DNA from: Clostridia bacterium
GTDB taxonomy: Bacteria; Bacillota; Clostridia; Christensenellales; Borkfalkiaceae
Direction of reading: 5' to 3'
NCBI GenBank assembly: GCA_017504655.1
Contig: JAFVQT010000038.1
Coordinates: 1-40,804, forward strand
DNA: 40,804 nt
In this document: one piece after another, positions 1 through 40,804 of the stretch
Layout: each line of letters starts with the position of its first letter
Numbering within the stretch: the stretch's first letter is position 1
The notes under the pieces: model-generated
Database searches by the model: none
What the model saw: the letters and a program-made list of their open reading frames with translations, nothing else
Told to the model about the DNA's origin: nothing
Made by a program: the position numbers and the translations under genes

Positions 1-36
1 AAAGTTTTTAATTGATTTTGTCGTAAAATGAAAAAC

Positions 37-58
37 GGCAGGAATGTAGATTCCTACC
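37..58 (-). terminator. Intrinsic terminator of the phosphatidyltransferase gene
   Basis: Inverted repeat with 9-bp arms (one mismatch) and a 4-nt loop. Read on the minus strand it is followed by GTTTTTCATTTT. It lies 26 bp past the stop codon of the gene ending at 84. Confidence 0.6.
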
Positions 59-83
59 ATTATAATCATCGGTTAAATAATTC

Positions 84-587
84 TTATTTGTCGTTTGCTT
101 TTGTAGTATAGTAACTTTCTTGAATCGCAGCAAAAGTTGCTATGGTGCACACAGTTGCAAAACTATACGTTGGTTCAATAAATTTTAACGTTAACGGCAA
201 AAGAAAGAGTAGTAAGCCCGTAATTTTATTTAAAACGGTATGTAAAGACACAAACTTCTTTTTGTAAGCAAATCCCCAAATAATATTCATAACTTTAATA
301 ATTGCTATAAAAGCTATCCATATCCAAAGCCAAATGGAAAGATTAATCATAGGCAATATTTTAACTACGCATACTGCCATAAAAACAATGTCGGCGACGG
401 TATCTAATTTTGAACCTAAGCTACTGACAGCATTTAATTTCCTTGCAAGTGTTCCATCAATCATATCACTGAATCCGCAAAAAAAATATATGATATAGAA
501 AGGATATGAAGGAAAGGAAAAGAATAACAACGCAATACTACCTATAATGCGTAAGCTAGTGATTATATTAGCAAGGTATTTTTTCAT
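84..587 (-). CDS. CDP-alcohol phosphatidyltransferase family protein
   Basis: Membrane enzyme of the CDP-alcohol phosphatidyltransferase family, which transfers a phosphatidyl group from a CDP-alcohol to a small alcohol such as glycerol phosphate. The family signature DGxxAR(x8)GxxxDxxxD is complete at about residues 44-66 (DGTLAR, then G, D and D at the expected spacing), so the metal-binding aspartates are present. The rest is strongly hydrophobic with about five membrane segments. At 167 aa it is slightly shorter than PgsA (about 180-190 aa). The exact substrate (PgsA-like, PssA-like or other) cannot be read from the sequence. The gene follows the lipoprotein gene at 615-1097 by 27 bp and is probably co-transcribed with it. 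No strong ribosome site is seen before the ATG at 587. Confidence 0.8.
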   Translation of the reverse strand: MKKYLANIITSLRIIGSIALLFFSFPSYPFYIIYFFCGFSDMIDGTLARKLNAVSSLGSKLDTVADIVFMAVCVVKILPMINLSIWLWIWIAFIAIIKVMNIIWGFAYKKKFVSLHTVLNKITGLLLFLLPLTLKFIEPTYSFATVCTIATFAAIQESYYTTKANDK

Positions 588-614
588 ATTCTGCTCGGCA
601 AATTGGAATTTGTT

Positions 615-1097
615 TTATGGTTGATTATATAATTCTATCAATCGGTTGACTTCGTTAAGTATGGCAGTGGATTCTGCCATATAATAAACATCAGATGCAG
701 CAAGCCTTTGTCTTCGATAACATATCTCTCCTGCTGTTGATACATAAAAATAGTATGAAACATCCGGTCGACCGTCTTTTCCTTGTCTGAAAAATGTTAC
801 GCTACACAAATAATTAAAATCTTCAGGCATATCGTAGCCTTCGTGTGATTTTATCAACACAAGCGCGTCTGCCAAAGTGAACAATTCAATCATATCATCA
901 TAATCATATATCATTACTGAATCATTTGAATTGTTTTCTATTTCCAAGTAATCAAAATTGAATTGTTCAAGCGACATTGAGCGGCTAAAGATAGTCAATT
1001 CTTGGGGTGCGCGTATATCGTTTGACTCGAATTTGCAACCCGTTATAGGTAAACTGATGGTTAATAATAGTATTAAAGAAAGAAATGCTTTTTTCAT
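615..1097 (-). CDS. Small lipoprotein of unknown function
   Basis: 160-aa predicted lipoprotein. The first 21 residues form a type II signal peptide (Met-Lys-Lys, hydrophobic core, lipobox ITGC with the Cys at residue 21). The mature part is acidic, shows no recognised domain, and would be anchored outside the cytoplasmic membrane. Translation is well supported: AAGGAGG lies about 14 nt before the ATG at 1097. A consensus promoter lies upstream (-10 TATAAT at 1142-1147, -35 TTGAAA at 1165-1170, 17-bp spacer), and its -35 box sits in a 12-mer shared with two other promoters in the window. Function unknown. Confidence 0.75.
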   Translation of the reverse strand: MKKAFLSLILLLTISLPITGCKFESNDIRAPQELTIFSRSMSLEQFNFDYLEIENNSNDSVMIYDYDDMIELFTLADALVLIKSHEGYDMPEDFNYLCSVTFFRQGKDGRPDVSYYFYVSTAGEICYRRQRLAASDVYYMAESTAILNEVNRLIELYNQP

Positions 1098-1141
1098 AAT
1101 AACACGCCTACCTCCTTCAAATTCTTATTTATCGTTAGTTT

Positions 1142-1178
1142 ATTATATCAAATAAATAATAAAATTTCAACTTGTTTT
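1142..1178 (-). promoter_or_regulatory. Promoter of the 615-1097 lipoprotein gene, with shared 12-mer
   Basis: On the minus strand: AAAACAAGTTGA (1178-1167) overlapping -35 TTGAAA, then 17 bp, then -10 TATAAT (1147-1142). The same 12-mer occurs at the same distance from TATAATA at 8177-8213 and, on the minus strand, at 39798-39762. Confidence 0.75.
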
Positions 1179-1363
1179 ATACTTCCTGAAATATAATGGA
1201 CAAGGAAAAATTAATCTGAAATAACATCTAATCAAAAAGTTTATTTCGTAAACGTGGAATCAATTAAGAATATTTACTATTGAAAATTTTTGCATATTCG
1301 ACAAGAAATTTCTAATAAATAAAAATTTTTATATAAAACGTCAGCATCTATTCGCAAAAAATA

Positions 1364-1392
1364 TTGACAAGTAAAAGTTTTGCGAGTATAAT
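1364..1392 (+). promoter_or_regulatory. Consensus promoter of the ATPase/PHP/recombinase operon
   Basis: -35 TTGACA at 1364-1369 and -10 TATAAT at 1387-1392, spacer exactly 17 bp: perfect sigma-A consensus. The ATG lies 29 bp beyond the -10, with TAGAGGG as ribosome site. Confidence 0.85.
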
Positions 1393-1421
1393 AGAGTAAA
1401 CAAAATATTGTAGAGGGTTTT

Positions 1422-2639
1422 ATGTATATCAATAGGCAAAAATATTTAGATAAATTAATAAGCCAAAAAGATAAAGATATTGTTAAAGTCATAACGGGTA
1501 TTCGTAGATGTGGAAAATCAGTGCTTTTGTTTAACATCTATTACGATTACCTTTTAAGCATGGGCGTAAAGAAAGAAAATATTATCAAAATTAACCTTGA
1601 AACAAAAAGAAACGAAGGGTTGCGCGATGCAGACGCTTTGTATAATGCGGTTGTTGAGCAAATCATTACGGATGAAAAATATTATGTTCTTATAGACGAA
1701 ATTCAATTTGTAGACGGGTTTGAAGATATTGTAAATGGATTGCGTGTCGATTACAATTGCGACGTTTATATTACAGGTTCAAACTCAAAATTGTTGTCTA
1801 AAGACATAAATACCAAAATGCGCGGACGTAGTATTGAAATTAAGGTATATCCTCTTTCTTTTGCGGAATTTTATGCTTACTATGGTGGAGATAAAAGGCA
1901 ATGCTTTAATAATTACCTTATGTATGGTGGATTGCCTTATTTAGTTACTGAAGATGATAACAAAAACAAAGTTGAATATTTAAAAATGATTTGTGATACC
2001 GTAGTCGGCAAGGATATTATTGATAGACACGGTATTCGTCAAGGTAATTTATTTGAGGCCGTAATTGAGTTTTTATGTTCTAATATAGGCTCTTACGTTA
2101 GTGCAAATAAAATTGCTGACACCTTAAAAAGTAATGGTTATAGCAAGGTAACACACGATACCATTGGAAATTATTTAGACTTTGTTTGCGATGCATATTT
2201 ATTCTATAAAGCACAACGTTACGATATCAAGGGAAGACAATATCTAAAAACCTTAAACAAATATTATATCGCAGACTTAGGTATTCGCAATAGCAAATTG
2301 AATTATAGGCAAATTGAAATTACTCACTCACTTGAAAACATTATCTATCTTGATTTAATTCGTCGTGGTTATATTGTTGATATCGGGAAAAACAATGTTA
2401 AAGAAATTGATTTTGTTGCCCGAGATGACAAGAATTTATACTATATTCAAGTGGCATACACTTTAAGCGACCCTGACAAAAAAGAGCAAGAAGTTTCGTC
2501 TTTTTATGGATTAGACGATGGATACAAAAAGATTGTTATTACAATGGATGACGACCCGTTTGTAAACTTAAAGAATGGTTATAAAAAGATAAATGTGTTT
2601 GACTTCTTGTTGAACGATAACATTTTGGAAGAAGTCTAA
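1422..2639 (+). CDS. AAA ATPase with DUF4143-type C-terminal domain
   Basis: 405-aa ATPase of the AAA_14/DUF4143 type. Walker A is GIRRCGKS (residues 26-33), Walker B VLIDEIQ (89-95), a sensor-like ITGSNSKLL stretch follows at 117-125, and RGRSIEIKVYPLSFAEF at 134-150 is characteristic of this family. The C-terminal third resembles the DUF4143 domain; EIDFVA followed by YYIQVAY looks like a degenerate PD-(D/E)XK-type core without the usual lysine. Family members are common in bacteria and archaea and their job is mostly unknown. First gene of a tight operon: 26 bp to the PHP/SMC-like ATPase gene, whose own ribosome site is AAAGGAG. The strong promoter and the two partners suggest a role in a DNA-related accessory module; that is inference. 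Confidence 0.85.
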   Translation: MYINRQKYLDKLISQKDKDIVKVITGIRRCGKSVLLFNIYYDYLLSMGVKKENIIKINLETKRNEGLRDADALYNAVVEQIITDEKYYVLIDEIQFVDGFEDIVNGLRVDYNCDVYITGSNSKLLSKDINTKMRGRSIEIKVYPLSFAEFYAYYGGDKRQCFNNYLMYGGLPYLVTEDDNKNKVEYLKMICDTVVGKDIIDRHGIRQGNLFEAVIEFLCSNIGSYVSANKIADTLKSNGYSKVTHDTIGNYLDFVCDAYLFYKAQRYDIKGRQYLKTLNKYYIADLGIRNSKLNYRQIEITHSLENIIYLDLIRRGYIVDIGKNNVKEIDFVARDDKNLYYIQVAYTLSDPDKKEQEVSSFYGLDDGYKKIVITMDDDPFVNLKNGYKKINVFDFLLNDNILEEV

Positions 2640-2665
2640 AAATTATAAAAACAAAGGAGAAAAAC

Positions 2666-5335
2666 ATGAAAGGTTCTACTTGGCATCGTTGGGATTTACA
2701 CTTTCACACACCTAGTTCTTATGACTATCACAATAAAAGCAAAACCAATCAACAAATAGTTGACGAATTGCTCGCCGATAATGTAAGTGCTGTTGTTATA
2801 TCAGACCATCATAGGATTGATTTTGCAAGAATTAACGAATTAAATAGAATAGCAGACGGAAGAATTAAGTTTTTTAGAGGCATAGAAATTACTAGCGAAT
2901 TAGGCGGAAGTACAAGCATTCATTTTATAGCGATTTTCCCTGATGTTTTGGAAGAATATCAAATAAGAGATGATTTTTTAGCACCTCTCGGAATCACAGA
3001 AGAGAAGACTATCAAAGACACCTCTTTATATTATACTGCAATATCATATAAAGATTTTCTAGAAAGAGCTAAATCTATAGGCGCAATTGTTTCCGTTCAT
3101 GCTGGGAAAAAATCAAATTCCATAGAAAATATTGCAAATTGGTGCAAATCGAAACAAGAATTCAAGAAGAGTTTGTTGGAACAAGTAGACATTCTAGAAA
3201 CAAGCAAAAAAGAAGACGTTGTCGCTTATAAGGAAATAGTATTCAAAAATATTGGCAAAGTTTGTCCTATAATAGTAGGTTCTGATTATCATGCAGAATA
3301 CGATTATAGATATTATCGTAAGGAAGGAACAAATCCAGTAAGCATAGAAAAGAGAGATGCTACTTGGATAAAATCCGACTTAACGTTTGAGGGGTTAAAA
3401 CAAATAATTTTTGAACCTGGATTGAGAGTTAGACTTCAGGAAAACAATCCATCAAGTGAAAAATTTGGGCTAAAAATAGAAACCTTAAAGATAGAAAAAA
3501 GCAAATTGTTTAACTCAAAAGAATTAAATTTTAACGAGGATATGATTGCTGTTATAGGAGAAAAGGGTTCAGGTAAAACTGCATTGCTTGATATGGTTGC
3601 GCACGCACTTGGGGCAAAACAGGAAGATTCCTCTTCTTTTTTGGAAAGAGCAAAATCAGAATTAAAAAACAGCATAATACAGTTTAATTTATTTGGAGAT
3701 GCTATACAAACTATTTCTTTTACAGATAGTATTTCAACATGTAAATGTCAATATATTAATCCGTCTAAATTAAGCTCTTTTTGTGAAGAAGAAACTTCTA
3801 TGCAGGAATTTATAAAATCAATTCTATTACATGATGAAATTTCAAAAGAGAACAATGCGATATTAGAAACTAATCTTGAGATTCAATCCAAAATTCTACG
3901 TATAGGTTCTATTGATACTCAATTAATACAAAAAGATCAAGTAGAAAAAATGATCGAAGAATTAAAAGGTAAAATTGAAATCGAAGAAAAAAACAAACCT
4001 AGCTTGCCTACTGTTGACGAAACAAGTAAAGAGAAATTTTCTCAATTAAGTATTAGTATAGAAGAAAAAACAAAAAAATTTGAAAGATTACAAGCTAAGC
4101 ACGCAAAATTGCTATGGTTTAATGCCAATAAAGATGATTTATTATCTGAGAGCGCAACTATTGTTAGAAAAAAATTATATGAAGATATTTCCACCGAACT
4201 TGACTATGAAGATTTTAAAATCAATTTTTCATTTGATTTGCAAACTATACATAAATTGCAACAACAAGAAAGCAAATCTTATGCTGAAAAAGAAACATTA
4301 AAAGTCCAATTAGAAAAAGAATTAATGGAATTTGAGCAAATAAAAGCTGTCATCTTTAAAAATAATGAATTACAAGAACGCTACGAAAAATGGCAAAAAT
4401 ATCTCAAAGAACTGCGCAAAGAATTGCTTGGATGGCAGAAGAAAAAAGAAGAATTAACACTTCTTCAAATGGAACGCGAACAAATTATTAGCGATTGCGT
4501 TGATTTGTATATATCAAATATTGTAAGCAAAAAAAGAATATTTAAGTATTATCAAGATTTAAAAGAGCAATTATCTGCTCAAATAGGCAGCGTAGATAAA
4601 AACAAAATAACATTTGAGCCAGTTTTTAAACTTGAAGACAAAGAAGTATTTACGCGATTAGAAACGGTTCTTTCATTAAAATCCGTAAATGAAGAAGTGT
4701 TGAAAAATAATATAATTAATAAGTATCAAAAGCAAATAGAGAAATTAATGGCATTGGAAACTATTTCTAAAGAAGAAATATACAGTATCCTAAGTTTATT
4801 TGTTACAAATGATGCTAAAAAGAACCTTTACAACAAGTCGATTGAAGGAAAAATATTTAAATCCGGTCATGGTTGTTTGGATTTATATAAAATTGCCTTT
4901 ATGGATTTTATTACCATTAATTACGATATTGCATTTAACTCAATACCGATGGACCAGCTTTCATCCGGACAAAAAGGAATTGTTTTGCTAAAACTACTAC
5001 TTCGTCTTGATAAATCAACTGACCCGTTGTTAATAGATCAACCTGAAGATAATCTTGATAATAAATCAGTATATGACCAATTAGTTGAAGAGTTTAAAAT
5101 TATAAAACAAAAGCGTCAACTTTTAATAGCAACACATAATCCAAATTTGGTTATCAACACCGATGCAGAACAAGTTATAGTCGCAGAATATAGAAAAAGT
5201 TCAAAAAATGGATATATTACTTATGAATCAGGCTCTATAGAAAATCCTGCAATAAGGGATAAAATTTGCAAAATTCTTGAAGGCGGAAAAGATGCTTTTA
5301 TTAATCGAGAGAGAAGATACAATTTTAAGTACTAA
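2666..5335 (+). CDS. PHP-domain / SMC-like ATPase fusion (TrlF type)
   Basis: 889-aa fusion protein. Residues 1-255 form a PHP metallo-phosphoesterase domain: HFH at 12-14, SDHH at 46-49, RGIEIT at 71-76, VHAG at 144-147 and SDYH at 206-209 supply the usual metal ligands, so this domain looks active. Residues 270-320 begin an ABC/SMC-type ATPase with Walker A GEKGSGKT (298-305). A long charged coiled-coil region (about 400-700) follows, then the ABC signature LSSGQKG (765-771), Walker B LLIDQPED (788-795) and the switch histidine in ATHN (823-826). The layout matches what NCBI names TrlF family AAA-like ATPase. The ATPase half resembles RloC/RecN-like DNA-sensing ATPases, and PHP domains act as phosphoesterases or nucleases. 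A defence or DNA-repair role is inferred, not shown. It sits between the AAA ATPase gene and a serine recombinase gene with gaps of 26 and 15 bp. Confidence 0.85.
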   Translation: MKGSTWHRWDLHFHTPSSYDYHNKSKTNQQIVDELLADNVSAVVISDHHRIDFARINELNRIADGRIKFFRGIEITSELGGSTSIHFIAIFPDVLEEYQIRDDFLAPLGITEEKTIKDTSLYYTAISYKDFLERAKSIGAIVSVHAGKKSNSIENIANWCKSKQEFKKSLLEQVDILETSKKEDVVAYKEIVFKNIGKVCPIIVGSDYHAEYDYRYYRKEGTNPVSIEKRDATWIKSDLTFEGLKQIIFEPGLRVRLQENNPSSEKFGLKIETLKIEKSKLFNSKELNFNEDMIAVIGEKGSGKTALLDMVAHALGAKQEDSSSFLERAKSELKNSIIQFNLFGDAIQTISFTDSISTCKCQYINPSKLSSFCEEETSMQEFIKSILLHDEISKENNAILETNLEIQSKILRIGSIDTQLIQKDQVEKMIEELKGKIEIEEKNKPSLPTVDETSKEKFSQLSISIEEKTKKFERLQAKHAKLLWFNANKDDLLSESATIVRKKLYEDISTELDYEDFKINFSFDLQTIHKLQQQESKSYAEKETLKVQLEKELMEFEQIKAVIFKNNELQERYEKWQKYLKELRKELLGWQKKKEELTLLQMEREQIISDCVDLYISNIVSKKRIFKYYQDLKEQLSAQIGSVDKNKITFEPVFKLEDKEVFTRLETVLSLKSVNEEVLKNNIINKYQKQIEKLMALETISKEEIYSILSLFVTNDAKKNLYNKSIEGKIFKSGHGCLDLYKIAFMDFITINYDIAFNSIPMDQLSSGQKGIVLLKLLLRLDKSTDPLLIDQPEDNLDNKSVYDQLVEEFKIIKQKRQLLIATHNPNLVINTDAEQVIVAEYRKSSKNGYITYESGSIENPAIRDKICKILEGGKDAFINRERRYNFKY

Positions 5336-5350
5336 AAAGGAGAAATAAAA

Positions 5351-6949
5351 ATGAGAGCTGTAATATACGCACGGTATTCTTCCGATAACCAACGTGAAGA
5401 ATCTATCGATGGTCAACTCCGTGAATGCAAAAAGTTCGCTGAATACAACGGAATAACGATTGTTGGCGAATATATAGATCGTGCTTTTTCAGCGAAAACT
5501 GACAATAGACCTGAATTTCAACACATGATTAAGGACAGTTATAAAAACACCTTTGATATCGTCATAGTGTGGAAATTAGACCGTTTTGCAAGAAACCGCT
5601 ACGACTCGGCAAGATATAAAGCCTTACTAAAGAAAAACGGCGTTAAAGTAGTCTCTGCCACCGAAAAAATTGCAGAAGACGCAAGTGGAATACTTCTTGA
5701 ATCTCTTTTAGAGGGATATGCTGAATTCTATTCAGCAGAACTTGCCGAAAAAGTTAAACGTGGTATGACAGACAATGCCTTGAAAGCAAAAACCAATGGC
5801 GTTCGTGCCCCTATGGGTTATTACGTTGACGATACTGACCACTACCAAATAGATCAAACTTTTGCCCCAATCGTCAAAGAGATATTTGCTCTTTACGTGG
5901 ACGGGAAAAAGGTAACGGATATCGTAAAGATTATGGCGGAGCGTGGTATTAAAAACCGCAATTACCCACTCAACTACAATTCGATTTACCGCATACTTAC
6001 TAACCGTAAATACATTGGTGAATATAAGTTTGGCGATGTCCTAATTGTAGACGGAATCCCTGCTCTTATAGACACCGAAACTTTCGAAATGGTACAACGA
6101 CGTATGGCAACAAACAAAAAAGCACCTGCAATGCATCGAACTGAAGACGATTATTTATTAACAACAAAACTGTTCTGTGGGCATTGTGGAGCTATGATGA
6201 TTGGAGAAATAGGAACAAGCCAAACATTAAAAAAATATCGATATTATAGATGTTCTCGTTCAAAAAAAGGCAAGTGCGACAAGAAGTCTATTGCTAAAGA
6301 TTACATTGAAAACTTAGTAATTGACAACATATTAGAAGTCCTTTCTAACAACCAAATTTTAGAAGAACTCGCTAAAAGAATTTATGATATGCAAGCAGAA
6401 CAATCGTTTACAATTGCATCACTAAAAAACCAATTGGAAGAGGTTGATAAAAAACTTGATAATATCGTAGAAGCAATAACAAGGGGTATTTACTCTAGCA
6501 AAACAAAGCAAATGTTAGATGAACTTGAAGAACAAAAAGTAATTCTTCAAACAAAGTTAAATCAAGAAGAATTTGACCATCCGATAGTTTCAGAAGAGCA
6601 AATACTTCACGCTTTATATCACTACAAAAACTTGGATACAAGCACGAAAGAAGGTAAACAGCGTTTAATTGATGGCTTTGTTAACTCAATTTACCTATAC
6701 GACGATAGATACGTTATAACGTTTAACTACAAAAATAAATCAAAAACCGTAACTTTTGAGGAAATCGAAAGTTCGTCTTTAACATCAAAGGCTTCACCAA
6801 AAAGAAAAAGACAGGTTTCTACCTGTCTTTTTTCTTTTTGTGTCCTACGAGAAAAGCGAACTCATAGAGTTCGCTTAGCCGAGCAAACACTGTTTGCGAA
6901 CGCCACGGAGCGTAAGCGAAGTATTCTCGTAGGGGTCACAATCTTTTAA
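5351..6949 (+). CDS. Large serine recombinase, frame running through its terminator
   Basis: Site-specific DNA recombinase of the large serine type. The resolvase domain has the nucleophile in YARYSSDNQ (Ser10) and the conserved arginines of LDRFARNRYD. A recombinase domain follows at about 160-270, then a zinc ribbon at about 275-315 (CGHC and C..C ligands) and a coiled coil at about 345-400. Large serine recombinases integrate, excise or invert DNA between short att sites. The gene is the third of an operon (15-bp gap, AAAAGGAG ribosome site). Oddity: the frame has no stop before an intrinsic terminator at 6806-6839 and continues about 37 more codons through a hairpin repeat to TAA at 6947-6949. 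The last 45-50 residues are therefore non-conserved in character, and most transcripts may lack a stop codon. The conserved part probably ends near residue 480. Confidence 0.85.
   Translation: MRAVIYARYSSDNQREESIDGQLRECKKFAEYNGITIVGEYIDRAFSAKTDNRPEFQHMIKDSYKNTFDIVIVWKLDRFARNRYDSARYKALLKKNGVKVVSATEKIAEDASGILLESLLEGYAEFYSAELAEKVKRGMTDNALKAKTNGVRAPMGYYVDDTDHYQIDQTFAPIVKEIFALYVDGKKVTDIVKIMAERGIKNRNYPLNYNSIYRILTNRKYIGEYKFGDVLIVDGIPALIDTETFEMVQRRMATNKKAPAMHRTEDDYLLTTKLFCGHCGAMMIGEIGTSQTLKKYRYYRCSRSKKGKCDKKSIAKDYIENLVIDNILEVLSNNQILEELAKRIYDMQAEQSFTIASLKNQLEEVDKKLDNIVEAITRGIYSSKTKQMLDELEEQKVILQTKLNQEEFDHPIVSEEQILHALYHYKNLDTSTKEGKQRLIDGFVNSIYLYDDRYVITFNYKNKSKTVTFEEIESSSLTSKASPKRKRQVSTCLFSFCVLREKRTHRVRLAEQTLFANATERKRSILVGVTIF
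6806..6839 (+). terminator. Intrinsic terminator inside the recombinase reading frame
   Basis: 11-bp perfect stem (AAAAGACAGGT / ACCTGTCTTTT) with 4-nt loop, followed by a T-rich tract (6828-6839). It lies in frame within the recombinase gene, about 110 nt before that frame's stop codon. Confidence 0.85.
6844..6933. repeat. Cloverleaf-like hairpin repeat, copy A
   Basis: A 10-bp perfect outer stem (CCTACGAGAA 6844-6853 / TTCTCGTAGG 6924-6933) encloses two perfect inner hairpins: GCGAACTC/GAGTTCGC (6856-6874) and GCAAAC/GTTTGC (6883-6897). It shares GAGAAAAGCGA at its left end and TTCTCGTA at its right end with copy C. It forms the final coding stretch of the recombinase frame. Confidence 0.75.
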
Positions 6950-6975
6950 TCTCCTTAAAAGAAAAATGGTTCGAC

Positions 6976-7036
6976 GATAAAACCGTAGGTTTTTCGCACG
7001 CCGAGAAGGCTCTGCCTACGGAGTTTCGGTGTATTC
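6976..7036. repeat. Hairpin repeat, copy B
   Basis: Contains a 30-nt block (7000-7029) identical to 7994-8023 in copy C, with an internal AGGC/GCCT hairpin and outer CCGA/TCGG pairing, and ends in TATTCTAGTA like the other copies. The left end is degenerate. No gene overlaps it. Confidence 0.65.
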
Positions 7037-7067
7037 TAGTAAATCAAAATATACTTTCATTAATATT

Positions 7068-7098
7068 AAAAAGTTGAGGCTAAGCACCTCAACTTTTT
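7068..7098 (-). terminator. Intrinsic terminator of the XRE regulator gene
   Basis: 12-bp perfect stem AAAAAGTTGAGG / CCTCAACTTTTT around a 7-nt loop. The 3' arm touches the TAA stop codon of the regulator. T runs on both sides, so it may act in both directions. Confidence 0.75.
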
Positions 7099-7309
7099 AA
7101 TAATTATCTATTATTCCTAAAAAATAATCTGCCGAAACGTTAAAAGCAAGAGCCATACTTTTTAATATATCATACCCTGGCTTTGCCTTTCCTTTTAACC
7201 ATTCGCTTACCTGACTTTGCTTTACTCCAATCTTTTTTGCAAACTCCACTTGCGTTAAATTATTTTCAAGCAAAAAATCTTTTAAAATTTCACTAAAACT
7301 GCTTTCCAT
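7097..7309 (-). CDS. XRE-family (Cro/CI-like) helix-turn-helix repressor
   Basis: 70-aa protein that is essentially one HTH_3 domain. The helix-turn-helix lies at about residues 18-42 (LTQVEFAKKIGVKQSQVSEWLKG is typical of the family), followed by the usual SADYFLG end. It would bind DNA as a dimer. It is divergent from the small gene at 7401; the 91-bp gap holds two perfect 14-bp palindromes of almost the same sequence, one beside its own start and one inside the consensus promoter of the neighbour. These are its probable operators, giving autoregulation plus repression of the neighbour. Phage-like or toxin-antitoxin-like regulators have this architecture. The target site assignment is inference from position and symmetry. 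Confidence 0.88.
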   Translation of the reverse strand: MESSFSEILKDFLLENNLTQVEFAKKIGVKQSQVSEWLKGKAKPGYDILKSMALAFNVSADYFLGIIDNY

Positions 7310-7320
7310 AGTATTATTAT

Positions 7321-7334
7321 ATAGAAATTTCTAT
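7321..7334. promoter_or_regulatory. Operator 1, perfect 14-bp palindrome
   Basis: ATAGAAATTTCTAT, self-complementary over 14 bp, 12 bp from the start codon of the XRE gene and 29 bp centre-to-centre from operator 2. It lies where the XRE gene's own promoter must be. Confidence 0.7.
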
Positions 7335-7342
7335 AATTATAC

Positions 7343-7371
7343 TTGACATATAGAATATTCTATGCTATAAT
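7343..7371 (+). promoter_or_regulatory. Consensus promoter with embedded operator 2
   Basis: -35 TTGACA (7343-7348), -10 TATAAT (7366-7371), spacer 17 bp. The spacer contains ATAGAATATTCTAT (7350-7363), a perfect 14-bp palindrome differing from operator 1 only at the centre. A repressor bound here would block the polymerase directly. Confidence 0.85.
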
Positions 7372-7400
7372 TTGTGAAAATTTTTTTTAGGAGATTATTT

Positions 7401-7850
7401 ATGTCAATTAATGATTGGTACAAAACGGACGACTTTTCTTGCTTACAATGTGGACTTATTTACGGTACAAACGCAAAAAACATTTATGATGAATGTTGTA
7501 AAAATTTGGGCTGGGATCAAAGTAATTCAAAGCATTTTGGCCGTCAAAAACCGTTATACGCGATGTCTTGCGATTCAGAAGGGGACGACGTTTGGTTTAT
7601 CTGTTATCCAAATTATGATACAAACAATTTAAACAATGTTGTTGCTGACAAGCACGTGGTCAACTTAATTCAAGATAGTGGAAACAAAATTATCGAAACG
7701 GTTGAAAATCGTATAGGAATGTCACATGTCGCAAACAGAATAACTTTTGTTAAAACCAAAGACGGATATAAGTTTTTAGGCGTTTATAGAATTGTAAAAA
7801 ACGGAACTACCAGGGAGTACGAAAGAGTAAGCAAATTTTATCCTTATTAA
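7401..7850 (+). CDS. Small protein of unknown function under XRE control
   Basis: 149-aa protein I do not recognise with confidence. The start at 7401 is chosen over the upstream ATG at 7374 because AGGAGATT (7389-7396) sits right before it, and because the upstream ATG would fall at the transcription start. The protein has cysteines near the N-terminus (CLQCG), an acidic and aromatic middle, and a C-terminal stretch, GYKFLGVYRIVKNGTTREYERVSKFYP in outline, that recalls small beta-barrel DNA-reader modules of restriction-type proteins (weak impression). There is no signal peptide or membrane segment, so it is cytoplasmic. It is driven by a perfect promoter that overlaps a palindromic operator and is divergent from an XRE repressor: a tightly repressed, inducible gene. 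Its 3' end carries the same double-hairpin module as the gene at 8246. Confidence 0.7.
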   Translation: MSINDWYKTDDFSCLQCGLIYGTNAKNIYDECCKNLGWDQSNSKHFGRQKPLYAMSCDSEGDDVWFICYPNYDTNNLNNVVADKHVVNLIQDSGNKIIETVENRIGMSHVANRITFVKTKDGYKFLGVYRIVKNGTTREYERVSKFYPY

Positions 7851-7859
7851 CAATTTTGT

Positions 7860-7931
7860 AGGGGTGGGACTAAATGTCCTGCCCTTATTTTTATAATAAA
7901 AAAGAGCGTAAACATTGTTCGTTTTACGCTC
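7860..7931 (+). terminator. Double-hairpin 3' module, copy 1
   Basis: Two hairpins in a row: a G+C-rich one (7860-7886, stem GGTGGGAC-like with G.U pairs) followed by a T-rich tract, then GAGCGTAAA/TTTACGCTC (7904-7931). A near-copy with the same order and spacing follows the gene at 8246 (9942-10007). Confidence 0.75.
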
Positions 7932-7961
7932 AAATTAGCTAACCAAAACAAAAACACCTAA

Positions 7962-8032
7962 GAGAAAAGCGAGCATTAGCGAGCGTTATTCTTGCCGAGA
8001 AGGCTCTGCCTACGGAGTTTCGGCGTGTTCTC
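7962..8032. repeat. Hairpin repeat, copy C
   Basis: Starts GAGAAAAGCGA like copy A and ends TTCTCGTA like copy A. It carries the 30-nt block shared with copy B (7994-8023). The outer stem is short (GAGAA/TTCTC). It lies in the gene-free stretch 7932-8245, whose remainder (8033-8184) shows nothing recognisable before the promoter at 8185. Confidence 0.65.
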
Positions 8033-8176
8033 GTATTAATTCCAATAAATAAACGGCAAATTTCCCAAGGAATTTTTATATTACATTCATACAGACTCTC
8101 TAACTATAGTGTATTTAACCTTCACCTAACCTAACAGTTGGTGTTCTAATAATAAAATAAAGTTAGAAATAATTAA

Positions 8177-8213
8177 AAAACAAGTTGAACCTTATATTAT
8201 ACGTTGTTATAAT
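8177..8213 (+). promoter_or_regulatory. Promoter of the MBL lipoprotein gene, with shared 12-mer
   Basis: AAAACAAGTTGA (8177-8188) overlaps -35 TTGAAC (8185-8190); 17-bp spacer; -10 TATAAT (8208-8213). The same 12-mer stands in the same position in the promoters at 1142-1178 and 39762-39798. Confidence 0.78.
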
Positions 8214-8245
8214 ATAAGTAAATATATGAGGAGGCGTATAGGCTA

Positions 8246-9895
8246 ATGAAACAGAAATTTACAAGAATTTTTGCTTTTATACTTTGCTTGCCGTTATTGT
8301 TACTTATCGGTTGTAGTACCGAAGGTCACGTTTGCAACTTCAATTTAACAAAGGCAAGTGAAACATACTTTCGCGCGCCTGCTACTTGCCAAAGTGGTGC
8401 AACATACTATTACAGTTGCGAATGTGGCAAGGCGGGAACAGAGTATTTTGAAGGAAGCATGAAAATTTCACATAGTTATTTAGAGAAAAACACTTCTAGC
8501 GAATACCTTCATTCGGAGGGAAATTGTGTTGAAGGTGCTAAATACTACTATTCTTGTACGACCTGTGGAAAAAGATCTACTAACACCTTCACAACCGAAT
8601 CTGACGGTCAGTGTAATTTTAATAGCAAAAACCCTGATGCCCAATATTTAAAAGAGGAAGCTACTTTTGAGCAAAGCGCAGTGTATTATATGTCTTGTAG
8701 TGGGTGCGGTAAAGCCGGTGAAGCTACCTTTAATTACGGCGAAAAGTTAAAAGAACTTAGTGATGCTGAAAAAGCTCTTTATATTCCAACAGACTTATCT
8801 TGCGAATTATACAATTTCCAAAAGGATGAATATATCTTTACTTGGAAAACTCAAGAAAAGCCACTTCGTCCTGTTTTACACATTCAAAAAGGAAACGAGC
8901 TTGGTGAAGATTGTGAAGAATACAGTGCTACTAGCGAAAAAGATGGTGCTGGACTAGGATACACGGTAAGTGTAACGTTAACTTTAGACCAATCAACTAC
9001 TTATACGTATAAAGCACTCGACAAATATGCATTAACAAGTACGGAAACAGCAGAATTGCAAACAAGGGATACGACGACTATGGCAATGTTTTATTTGATG
9101 GGAACGGCGGCTAACTCTCAAATGCTCGGTTGTGTAATACAAACTAAAAATCACACTATCGTTGTTGATGGTGGAACAATAGGCGACGGTCCTCAACTCG
9201 TAAATTTATTGAAAGAAAAGGCAGATAGCAAAGTAGATGCTTGGTTCTTCACACACCCACACCAAGACCATATCGGCACATTTTATTACGTTTCTCAATT
9301 CGCTGAAATAGACGTTCGCAATATTTACTACAATTTCCCTACTGTTGAAGAGGTTATTAAAAACCAAAGATCACCTGACGAGCCGGACATGTGGAAACAA
9401 GTTGCGCCAATATTTGAACAAGATTATGCTGGTAAAACACACGTAATACAAAAGGACGATATTTTCACTTTTGACGACGTAAAAGTTAAAGTTTTACGTG
9501 TATACAATCCAAATCTTGTAAATAACAATTTCCTTAACGAAAGTTCTGCCGTATATAGAATTGAAAACGAAAGGAGTAGTTTCTTAATTTTAGGCGACCT
9601 TGGAACTGATGGTGGCGCTGAAGTTATGGAAACCTGCTCTTTAGCAGACTTACAAGCAGAATATACTCAAATGTCTCACCACGGTCAAAACGGTGTTACA
9701 AAAGATTTTTACACTTATATTCAACCACAAAAATGCTTATGGCCAACACCTAGATGGTTGTGGGACAACAACCAAGACGGCAAAGGCTACAACACTGGAC
9801 CATGGAATACTCTTAAAACTCGTGCATGGATGGATGAGCTTGGCGTAACGGAGCATTACGTTGCAATGAACGGCACTCAAGTAATTGAGTTCTAA
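8246..9895 (+). CDS. Lipoprotein with Cys-pair repeats and metallo-beta-lactamase domain
   Basis: 549-aa surface lipoprotein. The lipobox LIGC puts the lipidated Cys at residue 23. Residues 29-170 form three degenerate repeats of about 45 residues, each with a YYxSCxxCGK motif (the third has SCSGCGK) and further Cys/His residues, so they look like small metal-binding or disulphide modules. A beta-sandwich-like stretch (about 180-275) leads to a metallo-beta-lactamase domain of the ComEC/Rec2-like type: HPHQDHIG at about 335-342, ILGDLG at about 450, and MSHHGQNG at about 473, a full set of metal ligands. The likely activity is hydrolysis of a phosphodiester or ester outside the cell; the substrate is unknown. 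GAGGAGG precedes the ATG. It has its own promoter and terminator. Confidence 0.82.
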   Translation: MKQKFTRIFAFILCLPLLLLIGCSTEGHVCNFNLTKASETYFRAPATCQSGATYYYSCECGKAGTEYFEGSMKISHSYLEKNTSSEYLHSEGNCVEGAKYYYSCTTCGKRSTNTFTTESDGQCNFNSKNPDAQYLKEEATFEQSAVYYMSCSGCGKAGEATFNYGEKLKELSDAEKALYIPTDLSCELYNFQKDEYIFTWKTQEKPLRPVLHIQKGNELGEDCEEYSATSEKDGAGLGYTVSVTLTLDQSTTYTYKALDKYALTSTETAELQTRDTTTMAMFYLMGTAANSQMLGCVIQTKNHTIVVDGGTIGDGPQLVNLLKEKADSKVDAWFFTHPHQDHIGTFYYVSQFAEIDVRNIYYNFPTVEEVIKNQRSPDEPDMWKQVAPIFEQDYAGKTHVIQKDDIFTFDDVKVKVLRVYNPNLVNNNFLNESSAVYRIENERSSFLILGDLGTDGGAEVMETCSLADLQAEYTQMSHHGQNGVTKDFYTYIQPQKCLWPTPRWLWDNNQDGKGYNTGPWNTLKTRAWMDELGVTEHYVAMNGTQVIEF

Positions 9896-9941
9896 TTAAA
9901 ACATCACAGCGAGAATAGTAAATTTTAATAGCAAAATTTAT

Positions 9942-10007
9942 AGGGTGGGGCTAAACGTCCCACCCTTACTTTTATAATAAAAAGCGTAAATGTTGTTCGT
10001 TTTACGC
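9942..10007 (+). terminator. Double-hairpin 3' module, copy 2
   Basis: AGGGTGGG/CCCACCCT (9942-9966) followed by a T-rich tract, then GCGTAAA/TTTACGC (9984-10007). Same order, spacing and much of the sequence as copy 1 at 7860-7931; differences in the first stem are mostly compensated. Confidence 0.75.
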
Positions 10008-10169
10008 ATCTATTGACTCACCAAAAATAAAAAACTTGGTATCCACAACCATACTTTTGTGCCATTAAAAATAAACTTTCTTCCTTTAAAGTGTTAAGTT
10101 TGCCATAGCACAGCACTCCTTTAAAAAACCACTCACTTAAATGCCGATATAAGAAGTTAGTATTTTATA
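10008..10169. other. Intergenic remainder with no recognised element
   Basis: Between the double-hairpin module and the promoter at 10170 I see no gene, strong hairpin or repeat. It belongs to the 320-bp gap between the lipoprotein gene and the LRR-like gene. Confidence 0.5.
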
Positions 10170-10198
10170 TTGATAAAATTTTAAGCCTATGCTACAAT
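10170..10198 (+). promoter_or_regulatory. Promoter of the LRR-like gene
   Basis: -35 TTGATA (10170-10175), 17-bp spacer, -10 TACAAT (10193-10198). The start codon at 10216 lies 17 bp beyond the -10, so the leader is very short but still contains AGAGGTG. Confidence 0.7.
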
Positions 10199-10215
10199 AT
10201 AAAAGAGGTGATACT

Positions 10216-11109
10216 ATGAAGGACTGGAAAACGCCATATAGCTATTTTTTAGATGACACGATATATAATTGCGACTATAATATTAGAGAAGAAATCGGCT
10301 GTATAGAAAAGTTTAGAAAATGGGGATTTTTGAAAGACTTAAAATGGGATTTTTTCGCCGAATATAAGGCACTTTGCAAAAATTGCAAACACTATAAGCA
10401 CGATATAGGGGTATATTTCGGCAATGGAAATTGCACGGATAATTTTCAAAATAAAAACACAATTTTGTGCAGGACGAAAATCAAAAATCAAGACGAGTTA
10501 TCCCTTTTTATTTCTCTTGTGCCCAAAACTGTGAAAGCTATATATTTTGATGACGTTCAAACCGCTGACCTTAGCGCATTAACAAAATTAATCTCACTTG
10601 AATGTGTTGTTATATCATACTGCCCTAAATTAATCAGCTTTTGGGATTTTGAAAAAACGCCAAGTTTAAAAGTTTTAAAATATACCGCAAATTCTCATAT
10701 AAAAGACCTTTCAGAATTGAGCAAGGCAGAAAATCTTGAATATTTTGAGATAGATTCATTGATTTCAAATACGAATATAAACTACGTAGATTCATTTTAT
10801 CCGTTAACCAAGTTGAAAAATTTAAGACAAGTATCTTTTTCTGCTCTTACGTGCTTAGATAAAAACATAGATAATTTGATAAATATACCTAATCTTTGTA
10901 AAATGTGGATATCCCCTAACACCTTTTCCACTGAAGATTTTGCAAAGTTTGAAACACTCAAATTTAAGATATATGACGAATACGGCATATACCAAAATGG
11001 CAAAGATTTTATATGCCCTCTTGGGAAAGGAAAAAGATGCTTTACTTCTGACAAAGCCAAGGATAAACACCTCAAAAATTATCTTGAATTAATGAATAAA
11101 TATCGATAA
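10216..11109 (+). CDS. Leucine-rich-repeat-like cytoplasmic protein
   Basis: 297-aa protein without signal peptide or membrane segment. The start at 10216 is chosen because AGAGGTG (10203-10209) precedes it; an upstream in-frame ATG at 10189 lies within the promoter. The N-terminal 75 residues contain several cysteines and histidines (CKNCKHYKHD, then NGNC and ILC), a possible metal site. From about residue 100 to 250 the sequence shows irregular leucine-rich repeats (LSALTKLISLECVVIS, LSELSKAENLEYFEID, LTKLKNLRQVSFSAL), so the middle is probably a short LRR solenoid for protein binding. The C-terminus is basic and contains no known motif. Ligand and role unknown; it lies at the right end of the accessory island. 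Confidence 0.7.
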   Translation: MKDWKTPYSYFLDDTIYNCDYNIREEIGCIEKFRKWGFLKDLKWDFFAEYKALCKNCKHYKHDIGVYFGNGNCTDNFQNKNTILCRTKIKNQDELSLFISLVPKTVKAIYFDDVQTADLSALTKLISLECVVISYCPKLISFWDFEKTPSLKVLKYTANSHIKDLSELSKAENLEYFEIDSLISNTNINYVDSFYPLTKLKNLRQVSFSALTCLDKNIDNLINIPNLCKMWISPNTFSTEDFAKFETLKFKIYDEYGIYQNGKDFICPLGKGKRCFTSDKAKDKHLKNYLELMNKYR

Positions 11110-11220
11110 TTCTTTTATCTCTTAATTGTAATGCATTAAAGGTTAATAAAGCCAATAGTTTACTTAATTATTATTTTAATAATCAATTAATCAACTTATA
11201 TGCAAGCTTATAGAATCATA

Positions 11221-11288
11221 ACCACCAGTTGAACTGGTGGTTTGCTCCAGCCCTTCAAGGGCATGTTACTGGCAACGTCTTAAGACGT
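11221..11288. repeat. Cluster of three tight palindromes, possible transposon-end remnant
   Basis: Three near-perfect palindromes in 68 bp: ACCACCAGTT/AACTGGTGGT with a 1-nt centre (11221-11241), GCCCTT/AAGGGC with a 1-nt centre (11250-11262), and ACGTCTTAAGACGT (11275-11288). Further pairing GGCAA/TTGCC closes the third. Foldback DNA of this kind is typical of IS200/IS605-type ends and REP sequences; no transposase is present, so the origin is inference. Confidence 0.5.
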
Positions 11289-11322
11289 ACTAAATGAGTT
11301 TGCCAACCGCATATAATAAGAA

Positions 11323-11352
11323 ACGGCTTGATTGTGAAAACAATCAAGCCGT
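11323..11352 (-). terminator. Intrinsic terminator of pckA
   Basis: 12-bp perfect stem ACGGCTTGATTG / CAATCAAGCCGT with 6-nt loop, followed on the minus strand by TTTCTTATTAT. It lies 12 bp past the pckA stop codon. Confidence 0.85.
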
Positions 11353-11363
11353 ATTCAAAACTT

Positions 11364-12968
11364 TTAAACCTTAGGGCCTGCTTTAACAAGAGCCTTACCT
11401 GCATCATTGCCGGTATACTTAACGAAGTTCTTAACGAATCTTCCTGCAAGGTCTTTTGCCTTTTCTTCCCAAACACTTGCATCTGCATAAGTATCTCTTG
11501 GATCTAAAATGTTGGTAGCTACGCCGGGAAGCTCAGTAGGTACTGCCAAGTTGAAGTGAGGTATAGTCTTAGTGTCAGCCTTTAAGATTGAGCCGTCTAA
11601 GATAGCGTCTATAATACCACGTGTATCCTTGATAGAAATTCTCTTACCCGTTCCGTTCCATCCGGTATTTACAAGGTATGCCTTTGCACCGCTCTTTTCC
11701 ATCTTCTTAACAAGCTCTTCTGCATATTTAGTAGGATGAAGCTCTAAGAAAGCTTGGCCAAAGCATGCTGAGAAGGTAGGAGTAGGCTCTGTGATTCCTC
11801 TTTCGGTACCTGCAAGCTTAGAGGTAAAGCCCGAAAGGAAATAATATTGAGCTTGCTCCGGAGTAAGAATTGATACTGGAGGAAGAACGCCGAATGCATC
11901 TGCAGATAAGAAGATTACGTTTTTAGCATCGGGCGCTGCAGATACGGGACGAACGATTTTTTCTATGTGGTTGATAGGATAAGAAACACGGGTGTTTTCG
12001 GTTACTGATCCGTCAGCAAAATCACATACGCCGTTTGCATCAACCGTAACGTTCTCTAAAAGAGCGTTTCTTCTGATTGCTCTGTAAATGTCAGGCTCGC
12101 TGTCTTTATCAAGGTTGATAACCTTTGCATAGCAACCGCCTTCAAAGTTGAATACACCGTTATCGTCCCAACCGTGCTCGTCGTCACCGATTAAAAGACG
12201 CTTAGGGTCGGTAGAAAGCGTAGTTTTACCCGTGCCCGAAAGGCCGAAGAAGAGCGCAGTGTTTTCGCCTTTCATATCGGTATTTGCCGAACAGTGCATT
12301 GACGCCATGCCTGCAAGTGGAAGGTAATAGTTCATCATTGAGAACATACCCTTCTTCATTTCTCCGCCGTACCAGGTATTTAAAATAACCTGCTCGCGTG
12401 AGGTGATATTGAATACTACTGCAGTTTCGCTGTTTAAACCTAATTCCTTAAAGTTTTCTACCTTAGCCTTTGATGCGTTGTAGCAAACGAAATCGGGCTC
12501 GAAGGACTCAAGCTCTTCTGCTGTAGGATTAATAAACATATTCTTAACAAAGTGTGCCTGCCAAGCAACCTCCATTATAAAACGGATTGCCATACGGCTG
12601 TCTTTATTTGCACCGCAAAATACGTCCATTACGTATAATTTTTTATTACAAAGCTCGTTTACCGCAAGCTCTTTAACAGCCTTCCAGGTTTCTTGCGAGC
12701 AAGGATGGTTGTCGTTTTTAAACTCGTCCGAAGTCCACCAAACGGTATCCTTTGAATTGTCGTCCATAACGATAAACTTGTCTTTTGGTGAACGGCCGGT
12801 GTAAATACCGGTCATAACGTTTACCGCGCCAAGCTCGGTTTCTTGACCTTTTTCAAAGCCGGTGAGAGATGGGTCGGTCTCCGCAACGAACAATTCTTCA
12901 TAAGAAGGATTGTGAACGATTTCGGTTACGCCAGTAATGCCATACTTGGTTAAATCTAAATTTTTCAT
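11364..12968 (-). CDS. pckA: Phosphoenolpyruvate carboxykinase (ATP)
   Basis: Catalyses the reversible reaction oxaloacetate + ATP = PEP + CO2 + ADP in the cytoplasm. The 534-aa length is normal for the ATP-dependent family. The kinase P-loop GLSGTGKTT is at 242-250, followed by the metal/ADP-binding stretch GDDEHGW at 261-267 and [10 protein letters not shown] after it; the substrate arginine region YTGRSPKDK is at 56-64. All catalytic motifs look intact. In fermenting gut anaerobes the enzyme often runs towards oxaloacetate to make ATP and succinate; direction here is inference. Single-gene unit with its own promoter (13028-13056) and terminator. GAGGTC just before the ATG serves as ribosome site. 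Confidence 0.97.
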
Positions 12969-13027
12969 AGTGACCTCATTTATATTTTAAATATTTTTTT
13001 CCAAATTACCCTATTATGAGCATTTAT

Positions 13028-13056
13028 ATTTTAACATACTTTTTCTTATATTGCAA
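13028..13056 (-). promoter_or_regulatory. Promoter of pckA
   Basis: Minus strand: -35 TTGCAA (13056-13051), 17-bp spacer, -10 TAAAAT (13033-13028). Leader of about 55 nt. Confidence 0.6.
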
Positions 13057-13141
13057 GCGTAGTTTTAAATATTATTTAAGTATTCATAATCATTTCACAA
13101 ACTTGCCATAAATTTATAACTATTTTGAAATATTACATAAA

Positions 13142-13168
13142 AAAAGAGAAGCAAATCGCTTCTCTTTT
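13142..13168 (-). terminator. Intrinsic terminator of the xpt/nucleoside importer operon
   Basis: 11-bp perfect stem AAAAGAGAAGC / GCTTCTCTTTT with 5-nt loop; T run on the minus strand. It lies just past the last permease gene. Confidence 0.85.
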
Positions 13169-13177
13169 AAAACGTAT

Positions 13178-14137
13178 TTATCTTTCCTCTCGGAAATAAT
13201 TTTGTCCCAGCGACGCAGGGGGCTGAACACCCTTGCTGCCTATTACGCTGGTTACGATTAATACTATAATTGTTACAACGTAAGGAAGGAGCTTTAAAAG
13301 CGCCATTTGGGTAAACGTAATACCCGTGAGCTTAAATGCTAATATGTAGAAGCATGCAAATATAATTGAGCCTAAAATTGCAAACGATGGCTTCCACATA
13401 GAGAAGATAACGAGAGCAACCGAGAGCCACCCGAGAGCCTCTATAGTAGATGCATTTTCCCAGCTTCCGCCAATGTAGTCCATTATATAGAACATTCCGC
13501 CAAGTGCGGCTATTCCGCCACCTATTATTACCGCAAGATATTTATAGAGTGTTACGTTTATACCCGCAGCATCCGCAGTAGCAGGATTCTCTCCTATCGA
13601 ACGAAGGTGCAAGCCCGCTCTTGTCTTTTTAAAGAAAATCGAGGTTAAAACAGCTAAAGCTATTGCAAAATAAACAAACACGCCGTACGATAAGAAAATC
13701 TCTCCGAACCAACCCATTTTACTTGCAATAGGCATACCCTTTGAAATAAGCTTGCTTGCCGCATCGAAATGAGTTCTGTCAATGTAAGTGTCAATGAAAA
13801 ATTGAGTAAAGCCTGCGCCAAACGTAGTTATTGCAAGACCGGTAATATTTTGGTTACAGTGCAAGCTGATAGTCAAAAATGCGTATATAGCTGCTGTTGT
13901 TGCGCCGAACAGCGCTGCAAAATGCAGTGCAAATATTACAAGCAAAAACCAAGAAGGATTAGCATTAAACATTGCCATATAAAGATATACACCCCAGCAA
14001 CCACCCGCTGTACCCATACACATAATGCCGGGAATACCTAAGTTAAGATGACCTGCTTTTTCAGTAACAATTTCACCAATACAACCAAATAAGAAAACGG
14101 TTGCAAGAGATACTGTTCCGACTATTAATGAAATCAT
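13178..14137 (-). CDS. Nucleoside ABC transporter permease 2 (BMP-type importer)
   Basis: 319-aa polytopic membrane protein of the BPD_transp_2 family, like NupQ/YufQ. About 8-9 hydrophobic segments are evident, and the ending GVQPPASLGQNYFREER is short and polar. The N-terminal stretch GEIVTEKAGHLNLGIPGIM and the EAA-like stretch around RSIGENPATADAAGINV are typical of this family. Together with the next permease it forms the membrane channel of a purine nucleoside importer. The start overlaps the stop of the upstream permease gene by 4 bp (ATGA type), so translation is coupled. Last gene of the xpt operon. Confidence 0.92.
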   Translation of the reverse strand: MISLIVGTVSLATVFLFGCIGEIVTEKAGHLNLGIPGIMCMGTAGGCWGVYLYMAMFNANPSWFLLVIFALHFAALFGATTAAIYAFLTISLHCNQNITGLAITTFGAGFTQFFIDTYIDRTHFDAASKLISKGMPIASKMGWFGEIFLSYGVFVYFAIALAVLTSIFFKKTRAGLHLRSIGENPATADAAGINVTLYKYLAVIIGGGIAALGGMFYIMDYIGGSWENASTIEALGWLSVALVIFSMWKPSFAILGSIIFACFYILAFKLTGITFTQMALLKLLPYVVTIIVLIVTSVIGSKGVQPPASLGQNYFREER

Positions 14138-15237
14138 ACTGTATCCTCCTTTCTCTTGCGGAAGACTATTTTATAGCTGATGAAGAATTCACAACCTATA
14201 ATAAAGAAATAAATTACGCCCAAAACAACGTTGGAAATAGCATCGTTATAAAAACCGAAGTCCATTCTTACCTGTCTCATACCGTTAGAAACAAAGTTGA
14301 TTATTGCACAGGTTGCTATCATTATAAACGGATTGAACTTAGCAAGCCACGCAGTCATAATAGCGGTAAAGCCCATATTATTTGCCATATCTTCACTTAC
14401 GGTATAATTGATTGCGCCTGTTAAAAGTAAACCGATAAGACCGCAAATAGCACCCGACAGGATAAGTGTTCTTATAACTACCTTTTTAACGTTAATACCA
14501 ACGTATTTTGCGGTATTTTCACTCTCGCCTACCAAAGACGTTTCAAAGCCACTCTTACTCTTTTTTAAGTATATCGTCACCGCAACGGCAACTAACACTA
14601 TTATAAGAATAGTAAGAACGTATTCGTTAAAGATTTCAGGCAGACCAAACGCCTTAACACGCTTTACCGAGCCTGAACCCTTTGGATACCACACCGTAAT
14701 AAATACGGAAACAAGGCCTGTTGCTATATAGTTCATCATAAGGGTAAAAAGAGATTCGTTTGTTTTGAAAAACGCCTTGAATATTGCAGGGATAACAGCC
14801 CAGACAATACCCATACCTATACTCGTAACTACCATTAAGATGTTTATAACCCACTTCTGAGCCTCGTACTTGTTGCCGTAAAACATACAAGCATAACAAG
14901 CAAGACAGCCTATCAAAATTTGTCCGTTTCCGCCTAAGTTCCAGAATTTCATTTTAAAAGCGGGAACTATTGCAAGTGAAACACCCAAAAGCAAAGCAAT
15001 ATCTCTTATAAATCTCCAACGCTCACTCTTAGTATCAAAAGCTCTTACAAACACAGAATGGAACATATCTAATACGCCTTTGCCCTCTTTGTTTGATACA
15101 GCACAAAAAATACCGGTCAGTAAAAGACCGAGGGAGATAGCAATAGCATAAATCAATATTCTCATTCCCACACTCATATTGTCCCTTTTAACAATATGGA
15201 GCAACGGTTCTTTTACATGATTCTCATTAGTTTCCAT
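14134..15237 (-). CDS. Nucleoside ABC transporter permease 1 (BMP-type importer)
   Basis: 367-aa membrane protein of the BPD_transp_2 family, like NupP/YufP. A charged N-terminal tail of about 25 residues is followed by about 9-10 hydrophobic segments. The stretch WNLGGNGQILIG is the family hallmark, and VGESENTAKYVGINVKKV is the conserved cytoplasmic loop that contacts the ATPase. It pairs with the permease at 13178-14137. Its start overlaps the end of the ATPase gene by 11 bp. Confidence 0.92.
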   Translation of the reverse strand: METNENHVKEPLLHIVKRDNMSVGMRILIYAIAISLGLLLTGIFCAVSNKEGKGVLDMFHSVFVRAFDTKSERWRFIRDIALLLGVSLAIVPAFKMKFWNLGGNGQILIGCLACYACMFYGNKYEAQKWVINILMVVTSIGMGIVWAVIPAIFKAFFKTNESLFTLMMNYIATGLVSVFITVWYPKGSGSVKRVKAFGLPEIFNEYVLTILIIVLVAVAVTIYLKKSKSGFETSLVGESENTAKYVGINVKKVVIRTLILSGAICGLIGLLLTGAINYTVSEDMANNMGFTAIMTAWLAKFNPFIMIATCAIINFVSNGMRQVRMDFGFYNDAISNVVLGVIYFFIIGCEFFISYKIVFRKRKEDTV

Positions 15238-16837
15238 TGATATCCTCCTCCGCTTTAATCTTTTCTATTTCCCATTCTTGCTCGGTTAAGTGACTGTCTT
15301 TAGCCTTACCGTAAACCTTTTCCTCGGTAAGGTTTCTCGAACCTGTCATCATAAGACCAAGCTCCTCTTTGGTAACCTTGCTTGCGTGAACGATACCCAT
15401 GTTTTTACCGTGGCAAAGAACCATAATCTTATCGCAAAGAGCAAGCATTACGTCTAAATCCTCACCGATAAACAAAATACCCGTTCCGTTTTGCTTTTGC
15501 TCATTTAATATGTCGTATATTACGTAAGACGAGTTGATATCAAGACCTCTTACGGGATACGCCGTTATAATTACGTTTGGATTAGACTCTATTTCACGGC
15601 CAACCAAAACCTTTTGTACGTTACCGCCCGAAAGCCTTCTGATAGGTGTTTCTGTGGAAGGGGTTACGATTTCAAGCTTTTCAATCAACGCCTGCGCTCT
15701 TGCTCTTGCCGATTTTCTGTCAACGAACGGACCCTTGCTGTCATTATAAGTCTTGAGCATCATGTTGTCAGTTATAGAAAAGTTTGGCGCTAAGCCCATA
15801 CCAAGTCTGTCCTCAGGTATAAAGCTCATTGAAATACCCTTTTCTATAATTTCCTTTGCAGATAAGCCTACCAGGCTTTCACCTTTATGCATTAAAAGAC
15901 CGTTTTCTATTTTCCTAAGACCTGCAACAGCCTCGCAAAGCTCCTTTTGACCGCAGCCTGCAACACCTGCAACACCTAAGATTTCGCCACCGCGAATATA
16001 GAAGCTTACGTCTTCTATCTTAGTACTGCCGTCGTCACCCTTTACCGTTAAATCTCTTATTTCAAGCAAAGGTCTGTCAAAAAAGGTTTCTACTCTGTCG
16101 ATTTTAAGGTCGACCTTTTTGCCTACCATCATTTCGGTAAGCTCTTTTTCGTTTGTTTCTTTTGTATTTACAGTGCCGATATACTCACCCTTTCTGAGGA
16201 TTGAAACTCTGTCAGAAATCTCCATAACCTCGTTGAGCTTGTGAGTTATTATAATAATTGACTTGCCGTCCTCTCTCATTTTTCTTAAAACATCAAAGAG
16301 CTTTTTTATCTCTTGAGGAGTTAAAACCGCAGTAGGCTCGTCAAGTATTAAAATATCCGCGCCACGGTATAAAACCTTGATAATTTCTACCGTTTGCTTT
16401 TCGGATACCGACATGTCGTATATCTTCTTTTTTACGTCTATGCTAAAACCGTATTTATTCGCAATTTCTTCAACACGGGAATTTACTTCTTTAATATTAA
16501 ATTTCTTACCGTCCTTTACGCCAAGAACGATATTTTCGGCAGCAGAAAAGATATCTACCAGCTTAAAGTGCTGATGAATCATGCCGATTCCGTATTTAAA
16601 CGCATCTTTAGGCGAGCTTATATTAACCTCTTGACCGTCAATATAAATACGCCCCTCATCGGGATAATAAATACCCGAAATCATATTCATAAGCGTCGTT
16701 TTACCCGATCCGTTTTCACCGAGCAACGACAAAATTTCACCTCTTTTAACACTGAGGTTTACGTTGTTATTTGCAACCACGTCACCAAAGCGCTTAGTAA
16801 CGTTTTTAAGCTCTATCGCAGGATTTTCGTATTGCAT
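15227..16837 (-). CDS. Nucleoside ABC transporter ATP-binding protein (two ABC domains)
   Basis: 536-aa protein with two fused ABC ATPase domains, like NupO/YufO. Domain 1 has Walker A GENGSGKTT (40-48), the variant signature MSVSEKQ and Walker B DILILDEPTAVL. Domain 2 (from about 265) has a degenerate P-loop (GVAGCGQKEL) but a good signature LSGGNVQKV, and NPNVIITAYPVRGLD in place of the Walker B. This asymmetry is normal for BMP-type and sugar-type importers. It energises the two permeases downstream. AAGGAGG lies before the start. A strong stem-loop (16861-16886) separates it from the binding-protein gene. Confidence 0.93.
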   Translation of the reverse strand: MQYENPAIELKNVTKRFGDVVANNNVNLSVKRGEILSLLGENGSGKTTLMNMISGIYYPDEGRIYIDGQEVNISSPKDAFKYGIGMIHQHFKLVDIFSAAENIVLGVKDGKKFNIKEVNSRVEEIANKYGFSIDVKKKIYDMSVSEKQTVEIIKVLYRGADILILDEPTAVLTPQEIKKLFDVLRKMREDGKSIIIITHKLNEVMEISDRVSILRKGEYIGTVNTKETNEKELTEMMVGKKVDLKIDRVETFFDRPLLEIRDLTVKGDDGSTKIEDVSFYIRGGEILGVAGVAGCGQKELCEAVAGLRKIENGLLMHKGESLVGLSAKEIIEKGISMSFIPEDRLGMGLAPNFSITDNMMLKTYNDSKGPFVDRKSARARAQALIEKLEIVTPSTETPIRRLSGGNVQKVLVGREIESNPNVIITAYPVRGLDINSSYVIYDILNEQKQNGTGILFIGEDLDVMLALCDKIMVLCHGKNMGIVHASKVTKEELGLMMTGSRNLTEEKVYGKAKDSHLTEQEWEIEKIKAEEDINGN

Positions 16838-16856
16838 CTGAGCCTCCTTATTAATT

Positions 16857-16890
16857 AGATTTAGGCGGAGCGCAAAACTCCGCCTAAACT
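16857..16890 (-). promoter_or_regulatory. Intercistronic stem-loop between binding-protein and ATPase genes
   Basis: 11-bp perfect stem TTTAGGCGGAG / CTCCGCCTAAA with a short loop in the 70-bp gap. On the minus strand it is followed by TCTAATTAAT, not a real U tract, so it is more likely an mRNA-stabilising or partial attenuating element than a full terminator. Confidence 0.7.
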
Positions 16891-16907
16891 ATGTTTATAA
16901 TTGTATC

Positions 16908-18128
16908 TTAGCCGAAATTGGTGTTAAGAAGAGTAATACCGTCAATTGCAGCGATATCAAAATATGGTGCAGAACGGAATTCGTCAGCGTTAGACTCGTC
17001 AAAGTAAGTTACGCCGTTTACAGTCTTAATAACGTTAGTATCTGGTTCGTAATTACCGTCGATATCTGCAAGGTACTCAGTCAAATGAGCACCGTTTACC
17101 GTGAACTTACTGCAATCAAATACCTTTAAAGAACCGTCTAAAAGCTTTGCCTTAACAGCATCAACAGCAGCCTGAGTGCCTTCTGCAGCTGCAGCGCCTG
17201 CTACAAAGTATTCTACAGCGCCGTTTGCTAAAGTACCGCAGTAGTCGTCAGCGATAGTGTGGTTAACGTATTTATCGATCATGTGCTCAAAGTATGGAAC
17301 CCAGTTGATTCTTGAATATGCAACCATAGTGCTCTTGTTGGTAGAACCGTTGTAAGCAACGTTAGGAACGCCTGCATTTTCACACGCAGTAGGAGCACCC
17401 ATAGAGTCAGCGTGTTGAGAAACGAGAACGCATCCTCTTGAAATTAAAGTTTCAGCAGCAGACTTTTCGCCGGCTTCATCATACCAAGAACCGGTGAAAG
17501 TAACCTCCATAGTAGCGGTGTAGCCCTCGTCAAGAGCAGCTTGAACGCCAAGGAACCAGGAAGTATAACCGGAAATAACCTCTGCGTAAGTGAACGCACC
17601 TACGTAACCAACCTTGAAGTTGTTGTTTACAGCCTGATCCTTCATGGTGTTGAGCTTTAAGCCTGCAGCATAACCTGCAAGATATCTACCTTCGTAGATA
17701 GATGCAAATGCATTGTGGTAGTTAGCAAGATCGCTTTGCTTTGCTTGAGTACCGGTTGCGTGACAGAATTCAATGTCAGGATGCTCTTCAGCAGCAGCCA
17801 TCATGTATTGTTCGTGGCCGAAAGAGTCAGCAAAAAGAACCTTACAACCTTCTTCGATAAGCTCTTCAGCTGCATCAAAGCATTCTTGAGATTCATCGAT
17901 ATCAACTACGATTTTGTAGCCAACCTTCTTGTTTGCACAAGCGGTCTTGAACGCGTCGATGAAGTTTTTGTCGTAAGTTGAGCTTTCTCCGTGTAAGCAG
18001 ATAAGACCAACAACAGGGTCTTTACTTTCAGGTTTGCTTTCGTCATCGCCGTTGTTACCACAACCTGCAAATCCAACGCAACCTACTGCCATTAAAAGAG
18101 CAAGTACGAGAGTTAAAAGTTTTTTCAT
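16908..18128 (-). CDS. BMP-family nucleoside-binding lipoprotein
   Basis: 406-aa substrate-binding lipoprotein of the BMP/Med family (PnrA, NupN type), the receptor of the ABC importer. The signal peptide ends in lipobox GFAGC with the lipidated Cys at about residue 23, followed by a Gly/Asp/Glu/Ser-rich linker and a type 1 periplasmic-binding fold (PVVGLICLHGESSTYDKNF, then FADSFGHEQYMMAAAEEHPDIEF and NFKVGYVGAFTYAEVISGY are all family-typical). The family binds purine nucleosides. AGGAGGT precedes the ATG. It lies 42 bp after xpt and before the ATPase gene. The context with xpt supports purine uptake. Confidence 0.93.
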   Translation of the reverse strand: MKKLLTLVLALLMAVGCVGFAGCGNNGDDESKPESKDPVVGLICLHGESSTYDKNFIDAFKTACANKKVGYKIVVDIDESQECFDAAEELIEEGCKVLFADSFGHEQYMMAAAEEHPDIEFCHATGTQAKQSDLANYHNAFASIYEGRYLAGYAAGLKLNTMKDQAVNNNFKVGYVGAFTYAEVISGYTSWFLGVQAALDEGYTATMEVTFTGSWYDEAGEKSAAETLISRGCVLVSQHADSMGAPTACENAGVPNVAYNGSTNKSTMVAYSRINWVPYFEHMIDKYVNHTIADDYCGTLANGAVEYFVAGAAAAEGTQAAVDAVKAKLLDGSLKVFDCSKFTVNGAHLTEYLADIDGNYEPDTNVIKTVNGVTYFDESNADEFRSAPYFDIAAIDGITLLNTNFG

Positions 18129-18170
18129 TTTTCATTACCTCCTACCCTTTAATTAGGGTTATTTCTTCTT

Positions 18171-18740
18171 TTATCTAAAAACGATTTGAGAATCGCTCAT
18201 AGAATCGATTATTGCAAGGGAATAAAGGTCTATACCCTCACCCCTTATTTTGTCGCCCGCGCCCTGAAAGCCCTTTTCGATAGCAATCGCAACGCCGGAA
18301 AAATTTGCACCCGCCTTTTCCACCAAGGTCTTTAAAGCGTATACCGCTTGTCCGTTAGCTAAAAAGTCGTCTACCACCAAAACGTTTTCGCCGGGCAATA
18401 AAAATTCCTTACCGAGTATAAGGTTGTTCATAACCTTATGAGTATACGAGTAGCACTCTGCGGTTAAAAGCTCGCCGTCGACGTTTGCAGTCTTGCTCTT
18501 TTTAGCAAAGACAGCGTTTACGCCAAACCTTTCGGCAACTAACACTGCAAGGGCTATACCCGAAGCCTCTACGGTAAGGATTTTGGTAATTCCTTTATTA
18601 TTAAAATGATTATATATTTCGTCTGCCATAGAAGACAGAAGCTTTACGTCTAACTGGTTGTTTAAAAATGCGCCTACCTTAAGCACGTTTCCCGGCAACA
18701 CCCTGCCTTTTTCTAAAATTGCTTGACGTAAAATCTCCAT
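18171..18740 (-). CDS. xpt: Xanthine phosphoribosyltransferase
   Basis: Converts xanthine (and less well guanine) plus PRPP to XMP in purine salvage. The 189-aa length matches B. subtilis Xpt (194 aa). The PRPP-binding motif LVVDDFLANGQ is at 121-131, and the N-terminal start MEILRQAILEKG and FLNNQLDVKLL at 25-35 are typical of Xpt. First gene of the operon xpt - binding protein - ATPase - two permeases, so import and salvage of purines are made together. It is driven by a perfect consensus promoter (18776-18804). In B. subtilis xpt is controlled by a guanine riboswitch; here the leader is only about 30 nt and cannot hold one. Confidence 0.93.
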   Translation of the reverse strand: MEILRQAILEKGRVLPGNVLKVGAFLNNQLDVKLLSSMADEIYNHFNNKGITKILTVEASGIALAVLVAERFGVNAVFAKKSKTANVDGELLTAECYSYTHKVMNNLILGKEFLLPGENVLVVDDFLANGQAVYALKTLVEKAGANFSGVAIAIEKGFQGAGDKIRGEGIDLYSLAIIDSMSDSQIVFR

Positions 18741-18775
18741 AAGAAATCTCCTTTGAAAAATCTGACAGCAGTATA

Positions 18776-18804
18776 ATTATAACAAAGTTAAATTATAATG
18801 TCAA
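18776..18804 (-). promoter_or_regulatory. Consensus promoter of the xpt operon
   Basis: Minus strand: -35 TTGACA (18804-18799), 17-bp spacer, -10 TATAAT (18781-18776). Ribosome site AAAGGAG before the ATG at 18740. No room for a purine riboswitch between promoter and start. Confidence 0.85.
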
Positions 18805-18858
18805 TGCTTTGAAATGTCTTTTGACAAAAATCAACAATTTTTTTAACAACCAAAAAAT

Positions 18859-18890
18859 CCCTACTTCTGCTCAAATTTGCAAAAGTAGGG
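18859..18890 (-). terminator. Intrinsic terminator of uxaBAC
   Basis: 8-bp stem AAGTAGGG/CCCTACTT with additional pairing near the loop, followed on the minus strand by ATTTTTTGG. It lies 21 bp past the uxaC stop. Confidence 0.75.
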
Positions 18891-18910
18891 GAAGTTAATC
18901 TATAAGTCGA

Positions 18911-20290
18911 TTATTTCATATTCAAGTAGCTTATGGAGTTGCGGTAGCATATATCTTTTATTACCTCGCCCACAAGCTTTTCGTCTGCAGTCATCTCGCC
19001 TTTTTCCATCATGCTTCCAAAGAAATTACACAAAATTCTGCGGAAATAATGATGTCTTGGATAAGAGAGGAAGGACCTGCTGTCAGTCAGCATGCCGACA
19101 AACGCGCCAATATGTCCGGTGGCGGTTAAATCGTCAAGATGCTTTTCCATACCAACCTTGTTGTCTAAAAACCACCAAGCAGGACCGTATTGAATTTTAC
19201 CCCTTGCCTCACTCGATTGGAAACAGCCTATAAGCGTCATAATCTCACTGTTCATCTTAGGATTAAGGTTGAAAACTATAGTTTTAGGAAGAGAATCCTC
19301 GCTGTTTAACCTGTCGAAAAGCCTTGACATATTAGATATGGAATTATCTTCAGCAATACTGTCAAAGCCTGTATCAAGACCTAATTTTGCAAGCATTTTT
19401 GCATTGTTATTTCTCATTGCACCTATATGAAGCTCGGTTGCTATACCGTATTTTGCATAGAGCTTGAACAGAAAATAAGTCAGATATCCTTTGAAGATTT
19501 CGGATTCCTTTATACTAACGCTACCGCCCTCTCTTCTCTTTGCGAAAATTTCACTCGCCTGCTCATTTGTATAAATAGGATACACAGCCTGCAACGCAAC
19601 GTCCGCTGCTGTTGTACCCACTTTTATAAAAGCCTGCAATCTCTCTTCGATTTTTTCTTCAAGCTCCGCCAGGCTTTTAACCTCGCCAAGCTTATCGACA
19701 AAGCCGTTGTATCCGTCGGCTTCGATATTCATAATTTTATCGGCTCTAAAAGCGGGAATAACCTTAAACTTATAGTCCTTTTTAGCGATTTCTTCAAAGG
19801 TGCTAAGGTCGTCAAACACCTCGTTAGTCGTAAAAATATGCGTTACGTTAGACTGCTCTATAAGCCTTTGAGGGGTAACGTTATTTAACCTTATATATTC
19901 ATTGCACCAATCCCAGATAAGCTCTGCGTTTTCCTCATTGATTTCAAGCTCGCAGTTAAAGTACTCTTTAAGCTCTACCTGCGACCAGTGATACAAGGGA
20001 TTGCCAAATGCCGTGCCGAGCGTTTTGCAATAAGCGATAAACTTTTGCTTATTGTCTGCTTTGCCCGTAATAAGCCCCTCGTCCACACCGTAGTTTCTCA
20101 TAAGCCTCCACTTGTAGTGATCTCCACCTAACCACACCTCAAAAATGTCGTTAAACGGCTTATTGGCCAAGATTTGCTTTTCGGGAAGGTGACAGTGATA
20201 GTCGAAAATAGGCATGCCTTTCGCATAATCGTTATAAAGCCTTTCAGCAGTTTTCGTTTCCAATAAGAAGTTTTCTTTTATATAGCTCAT
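18911..20290 (-). CDS. uxaC: Glucuronate/galacturonate isomerase
   Basis: Isomerises D-galacturonate to tagaturonate and D-glucuronate to fructuronate, the first step of hexuronate breakdown in the cytoplasm. 459 aa, close to the usual 465-470. The amidohydrolase-fold metal site begins with FDYHCHLP (HCH at 32-34), and C-terminal GMLTDSRSFLSYPRHHYFRRILCN is a family hallmark. Last gene of uxaB-uxaA-uxaC; its start overlaps the end of uxaA by 4 bp. Expected inducers are hexuronates through the divergent AraC regulator. Confidence 0.96.
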   Translation of the reverse strand: MSYIKENFLLETKTAERLYNDYAKGMPIFDYHCHLPEKQILANKPFNDIFEVWLGGDHYKWRLMRNYGVDEGLITGKADNKQKFIAYCKTLGTAFGNPLYHWSQVELKEYFNCELEINEENAELIWDWCNEYIRLNNVTPQRLIEQSNVTHIFTTNEVFDDLSTFEEIAKKDYKFKVIPAFRADKIMNIEADGYNGFVDKLGEVKSLAELEEKIEERLQAFIKVGTTAADVALQAVYPIYTNEQASEIFAKRREGGSVSIKESEIFKGYLTYFLFKLYAKYGIATELHIGAMRNNNAKMLAKLGLDTGFDSIAEDNSISNMSRLFDRLNSEDSLPKTIVFNLNPKMNSEIMTLIGCFQSSEARGKIQYGPAWWFLDNKVGMEKHLDDLTATGHIGAFVGMLTDSRSFLSYPRHHYFRRILCNFFGSMMEKGEMTADEKLVGEVIKDICYRNSISYLNMK

Positions 20291-21687
20291 AATGTAACCC
20301 CCGTTTTGTAAAATGCGATTTCCCTTACGTCCTCGCTTTTACATTTATATTCTCCGTTTACAGTTTTTAAAATGAGATTGAATAAGCCCTCTTCATCCAT
20401 AGAAAAGGCGTTAAAATCTATCCAGTTTGATTTAAAGCCTGAAAGCCTGTCGTTCGTAGCAATTTTCAAAGTCGGAACAAAGGTTGAAAAGGGAGTGCCC
20501 CTGCCCGTAGTAAAAAGAACTATCTGACATCCGCTTGCGCCGAGTGCGGTTGCCGCAATAAGATCGTTACCCGGTCCGTTTAAAACGGAAACACCCTTTT
20601 CTTTAACCTGCTCGCCGTAAGAAAGCACGTCGACGATTTGAGTAGTGCCCGCCTTCTGCACGCAACCTAAAGACTTTTCCTCCAAAGTGGTTATACCGCC
20701 GTCTTTGTTGCCCGGGCTTGGGTTTTCATACACGGGGAAGCCCTGAGATGTGTAATAGCTTTTAAAATCCTTTATCATTTTAACGTAGCGGTTAAACACG
20801 TCCACATCTTTGCACTTATTCATTAAAAGGTGCTCTGCGCCAAACATCTCGGGCACTTCAGTTAAAATAGCACTTCCGCCCATGCTGACTACCTTATCGG
20901 TAATTTTACCAACGAGTGGGTTTGCCGTAAGCCCCGAGAAGCCGTCGCTACCGCCACACTTTAAGCCAATGCAAAGCTCCGACAAGTCAATTTCCTGCCT
21001 TTTAAGCTCTCTCGCATTTGCAATAAACCTCTTTAAAATTGCCATGCCGTGGGAGTGCTCGTCTTCTACCTCCTGACAGTTAAAGTACTCGATATTATCA
21101 CGGCCGTAAGGCTTTAAAGCTTGTATAACACCGTCTAAACGGTTGTTTTCACAGCCGAGCCCAACTATTAAAACGTACGTGGCGTTTGGATTTAGCGCAA
21201 TAGATGAAATTATTTTTTTAATATTATCGTTATCCTCGCCGAGCTGAGAGCACCCGAACTGATGGGTTAATGCATAAACACCGTCTATGCTACCTCCGAT
21301 AAGTGACTGACACTCCTTTGCTAAACGAATACAAACGTCGTTTACACAGCCGACCGTTGGGATTATATAAATCTCATTTCTGATTCCTGCCCTACCGAAC
21401 TTACGCTTGAAACCCATAAAGGTTTTTGTTTGGGCGGAAAGCGTATTTGCACTGAAATTATATGAATACTCAACCTGCTCGTCGAGATTGGATTTTACGT
21501 TGTTAACGTGCACCCACTCTCCGGACTTTATATCCTCTTTAGCAACGCCTATTACCTCGCCGTATTTTATAATCTTTTCGCCCCGGCTTATATCCCTTAA
21601 AGCAAGCTTATGCCCTGCTGGAATATTCCCTTCGCCCGTTAAGGTGACGGCTACGTTATCCTTTTTATCTATTATAAGTCTGCTCAT
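20287..21687 (-). CDS. uxaA: Altronate dehydratase
   Basis: Dehydrates D-altronate to 2-keto-3-deoxygluconate, third step of galacturonate breakdown. The 466-aa protein carries both parts of the family: an N-terminal SAF-like domain (about 1-75) and the C-terminal UxaA/altronate hydrolase domain with GFKRKFGRAGIRNEIYIIP, GLKCGGSDGFSGLTANP and GRGTPFSTFVPTLKIATN. Full length, no gaps seen. It overlaps uxaB and uxaC by 4 bp each, so the three are translationally coupled. Confidence 0.95.
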   Translation of the reverse strand: MSRLIIDKKDNVAVTLTGEGNIPAGHKLALRDISRGEKIIKYGEVIGVAKEDIKSGEWVHVNNVKSNLDEQVEYSYNFSANTLSAQTKTFMGFKRKFGRAGIRNEIYIIPTVGCVNDVCIRLAKECQSLIGGSIDGVYALTHQFGCSQLGEDNDNIKKIISSIALNPNATYVLIVGLGCENNRLDGVIQALKPYGRDNIEYFNCQEVEDEHSHGMAILKRFIANARELKRQEIDLSELCIGLKCGGSDGFSGLTANPLVGKITDKVVSMGGSAILTEVPEMFGAEHLLMNKCKDVDVFNRYVKMIKDFKSYYTSQGFPVYENPSPGNKDGGITTLEEKSLGCVQKAGTTQIVDVLSYGEQVKEKGVSVLNGPGNDLIAATALGASGCQIVLFTTGRGTPFSTFVPTLKIATNDRLSGFKSNWIDFNAFSMDEEGLFNLILKTVNGEYKCKSEDVREIAFYKTGVTL

Positions 21688-23060
21688 ATCAAAGAGATTC
21701 CTTTTTTGATTTTCTCAATGTTTTCAATAACGGTGTCTTTAAAGCCTTTATATAACGTCAAGTCCTCGCCCCAGACGTCAATATTTGCCATAAACGCATC
21801 TATAGGTTGATTTTCAACAAAATATTCGAGATATTCCCTCGTATCCTGCAAAGTAATTTTACCCGATTTTAACTCTACCGAGAAGCCGTCGCCATCTCTT
21901 TTAACACTTGAATATAAAGCCATTAAATAAGAAAAGCCTACGGTTAAGCATGGGGCAATTTTGCCGTGCTTTTTATAATAATCCTTAAACGACGGGAGAT
22001 TTCTCGCTCTCCATTTAGAAATTGAATTTAAAGAAATACTAACAAGCTGATGGTTTAAAAACGGATTTAAAAATCTATCGGTAACGCTGTTTGCAAACTC
22101 GGTAGTTGCAGCCAAATCGTCTGACACAAAAGGATTGATTTCGTCTTGCAAGGTCTTTTCAACAAAGCTTAAAAGCGCCGGATTTTTCATGCAATCGTAC
22201 ACTGTCTTTTCACCCCAAATAAGACCTGCGGGCACTAAATTGGTGTGACTGCCGTTTAAAACTCTTACCTTTCTCTTTTTGTAGTATGCAATATCCTCGG
22301 TCAAAACAACCTCAACGTTATGCACTCCCTCTTTTATATATGTTGCAATATCTCCCTTTTTCTCTACAGCCCAAAGGCCGAACGGCTCACCTATCGTAAC
22401 GAGCCCGTCCTCATAGCCGATAATCTCAGTCAAATGATTTTTGGTTTGCTCATCCCTTGGATAGCCCGAAACGATACGGTCAACCAAAGTGTTACAGTAA
22501 AAGTTCTGACTGTCGTTCCATTCCTTGAATTCTTTGGGAAGATTCCAAAGCCCTATATATAAATCCACGCACTTTTTAAGCTCGTCTGCATTGTTGTCTA
22601 TAAGCTCAACCGGCATAAGATATACCCCACTAAGCCCCGCTTTAAATCGTTCAAATAAAAACTTGGTAAGCTTTGCGGGATAGGTTATTTCCTCAAAACC
22701 GTTCATACTGTCGCTACCGCTAAAACAAATACCCGCCTCGGTCGTGTTTGAAACTATTATTTTAAGCTCGGGGTCTTTTGCTATAGCAATATACTCATCG
22801 TGGTGCAAAAACGGGTCTATAGTACGGTTAACGCAAGAAACGGGATAAGCCTTTTCAAAAACCTCCCCGCTGACGGCACCTCGCAAAACAACGTTATATC
22901 TATTGCCTTGCTTTTCAAATTTGTCCAGACTTCCAAACGGAGCGGGCTTAATAATGTCAACCGAATACTCACCCAATCCCTCTTCGTTTAAGGTGTTAAA
23001 ATAAAGGTCTGCAAAGGCTCTTAAAAAGTTTCCCTCGCCATATTGCATAATTTTAACCAT
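21684..23060 (-). CDS. uxaB: Tagaturonate reductase (mannitol dehydrogenase family)
   Basis: NAD-dependent reduction of tagaturonate to altronate. 458 aa. The N-terminal dinucleotide-binding region begins MQYGEGNFLRAFAD, which is the UxaB version; VLNGSHTNLVPAG at about 265-277 is the catalytic-domain signature of long-chain mannitol dehydrogenases. UxuB (fructuronate reductase) is the main alternative; the adjacency to uxaA favours UxaB. First gene of the operon. The start may be Met1 or Met5; GTGAGG lies about 10 nt before Met1. Confidence 0.93.
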   Translation of the reverse strand: MVKIMQYGEGNFLRAFADLYFNTLNEEGLGEYSVDIIKPAPFGSLDKFEKQGNRYNVVLRGAVSGEVFEKAYPVSCVNRTIDPFLHHDEYIAIAKDPELKIIVSNTTEAGICFSGSDSMNGFEEITYPAKLTKFLFERFKAGLSGVYLMPVELIDNNADELKKCVDLYIGLWNLPKEFKEWNDSQNFYCNTLVDRIVSGYPRDEQTKNHLTEIIGYEDGLVTIGEPFGLWAVEKKGDIATYIKEGVHNVEVVLTEDIAYYKKRKVRVLNGSHTNLVPAGLIWGEKTVYDCMKNPALLSFVEKTLQDEINPFVSDDLAATTEFANSVTDRFLNPFLNHQLVSISLNSISKWRARNLPSFKDYYKKHGKIAPCLTVGFSYLMALYSSVKRDGDGFSVELKSGKITLQDTREYLEYFVENQPIDAFMANIDVWGEDLTLYKGFKDTVIENIEKIKKGISLI

Positions 23061-23089
23061 AAATTTTCCTCACAGTATTTATTTGTAAT

Positions 23090-23136
23090 ATAATATCATA
23101 TCAGCTATTGACTTTCAATATAAAATATGTTAAAAT
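23090..23136. promoter_or_regulatory. Back-to-back promoters of uxaBAC and its regulator
   Basis: Rightward: -35 TTGACT (23108-23113), 17 bp, -10 TAAAAT (23131-23136). Leftward: -35 TTGAAA (23118-23113), 17 bp, -10 TATTAT (23095-23090). The two -35 boxes overlap by one base, so polymerase cannot easily sit on both at once. Confidence 0.7.
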
Positions 23137-23169
23137 TTAATAAAATTACATATATATTATAAGGTTATT

Positions 23170-23964
23170 ATGTCGTTTATAGAATTTGAAAAATCGCAAA
23201 AGGACGAGGATTGGGCAATGCTCGATTTGCACTCGCACGAGCACTACGAAATATACTTACTCTCCAAGGGTAACCGCTCCTTTTTTTTAGCAAACTCGCT
23301 ATATAGAATAAGCGCGCCCTCGCTCGTCGTCGTTCCACCGAATGCAGTCCACAAAACCGAGGGGCAATCCTTTGAAAGGCACAACGTAAACGTGAGCGTT
23401 AAATATCTGTCCGCATATGAAAAATCCGTATTAGACGGTATTGCTTTAAAATTTATCAAGCTTAACGGTCAGGAAAGTAAAGCACTTATTTCTGTTTTAA
23501 ACGACGCTTACAGAGTTGATAAAAACAAGAAATTTTACGCAGATAAATTAAAATCGATTTTCTCTTATTTCGTTTTTCTGTTAAGCGAATTAAGTATCGA
23601 ATCAAAACAGCCTAATGCAACCTTTAAAAATGCTATACCGCCGCTCTATTTAAAAATTTTAGACTACTTGAACACCCACTATTTTGAGCAAATCACCTTA
23701 GAGAGTCTATCGGAAAAATTTTATATTCCAAAGCCGACTCTTATATATAGCTTTAAAAAACACGTAGGCAAATCACCTATTGATTTTTTACTTGACGTAA
23801 GAGTTACCAAAGCAAAGCAAATGCTTATATCCACCAAAAAGGGCTTGGAGGAAATTGCATATTTAAACGGCTTTTCCTCTGCAAACTATTTTGGACTGAT
23901 TTTTAAAAAAAGAGAGGGCTTATCCCCCTCTGCTTACAGAAAAAATCAAATTGCTAAATTATAA
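23170..23964 (+). CDS. AraC-family regulator of hexuronate use
   Basis: 264-aa transcription factor. The N-terminal half is a cupin-type sensor domain (DLHSHEHYEIYLLSKGNRSFFL, VVPPNAVHKTEG). The C-terminal 100 residues hold the two helix-turn-helix motifs of AraC proteins (LESLSEKFYIPKPTLIYSFKKHVGKSP and the second HTH in LEEIAYLNGFSSANYFGLIFKKREGLSP). Divergent from uxaB with overlapping promoters, so it very likely controls uxaBAC and itself. The ligand is presumably a hexuronate or pathway intermediate (inference). Confidence 0.9.
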   Translation: MSFIEFEKSQKDEDWAMLDLHSHEHYEIYLLSKGNRSFFLANSLYRISAPSLVVVPPNAVHKTEGQSFERHNVNVSVKYLSAYEKSVLDGIALKFIKLNGQESKALISVLNDAYRVDKNKKFYADKLKSIFSYFVFLLSELSIESKQPNATFKNAIPPLYLKILDYLNTHYFEQITLESLSEKFYIPKPTLIYSFKKHVGKSPIDFLLDVRVTKAKQMLISTKKGLEEIAYLNGFSSANYFGLIFKKREGLSPSAYRKNQIAKL

Positions 23965-24000
23965 AAGCTGTAGAAAACCGAATTACCTATATTAAACTAT

Positions 24001-24043
24001 AAGCCTATGCATTTTGCTGACGCGCTGATGCATAGGCTTTTTT
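24001..24043. terminator. Bidirectional terminator
   Basis: 12-bp perfect stem AAGCCTATGCAT / ATGCATAGGCTT with a 15-nt loop and T run, between the convergent AraC and EEP genes. Confidence 0.85.
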
Positions 24044-24044
24044 A

Positions 24045-25139
24045 TTATGACAATATGAATTTCATTAAAACCGGGTTATGGTCGGAATAAATAAAGCTTC
24101 CGTCTGCAACCACGCAAGAGGTAACCTCAACGTTAGCAGAAACAATAAATCCGTCAACCGTCAATACAAACTGACTTGGATTATACGGTCCGTCAGCGTT
24201 TCGGCAGGTCGGCAATGGATTATCTTCGTCAAGCGAGCTGACTAAATTCAAATCCTTTCCCTCTAAATATTTCAAAGGGAAGGGCTGCGCCCAAGTCTGA
24301 CCTTCTCCGCTACGCCCAAAAATCTCTTGACTGTTTCCAAGCAAATCCTTGTTAAAGTCGCCACCGCAAATTACGTAATTACCCTTATTATACTCTGCTT
24401 GCATTTCTTCGGTAAGCATCTTTATTTGCTCGTCTGCAATTTTGCCGTCAGACGTATATGCCGAAAGATGCGCCGTAAATAAAACAAGCTCCTTACCTCC
24501 CTCAATCTCAACTCTCGTTATTGAATAGCATCTGTCGAGGTCAAAAAATTTCATCAGGCTGTTTTCAATGGGAAGACTTCTTCTGATAGCGTTGCTTTTT
24601 ACGTTATATCTTGAAAAAGTAAGCATGCCCGACTTAGATTTACCGTGGGGCTTAAAGATAGGATAAAACAAATACGAGCTATCGTAGTTTTGCGCGTATA
24701 CGCTATCATACTCGGTATATGCCTTTTCAAAATACTCTCTTTGATTGACCTTAAAGCTCCTTGTAGCTTTTTCATCAACCTCCTCAAGCATTATAAAATC
24801 GGGTGAAAGTCCACCTATAAGCCCGTTAATACCGCTTAACGTAGAATTTACCGACTCTTTAGACTTTGCTCTGGACTCCTTTCCTCCGTCCATAAAAAAG
24901 CCAAAATCCGGAAGATACGCGCAAAAACCAATGTTATATGTTAAGATAGAATATTCCTCGTTTTGCTTTGCCACTAAGCCTGTGCCGTCTTTTACGGTAA
25001 GTGACAAATTGTCGTCTAATCTGTCATAATCAACTAAAAGATATACGACGTAGCCTATAACCACCAACAAAAGGGCGCATACAACTGCAATGACTGAAAA
25101 CAAAGCTCTTTTTGTTATCTTTTTTAACACTGCTCTCAT
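24045..25139 (-). CDS. Membrane-anchored endonuclease/exonuclease/phosphatase-family protein
   Basis: 364-aa protein with an N-terminal membrane anchor (about 12-35) and an outward EEP domain. Motifs visible: LTYNIGF (about 64-70), EEVD for the metal glutamate, HLSAYTSDGK, GGDFNKD, and the C-terminal SDHNPV. The family includes nucleases, sphingomyelinases and inositol phosphatases, all metal-dependent phosphodiesterases; the substrate cannot be read here. The start codon overlaps the stop of the SGNH hydrolase gene upstream (ATGA overlap), so the two are translated together. Confidence 0.88.
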   Translation of the reverse strand: MRAVLKKITKRALFSVIAVVCALLLVVIGYVVYLLVDYDRLDDNLSLTVKDGTGLVAKQNEEYSILTYNIGFCAYLPDFGFFMDGGKESRAKSKESVNSTLSGINGLIGGLSPDFIMLEEVDEKATRSFKVNQREYFEKAYTEYDSVYAQNYDSSYLFYPIFKPHGKSKSGMLTFSRYNVKSNAIRRSLPIENSLMKFFDLDRCYSITRVEIEGGKELVLFTAHLSAYTSDGKIADEQIKMLTEEMQAEYNKGNYVICGGDFNKDLLGNSQEIFGRSGEGQTWAQPFPLKYLEGKDLNLVSSLDEDNPLPTCRNADGPYNPSQFVLTVDGFIVSANVEVTSCVVADGSFIYSDHNPVLMKFILS

Positions 25140-25765
25140 TTTATTTTTTCAAAACCCTTTAACCACTCGTTTGCAATAAGCGTAGAGCCTGCAATCGATG
25201 GGTGTACGCCGTCAAATAACAGCTTATCGTCACCAACCCTTTTAGCTTGCTCGTCAAAACGCTCTTGCAAAGGAACGAATACAAGATTATGCTTTTCAGC
25301 CAATTTTTTTACAACCTTTGCATACTCTTTAACAACCAAAAACCTATCAAACTCAGTGTCTGTTGCACTGCCGTGTAACACAAAGGGCTCTAAAAGCATC
25401 ATTTTTACGTTTGGAAGAGCCTTCTTCGTATCTTCAATAAGCATGTCGTAAACTCTTTCAAATCTATCAATCTCAACGCCGTTTGAGCTTCCTATTTCAT
25501 GCCAAACGTCGTTAACACCAATCAAAACTGAAACAACGTCCGGAGCTAAATTCCAGCAATCCGTTTTAATTCTCGCATACAAGTCAACTACCCTGTTACC
25601 GCTTATTCCACGGTTTATAACCTCGTATTTTAAAACGTCTTTTTCGCCAAGCCTTGAGCTTACGATAAAAGGATATCCGTGCCCAAAAGCATAGGGGTAA
25701 ATATCCCCGCTGTTTCTATCTCTACCCATATCGGTAATACTATCACCCATCAATAAAATTTTCAT
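25136..25765 (-). CDS. SGNH/GDSL hydrolase
   Basis: 209-aa cytoplasmic-type esterase. The start at 25765 is chosen because AAGGAAGG precedes it and the protein then begins MKILLMGDSITDMG, the usual start; a longer frame opens at 25825 but is not supported. Block I GDSI with the nucleophile Ser9, block III GVND with the catalytic Asn, and block V DGVHP with the Asp-His pair are intact. Typical activity: removal of acetyl or other acyl groups from carbohydrates. Coupled to the EEP gene by a 4-bp overlap. Confidence 0.9.
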   Translation of the reverse strand: MKILLMGDSITDMGRDRNSGDIYPYAFGHGYPFIVSSRLGEKDVLKYEVINRGISGNRVVDLYARIKTDCWNLAPDVVSVLIGVNDVWHEIGSSNGVEIDRFERVYDMLIEDTKKALPNVKMMLLEPFVLHGSATDTEFDRFLVVKEYAKVVKKLAEKHNLVFVPLQERFDEQAKRVGDDKLLFDGVHPSIAGSTLIANEWLKGFEKIK

Positions 25766-25870
25766 TTTGCACCTTCCTTTAAAGCGTGTTATACGACACG
25801 ACTTTGAATAACATTTTATCTTCATAATTATACACCTAAAAAAATTCGATGTCCACTCAAAATAAAAAAA

Positions 25871-25897
25871 AAGCCTTGGAAATTTATCCCAAGGCTT
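25871..25897 (-). terminator. Intrinsic terminator of thrS
   Basis: 9-bp perfect stem AAGCCTTGG / CCAAGGCTT, then on the minus strand a run of nine T. It lies 15 bp past the thrS stop. Confidence 0.9.
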
Positions 25898-25912
25898 TTA
25901 ACTGTTTTGCTT

Positions 25913-27850
25913 TTACCAAAGCTCTAAATCTTTTACCTGCTTTTTAACCATTGCGATGAAGTCTTCTACCTTCATCTTGCCGATGTCGCCTTTGCCACGT
26001 TGACGTACGGCTACCTCGCCGTTTAATGCCTCTTGTTCGCCGATAACGAGCATATAGGGCAACTTCTCGAGCTGAGCATCACGAATCTTCTTACCGATTT
26101 TTTCGGGACGAAGGTCTTTTTCGGGACGAAGACCTGCATCTAAAAGCATATCGAATACCTTGTTGCAGTAATCCTCGCTCTTTTCGGAAATATCCATAAT
26201 TCTTGCCTGTACGGGTGCCATCCAAAGTGGAAGCGCGCCTGCATATTTTTCAAGAACCAATGCAAGAGTTCTTTCGTAGCAACCGAGTGACGTTCTGTGA
26301 ATTACGTAAGGATATTTCTTCTCTCCGTCGTCGTCGGTATAAACCATGCCGAATCTCTTTGCAAGCTGGAAGTCAATCTGAATAGTGATAAGCGTATCCT
26401 CTTTTCCAAATACGTTTTTTATTTGAATATCAAGCTTTGGTCCGTAGAAGGCAGCCTCACCGTCAGCCTCGGTGTATTCTATGCCAATATCGTCGAGTAT
26501 TCCGCGCATTGCGTCCTGAACATTTTCCCACTCTTCCTCTGAGCCGATATATTTTTCCTTGTTATTTTTATCCCACTTGGAAAAACGGTAGCTTACGGAA
26601 TCGTCAAGACCAATTGCCTTAAGCATATAAACGGCTAAATCAAGACAGCCCTTGAACTCCTCTTCAAGTTGAGCGGGAGTACAAGCCAAGTGACCTTCGG
26701 AAATAGTAAACTGTCTTACCCTTATAAGGCCGTGCATTTCGCCCGAATCCTCGTTTCTGAACAAGGTAGAGGTTTCGCCAAAGCGCATTGGAAGGTCCTT
26801 ATAGCTTCTCGGTCTATTGAGATATACCTGAAATTGGAAAGGACACGTCATAGGACGGAGAGCGAAAACCTCTTTATCCTTGCCCTCTTCGCCCATAATA
26901 AACATACCCTCTCTGTAATGATCCCAGTGACCTGAAATCTTATAGAAATCAGACTTTGCGAACAATGGGGTTTTGGTTAAAATATAACCTCTTCTGTACT
27001 CCTCGTCTTCTACAAAGCGCTGTAAAACCTGAATAGTCTTACTACCCTTTGCAAGCATAACGGGAAGACCTTGACCTATCGTATCAACGGTAGTAAAATA
27101 CTCTAACTCTCTACCAATTTTATTATGGTCACGAAGCTTTGCCTCTTCAACAGCTTTTAAGTATTCCTCAAGCTGAGCCTTTTTCTCAAATGCCGTGCCG
27201 TAAATACGGGTAAGCATCTTATTTTTAGAATTGCCTTTCCAATATGCACCGGTAACGGACGTAAGCTTAAATGCCTTGATAAGACCGGTTGAAGGAAGGT
27301 GAGGTCCTCTGCAAAGGTCGGTAAAATCGCCTTGCTTGTAGAAGGAAATTACACTGCCCTCGGGAAGCTCCTTTATAAGCTGAACCTTATATGGCTCGCT
27401 GTATTTTTTCATAAGAGCTAAAGCGTCTTTTCTAGAAAGCTCAAATCTTTCAATCGGAAAATTGCACTTTATAATCTTATTCATTTCTTCTTCTATTTTT
27501 ACAAGGTCATCTTGCGAAATAGGAGTTTTAAAATCGATATCATAGTAAAAACCGTTATCTACGGTAGGACCAATTGCTAAAGCGCAGGTAGGATAGATAG
27601 ATTTTACTGCTTGCGCCAAAACGTGAGCGCAAGTATGACGGTAGATATTGAGTGCCTCGGGATCTCTCATTGTAACGATAATTACGTCGGAATCCTCGTT
27701 CACGGGATAAGAAAGGTCGACTAAATTGCCGTTTACCTTGCCTGCTATGGCGTTCCTTCTCAAGCCCTCGCTTATAGCTTGGGCAATACCACCAACCGTG
27801 GTGCCTTGTGCAAGCTCTAATACAGAGCCGTCTGCAAGTCTTATATTCAT
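25913..27850 (-). CDS. thrS: Threonyl-tRNA synthetase
   Basis: Charges tRNA-Thr with threonine. 645 aa from the ATG at 27850, the normal length; that start is chosen because AAAGGAG precedes it and the protein begins MNIRLADGS, while the longer frame from 27892 adds 14 unlikely residues. Domain order: TGS (1-60), editing domain with HTCAHVLAQAV and CRGPHLPSTG, class II catalytic core (MTCPFQ with the zinc Cys, RFGE, motif 3 HRTSLGCYERTLALVLE) and the anticodon-binding domain. Controlled by a T-box more than 600 nt upstream; an array of structured repeats lies between. Confidence 0.97.
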   Translation of the reverse strand: MNIRLADGSVLELAQGTTVGGIAQAISEGLRRNAIAGKVNGNLVDLSYPVNEDSDVIIVTMRDPEALNIYRHTCAHVLAQAVKSIYPTCALAIGPTVDNGFYYDIDFKTPISQDDLVKIEEEMNKIIKCNFPIERFELSRKDALALMKKYSEPYKVQLIKELPEGSVISFYKQGDFTDLCRGPHLPSTGLIKAFKLTSVTGAYWKGNSKNKMLTRIYGTAFEKKAQLEEYLKAVEEAKLRDHNKIGRELEYFTTVDTIGQGLPVMLAKGSKTIQVLQRFVEDEEYRRGYILTKTPLFAKSDFYKISGHWDHYREGMFIMGEEGKDKEVFALRPMTCPFQFQVYLNRPRSYKDLPMRFGETSTLFRNEDSGEMHGLIRVRQFTISEGHLACTPAQLEEEFKGCLDLAVYMLKAIGLDDSVSYRFSKWDKNNKEKYIGSEEEWENVQDAMRGILDDIGIEYTEADGEAAFYGPKLDIQIKNVFGKEDTLITIQIDFQLAKRFGMVYTDDDGEKKYPYVIHRTSLGCYERTLALVLEKYAGALPLWMAPVQARIMDISEKSEDYCNKVFDMLLDAGLRPEKDLRPEKIGKKIRDAQLEKLPYMLVIGEQEALNGEVAVRQRGKGDIGKMKVEDFIAMVKKQVKDLELW

Positions 27851-27898
27851 AACAAATCTCCTTTGTTTTAATTCTATATTATTGTTTGTCAACTTAAC

Positions 27899-27937
27899 GG
27901 CAACATGACTGCAACGTGACGTTGCGTCCGTGTTGCC
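27899..27937. repeat. Two-step hairpin just upstream of thrS
   Basis: GGCAACA/TGTTGCC outer stem, 5x5 internal loop, GCAACGT/ACGTTGC inner stem with 1-nt centre. The inner 15-mer (27911-27925) recurs inside repeat copy 3 (28280-28294). Confidence 0.75.
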
Positions 27938-27958
27938 CCGTATCTATATCAAGCAAGT

Positions 27959-28460
27959 TTTTAAAGGTGGAGAAACGAGATAGGCGAGGCTCGACTTAAG
28001 TTAGCGGACACAATAGACCTCTGTGGTCATTGTGGTCGAGAACTTAAGGCAGTAACGACGCATACCGAAGTTTATACGCCTTTAAATAAAGGGGGAGAAA
28101 CAAGGTAGGCTAGGCTCGTAAGACTTTTACGGATGGGATAGACCTCTATGGTCATCTCATTCGGAAAAGGATTACAGAAACGACGCATACCGAAGTATAT
28201 AAGCCTTTAAATAAAGGGGGAGAAACAAGGTAGGCTAGGCTCACAAATTGGTATTGGATGGGATAGACCTTGTTGGTCAGCAACGTGACGTTGCATCCGT
28301 GTATTTAGCCTAACTCTTACAAAGTGAGTTTTAAAGGCTTAGATGCGAGCACACCAAGGCTCGTGAGCCCGAAAAGACTTGGTTGACCTTGGTGGTCACC
28401 AAGGTTTTGAGGGCGAAACAGTAAACGCAGGTGTGCGACGTATATAAGCCTTTAAATAAA
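27959..28460 (-). repeat. Four tandem structured leader repeats between T-box and thrS
   Basis: Degenerate units of about 105-125 nt: copy 1 27959-28080, copy 2 28081-28205, copy 3 28206-28310, copy 4 28329-28450. Copies 2 and 3 share 37 identical bases at the left end (28081-28117 and 28206-28242). Each unit has a hairpin with constant GACC/GGTC, a 5-nt loop, a 1-nt bulge on one side, and an outer stem that differs between copies but stays paired (CACAAT/ATTGTG, TGGGAT/ATCTCA, CTTGGT/ACCAAG; copy 3 is interrupted). Copy 4 also has a closing stem AAGGCTTA/TAAGCCTT plus GCACACC/GGTGTGC. Strand given is that of thrS transcription; the real sense is unproven. No open reading frame fits. Confidence 0.75.
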
Positions 28461-28462
28461 AA

Positions 28463-28690
28463 AATCGCCCTCTGTGTTAACAACACATAAGGACGAAATA
28501 AGCTTCCGTGGTTCCACCTTATTTACCGCATAAGCGGTCACTTTGTATACCGATTAGGGCTCGGGAATGCCCTCGCGCAGGACAGTGGTTTGACTTTTTC
28601 GCCTAAACTGCTCACCTCTCAGCCATGGGCAAGCTCTCTGTAAAGCCGTACGAAAAGCTACTTGTCTTTCCTCTAACGATTGTAGTTGTA
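28463..28690 (-). promoter_or_regulatory. T-box riboswitch of thrS
   Basis: tRNA-sensing leader on the minus strand. The conserved T-box AAGGTGGAACCACGG is at 28520-28506. The terminator stem (28496-28465, arms around TGTGTT/AACACA) is followed by a run of seven T. In stem I the 5' side has the AGTA loop-E element, and the opposite strand carries ACC (28589-28587) preceded by AA and followed by A, a fitting threonine specifier codon. When uncharged tRNA-Thr binds, the antiterminator forms and thrS is read. The specifier assignment is inference from position. Confidence 0.88.
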
Positions 28691-28696
28691 TATCTA

Positions 28697-28724
28697 ATTA
28701 TATATACTTAATTTTTTTTGTCAA
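28697..28724 (-). promoter_or_regulatory. Promoter of the T-box/thrS transcript
   Basis: Minus strand: -35 TTGACA (28724-28719), 16-bp spacer, -10 TATAAT (28702-28697). The -35 lies inside the 3' end of the gene ending at 28708. Confidence 0.75.
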
Positions 28725-29448
28725 CCGTTTTAGACAAACTTTCGTTTAAAAAAATCACTCGCTTGCCAAAAAATCTCTTAAGCTCCTTTTCCTCGCGGGA
28801 GGAAACTGCCTTCACCACCTCAACGCTTGAGCATGGCGATAAAAGAGCTTCCTTAACAACGTCGGGTGATGAAGATATTAAATTGGAGCGTTTAAGTCTG
28901 TTAAAATTCATATCATAGACGTAATCGCCCTCTATAAACACCTTTTTACCTCGCTTTTCACCCAGAACAAACGCCACAAAATCGCAAAGCTGACTGCCCG
29001 TAAAGAAAAACGGAATATACGATATAACCTCTTTCCATTTGTTTTTTAAAGGCTGCAATCTGAAATTGTATATTCCGTCTATAGCAAAGCCGTTAAAGGC
29101 TTTAAGCTTGCGCATAACGTATCTTTTGTCGGCATCAACGTCTGCGGATATTATAGCAGTCTTTAAAATCTCATTTTCGTACGGTGTAAGACCTATCGTT
29201 CGCATTCTGGACTTTATAAAATCGTATTTGTATTTTACTGCTATGACGTCTGCGATTTTATCCTCAACCTCTGATTTGTATAAATCATAATACTTTTCGG
29301 GGCATAATATGACAATTTTTAATCTGTCCCCTACGCTACCCTCATGTACTTCCCCTCCAAAATCGCTGACAAGCTGACTAATGGCAGAGGAAATATACGA
29401 AATTCCTATCTCTTCACCCGCTAAATCTGTTATTTCAATTTTCTTCAT
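28708..29448 (-). CDS. Probable YtxC-family sporulation protein
   Basis: 246-aa soluble protein. No motif of a known enzyme. The pattern matches the YtxC family of endospore formers: a middle with NGFAIDGIYNFRLQPLKNKWKEVISY, then GSQLCDFVAFVLGEK, and a C-terminus SPDVVKEALLSPCSSVEVVKA...ELKRFFGKRVIFL, which corresponds to the family's conserved end. Assigned by pattern memory, so moderate confidence. Start: ATG at 29448 is used; a TTG at 29475 would add nine residues, and neither has a clear ribosome site. It lies 42 bp after the P-type ATPase gene and may be co-transcribed with it. Confidence 0.6.
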   Translation of the reverse strand: MKKIEITDLAGEEIGISYISSAISQLVSDFGGEVHEGSVGDRLKIVILCPEKYYDLYKSEVEDKIADVIAVKYKYDFIKSRMRTIGLTPYENEILKTAIISADVDADKRYVMRKLKAFNGFAIDGIYNFRLQPLKNKWKEVISYIPFFFTGSQLCDFVAFVLGEKRGKKVFIEGDYVYDMNFNRLKRSNLISSSPDVVKEALLSPCSSVEVVKAVSSREEKELKRFFGKRVIFLNESLSKTVDKKN

Positions 29449-29490
29449 ACTTATAGTGTATGCAAAAGAAATCAATTAATTTAAAATATT

Positions 29491-32151
29491 TTACGTCAAA
29501 GGACTTTTGTTTGTTGCTTTTCGGCTAAAATTCGCGCCTTTTGCGTCTTTTTTAAGCACCCTGTAAAACAACTTGTAGCTCTCTGAAAAAGCAACAGTCA
29601 GAAGTCCTACGCCTATAATTTTAAGCCAAATTAAGATTGAAAGCGGATTTGTAGCAAAGAATCCGCATAAAAATTGCGTAATTACTATTTGGAACAAAAA
29701 GGTCGCGCCGAACACGTAAAGCATCGGCTTGTTATCTGCCAGCCCCAAAAATATGCTTTCACTACCGATTTTTCTGCAGTTAAACGCATTGAACAGCTGA
29801 CATATTACAAACATACAGAATACAACTGTAGGAATATTTTGACTGCCAACACCCATAAAATCGTATAAATATTCAAGCAAAATTACTATTGCCGTAAAAA
29901 CCCCTTGCAGTGCAATTCTGAAAATCATAGATTTTGTTAAAATCGGCTCACTTCTTTTTATGGGTCTTGACTTCATAAATTTACCCCTGTCCGCTTCCAT
30001 TGCAAGCGTTAGCGCGGGCGGTCCGTCCATAATGATATCTATCCACAAAAGCTGTACCGACGAAAAAGGATTTTCAAGCCCCAATGCCAAGCTTACCACC
30101 ACAACAATCATTGCAGACACGTTTACAGTCAGCTGAAAGGTTATAAATCTTTGAAAATTTTTGTAAATATTGCGACCGAATGACACCGCCTTTACTATCG
30201 TTGAAAAGGAATCGTCTAAAAGAATTACGTCGCCCGCCTCTTTGGTAATTTCCGACCCCGAGCCCATCACAATACCTACGTCAGCCCTTTGAATAGCAGG
30301 CGCATCGTTTACTCCGTCACCCGTGACCGCAACGACCTCACCCCTCATTTTTAAAGCCTCAACCACTCTGAGCTTGGTGGTTGGAGTACTTCTTGCTATA
30401 ACCTTGATTTTTTGAATATTTTGTCTTAGCTCACCGTCTGACATCGCTTCTATATCGCTTGCCAGAACAATTTGCGAGCTGTCTTTTACTATGCCAAGCT
30501 CGTATGCAATAGCAGTTGCCGTAGACACATTGTCACCCGTCATCATAACGACGTCTATACCTGCGTCAAAGCAAACCCTAACTGACTCTTTTACACCCTT
30601 TCGCACAGGGTCTGCTATCACTGAATAACCTAAAAATTCCGACTTGCCTTCCCCCGCGCTATTACCGCCCCAATCGCCGATAAGGTAAGAAAAGGCTATA
30701 ACCCTTTTACCCTTTAACTGATAATGCTCTATTTCTTTTAATATCAAATTTTGCTCATCCAAAGACAGATTTGAGCCGTTTAAAACAACCTCCGGCGCAC
30801 CTTTAATATATACTTTTTTTTGCCGATTTAACTCTGTTGCCATAAATTTTCGCTTAGAATCAAAGGGTAAAACCCTGCCTATAGGTTGATTTTCTCTGTA
30901 TTTTTGATAATCGAGCCCCTTTTTTAAGCAGTATTTAAGAAGTGCGCCTTCCGTTGCCGAGCCAAAGACCTCAACTCCCTTTTCTCCTCTTTTTAGCTGA
31001 GCAGTCGAATTTATCATCGCTCCCTCTAAAAGCAACTCTTCGTGTTGGCTTTTGTACAAGCATAGCCGTTCAACTGTCATTGTATTTTGAGTGAGCGTTC
31101 CCGTTTTGTCCGAGCAGATAACGCTTACACAACCCGTCGTTTCGGCTGCGACCAGCTTTCTTATAAGCGCGTTTGATTTAGCAAGCTTAACGACGTTTAG
31201 GGTCAGCGATATTGCTGCGGTTGTCGGCAACCCCTCGGGGACTGCGGCAACTATTAAAACTATCGTCTCTAAAAAAGCGTCTTGCACTGTAAAAAAGTTC
31301 AATTTATCAAGCACGGCTAATCTTATAACAGATAAAATAAAAACGGAAAATGAGGATACTGCGCCTATTACCGTTATTATTTTACCCATTCTGCTTAGCT
31401 TTTGATTAAGCGGTGCGTTTGCCACATTTTTATCGCCAAGCTCACCGGCGATTTTACCAAGCTCAGCATTATCACCAACAGCTGTTACAATCATTTTGCC
31501 GTTACCCTCGCCAACAAAGGTGCCCGAGTATACCATATTAAGCCTTTCGGCTAAAGGTGTACCCTTAGCAAAGACCTTATCTGCAATTTTTTCTACCCTT
31601 TCACTTTCGCCCGTTAGCATCGACTCGTCTATTTTTAAGCCGTTACTCTCTATTAATCTTCCGTCTGCAGCTACCTTATCCCCCATCTCTAAAATAAGAA
31701 CGTCACCGCATACAACCTGCTCCTTGGGAATAACCGTTACCTCTCCGCCACGAATCACCTTTACACTTGTCTTATCGTACACCTTGCCGAGCATTTCAAA
31801 GGCGCGCTGGGACTTGCCCTCCATTATAAGAGTGAGCGAGGCAGATAGCACCACGGCTATAAAAATGCCTATACACTCTAAAAAATCTCCCCTCCCGCTT
31901 TTTAAATATTTACCTATATTTACCCCAAGCGTTATTACCCAAGCAAACTCTAAAATTATTAAAGTAGGTTCCAAAAGCGCCCCTATAAGGCGCTTAATAA
32001 AGGATTTTTTCTTTTTAGGAGTTGGCACGTTAACCCCGTAAAGCTCACCCATTTTACCCACAGATGACCTTGAAAGTCCTTTTTCTTTTTTTACGTTAAA
32101 TCTTTTTTCTGTTTCTGCAACCGATAAGCTGTGCACTGTTTTAGCCACCAC
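29491..32151 (-). CDS. Calcium-type P-type ATPase
   Basis: 886-aa cation pump of the P2A type (SERCA/PMCA-like, PacL/YloB group), which exports Ca2+ (or Mn2+) using ATP. Motifs in order: cation ATPase N-terminal domain, TGES (180-183), PEGLP in membrane helix 4, the phosphorylated Asp in DKTGTLT (about 347), KGAPE in the nucleotide-binding domain, MMTGDN, VTGDGVNDAPA, and a C-terminal set of membrane helices. PEGLP is typical of Ca2+/Mn2+ pumps. The start is GTG (a GTG pair at 32151 and 32148); AAAGGG lies too close for the first, so a later GTG at 32139 is possible. Confidence 0.93.
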   Translation of the reverse strand: MVAKTVHSLSVAETEKRFNVKKEKGLSRSSVGKMGELYGVNVPTPKKKKSFIKRLIGALLEPTLIILEFAWVITLGVNIGKYLKSGRGDFLECIGIFIAVVLSASLTLIMEGKSQRAFEMLGKVYDKTSVKVIRGGEVTVIPKEQVVCGDVLILEMGDKVAADGRLIESNGLKIDESMLTGESERVEKIADKVFAKGTPLAERLNMVYSGTFVGEGNGKMIVTAVGDNAELGKIAGELGDKNVANAPLNQKLSRMGKIITVIGAVSSFSVFILSVIRLAVLDKLNFFTVQDAFLETIVLIVAAVPEGLPTTAAISLTLNVVKLAKSNALIRKLVAAETTGCVSVICSDKTGTLTQNTMTVERLCLYKSQHEELLLEGAMINSTAQLKRGEKGVEVFGSATEGALLKYCLKKGLDYQKYRENQPIGRVLPFDSKRKFMATELNRQKKVYIKGAPEVVLNGSNLSLDEQNLILKEIEHYQLKGKRVIAFSYLIGDWGGNSAGEGKSEFLGYSVIADPVRKGVKESVRVCFDAGIDVVMMTGDNVSTATAIAYELGIVKDSSQIVLASDIEAMSDGELRQNIQKIKVIARSTPTTKLRVVEALKMRGEVVAVTGDGVNDAPAIQRADVGIVMGSGSEITKEAGDVILLDDSFSTIVKAVSFGRNIYKNFQRFITFQLTVNVSAMIVVVVSLALGLENPFSSVQLLWIDIIMDGPPALTLAMEADRGKFMKSRPIKRSEPILTKSMIFRIALQGVFTAIVILLEYLYDFMGVGSQNIPTVVFCMFVICQLFNAFNCRKIGSESIFLGLADNKPMLYVFGATFLFQIVITQFLCGFFATNPLSILIWLKIIGVGLLTVAFSESYKLFYRVLKKDAKGANFSRKATNKSPLT

Positions 32152-32226
32152 CCTTTAATCTGTTAAAATTACTACTAATAATATACTGACTAAAGGTTAA
32201 AAATATAATTAATATCAAAAATTTAG

Positions 32227-32255
32227 TTGAAAATAAATAGACAAAGTGATATTAT
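32227..32255 (+). promoter_or_regulatory. Promoter of the phosphoribosyltransferase gene
   Basis: -35 TTGAAA (32227-32232), 17-bp spacer, -10 TATTAT (32250-32255). AGAGGTG precedes the ATG at 32272. Confidence 0.7.
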
Positions 32256-32271
32256 AGTATAGAGGTGTATT

Positions 32272-32811
32272 ATGTCTGAAGTATATAAAATCAATATTGA
32301 CGGTTACAGTACCGAGTTGCCAATTCTCACTTTACCTTCGGGTATTAAAATTTGCTTTTTTAACCTTCACGGAGCATCTGAAATGACCGAGCATTGCGGC
32401 AGATCACTTGCTAAGCATTTAAGCGATTGCGACGTCGTTATCACTGCAGAATCAAAGGGCTTACAGCTTTGCCACGTGGTCTCGCGCGAGCTTGGCCATA
32501 AGTTTTACGCAGTTGCAAGAAAATCTAAAAAACTCTATATGCAAGACGGTATTTACGTTGAATACGAAAGCTCAATAACCACCGGCGAGCCACAAAAATT
32601 ATACCTTTCAAAGCACGACGTTGACCTTATTAAGGGTAAAAAGGTCGGTATAGTTGACGACGTTATCTCTACCGGTGCGAGCCTTAAGGGTCTTGAGGCT
32701 TTAGTTGAAAAGGCGGGGGGTATTATACATAAAAAAGCGTTTGTTTTAGCTGAGGGAGAGGCTGCCGATAGAAAGGACGTAATCTACCTTGCTAAAATCC
32801 CACTTTTATAA
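32272..32811 (+). CDS. Adenine phosphoribosyltransferase-like protein
   Basis: 179-aa type I phosphoribosyltransferase. The PRPP loop VGIVDDVISTGAS is at 125-137; VITAESKGLQLCHVVSREL (about 56-74) is the flexible-loop/base region of adenine phosphoribosyltransferases, and RKSKKLYM resembles their catalytic loop. It would turn a purine base, probably adenine, plus PRPP into a nucleotide. The N-terminal 30 residues are less typical, so another purine base is possible. It stands alone with its own promoter; no clear terminator follows. Confidence 0.82.
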   Translation: MSEVYKINIDGYSTELPILTLPSGIKICFFNLHGASEMTEHCGRSLAKHLSDCDVVITAESKGLQLCHVVSRELGHKFYAVARKSKKLYMQDGIYVEYESSITTGEPQKLYLSKHDVDLIKGKKVGIVDDVISTGASLKGLEALVEKAGGIIHKKAFVLAEGEAADRKDVIYLAKIPLL

Positions 32812-32899
32812 TCTTACGTAAAACAAGGCGACGGAAAACATATTCCTTATAAGTGAAAGTTTTGTAGCGTTGAACGTTGCAAATTTATAGGAGATCATT

Positions 32900-33400
32900 A
32901 TGAAAAAAATTATATTCTTTTTATGTTTTGGTATGATTCTTTTTCTATCGTCGTGTGACCCCGGCACTCATGTAATACAACAAGACGAGCTAACGGACGT
33001 TGTTAGTGTTGAATTGATTGAATATAAAAATCCAAATCAAGAGCATTTCACGTCTTGGGTGCCTAATCATTTTGAAGATTTAAAGCCTTTCGATACTGCA
33101 AATGCTACGGTTATTGAAAAATTGCAAGACGAAAAAAAGTCGGAATTTTTAAATTCTTTTAGGGAAACGGATATTCTGCACACCTATTATGCATACGATT
33201 CACCGTCAGACGTTTGTATAAGATTAACCTATAAAAACGGTGATTTTTTAATCATTTGGGCGAACTATAAAAGAGATTCTTTTGGTGGTTATATAGGCAT
33301 GTATTCCGAGAACGGATCGGTTTTATCCTTTTGGGGATCCTTTAGCGCCTTAGACTATTATAAAGATTTAGTAAATAATTTTTTTACGTATAACATTTAA
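32900..33400 (+). CDS. Small lipoprotein of unknown function
   Basis: 166-aa predicted lipoprotein: signal peptide with lipobox LSSC (Cys at residue 19), then an acidic mature part with many aromatic residues and no recognised domain. TAGGAGA precedes the ATG. A DUF-type extracellular beta-rich fold is likely (alternating polar/aromatic strands in the last 60 residues) but not identified. Its transcription is closed by the hairpin at 33450-33497. Confidence 0.75.
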   Translation: MKKIIFFLCFGMILFLSSCDPGTHVIQQDELTDVVSVELIEYKNPNQEHFTSWVPNHFEDLKPFDTANATVIEKLQDEKKSEFLNSFRETDILHTYYAYDSPSDVCIRLTYKNGDFLIIWANYKRDSFGGYIGMYSENGSVLSFWGSFSALDYYKDLVNNFFTYNI

Positions 33401-33449
33401 CTTAAATCAGTAACGTCCACACGTTCTTTACAATTTAATCAAGTAAAAA

Positions 33450-33497
33450 AGCACACTGTATTTCGCGATACGCGAAGTATAGTGTGCTACGTTTTTT
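33450..33497. terminator. Bidirectional terminator
   Basis: AGCACACT/AGTGTGCT outer stem with TTCGCG/CGCGAA inner stem, flanked by A-rich and T-rich runs, between convergent genes. Its right arm (33475-33490) is a 16-mer identical to 38932-38947. Confidence 0.8.
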
Positions 33498-33545
33498 TAA
33501 AACTAAAAAGCCTTGTAGGAGCTTTGCAAACCGTTGCTTTTATAT

Positions 33546-34412
33546 TTACCTTTGAAGCTCTACTAAAACGACCTCCGGCCTATTGTTTATCCTAAGAGGA
33601 AATGCGCTGTTTCCTACCCCTCTGCTTATTACCAAATTAGTATTACCCTTGGTTATTACGCCTTGTGTATATTTAGGAAAAAAACCTTGCCCCGGCGCAT
33701 AAAGTCCGCCTATAAGTGGAAGAATGAACTGTCCGCCGTGCGCATGTCCGCTAAACACAAGGTCTAACCCGCATTCTGCGTACACGTCTAAAAGCTCGGG
33801 TCTATGAGATAAAACCACACTATAGCCGTCGCTATCATCAACGATTTTTTCTATAGTCCTTTGCATATATACGTCATCCGATTCAGACGGATACTCATTG
33901 TAAAATGCAGGGTCCTCAATACCGATAAGCGTTATATATTCATCGCCGTCCTCTAGCCTTATTTTTTGATTTTTTAAAACGGTTACACCAACCGATTCCA
34001 ACTGCTTAGCAAAGCTGTTAAAGTCGCTTAGCCTTGATTCATGATTACCACTCACGTAATAACAAGGGGCAATTTTACTCACTTCTTTTGCAAAGGCTAT
34101 TGCAACGTCGATTTTCGTTTTTCGGGAATCTATCAAATCTCCCGTTAAAACAATAATGTCAGGGTCTGCCGACCGTAAAATGCTCAGCACTTTTTTGTTG
34201 CCGTCGCCTATTTCGGCATTATGAAGGTCAGACACCTGAGCAATTTTATAGCCTCTGAACGGTTCAGGCAGTCTGTCGCTTTTAACTGTATATTTCGTCA
34301 GCACCGGTGAGTTATTTTCTACCGTGCCCCAAGTGATAAAAATTACAACGAGCAACAGCAATACGCTTACAATAATAATTAATAATCTCATTCTCTTCGT
34401 TATGACTTTCAT
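33546..34412 (-). CDS. Membrane-anchored metallophosphoesterase (YkuE-like)
   Basis: 288-aa calcineurin-like phosphoesterase with one N-terminal membrane segment (about 8-28). Metal-binding motifs: SDLH (61-64), GDLID, GNHE, and GHAHGGQ near residue 225. All five blocks are present, so it should be active, acting outside the membrane. Relatives such as YkuE and LpxH-like proteins cleave pyrophosphate or phosphodiester lipids; the substrate here is not known. Only a weak ribosome site (TTGGAA) precedes the ATG. Confidence 0.88.
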   Translation of the reverse strand: MKVITKRMRLLIIIVSVLLLLVVIFITWGTVENNSPVLTKYTVKSDRLPEPFRGYKIAQVSDLHNAEIGDGNKKVLSILRSADPDIIVLTGDLIDSRKTKIDVAIAFAKEVSKIAPCYYVSGNHESRLSDFNSFAKQLESVGVTVLKNQKIRLEDGDEYITLIGIEDPAFYNEYPSESDDVYMQRTIEKIVDDSDGYSVVLSHRPELLDVYAECGLDLVFSGHAHGGQFILPLIGGLYAPGQGFFPKYTQGVITKGNTNLVISRGVGNSAFPLRINNRPEVVLVELQR

Positions 34413-34524
34413 ATTTATTCCAAATCTTAAAGATTTGTTTGGTATATTTTATTTCCAAACATTTTATTTATGAGCATATTTTAACACAAAGACAAACTTA
34501 CAGTCAATATTTACGCCTATTTTA

Positions 34525-34553
34525 TTGTTTTTATAAGTTTTTTTTGCTATAAT
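34525..34553 (+). promoter_or_regulatory. Promoter of rsmE, giving a nearly leaderless mRNA
   Basis: -35 TTGTTT (34525-34530), 17-bp spacer, -10 TATAAT (34548-34553). The rsmE ATG is at 34563, nine bp beyond the -10, so transcription should start within a few bases of the ATG. No ribosome site exists between. Confidence 0.7.
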
Positions 34554-34562
34554 TATTATATT

Positions 34563-35300
34563 ATGTTTAATTTTTTTACCGATAACGCAAGCATAAACGG
34601 CAAATTTAATATTTCAGGCTCGGACTTTAATCACATAAAAAACGTATTGAGAATGAAAATTGGCGAAAAATTTTTAGTAAGCCACGGCGGTGCAAGCCAC
34701 CTTTGTGAGTTAGAAAGCTTTGAAAGCGACTTTGTAGTTGCTAAAATTTTTGAAGAGAACTATCAAGACACGTCGCTCCCCATTGAAATATATCTTTTTC
34801 AAGGCTTGCCAAAGGCTGACAAGCTTGAGCTTATTATTCAAAAAACGGTTGAGCTTGGCGTTCATGAAATAATACCCGTTGAAATGAAACGCTCTATCGT
34901 AAAGCTTGACGAAAAAAAGAAGGACAGCAAAACTACACGTTGGCAGGCTATTGCCGAAAGCGCGGCAAAGCAAAGCAAGCGCACGGCTATTCCCACTGTA
35001 CAATCGGCTATTCCCTATACAAAGGCTTTAGAAATGAGTAAGGATTTAGATTTGTTACTGATACCTTATGAGAGTAAAAACGGTATGACTGACACTGCAA
35101 ATGCTTTAAAACAGATTAAAGCAGGTATGAAGGTTGGCGTAATAATAGGCCCTGAAGGCGGTTTTGAAGAGAGTGAAATTCAAAAAGCCGAGGAGCTTAA
35201 CGGCAAGGCTATATCCTTAGGCAAAAGAATACTCCGCACCGAAACTGCGGCAATTGCTACCATTACAATGCTTATGCTATACTCAGAAATGAGCCTATAA
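34563..35300 (+). CDS. rsmE: 16S rRNA (uracil1498-N3)-methyltransferase
   Basis: SPOUT-family enzyme that methylates U1498 of 16S rRNA with SAM. 245 aa, normal length. The PUA-like N-terminal domain (about 1-70) includes NHIKNVLRMKIGE. The knotted SAM-binding domain has VIIGPEGGFEESEI and ends with LGKRILRTETAAIATI, the family signature. The gene has its own promoter and no ribosome site. SGNH gene follows after 29 bp and may be co-transcribed. Confidence 0.95.
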   Translation: MFNFFTDNASINGKFNISGSDFNHIKNVLRMKIGEKFLVSHGGASHLCELESFESDFVVAKIFEENYQDTSLPIEIYLFQGLPKADKLELIIQKTVELGVHEIIPVEMKRSIVKLDEKKKDSKTTRWQAIAESAAKQSKRTAIPTVQSAIPYTKALEMSKDLDLLLIPYESKNGMTDTANALKQIKAGMKVGVIIGPEGGFEESEIQKAEELNGKAISLGKRILRTETAAIATITMLMLYSEMSL

Positions 35301-35329
35301 GTTGATTATTTAATAATTTGGAGATAATT

Positions 35330-35881
35330 ATGAAAAAGAAGGTCGCACTTTTAGGTGACTCAATTCGCATTAACGGCTACGGCACAAAAGTCCCCAATAT
35401 GTTAGGCGACGGTTATGAGGTCTTTCAACCTTTGGATAATTGCAGATGGGCGCAATACACTTTCAGAATGCTTTATGACTACAAGGAAGACTTAAAGGAC
35501 TGCGACGTAATACATTGGAATAACGGACTTTGGGATTGTGCGGAGCCTTTTGACGACGGTACTTTTACTTCTATAGACGACTACGTAAAGGCAATGGTGC
35601 GCGTTGCAAAATTATTACTTGAAATCACGCCAAACGTAATTTTTGCAACAACTACCCCGACAAAGCCAACGCACCGGCACATCAGAAGCAATCAAATTGA
35701 TAAATTCAATCAAGCAATAGTACCTGTACTTAAGAGCATGGGCATTAAGATAAACGATTTAAACTCGCTACTTAAAAATAACGAAGATATATATATTTGC
35801 GAAGACGAGGTTCATCTTTCTGAAGAGGGTATCATGATTTGCGCCGATGCTGTATGCAAGGCAATCAAGCAGTTTGACTAA
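35330..35881 (+). CDS. SGNH-like hydrolase family protein
   Basis: 183-aa protein; the start at 35330 is chosen because TTGGAGA precedes it. Block I LLGDSIR carries the presumed nucleophile Ser; the C-terminal EDEVHLSEEG supplies the Asp-x-x-His pair; VIFATTTPTKP precedes it. The block III Asn may be NNGLWD at about residue 60. So it is a divergent but probably active SGNH esterase; the substrate is unknown. It follows rsmE by 29 bp. Confidence 0.78.
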   Translation: MKKKVALLGDSIRINGYGTKVPNMLGDGYEVFQPLDNCRWAQYTFRMLYDYKEDLKDCDVIHWNNGLWDCAEPFDDGTFTSIDDYVKAMVRVAKLLLEITPNVIFATTTPTKPTHRHIRSNQIDKFNQAIVPVLKSMGIKINDLNSLLKNNEDIYICEDEVHLSEEGIMICADAVCKAIKQFD

Positions 35882-35884
35882 CAA

Positions 35885-35915
35885 AAACGCGTAACGTATT
35901 TTGCGTTACGCGTTT
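35885..35915. terminator. Bidirectional terminator
   Basis: 12-bp perfect stem AAACGCGTAACG / CGTTACGCGTTT with 7-nt loop, A/T runs on both sides, between the convergent SGNH and DegV genes. Confidence 0.88.
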
Positions 35916-35919
35916 ATTT

Positions 35920-36780
35920 TTACTTTTTACTTAAAAAGAATACGGCAATTCCACCAATACCCGTATGCGAGCCTATAACAGTCTCTAAATAACCTATACT
36001 AACCTCTTTGATTTTTCCGCTGCCCTTTATCTTTTGAGCAAGGATTTTAGCATCCTCCTCACAGTCTGCATGCGCTATATAAACAACGGAATTTTCCTTT
36101 GCCCCGTCTGCTACAAGCGACGTCAAATGGTTTAAGGATTGCTTTCTTGATATAACCCTTCCCACAGACTTTAAAGATCCCTCTTCGTTGACCTTTATTA
36201 TAGGCTTGATTTTTATAAGTGAGCCAAGCCTGTACGCTAACGACGGAATTCTGCCACCTTGATGCAAATAATACAAATCGTCTACGGTTACGTAGGTGTT
36301 CATAACATCCCTTTCATTTAAGATATACTTATAAATATCTCTTGCAGATTTTCCCTCTTCACGCATCTTTACTGCTTGCTCTACAAAATAGCCCTGACCA
36401 AACGAGCCGGTATGGGTATCTGCGCAAAAAATTTCAGCATCGGGATATGTTTCAAGTATTCTGTTTTTTGCAAGCTCAGCCGAGGCAAAAGACGCGCTTA
36501 CCCCCGAAGAAAAACCAATATATAAAATCGGCAAGTCTTCTTTTACTGCTTTTTCAAATTCCTCATAGTACTGCTCCTCGTTTGCGCACGAGGTAGACAG
36601 CTTTGGCTTATCAGCAATTTTTTTATAAAACTCCTGTAGCAAATTATCGTCATCCGTCTTGTATGCAGGAAAAACCTCTCCGTTTATTAAGTAATATAGG
36701 GTAACTACGGCTATATCGTTTTTTTTGAAGTAGCTTGCCTGTAAATTTGCCGTTGAATCGGTAATTATTTTAAATTTCAT
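35920..36780 (-). CDS. DegV family fatty-acid-binding protein
   Basis: 286-aa member of the DegV family, which binds fatty acids and in Firmicutes (FakB) presents them to a fatty acid kinase. It starts with ITDSTANL (the family's TDS motif), has YIGFSSGVSASFASAELA in the middle and DTHTGSFGQGYFVEQA after it, and ends GSHTGIGGIAVFFL. Length normal (280-290). No fakA-like kinase is in the window. AAGGAGA precedes the ATG. Stand-alone gene. Confidence 0.93.
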   Translation of the reverse strand: MKFKIITDSTANLQASYFKKNDIAVVTLYYLINGEVFPAYKTDDDNLLQEFYKKIADKPKLSTSCANEEQYYEEFEKAVKEDLPILYIGFSSGVSASFASAELAKNRILETYPDAEIFCADTHTGSFGQGYFVEQAVKMREEGKSARDIYKYILNERDVMNTYVTVDDLYYLHQGGRIPSLAYRLGSLIKIKPIIKVNEEGSLKSVGRVISRKQSLNHLTSLVADGAKENSVVYIAHADCEEDAKILAQKIKGSGKIKEVSIGYLETVIGSHTGIGGIAVFFLSKK

Positions 36781-36944
36781 AATTTCTCCTTAATGTTTTT
36801 ATCTACACGTATAAGATACTACACTCAACTTATAAAAAGCACCCTAAAGTAGGGTGTTTTTATTCTAAATAAACAAACCCTGCCGTAGATTTTAAAAAAA
36901 CCTCTCTACTTACAGTAGAATTTGCGCGTATAAGCTTAAAAACG

Positions 36945-36973
36945 TTTACTTTTTGAACTAAAACTGTTATAAT
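36945..36973 (+). promoter_or_regulatory. Promoter of the rdgB-phosphodiesterase pair
   Basis: -35 TTTACT (36945-36950), 17-bp spacer, -10 TATAAT (36968-36973); start codon 18 bp beyond. Confidence 0.65.
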
Positions 36974-36991
36974 CTAATAGGAGTGTGTATT

Positions 36992-37564
36992 ATGAAAAAA
37001 CTTGTAGTAGCTTCGAACAACAAAGGAAAAATCAAAGAGATTAAGGAAATTTTAAAGGATAAGTACGAGGTCGTTACGATGGGCGAAATGGGCTTTAACG
37101 AAGACATTGTAGAAGACGGCGACACCTTCTATCAAAATGCTAAAATTAAAGCGGAAACTGTTTCTAAGGCTTTAAATTGCGATGCCTTGGCAGATGACAG
37201 CGGTCTTTGCGTAGAAGCTTTAGCCGGTGCGCCGGGCGTCTACTCTGCAAGGTATTCCGGTGGACACGGTGACGATAAGGCTAACAGAGATTTGCTCTTG
37301 AAAAATCTGGAGGGCGTTACTGATAGAAGGGCTAAATTCGTCAGCTCAATCGTTTTGATTAAGACTAACGGCGAAGAGATAGTCGGCACAGGCGAAACCT
37401 ACGGGAAAATAGGCTTTAAAGAGCAAGGAACAAACGGCTTCGGATACGACTGCATATTCATTTCCGACGATTTAGGCATAAGCTTTGGCTTAGCAAGTGA
37501 TGAGGAAAAGAACAAGGTCAGCCACCGTTATCGCGGTTTAATCGACTTATTGAGCAAGTTATGA
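36992..37564 (+). CDS. rdgB: RdgB/HAM1 non-canonical purine NTP pyrophosphatase
   Basis: Hydrolyses dITP, ITP and XTP to the monophosphates, keeping damaged purines out of DNA and RNA. 190 aa. The start at 36992 is chosen because TAGGAG (36978-36983) precedes it. The family motif SNNKGK is at 8-13; ADDSGLCVEALAGAPGVYSARYSG and GTNGFGYDCIF hold the substrate- and metal-binding residues; the end is SHRYRGLIDLL. The gene overlaps the next by 4 bp (ATGA), the common RdgB-YfcE-type pairing in Firmicutes. Confidence 0.95.
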   Translation: MKKLVVASNNKGKIKEIKEILKDKYEVVTMGEMGFNEDIVEDGDTFYQNAKIKAETVSKALNCDALADDSGLCVEALAGAPGVYSARYSGGHGDDKANRDLLLKNLEGVTDRRAKFVSSIVLIKTNGEEIVGTGETYGKIGFKEQGTNGFGYDCIFISDDLGISFGLASDEEKNKVSHRYRGLIDLLSKL

Positions 37565-38040
37565 TAAAGATAACCGTCATTTCTGACACTCACGGCAATT
37601 TATCAGCTATTGACAAAATGGCTCAAATTATATTAGAAAGCGATTATGTTTTCCATTTGGGCGACCATTTTGACGATATGAAAAATTATGCTCACGTTTT
37701 AAAGGATAAGCTCTATCGCGTTCACGGAAACTGCGATTGGGGCAACCAAAAGGACGTGACCGTACAAATTGGTGATCATAAGATTTTTGCCACTCACGGC
37801 GACCTTTACGGTGCAAAAAAAGGAGTTGACAGGCTTATAAAAAAAGCAAAAGAAGAGGGCTGTGACATTGTGCTTTACGGGCATACTCACAGCTCAGAAA
37901 TAAAGAGAGAAAGCGGAATTTTGCTGATAAACCCCGGCACACTACAAAAGTACTCTGCAAATAAAACTTTTGCATACGTTATAATAAGCGGTAACAAGGT
38001 TACACCTATTATAAATGATAAGCTTTTTTACGGAATATAG
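37561..38040 (+). CDS. YfcE/MJ0936-family metallophosphodiesterase
   Basis: 159-aa calcineurin-like phosphodiesterase. Metal-ligand motifs: SDTHGN (8-13), HLGDHFDD, VHGNCDWG, THGDLYG, YGHTHSSE and INPGT; all are intact. Translationally coupled to rdgB by a 4-bp overlap. Members of this family hydrolyse phosphodiesters such as bis-pNPP in vitro; the cellular substrate is not settled. Confidence 0.93.
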   Translation: MIKITVISDTHGNLSAIDKMAQIILESDYVFHLGDHFDDMKNYAHVLKDKLYRVHGNCDWGNQKDVTVQIGDHKIFATHGDLYGAKKGVDRLIKKAKEEGCDIVLYGHTHSSEIKRESGILLINPGTLQKYSANKTFAYVIISGNKVTPIINDKLFYGI

Positions 38041-38141
38041 ATAAAATCGGTTTATTTAGCTACGTTTTGGCGTTTTGTTTTTTGTAATTTTGCTATTTGA
38101 AAAAATAGTTAAAAATTTTTTAAAAATGTTACTAAAAACAT

Positions 38142-38170
38142 TTGACATTACAGTTAAATTTTGATAGAAT
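38142..38170 (+). promoter_or_regulatory. Promoter of the tRNA cluster
   Basis: -35 TTGACA (38142-38147), 17-bp spacer, -10 TAGAAT (38165-38170). The first tRNA starts 23 bp beyond the -10. Confidence 0.8.
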
Positions 38171-38192
38171 AATCAAGCATTATGGATGTGAT

Positions 38193-38266
38193 GCGGGTGT
38201 AGTTCAATGGTAGAACCCCAGCCTTCCAAGCTGGTCGCGTGGGTCCGATTCCCATCACCCGCTCCA
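38193..38266 (+). tRNA. tRNA-Gly (anticodon TCC)
   Basis: Cloverleaf with acceptor GCGGGTG/CACCCGC, anticodon stem CCAGC/GCTGG around loop CTTCCAA, and encoded CCA. First of six tRNAs in one transcript. Confidence 0.97.
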
Positions 38267-38319
38267 GATTACAAGTTTGGTTAAGTAATGGGTTTCTGCC
38301 GGCACATATCGTAACACAT

Positions 38320-38396
38320 GCGCCTGTAGCTCAGCTGGATAGAGCACCGCCCTTCTAAGGCGGGTGTCAGGGGTTCGAATCCCTTCAGGCGCGCCA
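38320..38396 (+). tRNA. tRNA-Arg (anticodon TCT)
   Basis: Acceptor GCGCCTG/CAGGCGC, anticodon stem CCGCC/GGCGG around CTTCTAA, T-loop GGTTCGAATCC, encoded CCA. Confidence 0.97.
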
Positions 38397-38400
38397 GCAT

Positions 38401-38478
38401 GGCGGGAGTAGCGCAGATGGTTAGAGCGTCAGATTGTGGTCCTGAAGGTCGTGGGTTCGACTCCCATCTCCCGCCCCA
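38401..38478 (+). tRNA. tRNA-His (anticodon GTG)
   Basis: Acceptor GCGGGAG/CTCCCGC with the extra 5' G (38401) facing C73 that marks tRNA-His; anticodon loop TTGTGGT; encoded CCA. Only 4 bp after tRNA-Arg. Confidence 0.97.
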
Positions 38479-38487
38479 TTAACATAT

Positions 38488-38562
38488 TGGGGTGTCGCCA
38501 AGCGGTAAGGCACTGGATTTTGATTCCAGCATCCGTAGGTTCGAATCCTGCCACCCCAGCCA
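38488..38562 (+). tRNA. tRNA-Gln (anticodon TTG)
   Basis: Acceptor TGGGGTG/CACCCCA, anticodon loop with TTG in ATTTTGATT, T-loop GGTTCGAATCC, encoded CCA. Confidence 0.97.
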
Positions 38563-38572
38563 ATGTTAACAT

Positions 38573-38648
38573 GGTCCATTAGCTCAGGCGGTAGAGCACA
38601 TGACTTTTAATCATGTTGTCCGGGGTTCGAGTCCCCGATGGATCACCA
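38573..38648 (+). tRNA. tRNA-Lys (anticodon TTT)
   Basis: Acceptor GGTCCAT/ATGGATC (one G.U pair), anticodon stem CATGA/TCATG around CTTTTAA, encoded CCA. Confidence 0.97.
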
Positions 38649-38653
38649 TATAT

Positions 38654-38729
38654 GCACCTTTAGCTCAGTTGGTAGAGCAACTGACTCTTAATCAGTGGGT
38701 CCTGGGTTCGAGTCCCCGAAGGTGCACCA
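38654..38729 (+). tRNA. tRNA-Lys (anticodon CTT)
   Basis: Acceptor GCACCTT/AAGGTGC, anticodon stem ACTGA/TCAGT around CTCTTAA, encoded CCA. Together with the TTT species both lysine codons have a dedicated tRNA. Confidence 0.97.
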
Positions 38730-38737
38730 ATAAAAGA

Positions 38738-38767
38738 GAGATAAGCCTTTTGCTTATCTCTTTTTTT
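38738..38767 (+). terminator. Terminator of the tRNA operon
   Basis: 9-bp perfect stem GAGATAAGC / GCTTATCTC with 5-nt loop and seven T, 8 bp after the last tRNA. Confidence 0.92.
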
Positions 38768-38842
38768 GGTTCTTTGTCAAATGTTGGGGTGTAGCAATAT
38801 AAAAGGGTTCTTTGTCAAATGTTGGGGTGTAGCAATATAAAA
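38768..38842. repeat. Tandem direct repeat, 2 x 37 bp
   Basis: Perfect 37-bp repeat (38768-38804 and 38806-38842) with one G between, starting GGTTCTTTGTCAAATG and ending GCAATATAAAA. It lies right after the tRNA terminator and right before the structured element at 38843. Not coding. Confidence 0.85.
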
Positions 38843-38933
38843 AACCCCTACATGGCATATAGGACTCGAACCAAGGTTCGCCCCCTGACGGTAGCGTCCC
38901 CCTTCCGTCAACCTTTTAACTTAACAGGGGTAA
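38843..38933 (-). repeat. Multi-hairpin element downstream of the NERD gene
   Basis: Long-range closing stem ACCCCT/AGGGGT (38844-38849, 38926-38931) around two perfect hairpins: CGAACC/GGTTCG (38867-38880) and TGACGG/CCGTCA (38886-38910). On the minus strand the closing stem is followed by TTTTTT, so it may serve as a structured 3' UTR and terminator of the NERD gene. GGTTCGAGTCC within it looks like a tRNA T-arm, but no cloverleaf fits. Confidence 0.6.
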
Positions 38934-38943
38934 GTATAGTGTG

Positions 38944-39657
38944 CTACACTTTTTTTATAAATTTACATTTCGGGTAATTAGAGCATCCCATAAAAACGCC
39001 ATATTTCCCTTCTCTTTCAACTAGTTTCCCCCCACATCTCGGACAAATACCCAACTTTAATTCAGTTTGAGTATTCTTAATACTTTGAATATGTTGACTA
39101 TTTGTTATTTTAGATGAAGCACTTAAGAGTTTGTTATATATTATATCCATCTCCTCAAATGAGTAGTGAGTACCATCGTTAAAATTCTTCAAATAGTTAT
39201 TAAGATCTATTAAATTTACGACATTTGGAATATCAACTTTATCCGCATTATTTTGAACCATTACAACTAATGAATTAACTTTATATTTATTTCCAAGTGC
39301 TTTATTAATATGATAAATATGAGCCCTGTTTTGTTTAAGAGGATTTATAAACTGATGTTTTTCCCCATTGTATAGAGCTTGTGTCCATTTTTCTTGATTT
39401 AAACTACCAAAAATCCATCCTTTATAATTTTTTGTTTCAATACAAAAAATCCCATTTTGCCGTATCTCAACATGGTCTATTTGATGACTCTTACCATTAT
39501 CATCTACTAGAATAAGATTATTAATTTGTCTATGCTCGACTTTGCCAAAAATCAAAGGATTGAGTTTTGCGTTGACTTTTGATTCTCCAACTTTACCTTT
39601 ATAATTGTTAATTACAGGTTTGGCAACTACTTTTATTATTTTCTTAAGTAATCCCAT
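38944..39657 (-). CDS. NERD-domain protein with topoisomerase-type zinc finger
   Basis: 237-aa protein. The NERD (nuclease-related) domain spans about 18-140: KVNAKLNP, QIDHVEIRQNGIFCIETKNYKGWI holds the D-ExK pattern of PD-(D/E)XK-type nucleases. The C-terminal 35 residues are a topoisomerase C4 zinc finger (CPRCGGKLVER, then MGCSNYPKCKF), which binds single-stranded DNA in topoisomerase I. The N-terminus has an amphipathic lysine-rich helix. The combination suggests DNA processing; the actual role is not established. Start supported by AGGAGCG. Promoter at 39762-39798 carries the 12-mer shared with two other genes. Confidence 0.88.
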   Translation of the reverse strand: MGLLKKIIKVVAKPVINNYKGKVGESKVNAKLNPLIFGKVEHRQINNLILVDDNGKSHQIDHVEIRQNGIFCIETKNYKGWIFGSLNQEKWTQALYNGEKHQFINPLKQNRAHIYHINKALGNKYKVNSLVVMVQNNADKVDIPNVVNLIDLNNYLKNFNDGTHYSFEEMDIIYNKLLSASSKITNSQHIQSIKNTQTELKLGICPRCGGKLVEREGKYGVFMGCSNYPKCKFIKKV

Positions 39658-39761
39658 AAAACGCTCCTATTTTAATCTCGTTTAGTATTTTAAGAAATTT
39701 ACGTAATAGATTTAACAATAAGCATGTGAAGTATACACATTCTTACTTATTTACATAATTA

Positions 39762-39798
39762 TTATATCAAAAAGATTTATATAACTCAACTTGTTTTG
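39762..39798 (-). promoter_or_regulatory. Promoter of the NERD gene, with shared 12-mer
   Basis: Minus strand: AAAACAAGTTGA (39798-39787) overlapping -35 TTGAGT (39790-39785), 17-bp spacer, -10 TATAAT (39767-39762). The leader to the ATG at 39657 is about 97 nt. Confidence 0.72.
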
Positions 39799-39936
39799 CG
39801 TGGTAAAAGAAACTCTACTTATCAAAAGTCGAGTTTTATAAGTTATTCAATTTTAATCCCTTACAGGGAACGCCTTTTTGCTTATCTCTGCATTCTTAGC
39901 GGAGAAATGACAGACACAAAAATTTCGGCAGAGAAC
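39799..39936. other. Intergenic region with one hairpin, no gene
   Basis: Between the NERD promoter and the next rightward promoter. It holds a stem-loop AAACTC..GAGTTT with inner ACT/AGT (about 39810-39836). A 74-codon frame at 39796-40020 has no ribosome site, crosses the next promoter and hairpins, and is not credible. Confidence 0.5.
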
Positions 39937-39952
39937 TTGTTTTCTCTGCCGA
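39926..39952. terminator. Hairpin overlapping a promoter -35 box
   Basis: CGGCAGAGAA / TTTCTCTGCCG stem with short loop. The right arm overlaps the -35 region of the promoter at 39937, so the hairpin may be a terminator relic or a regulatory cruciform. Confidence 0.5.
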
Positions 39953-39965
39953 TTTGTGTTATAAT
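39937..39965 (+). promoter_or_regulatory. Promoter of the small membrane protein gene
   Basis: -35 TTGTTT (39937-39942), 17-bp spacer, -10 TATAAT (39960-39965). Confidence 0.6.
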
Positions 39966-39972
39966 GGAATTA

Positions 39973-40087
39973 GCGAAAAGGCTCCCTCCCGGAGAGAGCC
40001 TCAGGACGTGCTCAACTTAAGGGGTATGTGCATGGCCCTATACCTTTGTAATACAAAGGCGAAACTTGCGATAAAAGGAAAATGATT
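39973..40087 (+). promoter_or_regulatory. Structured 5' leader of the small membrane protein gene
   Basis: About 115-nt leader with three hairpins: GGCTC..GAGCC with inner CTCC/GGAG (39980-40000), GGTAT/ATACC (about 40022-40044), and CCTTTG/CAAAGG (40043-40059). The last two share bases and exclude each other. No known riboswitch consensus recognised. Confidence 0.5.
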
Positions 40088-40384
40088 ATGGAAAAAACGG
40101 CAAAAGCAACAACAACTGTTAGTTACATACTTTCGGGGATCTTGTGGCTCTTGGGAATACTTACATTATTGTTTAATGTTTTGGGACTATGGGCTGCTTG
40201 GCACCTCGCCGGGTTTGGTTTTATCTTTTATATCCCTGTTCCAATAATCCCTGCAATTCTTTCAATTGTTTTTTCTTGCATTTCAAAAGAAACCAAACTA
40301 ATTGTTATGAATTGTATCTCAGTAGCCGTTTCTATAGGATTTATACTTTTAACGATATTTGTATCCTCCACGTGGTTTTGGTAA
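40088..40384 (+). CDS. Small membrane protein of unknown function
   Basis: 98-aa protein with about three hydrophobic segments (12-32, 40-65, 73-95) and a short polar N-terminus. The start at 40088 is preferred to the ATG at 40082 because AAAAGG would be only 2-3 nt from the earlier one. No domain is recognised; size and pattern resemble small DUF membrane proteins of Firmicutes. It has its own promoter, a structured 115-nt leader and its own terminator, so it is an independently regulated gene. Confidence 0.65.
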   Translation: MEKTAKATTTVSYILSGILWLLGILTLLFNVLGLWAAWHLAGFGFIFYIPVPIIPAILSIVFSCISKETKLIVMNCISVAVSIGFILLTIFVSSTWFW

Positions 40385-40388
40385 AAGC

Positions 40389-40424
40389 AACCCCCGACAG
40401 ACTTTTAAAAAATCTGTCGGGGTT
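40389..40424 (+). terminator. Intrinsic terminator of the small membrane protein gene
   Basis: Stem of about 12 bp, CCCCGACAGA / TCTGTCGGGG extended by AA/TT, then a T-rich tract (TTACTTATTTGTTT). Confidence 0.85.
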
Positions 40425-40514
40425 ACTTATTTGTTTACAGCGGGACAATTATTAACCAACTGATCATAATTTCTCCGCTAAGAGTGCGCGCCCTTGGCTG
40501 TTCTTCTTTATATA

Positions 40515-40804
40515 TCATATATCGCGTGAAAATTTCTCGCGGTATTTTTTTGGCGAGAGTCCGTTCTTTTTGGTGAACACGCGGCAAAAGTAAAAGGGGT
40601 CCTCGTAGCCAACCGCCTGCGCGATCTCGCCTATTCGCATATCGGTGCTTTTCAGCATCGTTTCGGCGTTTGAGAGGCGAAGGGAATTGCGGTATTCAAC
40701 CGGGCTCTTGCCAAAGGATTCGCGAAAGCAGTTATAAAAATGCGCGGCGCTGATGCCGCAGATATCGGCGTATTTTTCTATCCTCTCGTTTTTATTCCAT
40801 TCCT
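40515..40804 (-). CDS. AraC-family regulator, 3' part (cut by window edge)
   Basis: Minus-strand frame from the window edge to TGA at 40517-40515; 95 residues visible, N-terminal sensor domain outside the window. The residues form the complete AraC DNA-binding domain: first HTH in EKYADICGISAAHFYNCFRESFGKSPVEYR, second in IGEIAQAVGYEDPFYFCRVFTKKNGLSPKKYR. The base and codon usage is visibly richer in G+C (GCG, GGC, CGC codons) than the rest of the window, which suggests a different origin or a strain-variable region. The target cannot be known from this fragment. Confidence 0.88.
   Translation of the reverse strand, partial: EWNKNERIEKYADICGISAAHFYNCFRESFGKSPVEYRNSLRLSNAETMLKSTDMRIGEIAQAVGYEDPFYFCRVFTKKNGLSPKKYREKFSRDI

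Follow-up and report, generated by a model that had tools for sequence, protein, structure and literature searches.

The window analysed here is the whole 40,804-nt stretch of contig JAFVQT010000038.1 (GenBank assembly GCA_017504655.1), from a Clostridia bacterium of the family Borkfalkiaceae. Its thrS frame has an alternative ATG start at 27848–27850, preceded by AAAGGAG. Between thrS and its T-box leader lies an array of three full repeat units, one left half unit and two copies of a shorter module (module B; Table 1). Module B consists of GCAACG-TGA-CGTTGC followed by ATCC or GTCC and is found elsewhere in the genome as well. The T-box, which the initial annotation had placed just upstream of thrS in the sense of the gene, is matched by Rfam model RF00230, with a score that lies below the 93-bit gathering score. 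Its terminator has a long loop and is missed by strict terminator scans, and the T-run of this terminator (an A-run on the plus strand) directly adjoins the right end of unit 4. The only promoter-like site found in 27850–28760 is located upstream of the T-box, which means that transcription of thrS would pass through the array.

Table 1. Features of the thrS locus, in window coordinates
Feature	Position	Strand	Basis and remarks
thrS ORF	25913..27892	-	listed frame, TTG start
Leading module B, head of array	27894..27959	+	sequence; GCAACG-TGA-CGTTGC hairpin plus variable spacer
Full unit 1	27960..28086	+	model match, 121.5 bits; 127-nt identical twin on contig C37
Full unit 2	28085..28211	+	model match, 110.1 bits
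Left half unit (copy 3 of the initial annotation)	28212..28279	+	ends after GGTCA
Internal module B, in place of the absent right half of copy 3	28280..28329	+	sequence
Full unit 4	28330..28456	+	model match, 128.7 bits
thrS T-box terminator hairpin	28466..28495	-	by eye; T-run 28458-28464
thrS T-box leader	28486..28677	-	RF00230, 72.5 bits, E 1.4e-15
thrS promoter-like site, TTGACA-16-TATAAT	28697..28724	-	promoter scan; 12/12 consensus

The array was originally described as four degenerate units of about 105–125 nt. The repeats are real, but the unit is 127 nt long and only its apical third had been caught. Within that third, GACC-5 nt-GGTC is present where it had been placed, as are the single unpaired base preceding GACC and the outer 6-bp stems CACAAT/ATTGTG (28009–28034), TGGGAT/ATCTCA (28134–28159) and CTTGGT/ACCAAG (28378–28403). 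The third copy, previously read as carrying a 16-nt insertion, is instead the left half unit joined to the internal module B. RF00230 matches only the leader itself and nothing inside the repeats (27894–28456). No Rfam 15 family reaches its gathering score over the repeats in the whole window and 20 loci of relatives, and no match at E up to 5 covers the units of the window. A U6 match at chance level (E 2.2), at 27853–27904, reaches into the start of the leading module B. Elsewhere in the window, six tRNA genes (RF00005) are clustered on the plus strand at 38193–38726.

The repeats are strongly structured. Each unit is one long hairpin, and 33 full units of the source genome fit a single fold: (i) an outer helix of 12 pairs plus 3, (ii) a 6-pair helix with a conserved mismatch and (iii) a conserved internal loop followed by a long apical helix that ends in A-GACC-N5-GGTC. 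These units derive from 56 anchors, which gave 39 full units after 4 without bounds were skipped and others, with module B, were set aside; two exact duplicates were removed to give alignment A1 (37 units), and four rows with odd or truncated ends (L032:8459, L034:12989, L039:8844 and L042:7413) were taken out to give alignment A2 (33 units). In the 33 units 92.4% of cells are paired, compared with 74.2% after partner shuffling, and 285 cells show double changes, compared with 95; neither value is reached in any of 500 shuffles. Changes on both sides are seen for 30 of the 44 pairs. Further pair types give no excess over the shuffles (64 versus 61.9, reached by 138/500). Sliding the partner by 1–3 columns lowers pairing to 31.5–45.2%; this control removes the relatedness that shuffling leaves in, but favors the structure, since the structure was derived from the same rows. 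Alignments A3, A4 and A5 were fitted to the model; in the wider alignment A4, 90.4% of cells are paired and 40/44 pairs change on both sides. Distant members differ in the sequences of helix 1 and the apical helix and keep the internal loops, the unit length and the pairing. The earlier proposal of selection for a folded nucleic acid is supported.

The strand under this selection is the plus strand, antisense to thrS. G.T cells outnumber A.C cells by 67 to 9 in the 33 units and by 188/35, 74/16 and 77/37 in wider sets, and this excess indicates that folding of the plus strand is what selection keeps. One pair is G.T in every one of the 33 units. With DNA parameters, the plus strand folds better than its complement in 33/33 units (−27.5 versus −21.1 kcal/mol). 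Note that the complement folds too (−38.7 versus −47.6 kcal/mol), which counts against reading the unit as a single-strand DNA element.

The thrS array is one site of a dispersed family. In the 1.78-Mb source genome, unit model R1 gives 61 matches with E no higher than 0.01 (E-values of the models are rough), and blastn finds 43 pieces. R1 matches occur in 24 of 61 genomes searched: 13/15 of the genus (the source genome included), 10/22 of the rest of the family and 1/24 of other families of the order. A broader model, R2, identifies carriers in 79/297 genomes of the order, distributed over 28 of 126 genera and 13 families, and in 26/398 genomes of a draw from the phylum, again including the source genome. 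One carrier is a sheep-colon Clostridia MAG. Copy numbers run from 0 to at least 57, the scoring cap, among genomes of one genus, and of G019 and G036, which share a genus, the former has none and the latter 44; counts are lower bounds for searches of more than 40 genomes, where the best 57, 11 or 8 candidates per genome were scored. Contigs C9, C12, C21, C32, C33, C39 and C48 of the source genome end in or beside arrays, so the assembly breaks there and copies may be undercounted. We rejected phage or plasmid cargo as an explanation: R1 has no match in 18 viral pattern loci, R2 has none in 7, and blastn searches with two units return nothing from plasmids or phages. No earlier description of a 127-nt family was found in Rfam or in one open-licence literature collection, where the search was not sequence-based.

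This distribution bears directly on the suggestion that the repeats form a second layer of thrS control acting after T-box read-through. A unit does follow the thrS T-box terminator in the source genome (G000), G003 and G021, with pieces in G010. Among 30 fetched thrS loci, some of them cut by contig ends, those three are the only ones with an R1 match between T-box and thrS; the leaders of G001, G002 and G009 are empty, G003 and G021 hold one unit each, and the R1 match in G001 sits at the 3′ end of thrS. T-boxes directly before a unit are also seen in G003 (L123), G021 (thrS) and G537 (L218), and in four genomes a unit comes directly after just 3 of the 24 T-boxes. That is not a convincing enrichment, and the T-box link is incidental or weak. 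Given a fold that is antisense to thrS, copies dispersed over the genome and leaders that lack units, we reject the view of the repeats as a T-box appendix and regard a thrS control layer as highly improbable. The thrS of G011 is merely 59% identical to that of the source genome, and the thrS match in G005 is split into two pieces that overlap and differ in frame, one of which contains stops.

The initial annotation had reasoned that copies scattered with no link to thrS would mean a simple dispersed repeat. Scattered they are, but a simple dispersed repeat they are not. Its final alternative, a mobile repeat with a local expansion, is supported; overall, its observation is confirmed in part and its interpretation finds partial support.

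Related units and related sites both speak to this point. Unit 1 and its twin on contig C37 are identical at 127/127 positions, while their right flanks agree at 62% and their left flanks at 75%, against a background of 57% (sd 4). Among the 37 units of the source genome compared (not all 61 matches), 28 of 666 pairs are at least 93% identical; right flanks are at most 65% identical in 21 of the 24 such pairs that could be measured, and left flanks, where module B lies, remain similar in some cases. Comparison of occupied and empty orthologous sites reveals about one unit extra beside the stop codon, as in G007 L121 versus G000 L034. At eight orthologous occupied sites, the unit may be less alike than its flank (site A, units 64–87% and flanks 92%; C, 62 versus 84%; F, 70 versus 82%; parts of B and D), about as alike (G and H) or more alike (E, 87 versus 71%; one D pair, 100 versus 90%). 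These values show that a site can persist while the type of unit in it is exchanged. Nested half units and arrays also occur. We infer from these patterns that the units are mobile, and the element is best read as non-autonomous. No clean target duplication is seen at the orthologous sites compared, where flanks are too diverged. By eye, right ends have no fixed adjoining motif. As candidate terminal inverted repeats, TTTAAAGG/CCTTTAAA occurs in most of the 33 source-genome units, but helix 1 differs between genera.

Positions of the right ends were examined at 78 sites (50 in G000, G001, G002, G003 and G007, and 28 in G036), a count that leaves out some contig-end sites without a right flank. 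At 45 of them (30/50 in the genus set and 15/28 in G036) the right end falls at −12 to +8 nt from an antisense gene's stop codon, an interval picked after a first look at the data, compared with 502 of 15,600 random intergenic positions (3.2%). Genes are naive ORFs, of at least 90 aa for these counts and 60 aa for the neighbor-gene groups below. In 19 of the 45 cases the distance is −5, which puts the final five bases of the gene, including its stop codon, inside the element. The right-hand gene is antisense at 67/78 sites, on the same strand at 7/78 and absent at 4/78. Right ends also abut terminators: 7/50 do so under strict criteria, including one that also counts as a stop-codon site, compared with 63 of 3,000 random positions over whole stretches, and the thrS T-box terminator is an additional case by eye.

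This placement invites a reading in which the unit is a 3′-end element of leading-strand genes, its mRNA-sense hairpin protecting or ending the transcript behind the stop codon, as REP elements are said to do. The 45 stop-codon sites fit, and by eye two comparisons of orthologous sites (L056 versus L126/L130 and L078 versus L119) have an intrinsic terminator in the empty relative and none in the occupied one. Against it, the A.C mismatches fall on the mRNA strand, no T-run follows the fold, the element at L079 keeps a terminator beyond it (by eye), and the 7/78 sites with a co-oriented right-hand gene still keep the strand of their contig. We therefore consider a 3′-end function unlikely.

The strand of the units is tied to replication. 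The GC skew of the element strand is negative in 38 of 39 stretches (some of them on shared contigs, with L049 and L050, which lack a unit, left out), including 27/27 of the source genome; the sole exception, L122, is slightly positive (+0.016). Across G000, G021, G031 and G036, with 201 copies at 144 sites, 82 of 83 neighboring site pairs are on the same strand. The one opposite pair lies on contig C4 of G036 between 86.2 and 145.9 kb and brackets a skew turn at 140 kb, where dnaN is found beside yidC, jag and gidB. The sole strand switch thus spans oriC, and on both sides of it the folding strand points toward the origin, i.e. it is the leading-strand template. Orientation elsewhere is read from GC skew, the origin being located in this one case. 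Leading- and lagging-strand genes in the same stretches number 371/99 and 224/58, a far less strict split, and gene direction alone leaves the strand lock of the units unexplained. The lock is almost complete in the best-sampled family and weaker outside it. Both strands are used on G065 C9, G101 C9, G183 C26 and G235 C2 outside the family, and on G377 C1, G619 C14 and G696 C6 in the phylum draw, contigs on which the origin is not located; 3-kb skews outside the family are negative at 10/17, 18/25 and 7/7 loci.

Near-complete polarity from the origin in the source family is also what one would expect of a polar chromosome signal (for a fork barrier, segregation or repair) that a host protein reads. 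Such a signal is hard to reconcile with copy numbers that range from 0 to at least 57 within one genus, with the contrast between G019 (none) and G036 (44), two genomes of one genus, or with nested half units and arrays, and we think it very unlikely.

A functional RNA deserves more weight, without becoming a likely explanation. Here the plus strand would be transcribed, the 127-nt fold would bind a protein or ligand, and copies would have spread because they are useful. Strand-specific G.U pairs, the wobble that is invariant in 33/33 units and the constant length are as expected for an RNA; internal loops with GA-rich sides are kept across families (by eye), and loops conserved over the phylum suit RNA as well. 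Transcription of the plus strand, however, would run head-on to replication and mostly antisense to the neighbors, and Rfam holds no relative. Sigma-70-like sites directed into the plus strand occur in 10 of 49 left flanks, no excess over the 0.31 per shuffled site, and on the other strand in 24/49. As far as the sigma-70 consensus tells, this argues against locally made plus-strand RNA.

Three candidate enzyme families were searched for in 37 genomes, a set that covers part of the carriers and excludes G031 and G036. Y1 transposase domains are found in 14/37 genomes, G000, G002 and G007 among them, and in none of the copy-rich G001, G003, G006, G010 and G021, although G001, G006 and G010 are only 80–83% complete and a Y1 gene could have been missed in these MAGs. 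RVT_1 reverse transcriptases are present in 8/37 genomes, with none in G000, G002, G003, G007 and G021. An integron integrase (TIGR02249) exceeds the cut-off in 0/37. None of the three tracks the copies over the 37 genomes, and all three were rejected as movers. Sub-cut-off tyrosine-recombinase matches are common (31/37 genomes and 14/14 control genomes), so a divergent enzyme may be present; the mover may also be an enzyme outside these families or lie in an assembly gap. No mover gene recurs beside the sites. The groups that do recur comprise ABC transporters, leucine-rich-repeat proteins, small helix-turn-helix ORFs, a group that has no Pfam match and partly overlaps units, and four that are each confined to a single stretch; none was accepted as a mover.

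How do the units compare with known repeat systems? In integrons the folding strand of an attC site is antisense to the gene, the site lies directly behind the stop codon, and the R-box ends follow the consensus RYYYAAC/GTTRRRY. The units share with attC sites a folding strand that is antisense to the right-hand gene (67/78) and lies on the leading-strand template, and often a place at the stop codon of that gene. The R-box consensus is found in 0/33 units in the end 25 nt of either strand. Both are imperfect hairpins with unpaired bases, and in sedentary chromosomal integrons attC bottom strands lie on the leading-strand template in 25 of 30 cases, which is explained by lower excision (PMC5371416). 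The units differ in that they are scattered over the chromosome with no cassette array, conserve their internal loops and length, and occur in genomes of which none of 37 has an integron integrase over the cut-off. We suggest that the units may work most like attC sites, a likeness rather than a class assignment.

Other systems resemble the units less closely. BOX and MITE-like repeats of Firmicutes are intergenic mosaics of modules with tandem units, and we know of no replication lock in them; the units resemble them in being modular, tandem and intergenic, a likeness of layout. REP/BIME elements, which have a Y1 transposase, TnpA-REP, are intergenic palindromes of 20–50 nt that occur in many copies, in combinations and in tandem, behind a tetranucleotide that is most often GTAG (PMC8266576). 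The units are likewise numerous, palindromic and intergenic and come combined or in tandem, but are 127 nt long with long-range pairing and a strict replication strand, Y1 genes do not track their copies, and G[TG]AG, which takes in GTAG and GGAG, is present in the first 20 nt of 7/33 units. IS200/IS605 elements have subterminal hairpins (PMC6006769); IS608 and ISDra2 transpose as single strands and follow replication, with the active strand on the lagging-strand template (PMC5371812). An orientation that follows replication is common to both, whereas the better-folding strand of the units is on the leading-strand template, opposite to the IS608 type, and no transposase tracks the unit copies. 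The T-box is a neighbor at thrS, a separate feature on the opposite strand. Assignment of the units to T-boxes, attC sites, REPs or, given the carriers that lack RVT_1, group II intron derivatives was rejected.

With a probability of about one in two, we favor the following view: the array at thrS belongs to a dispersed, replication-locked family of 127-nt hairpins, its better-folding strand is antisense to thrS, and the family probably spreads and persists as a DNA element that folds when single-stranded, instead of controlling thrS as an RNA. The plus strand, when single-stranded, would fold into a substrate for a host or foreign enzyme. Exposure would remove copies with the folding strand on the lagging-strand template and spare those with it on the leading-strand template, as has been argued for attC sites of chromosomal integrons; this precedent favors a single-strand DNA element held in a protected orientation. 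Gene ends could be the least harmful places for insertion or could be targeted. At thrS, one such insertion would have come to lie behind the T-box terminator, and the leader would carry it as baggage.

A wider proposal is more tentative, and we hold it to be rather doubtful: the units may belong to an undescribed, phylum-wide, attC-like system of single-strand DNA hairpins that operates without an integron integrase, in which, at the ends of ordinary chromosomal genes, hairpins would be copied, swapped on the spot and lost, each time to the exact base, and replication direction would keep the folding strand hidden. Dispersed repeats as such are no rarity, but here a 127-nt fold recurs across many families of the order and across the phylum, is tied to the replication strand almost throughout in the best-sampled family, and is placed at stop codons. 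Such a family lends itself to studying how single-strand DNA elements are shaped by replication. With 82 same-strand pairs to 1, and with units swapped at orthologous sites, it becomes testable which enzyme recognizes the fold and when the strand is single. Annotators should be aware that the arrays break assemblies and can pass for leader RNAs.

Several further structures accompany the units. A recurrent module with a hairpin like CCCAAAAATAATTG..GAATTTTTGGGAAGAGGAGCAAA lies beside half units at L032 8300–9150 (contig C60 of the source genome) and L093 1340–1900, and to the left of units at L111 13633, L126 7695 and L127 7344; it seems to be a further structured component of the mosaic. At L115 8920 and L119 13621 the unit sits within a longer outer hairpin whose matching arms carry GCTATGTYACAACG (left) and CGAGTTGTGA (right). 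At L217 (about 1460–1700), a short hairpin resembling a terminator, GCGCTGATTAGCGC, is present on either side of the unit and is possibly a target duplication. At L042, a different tandem repeat, TATAAACGTCGTTTAGTCGTAAAG with TTTAAAGACGCGTATCTGTCCGCCCC, extends over about 7540–7710, to the left (in the element sense) of the unit at 7414.
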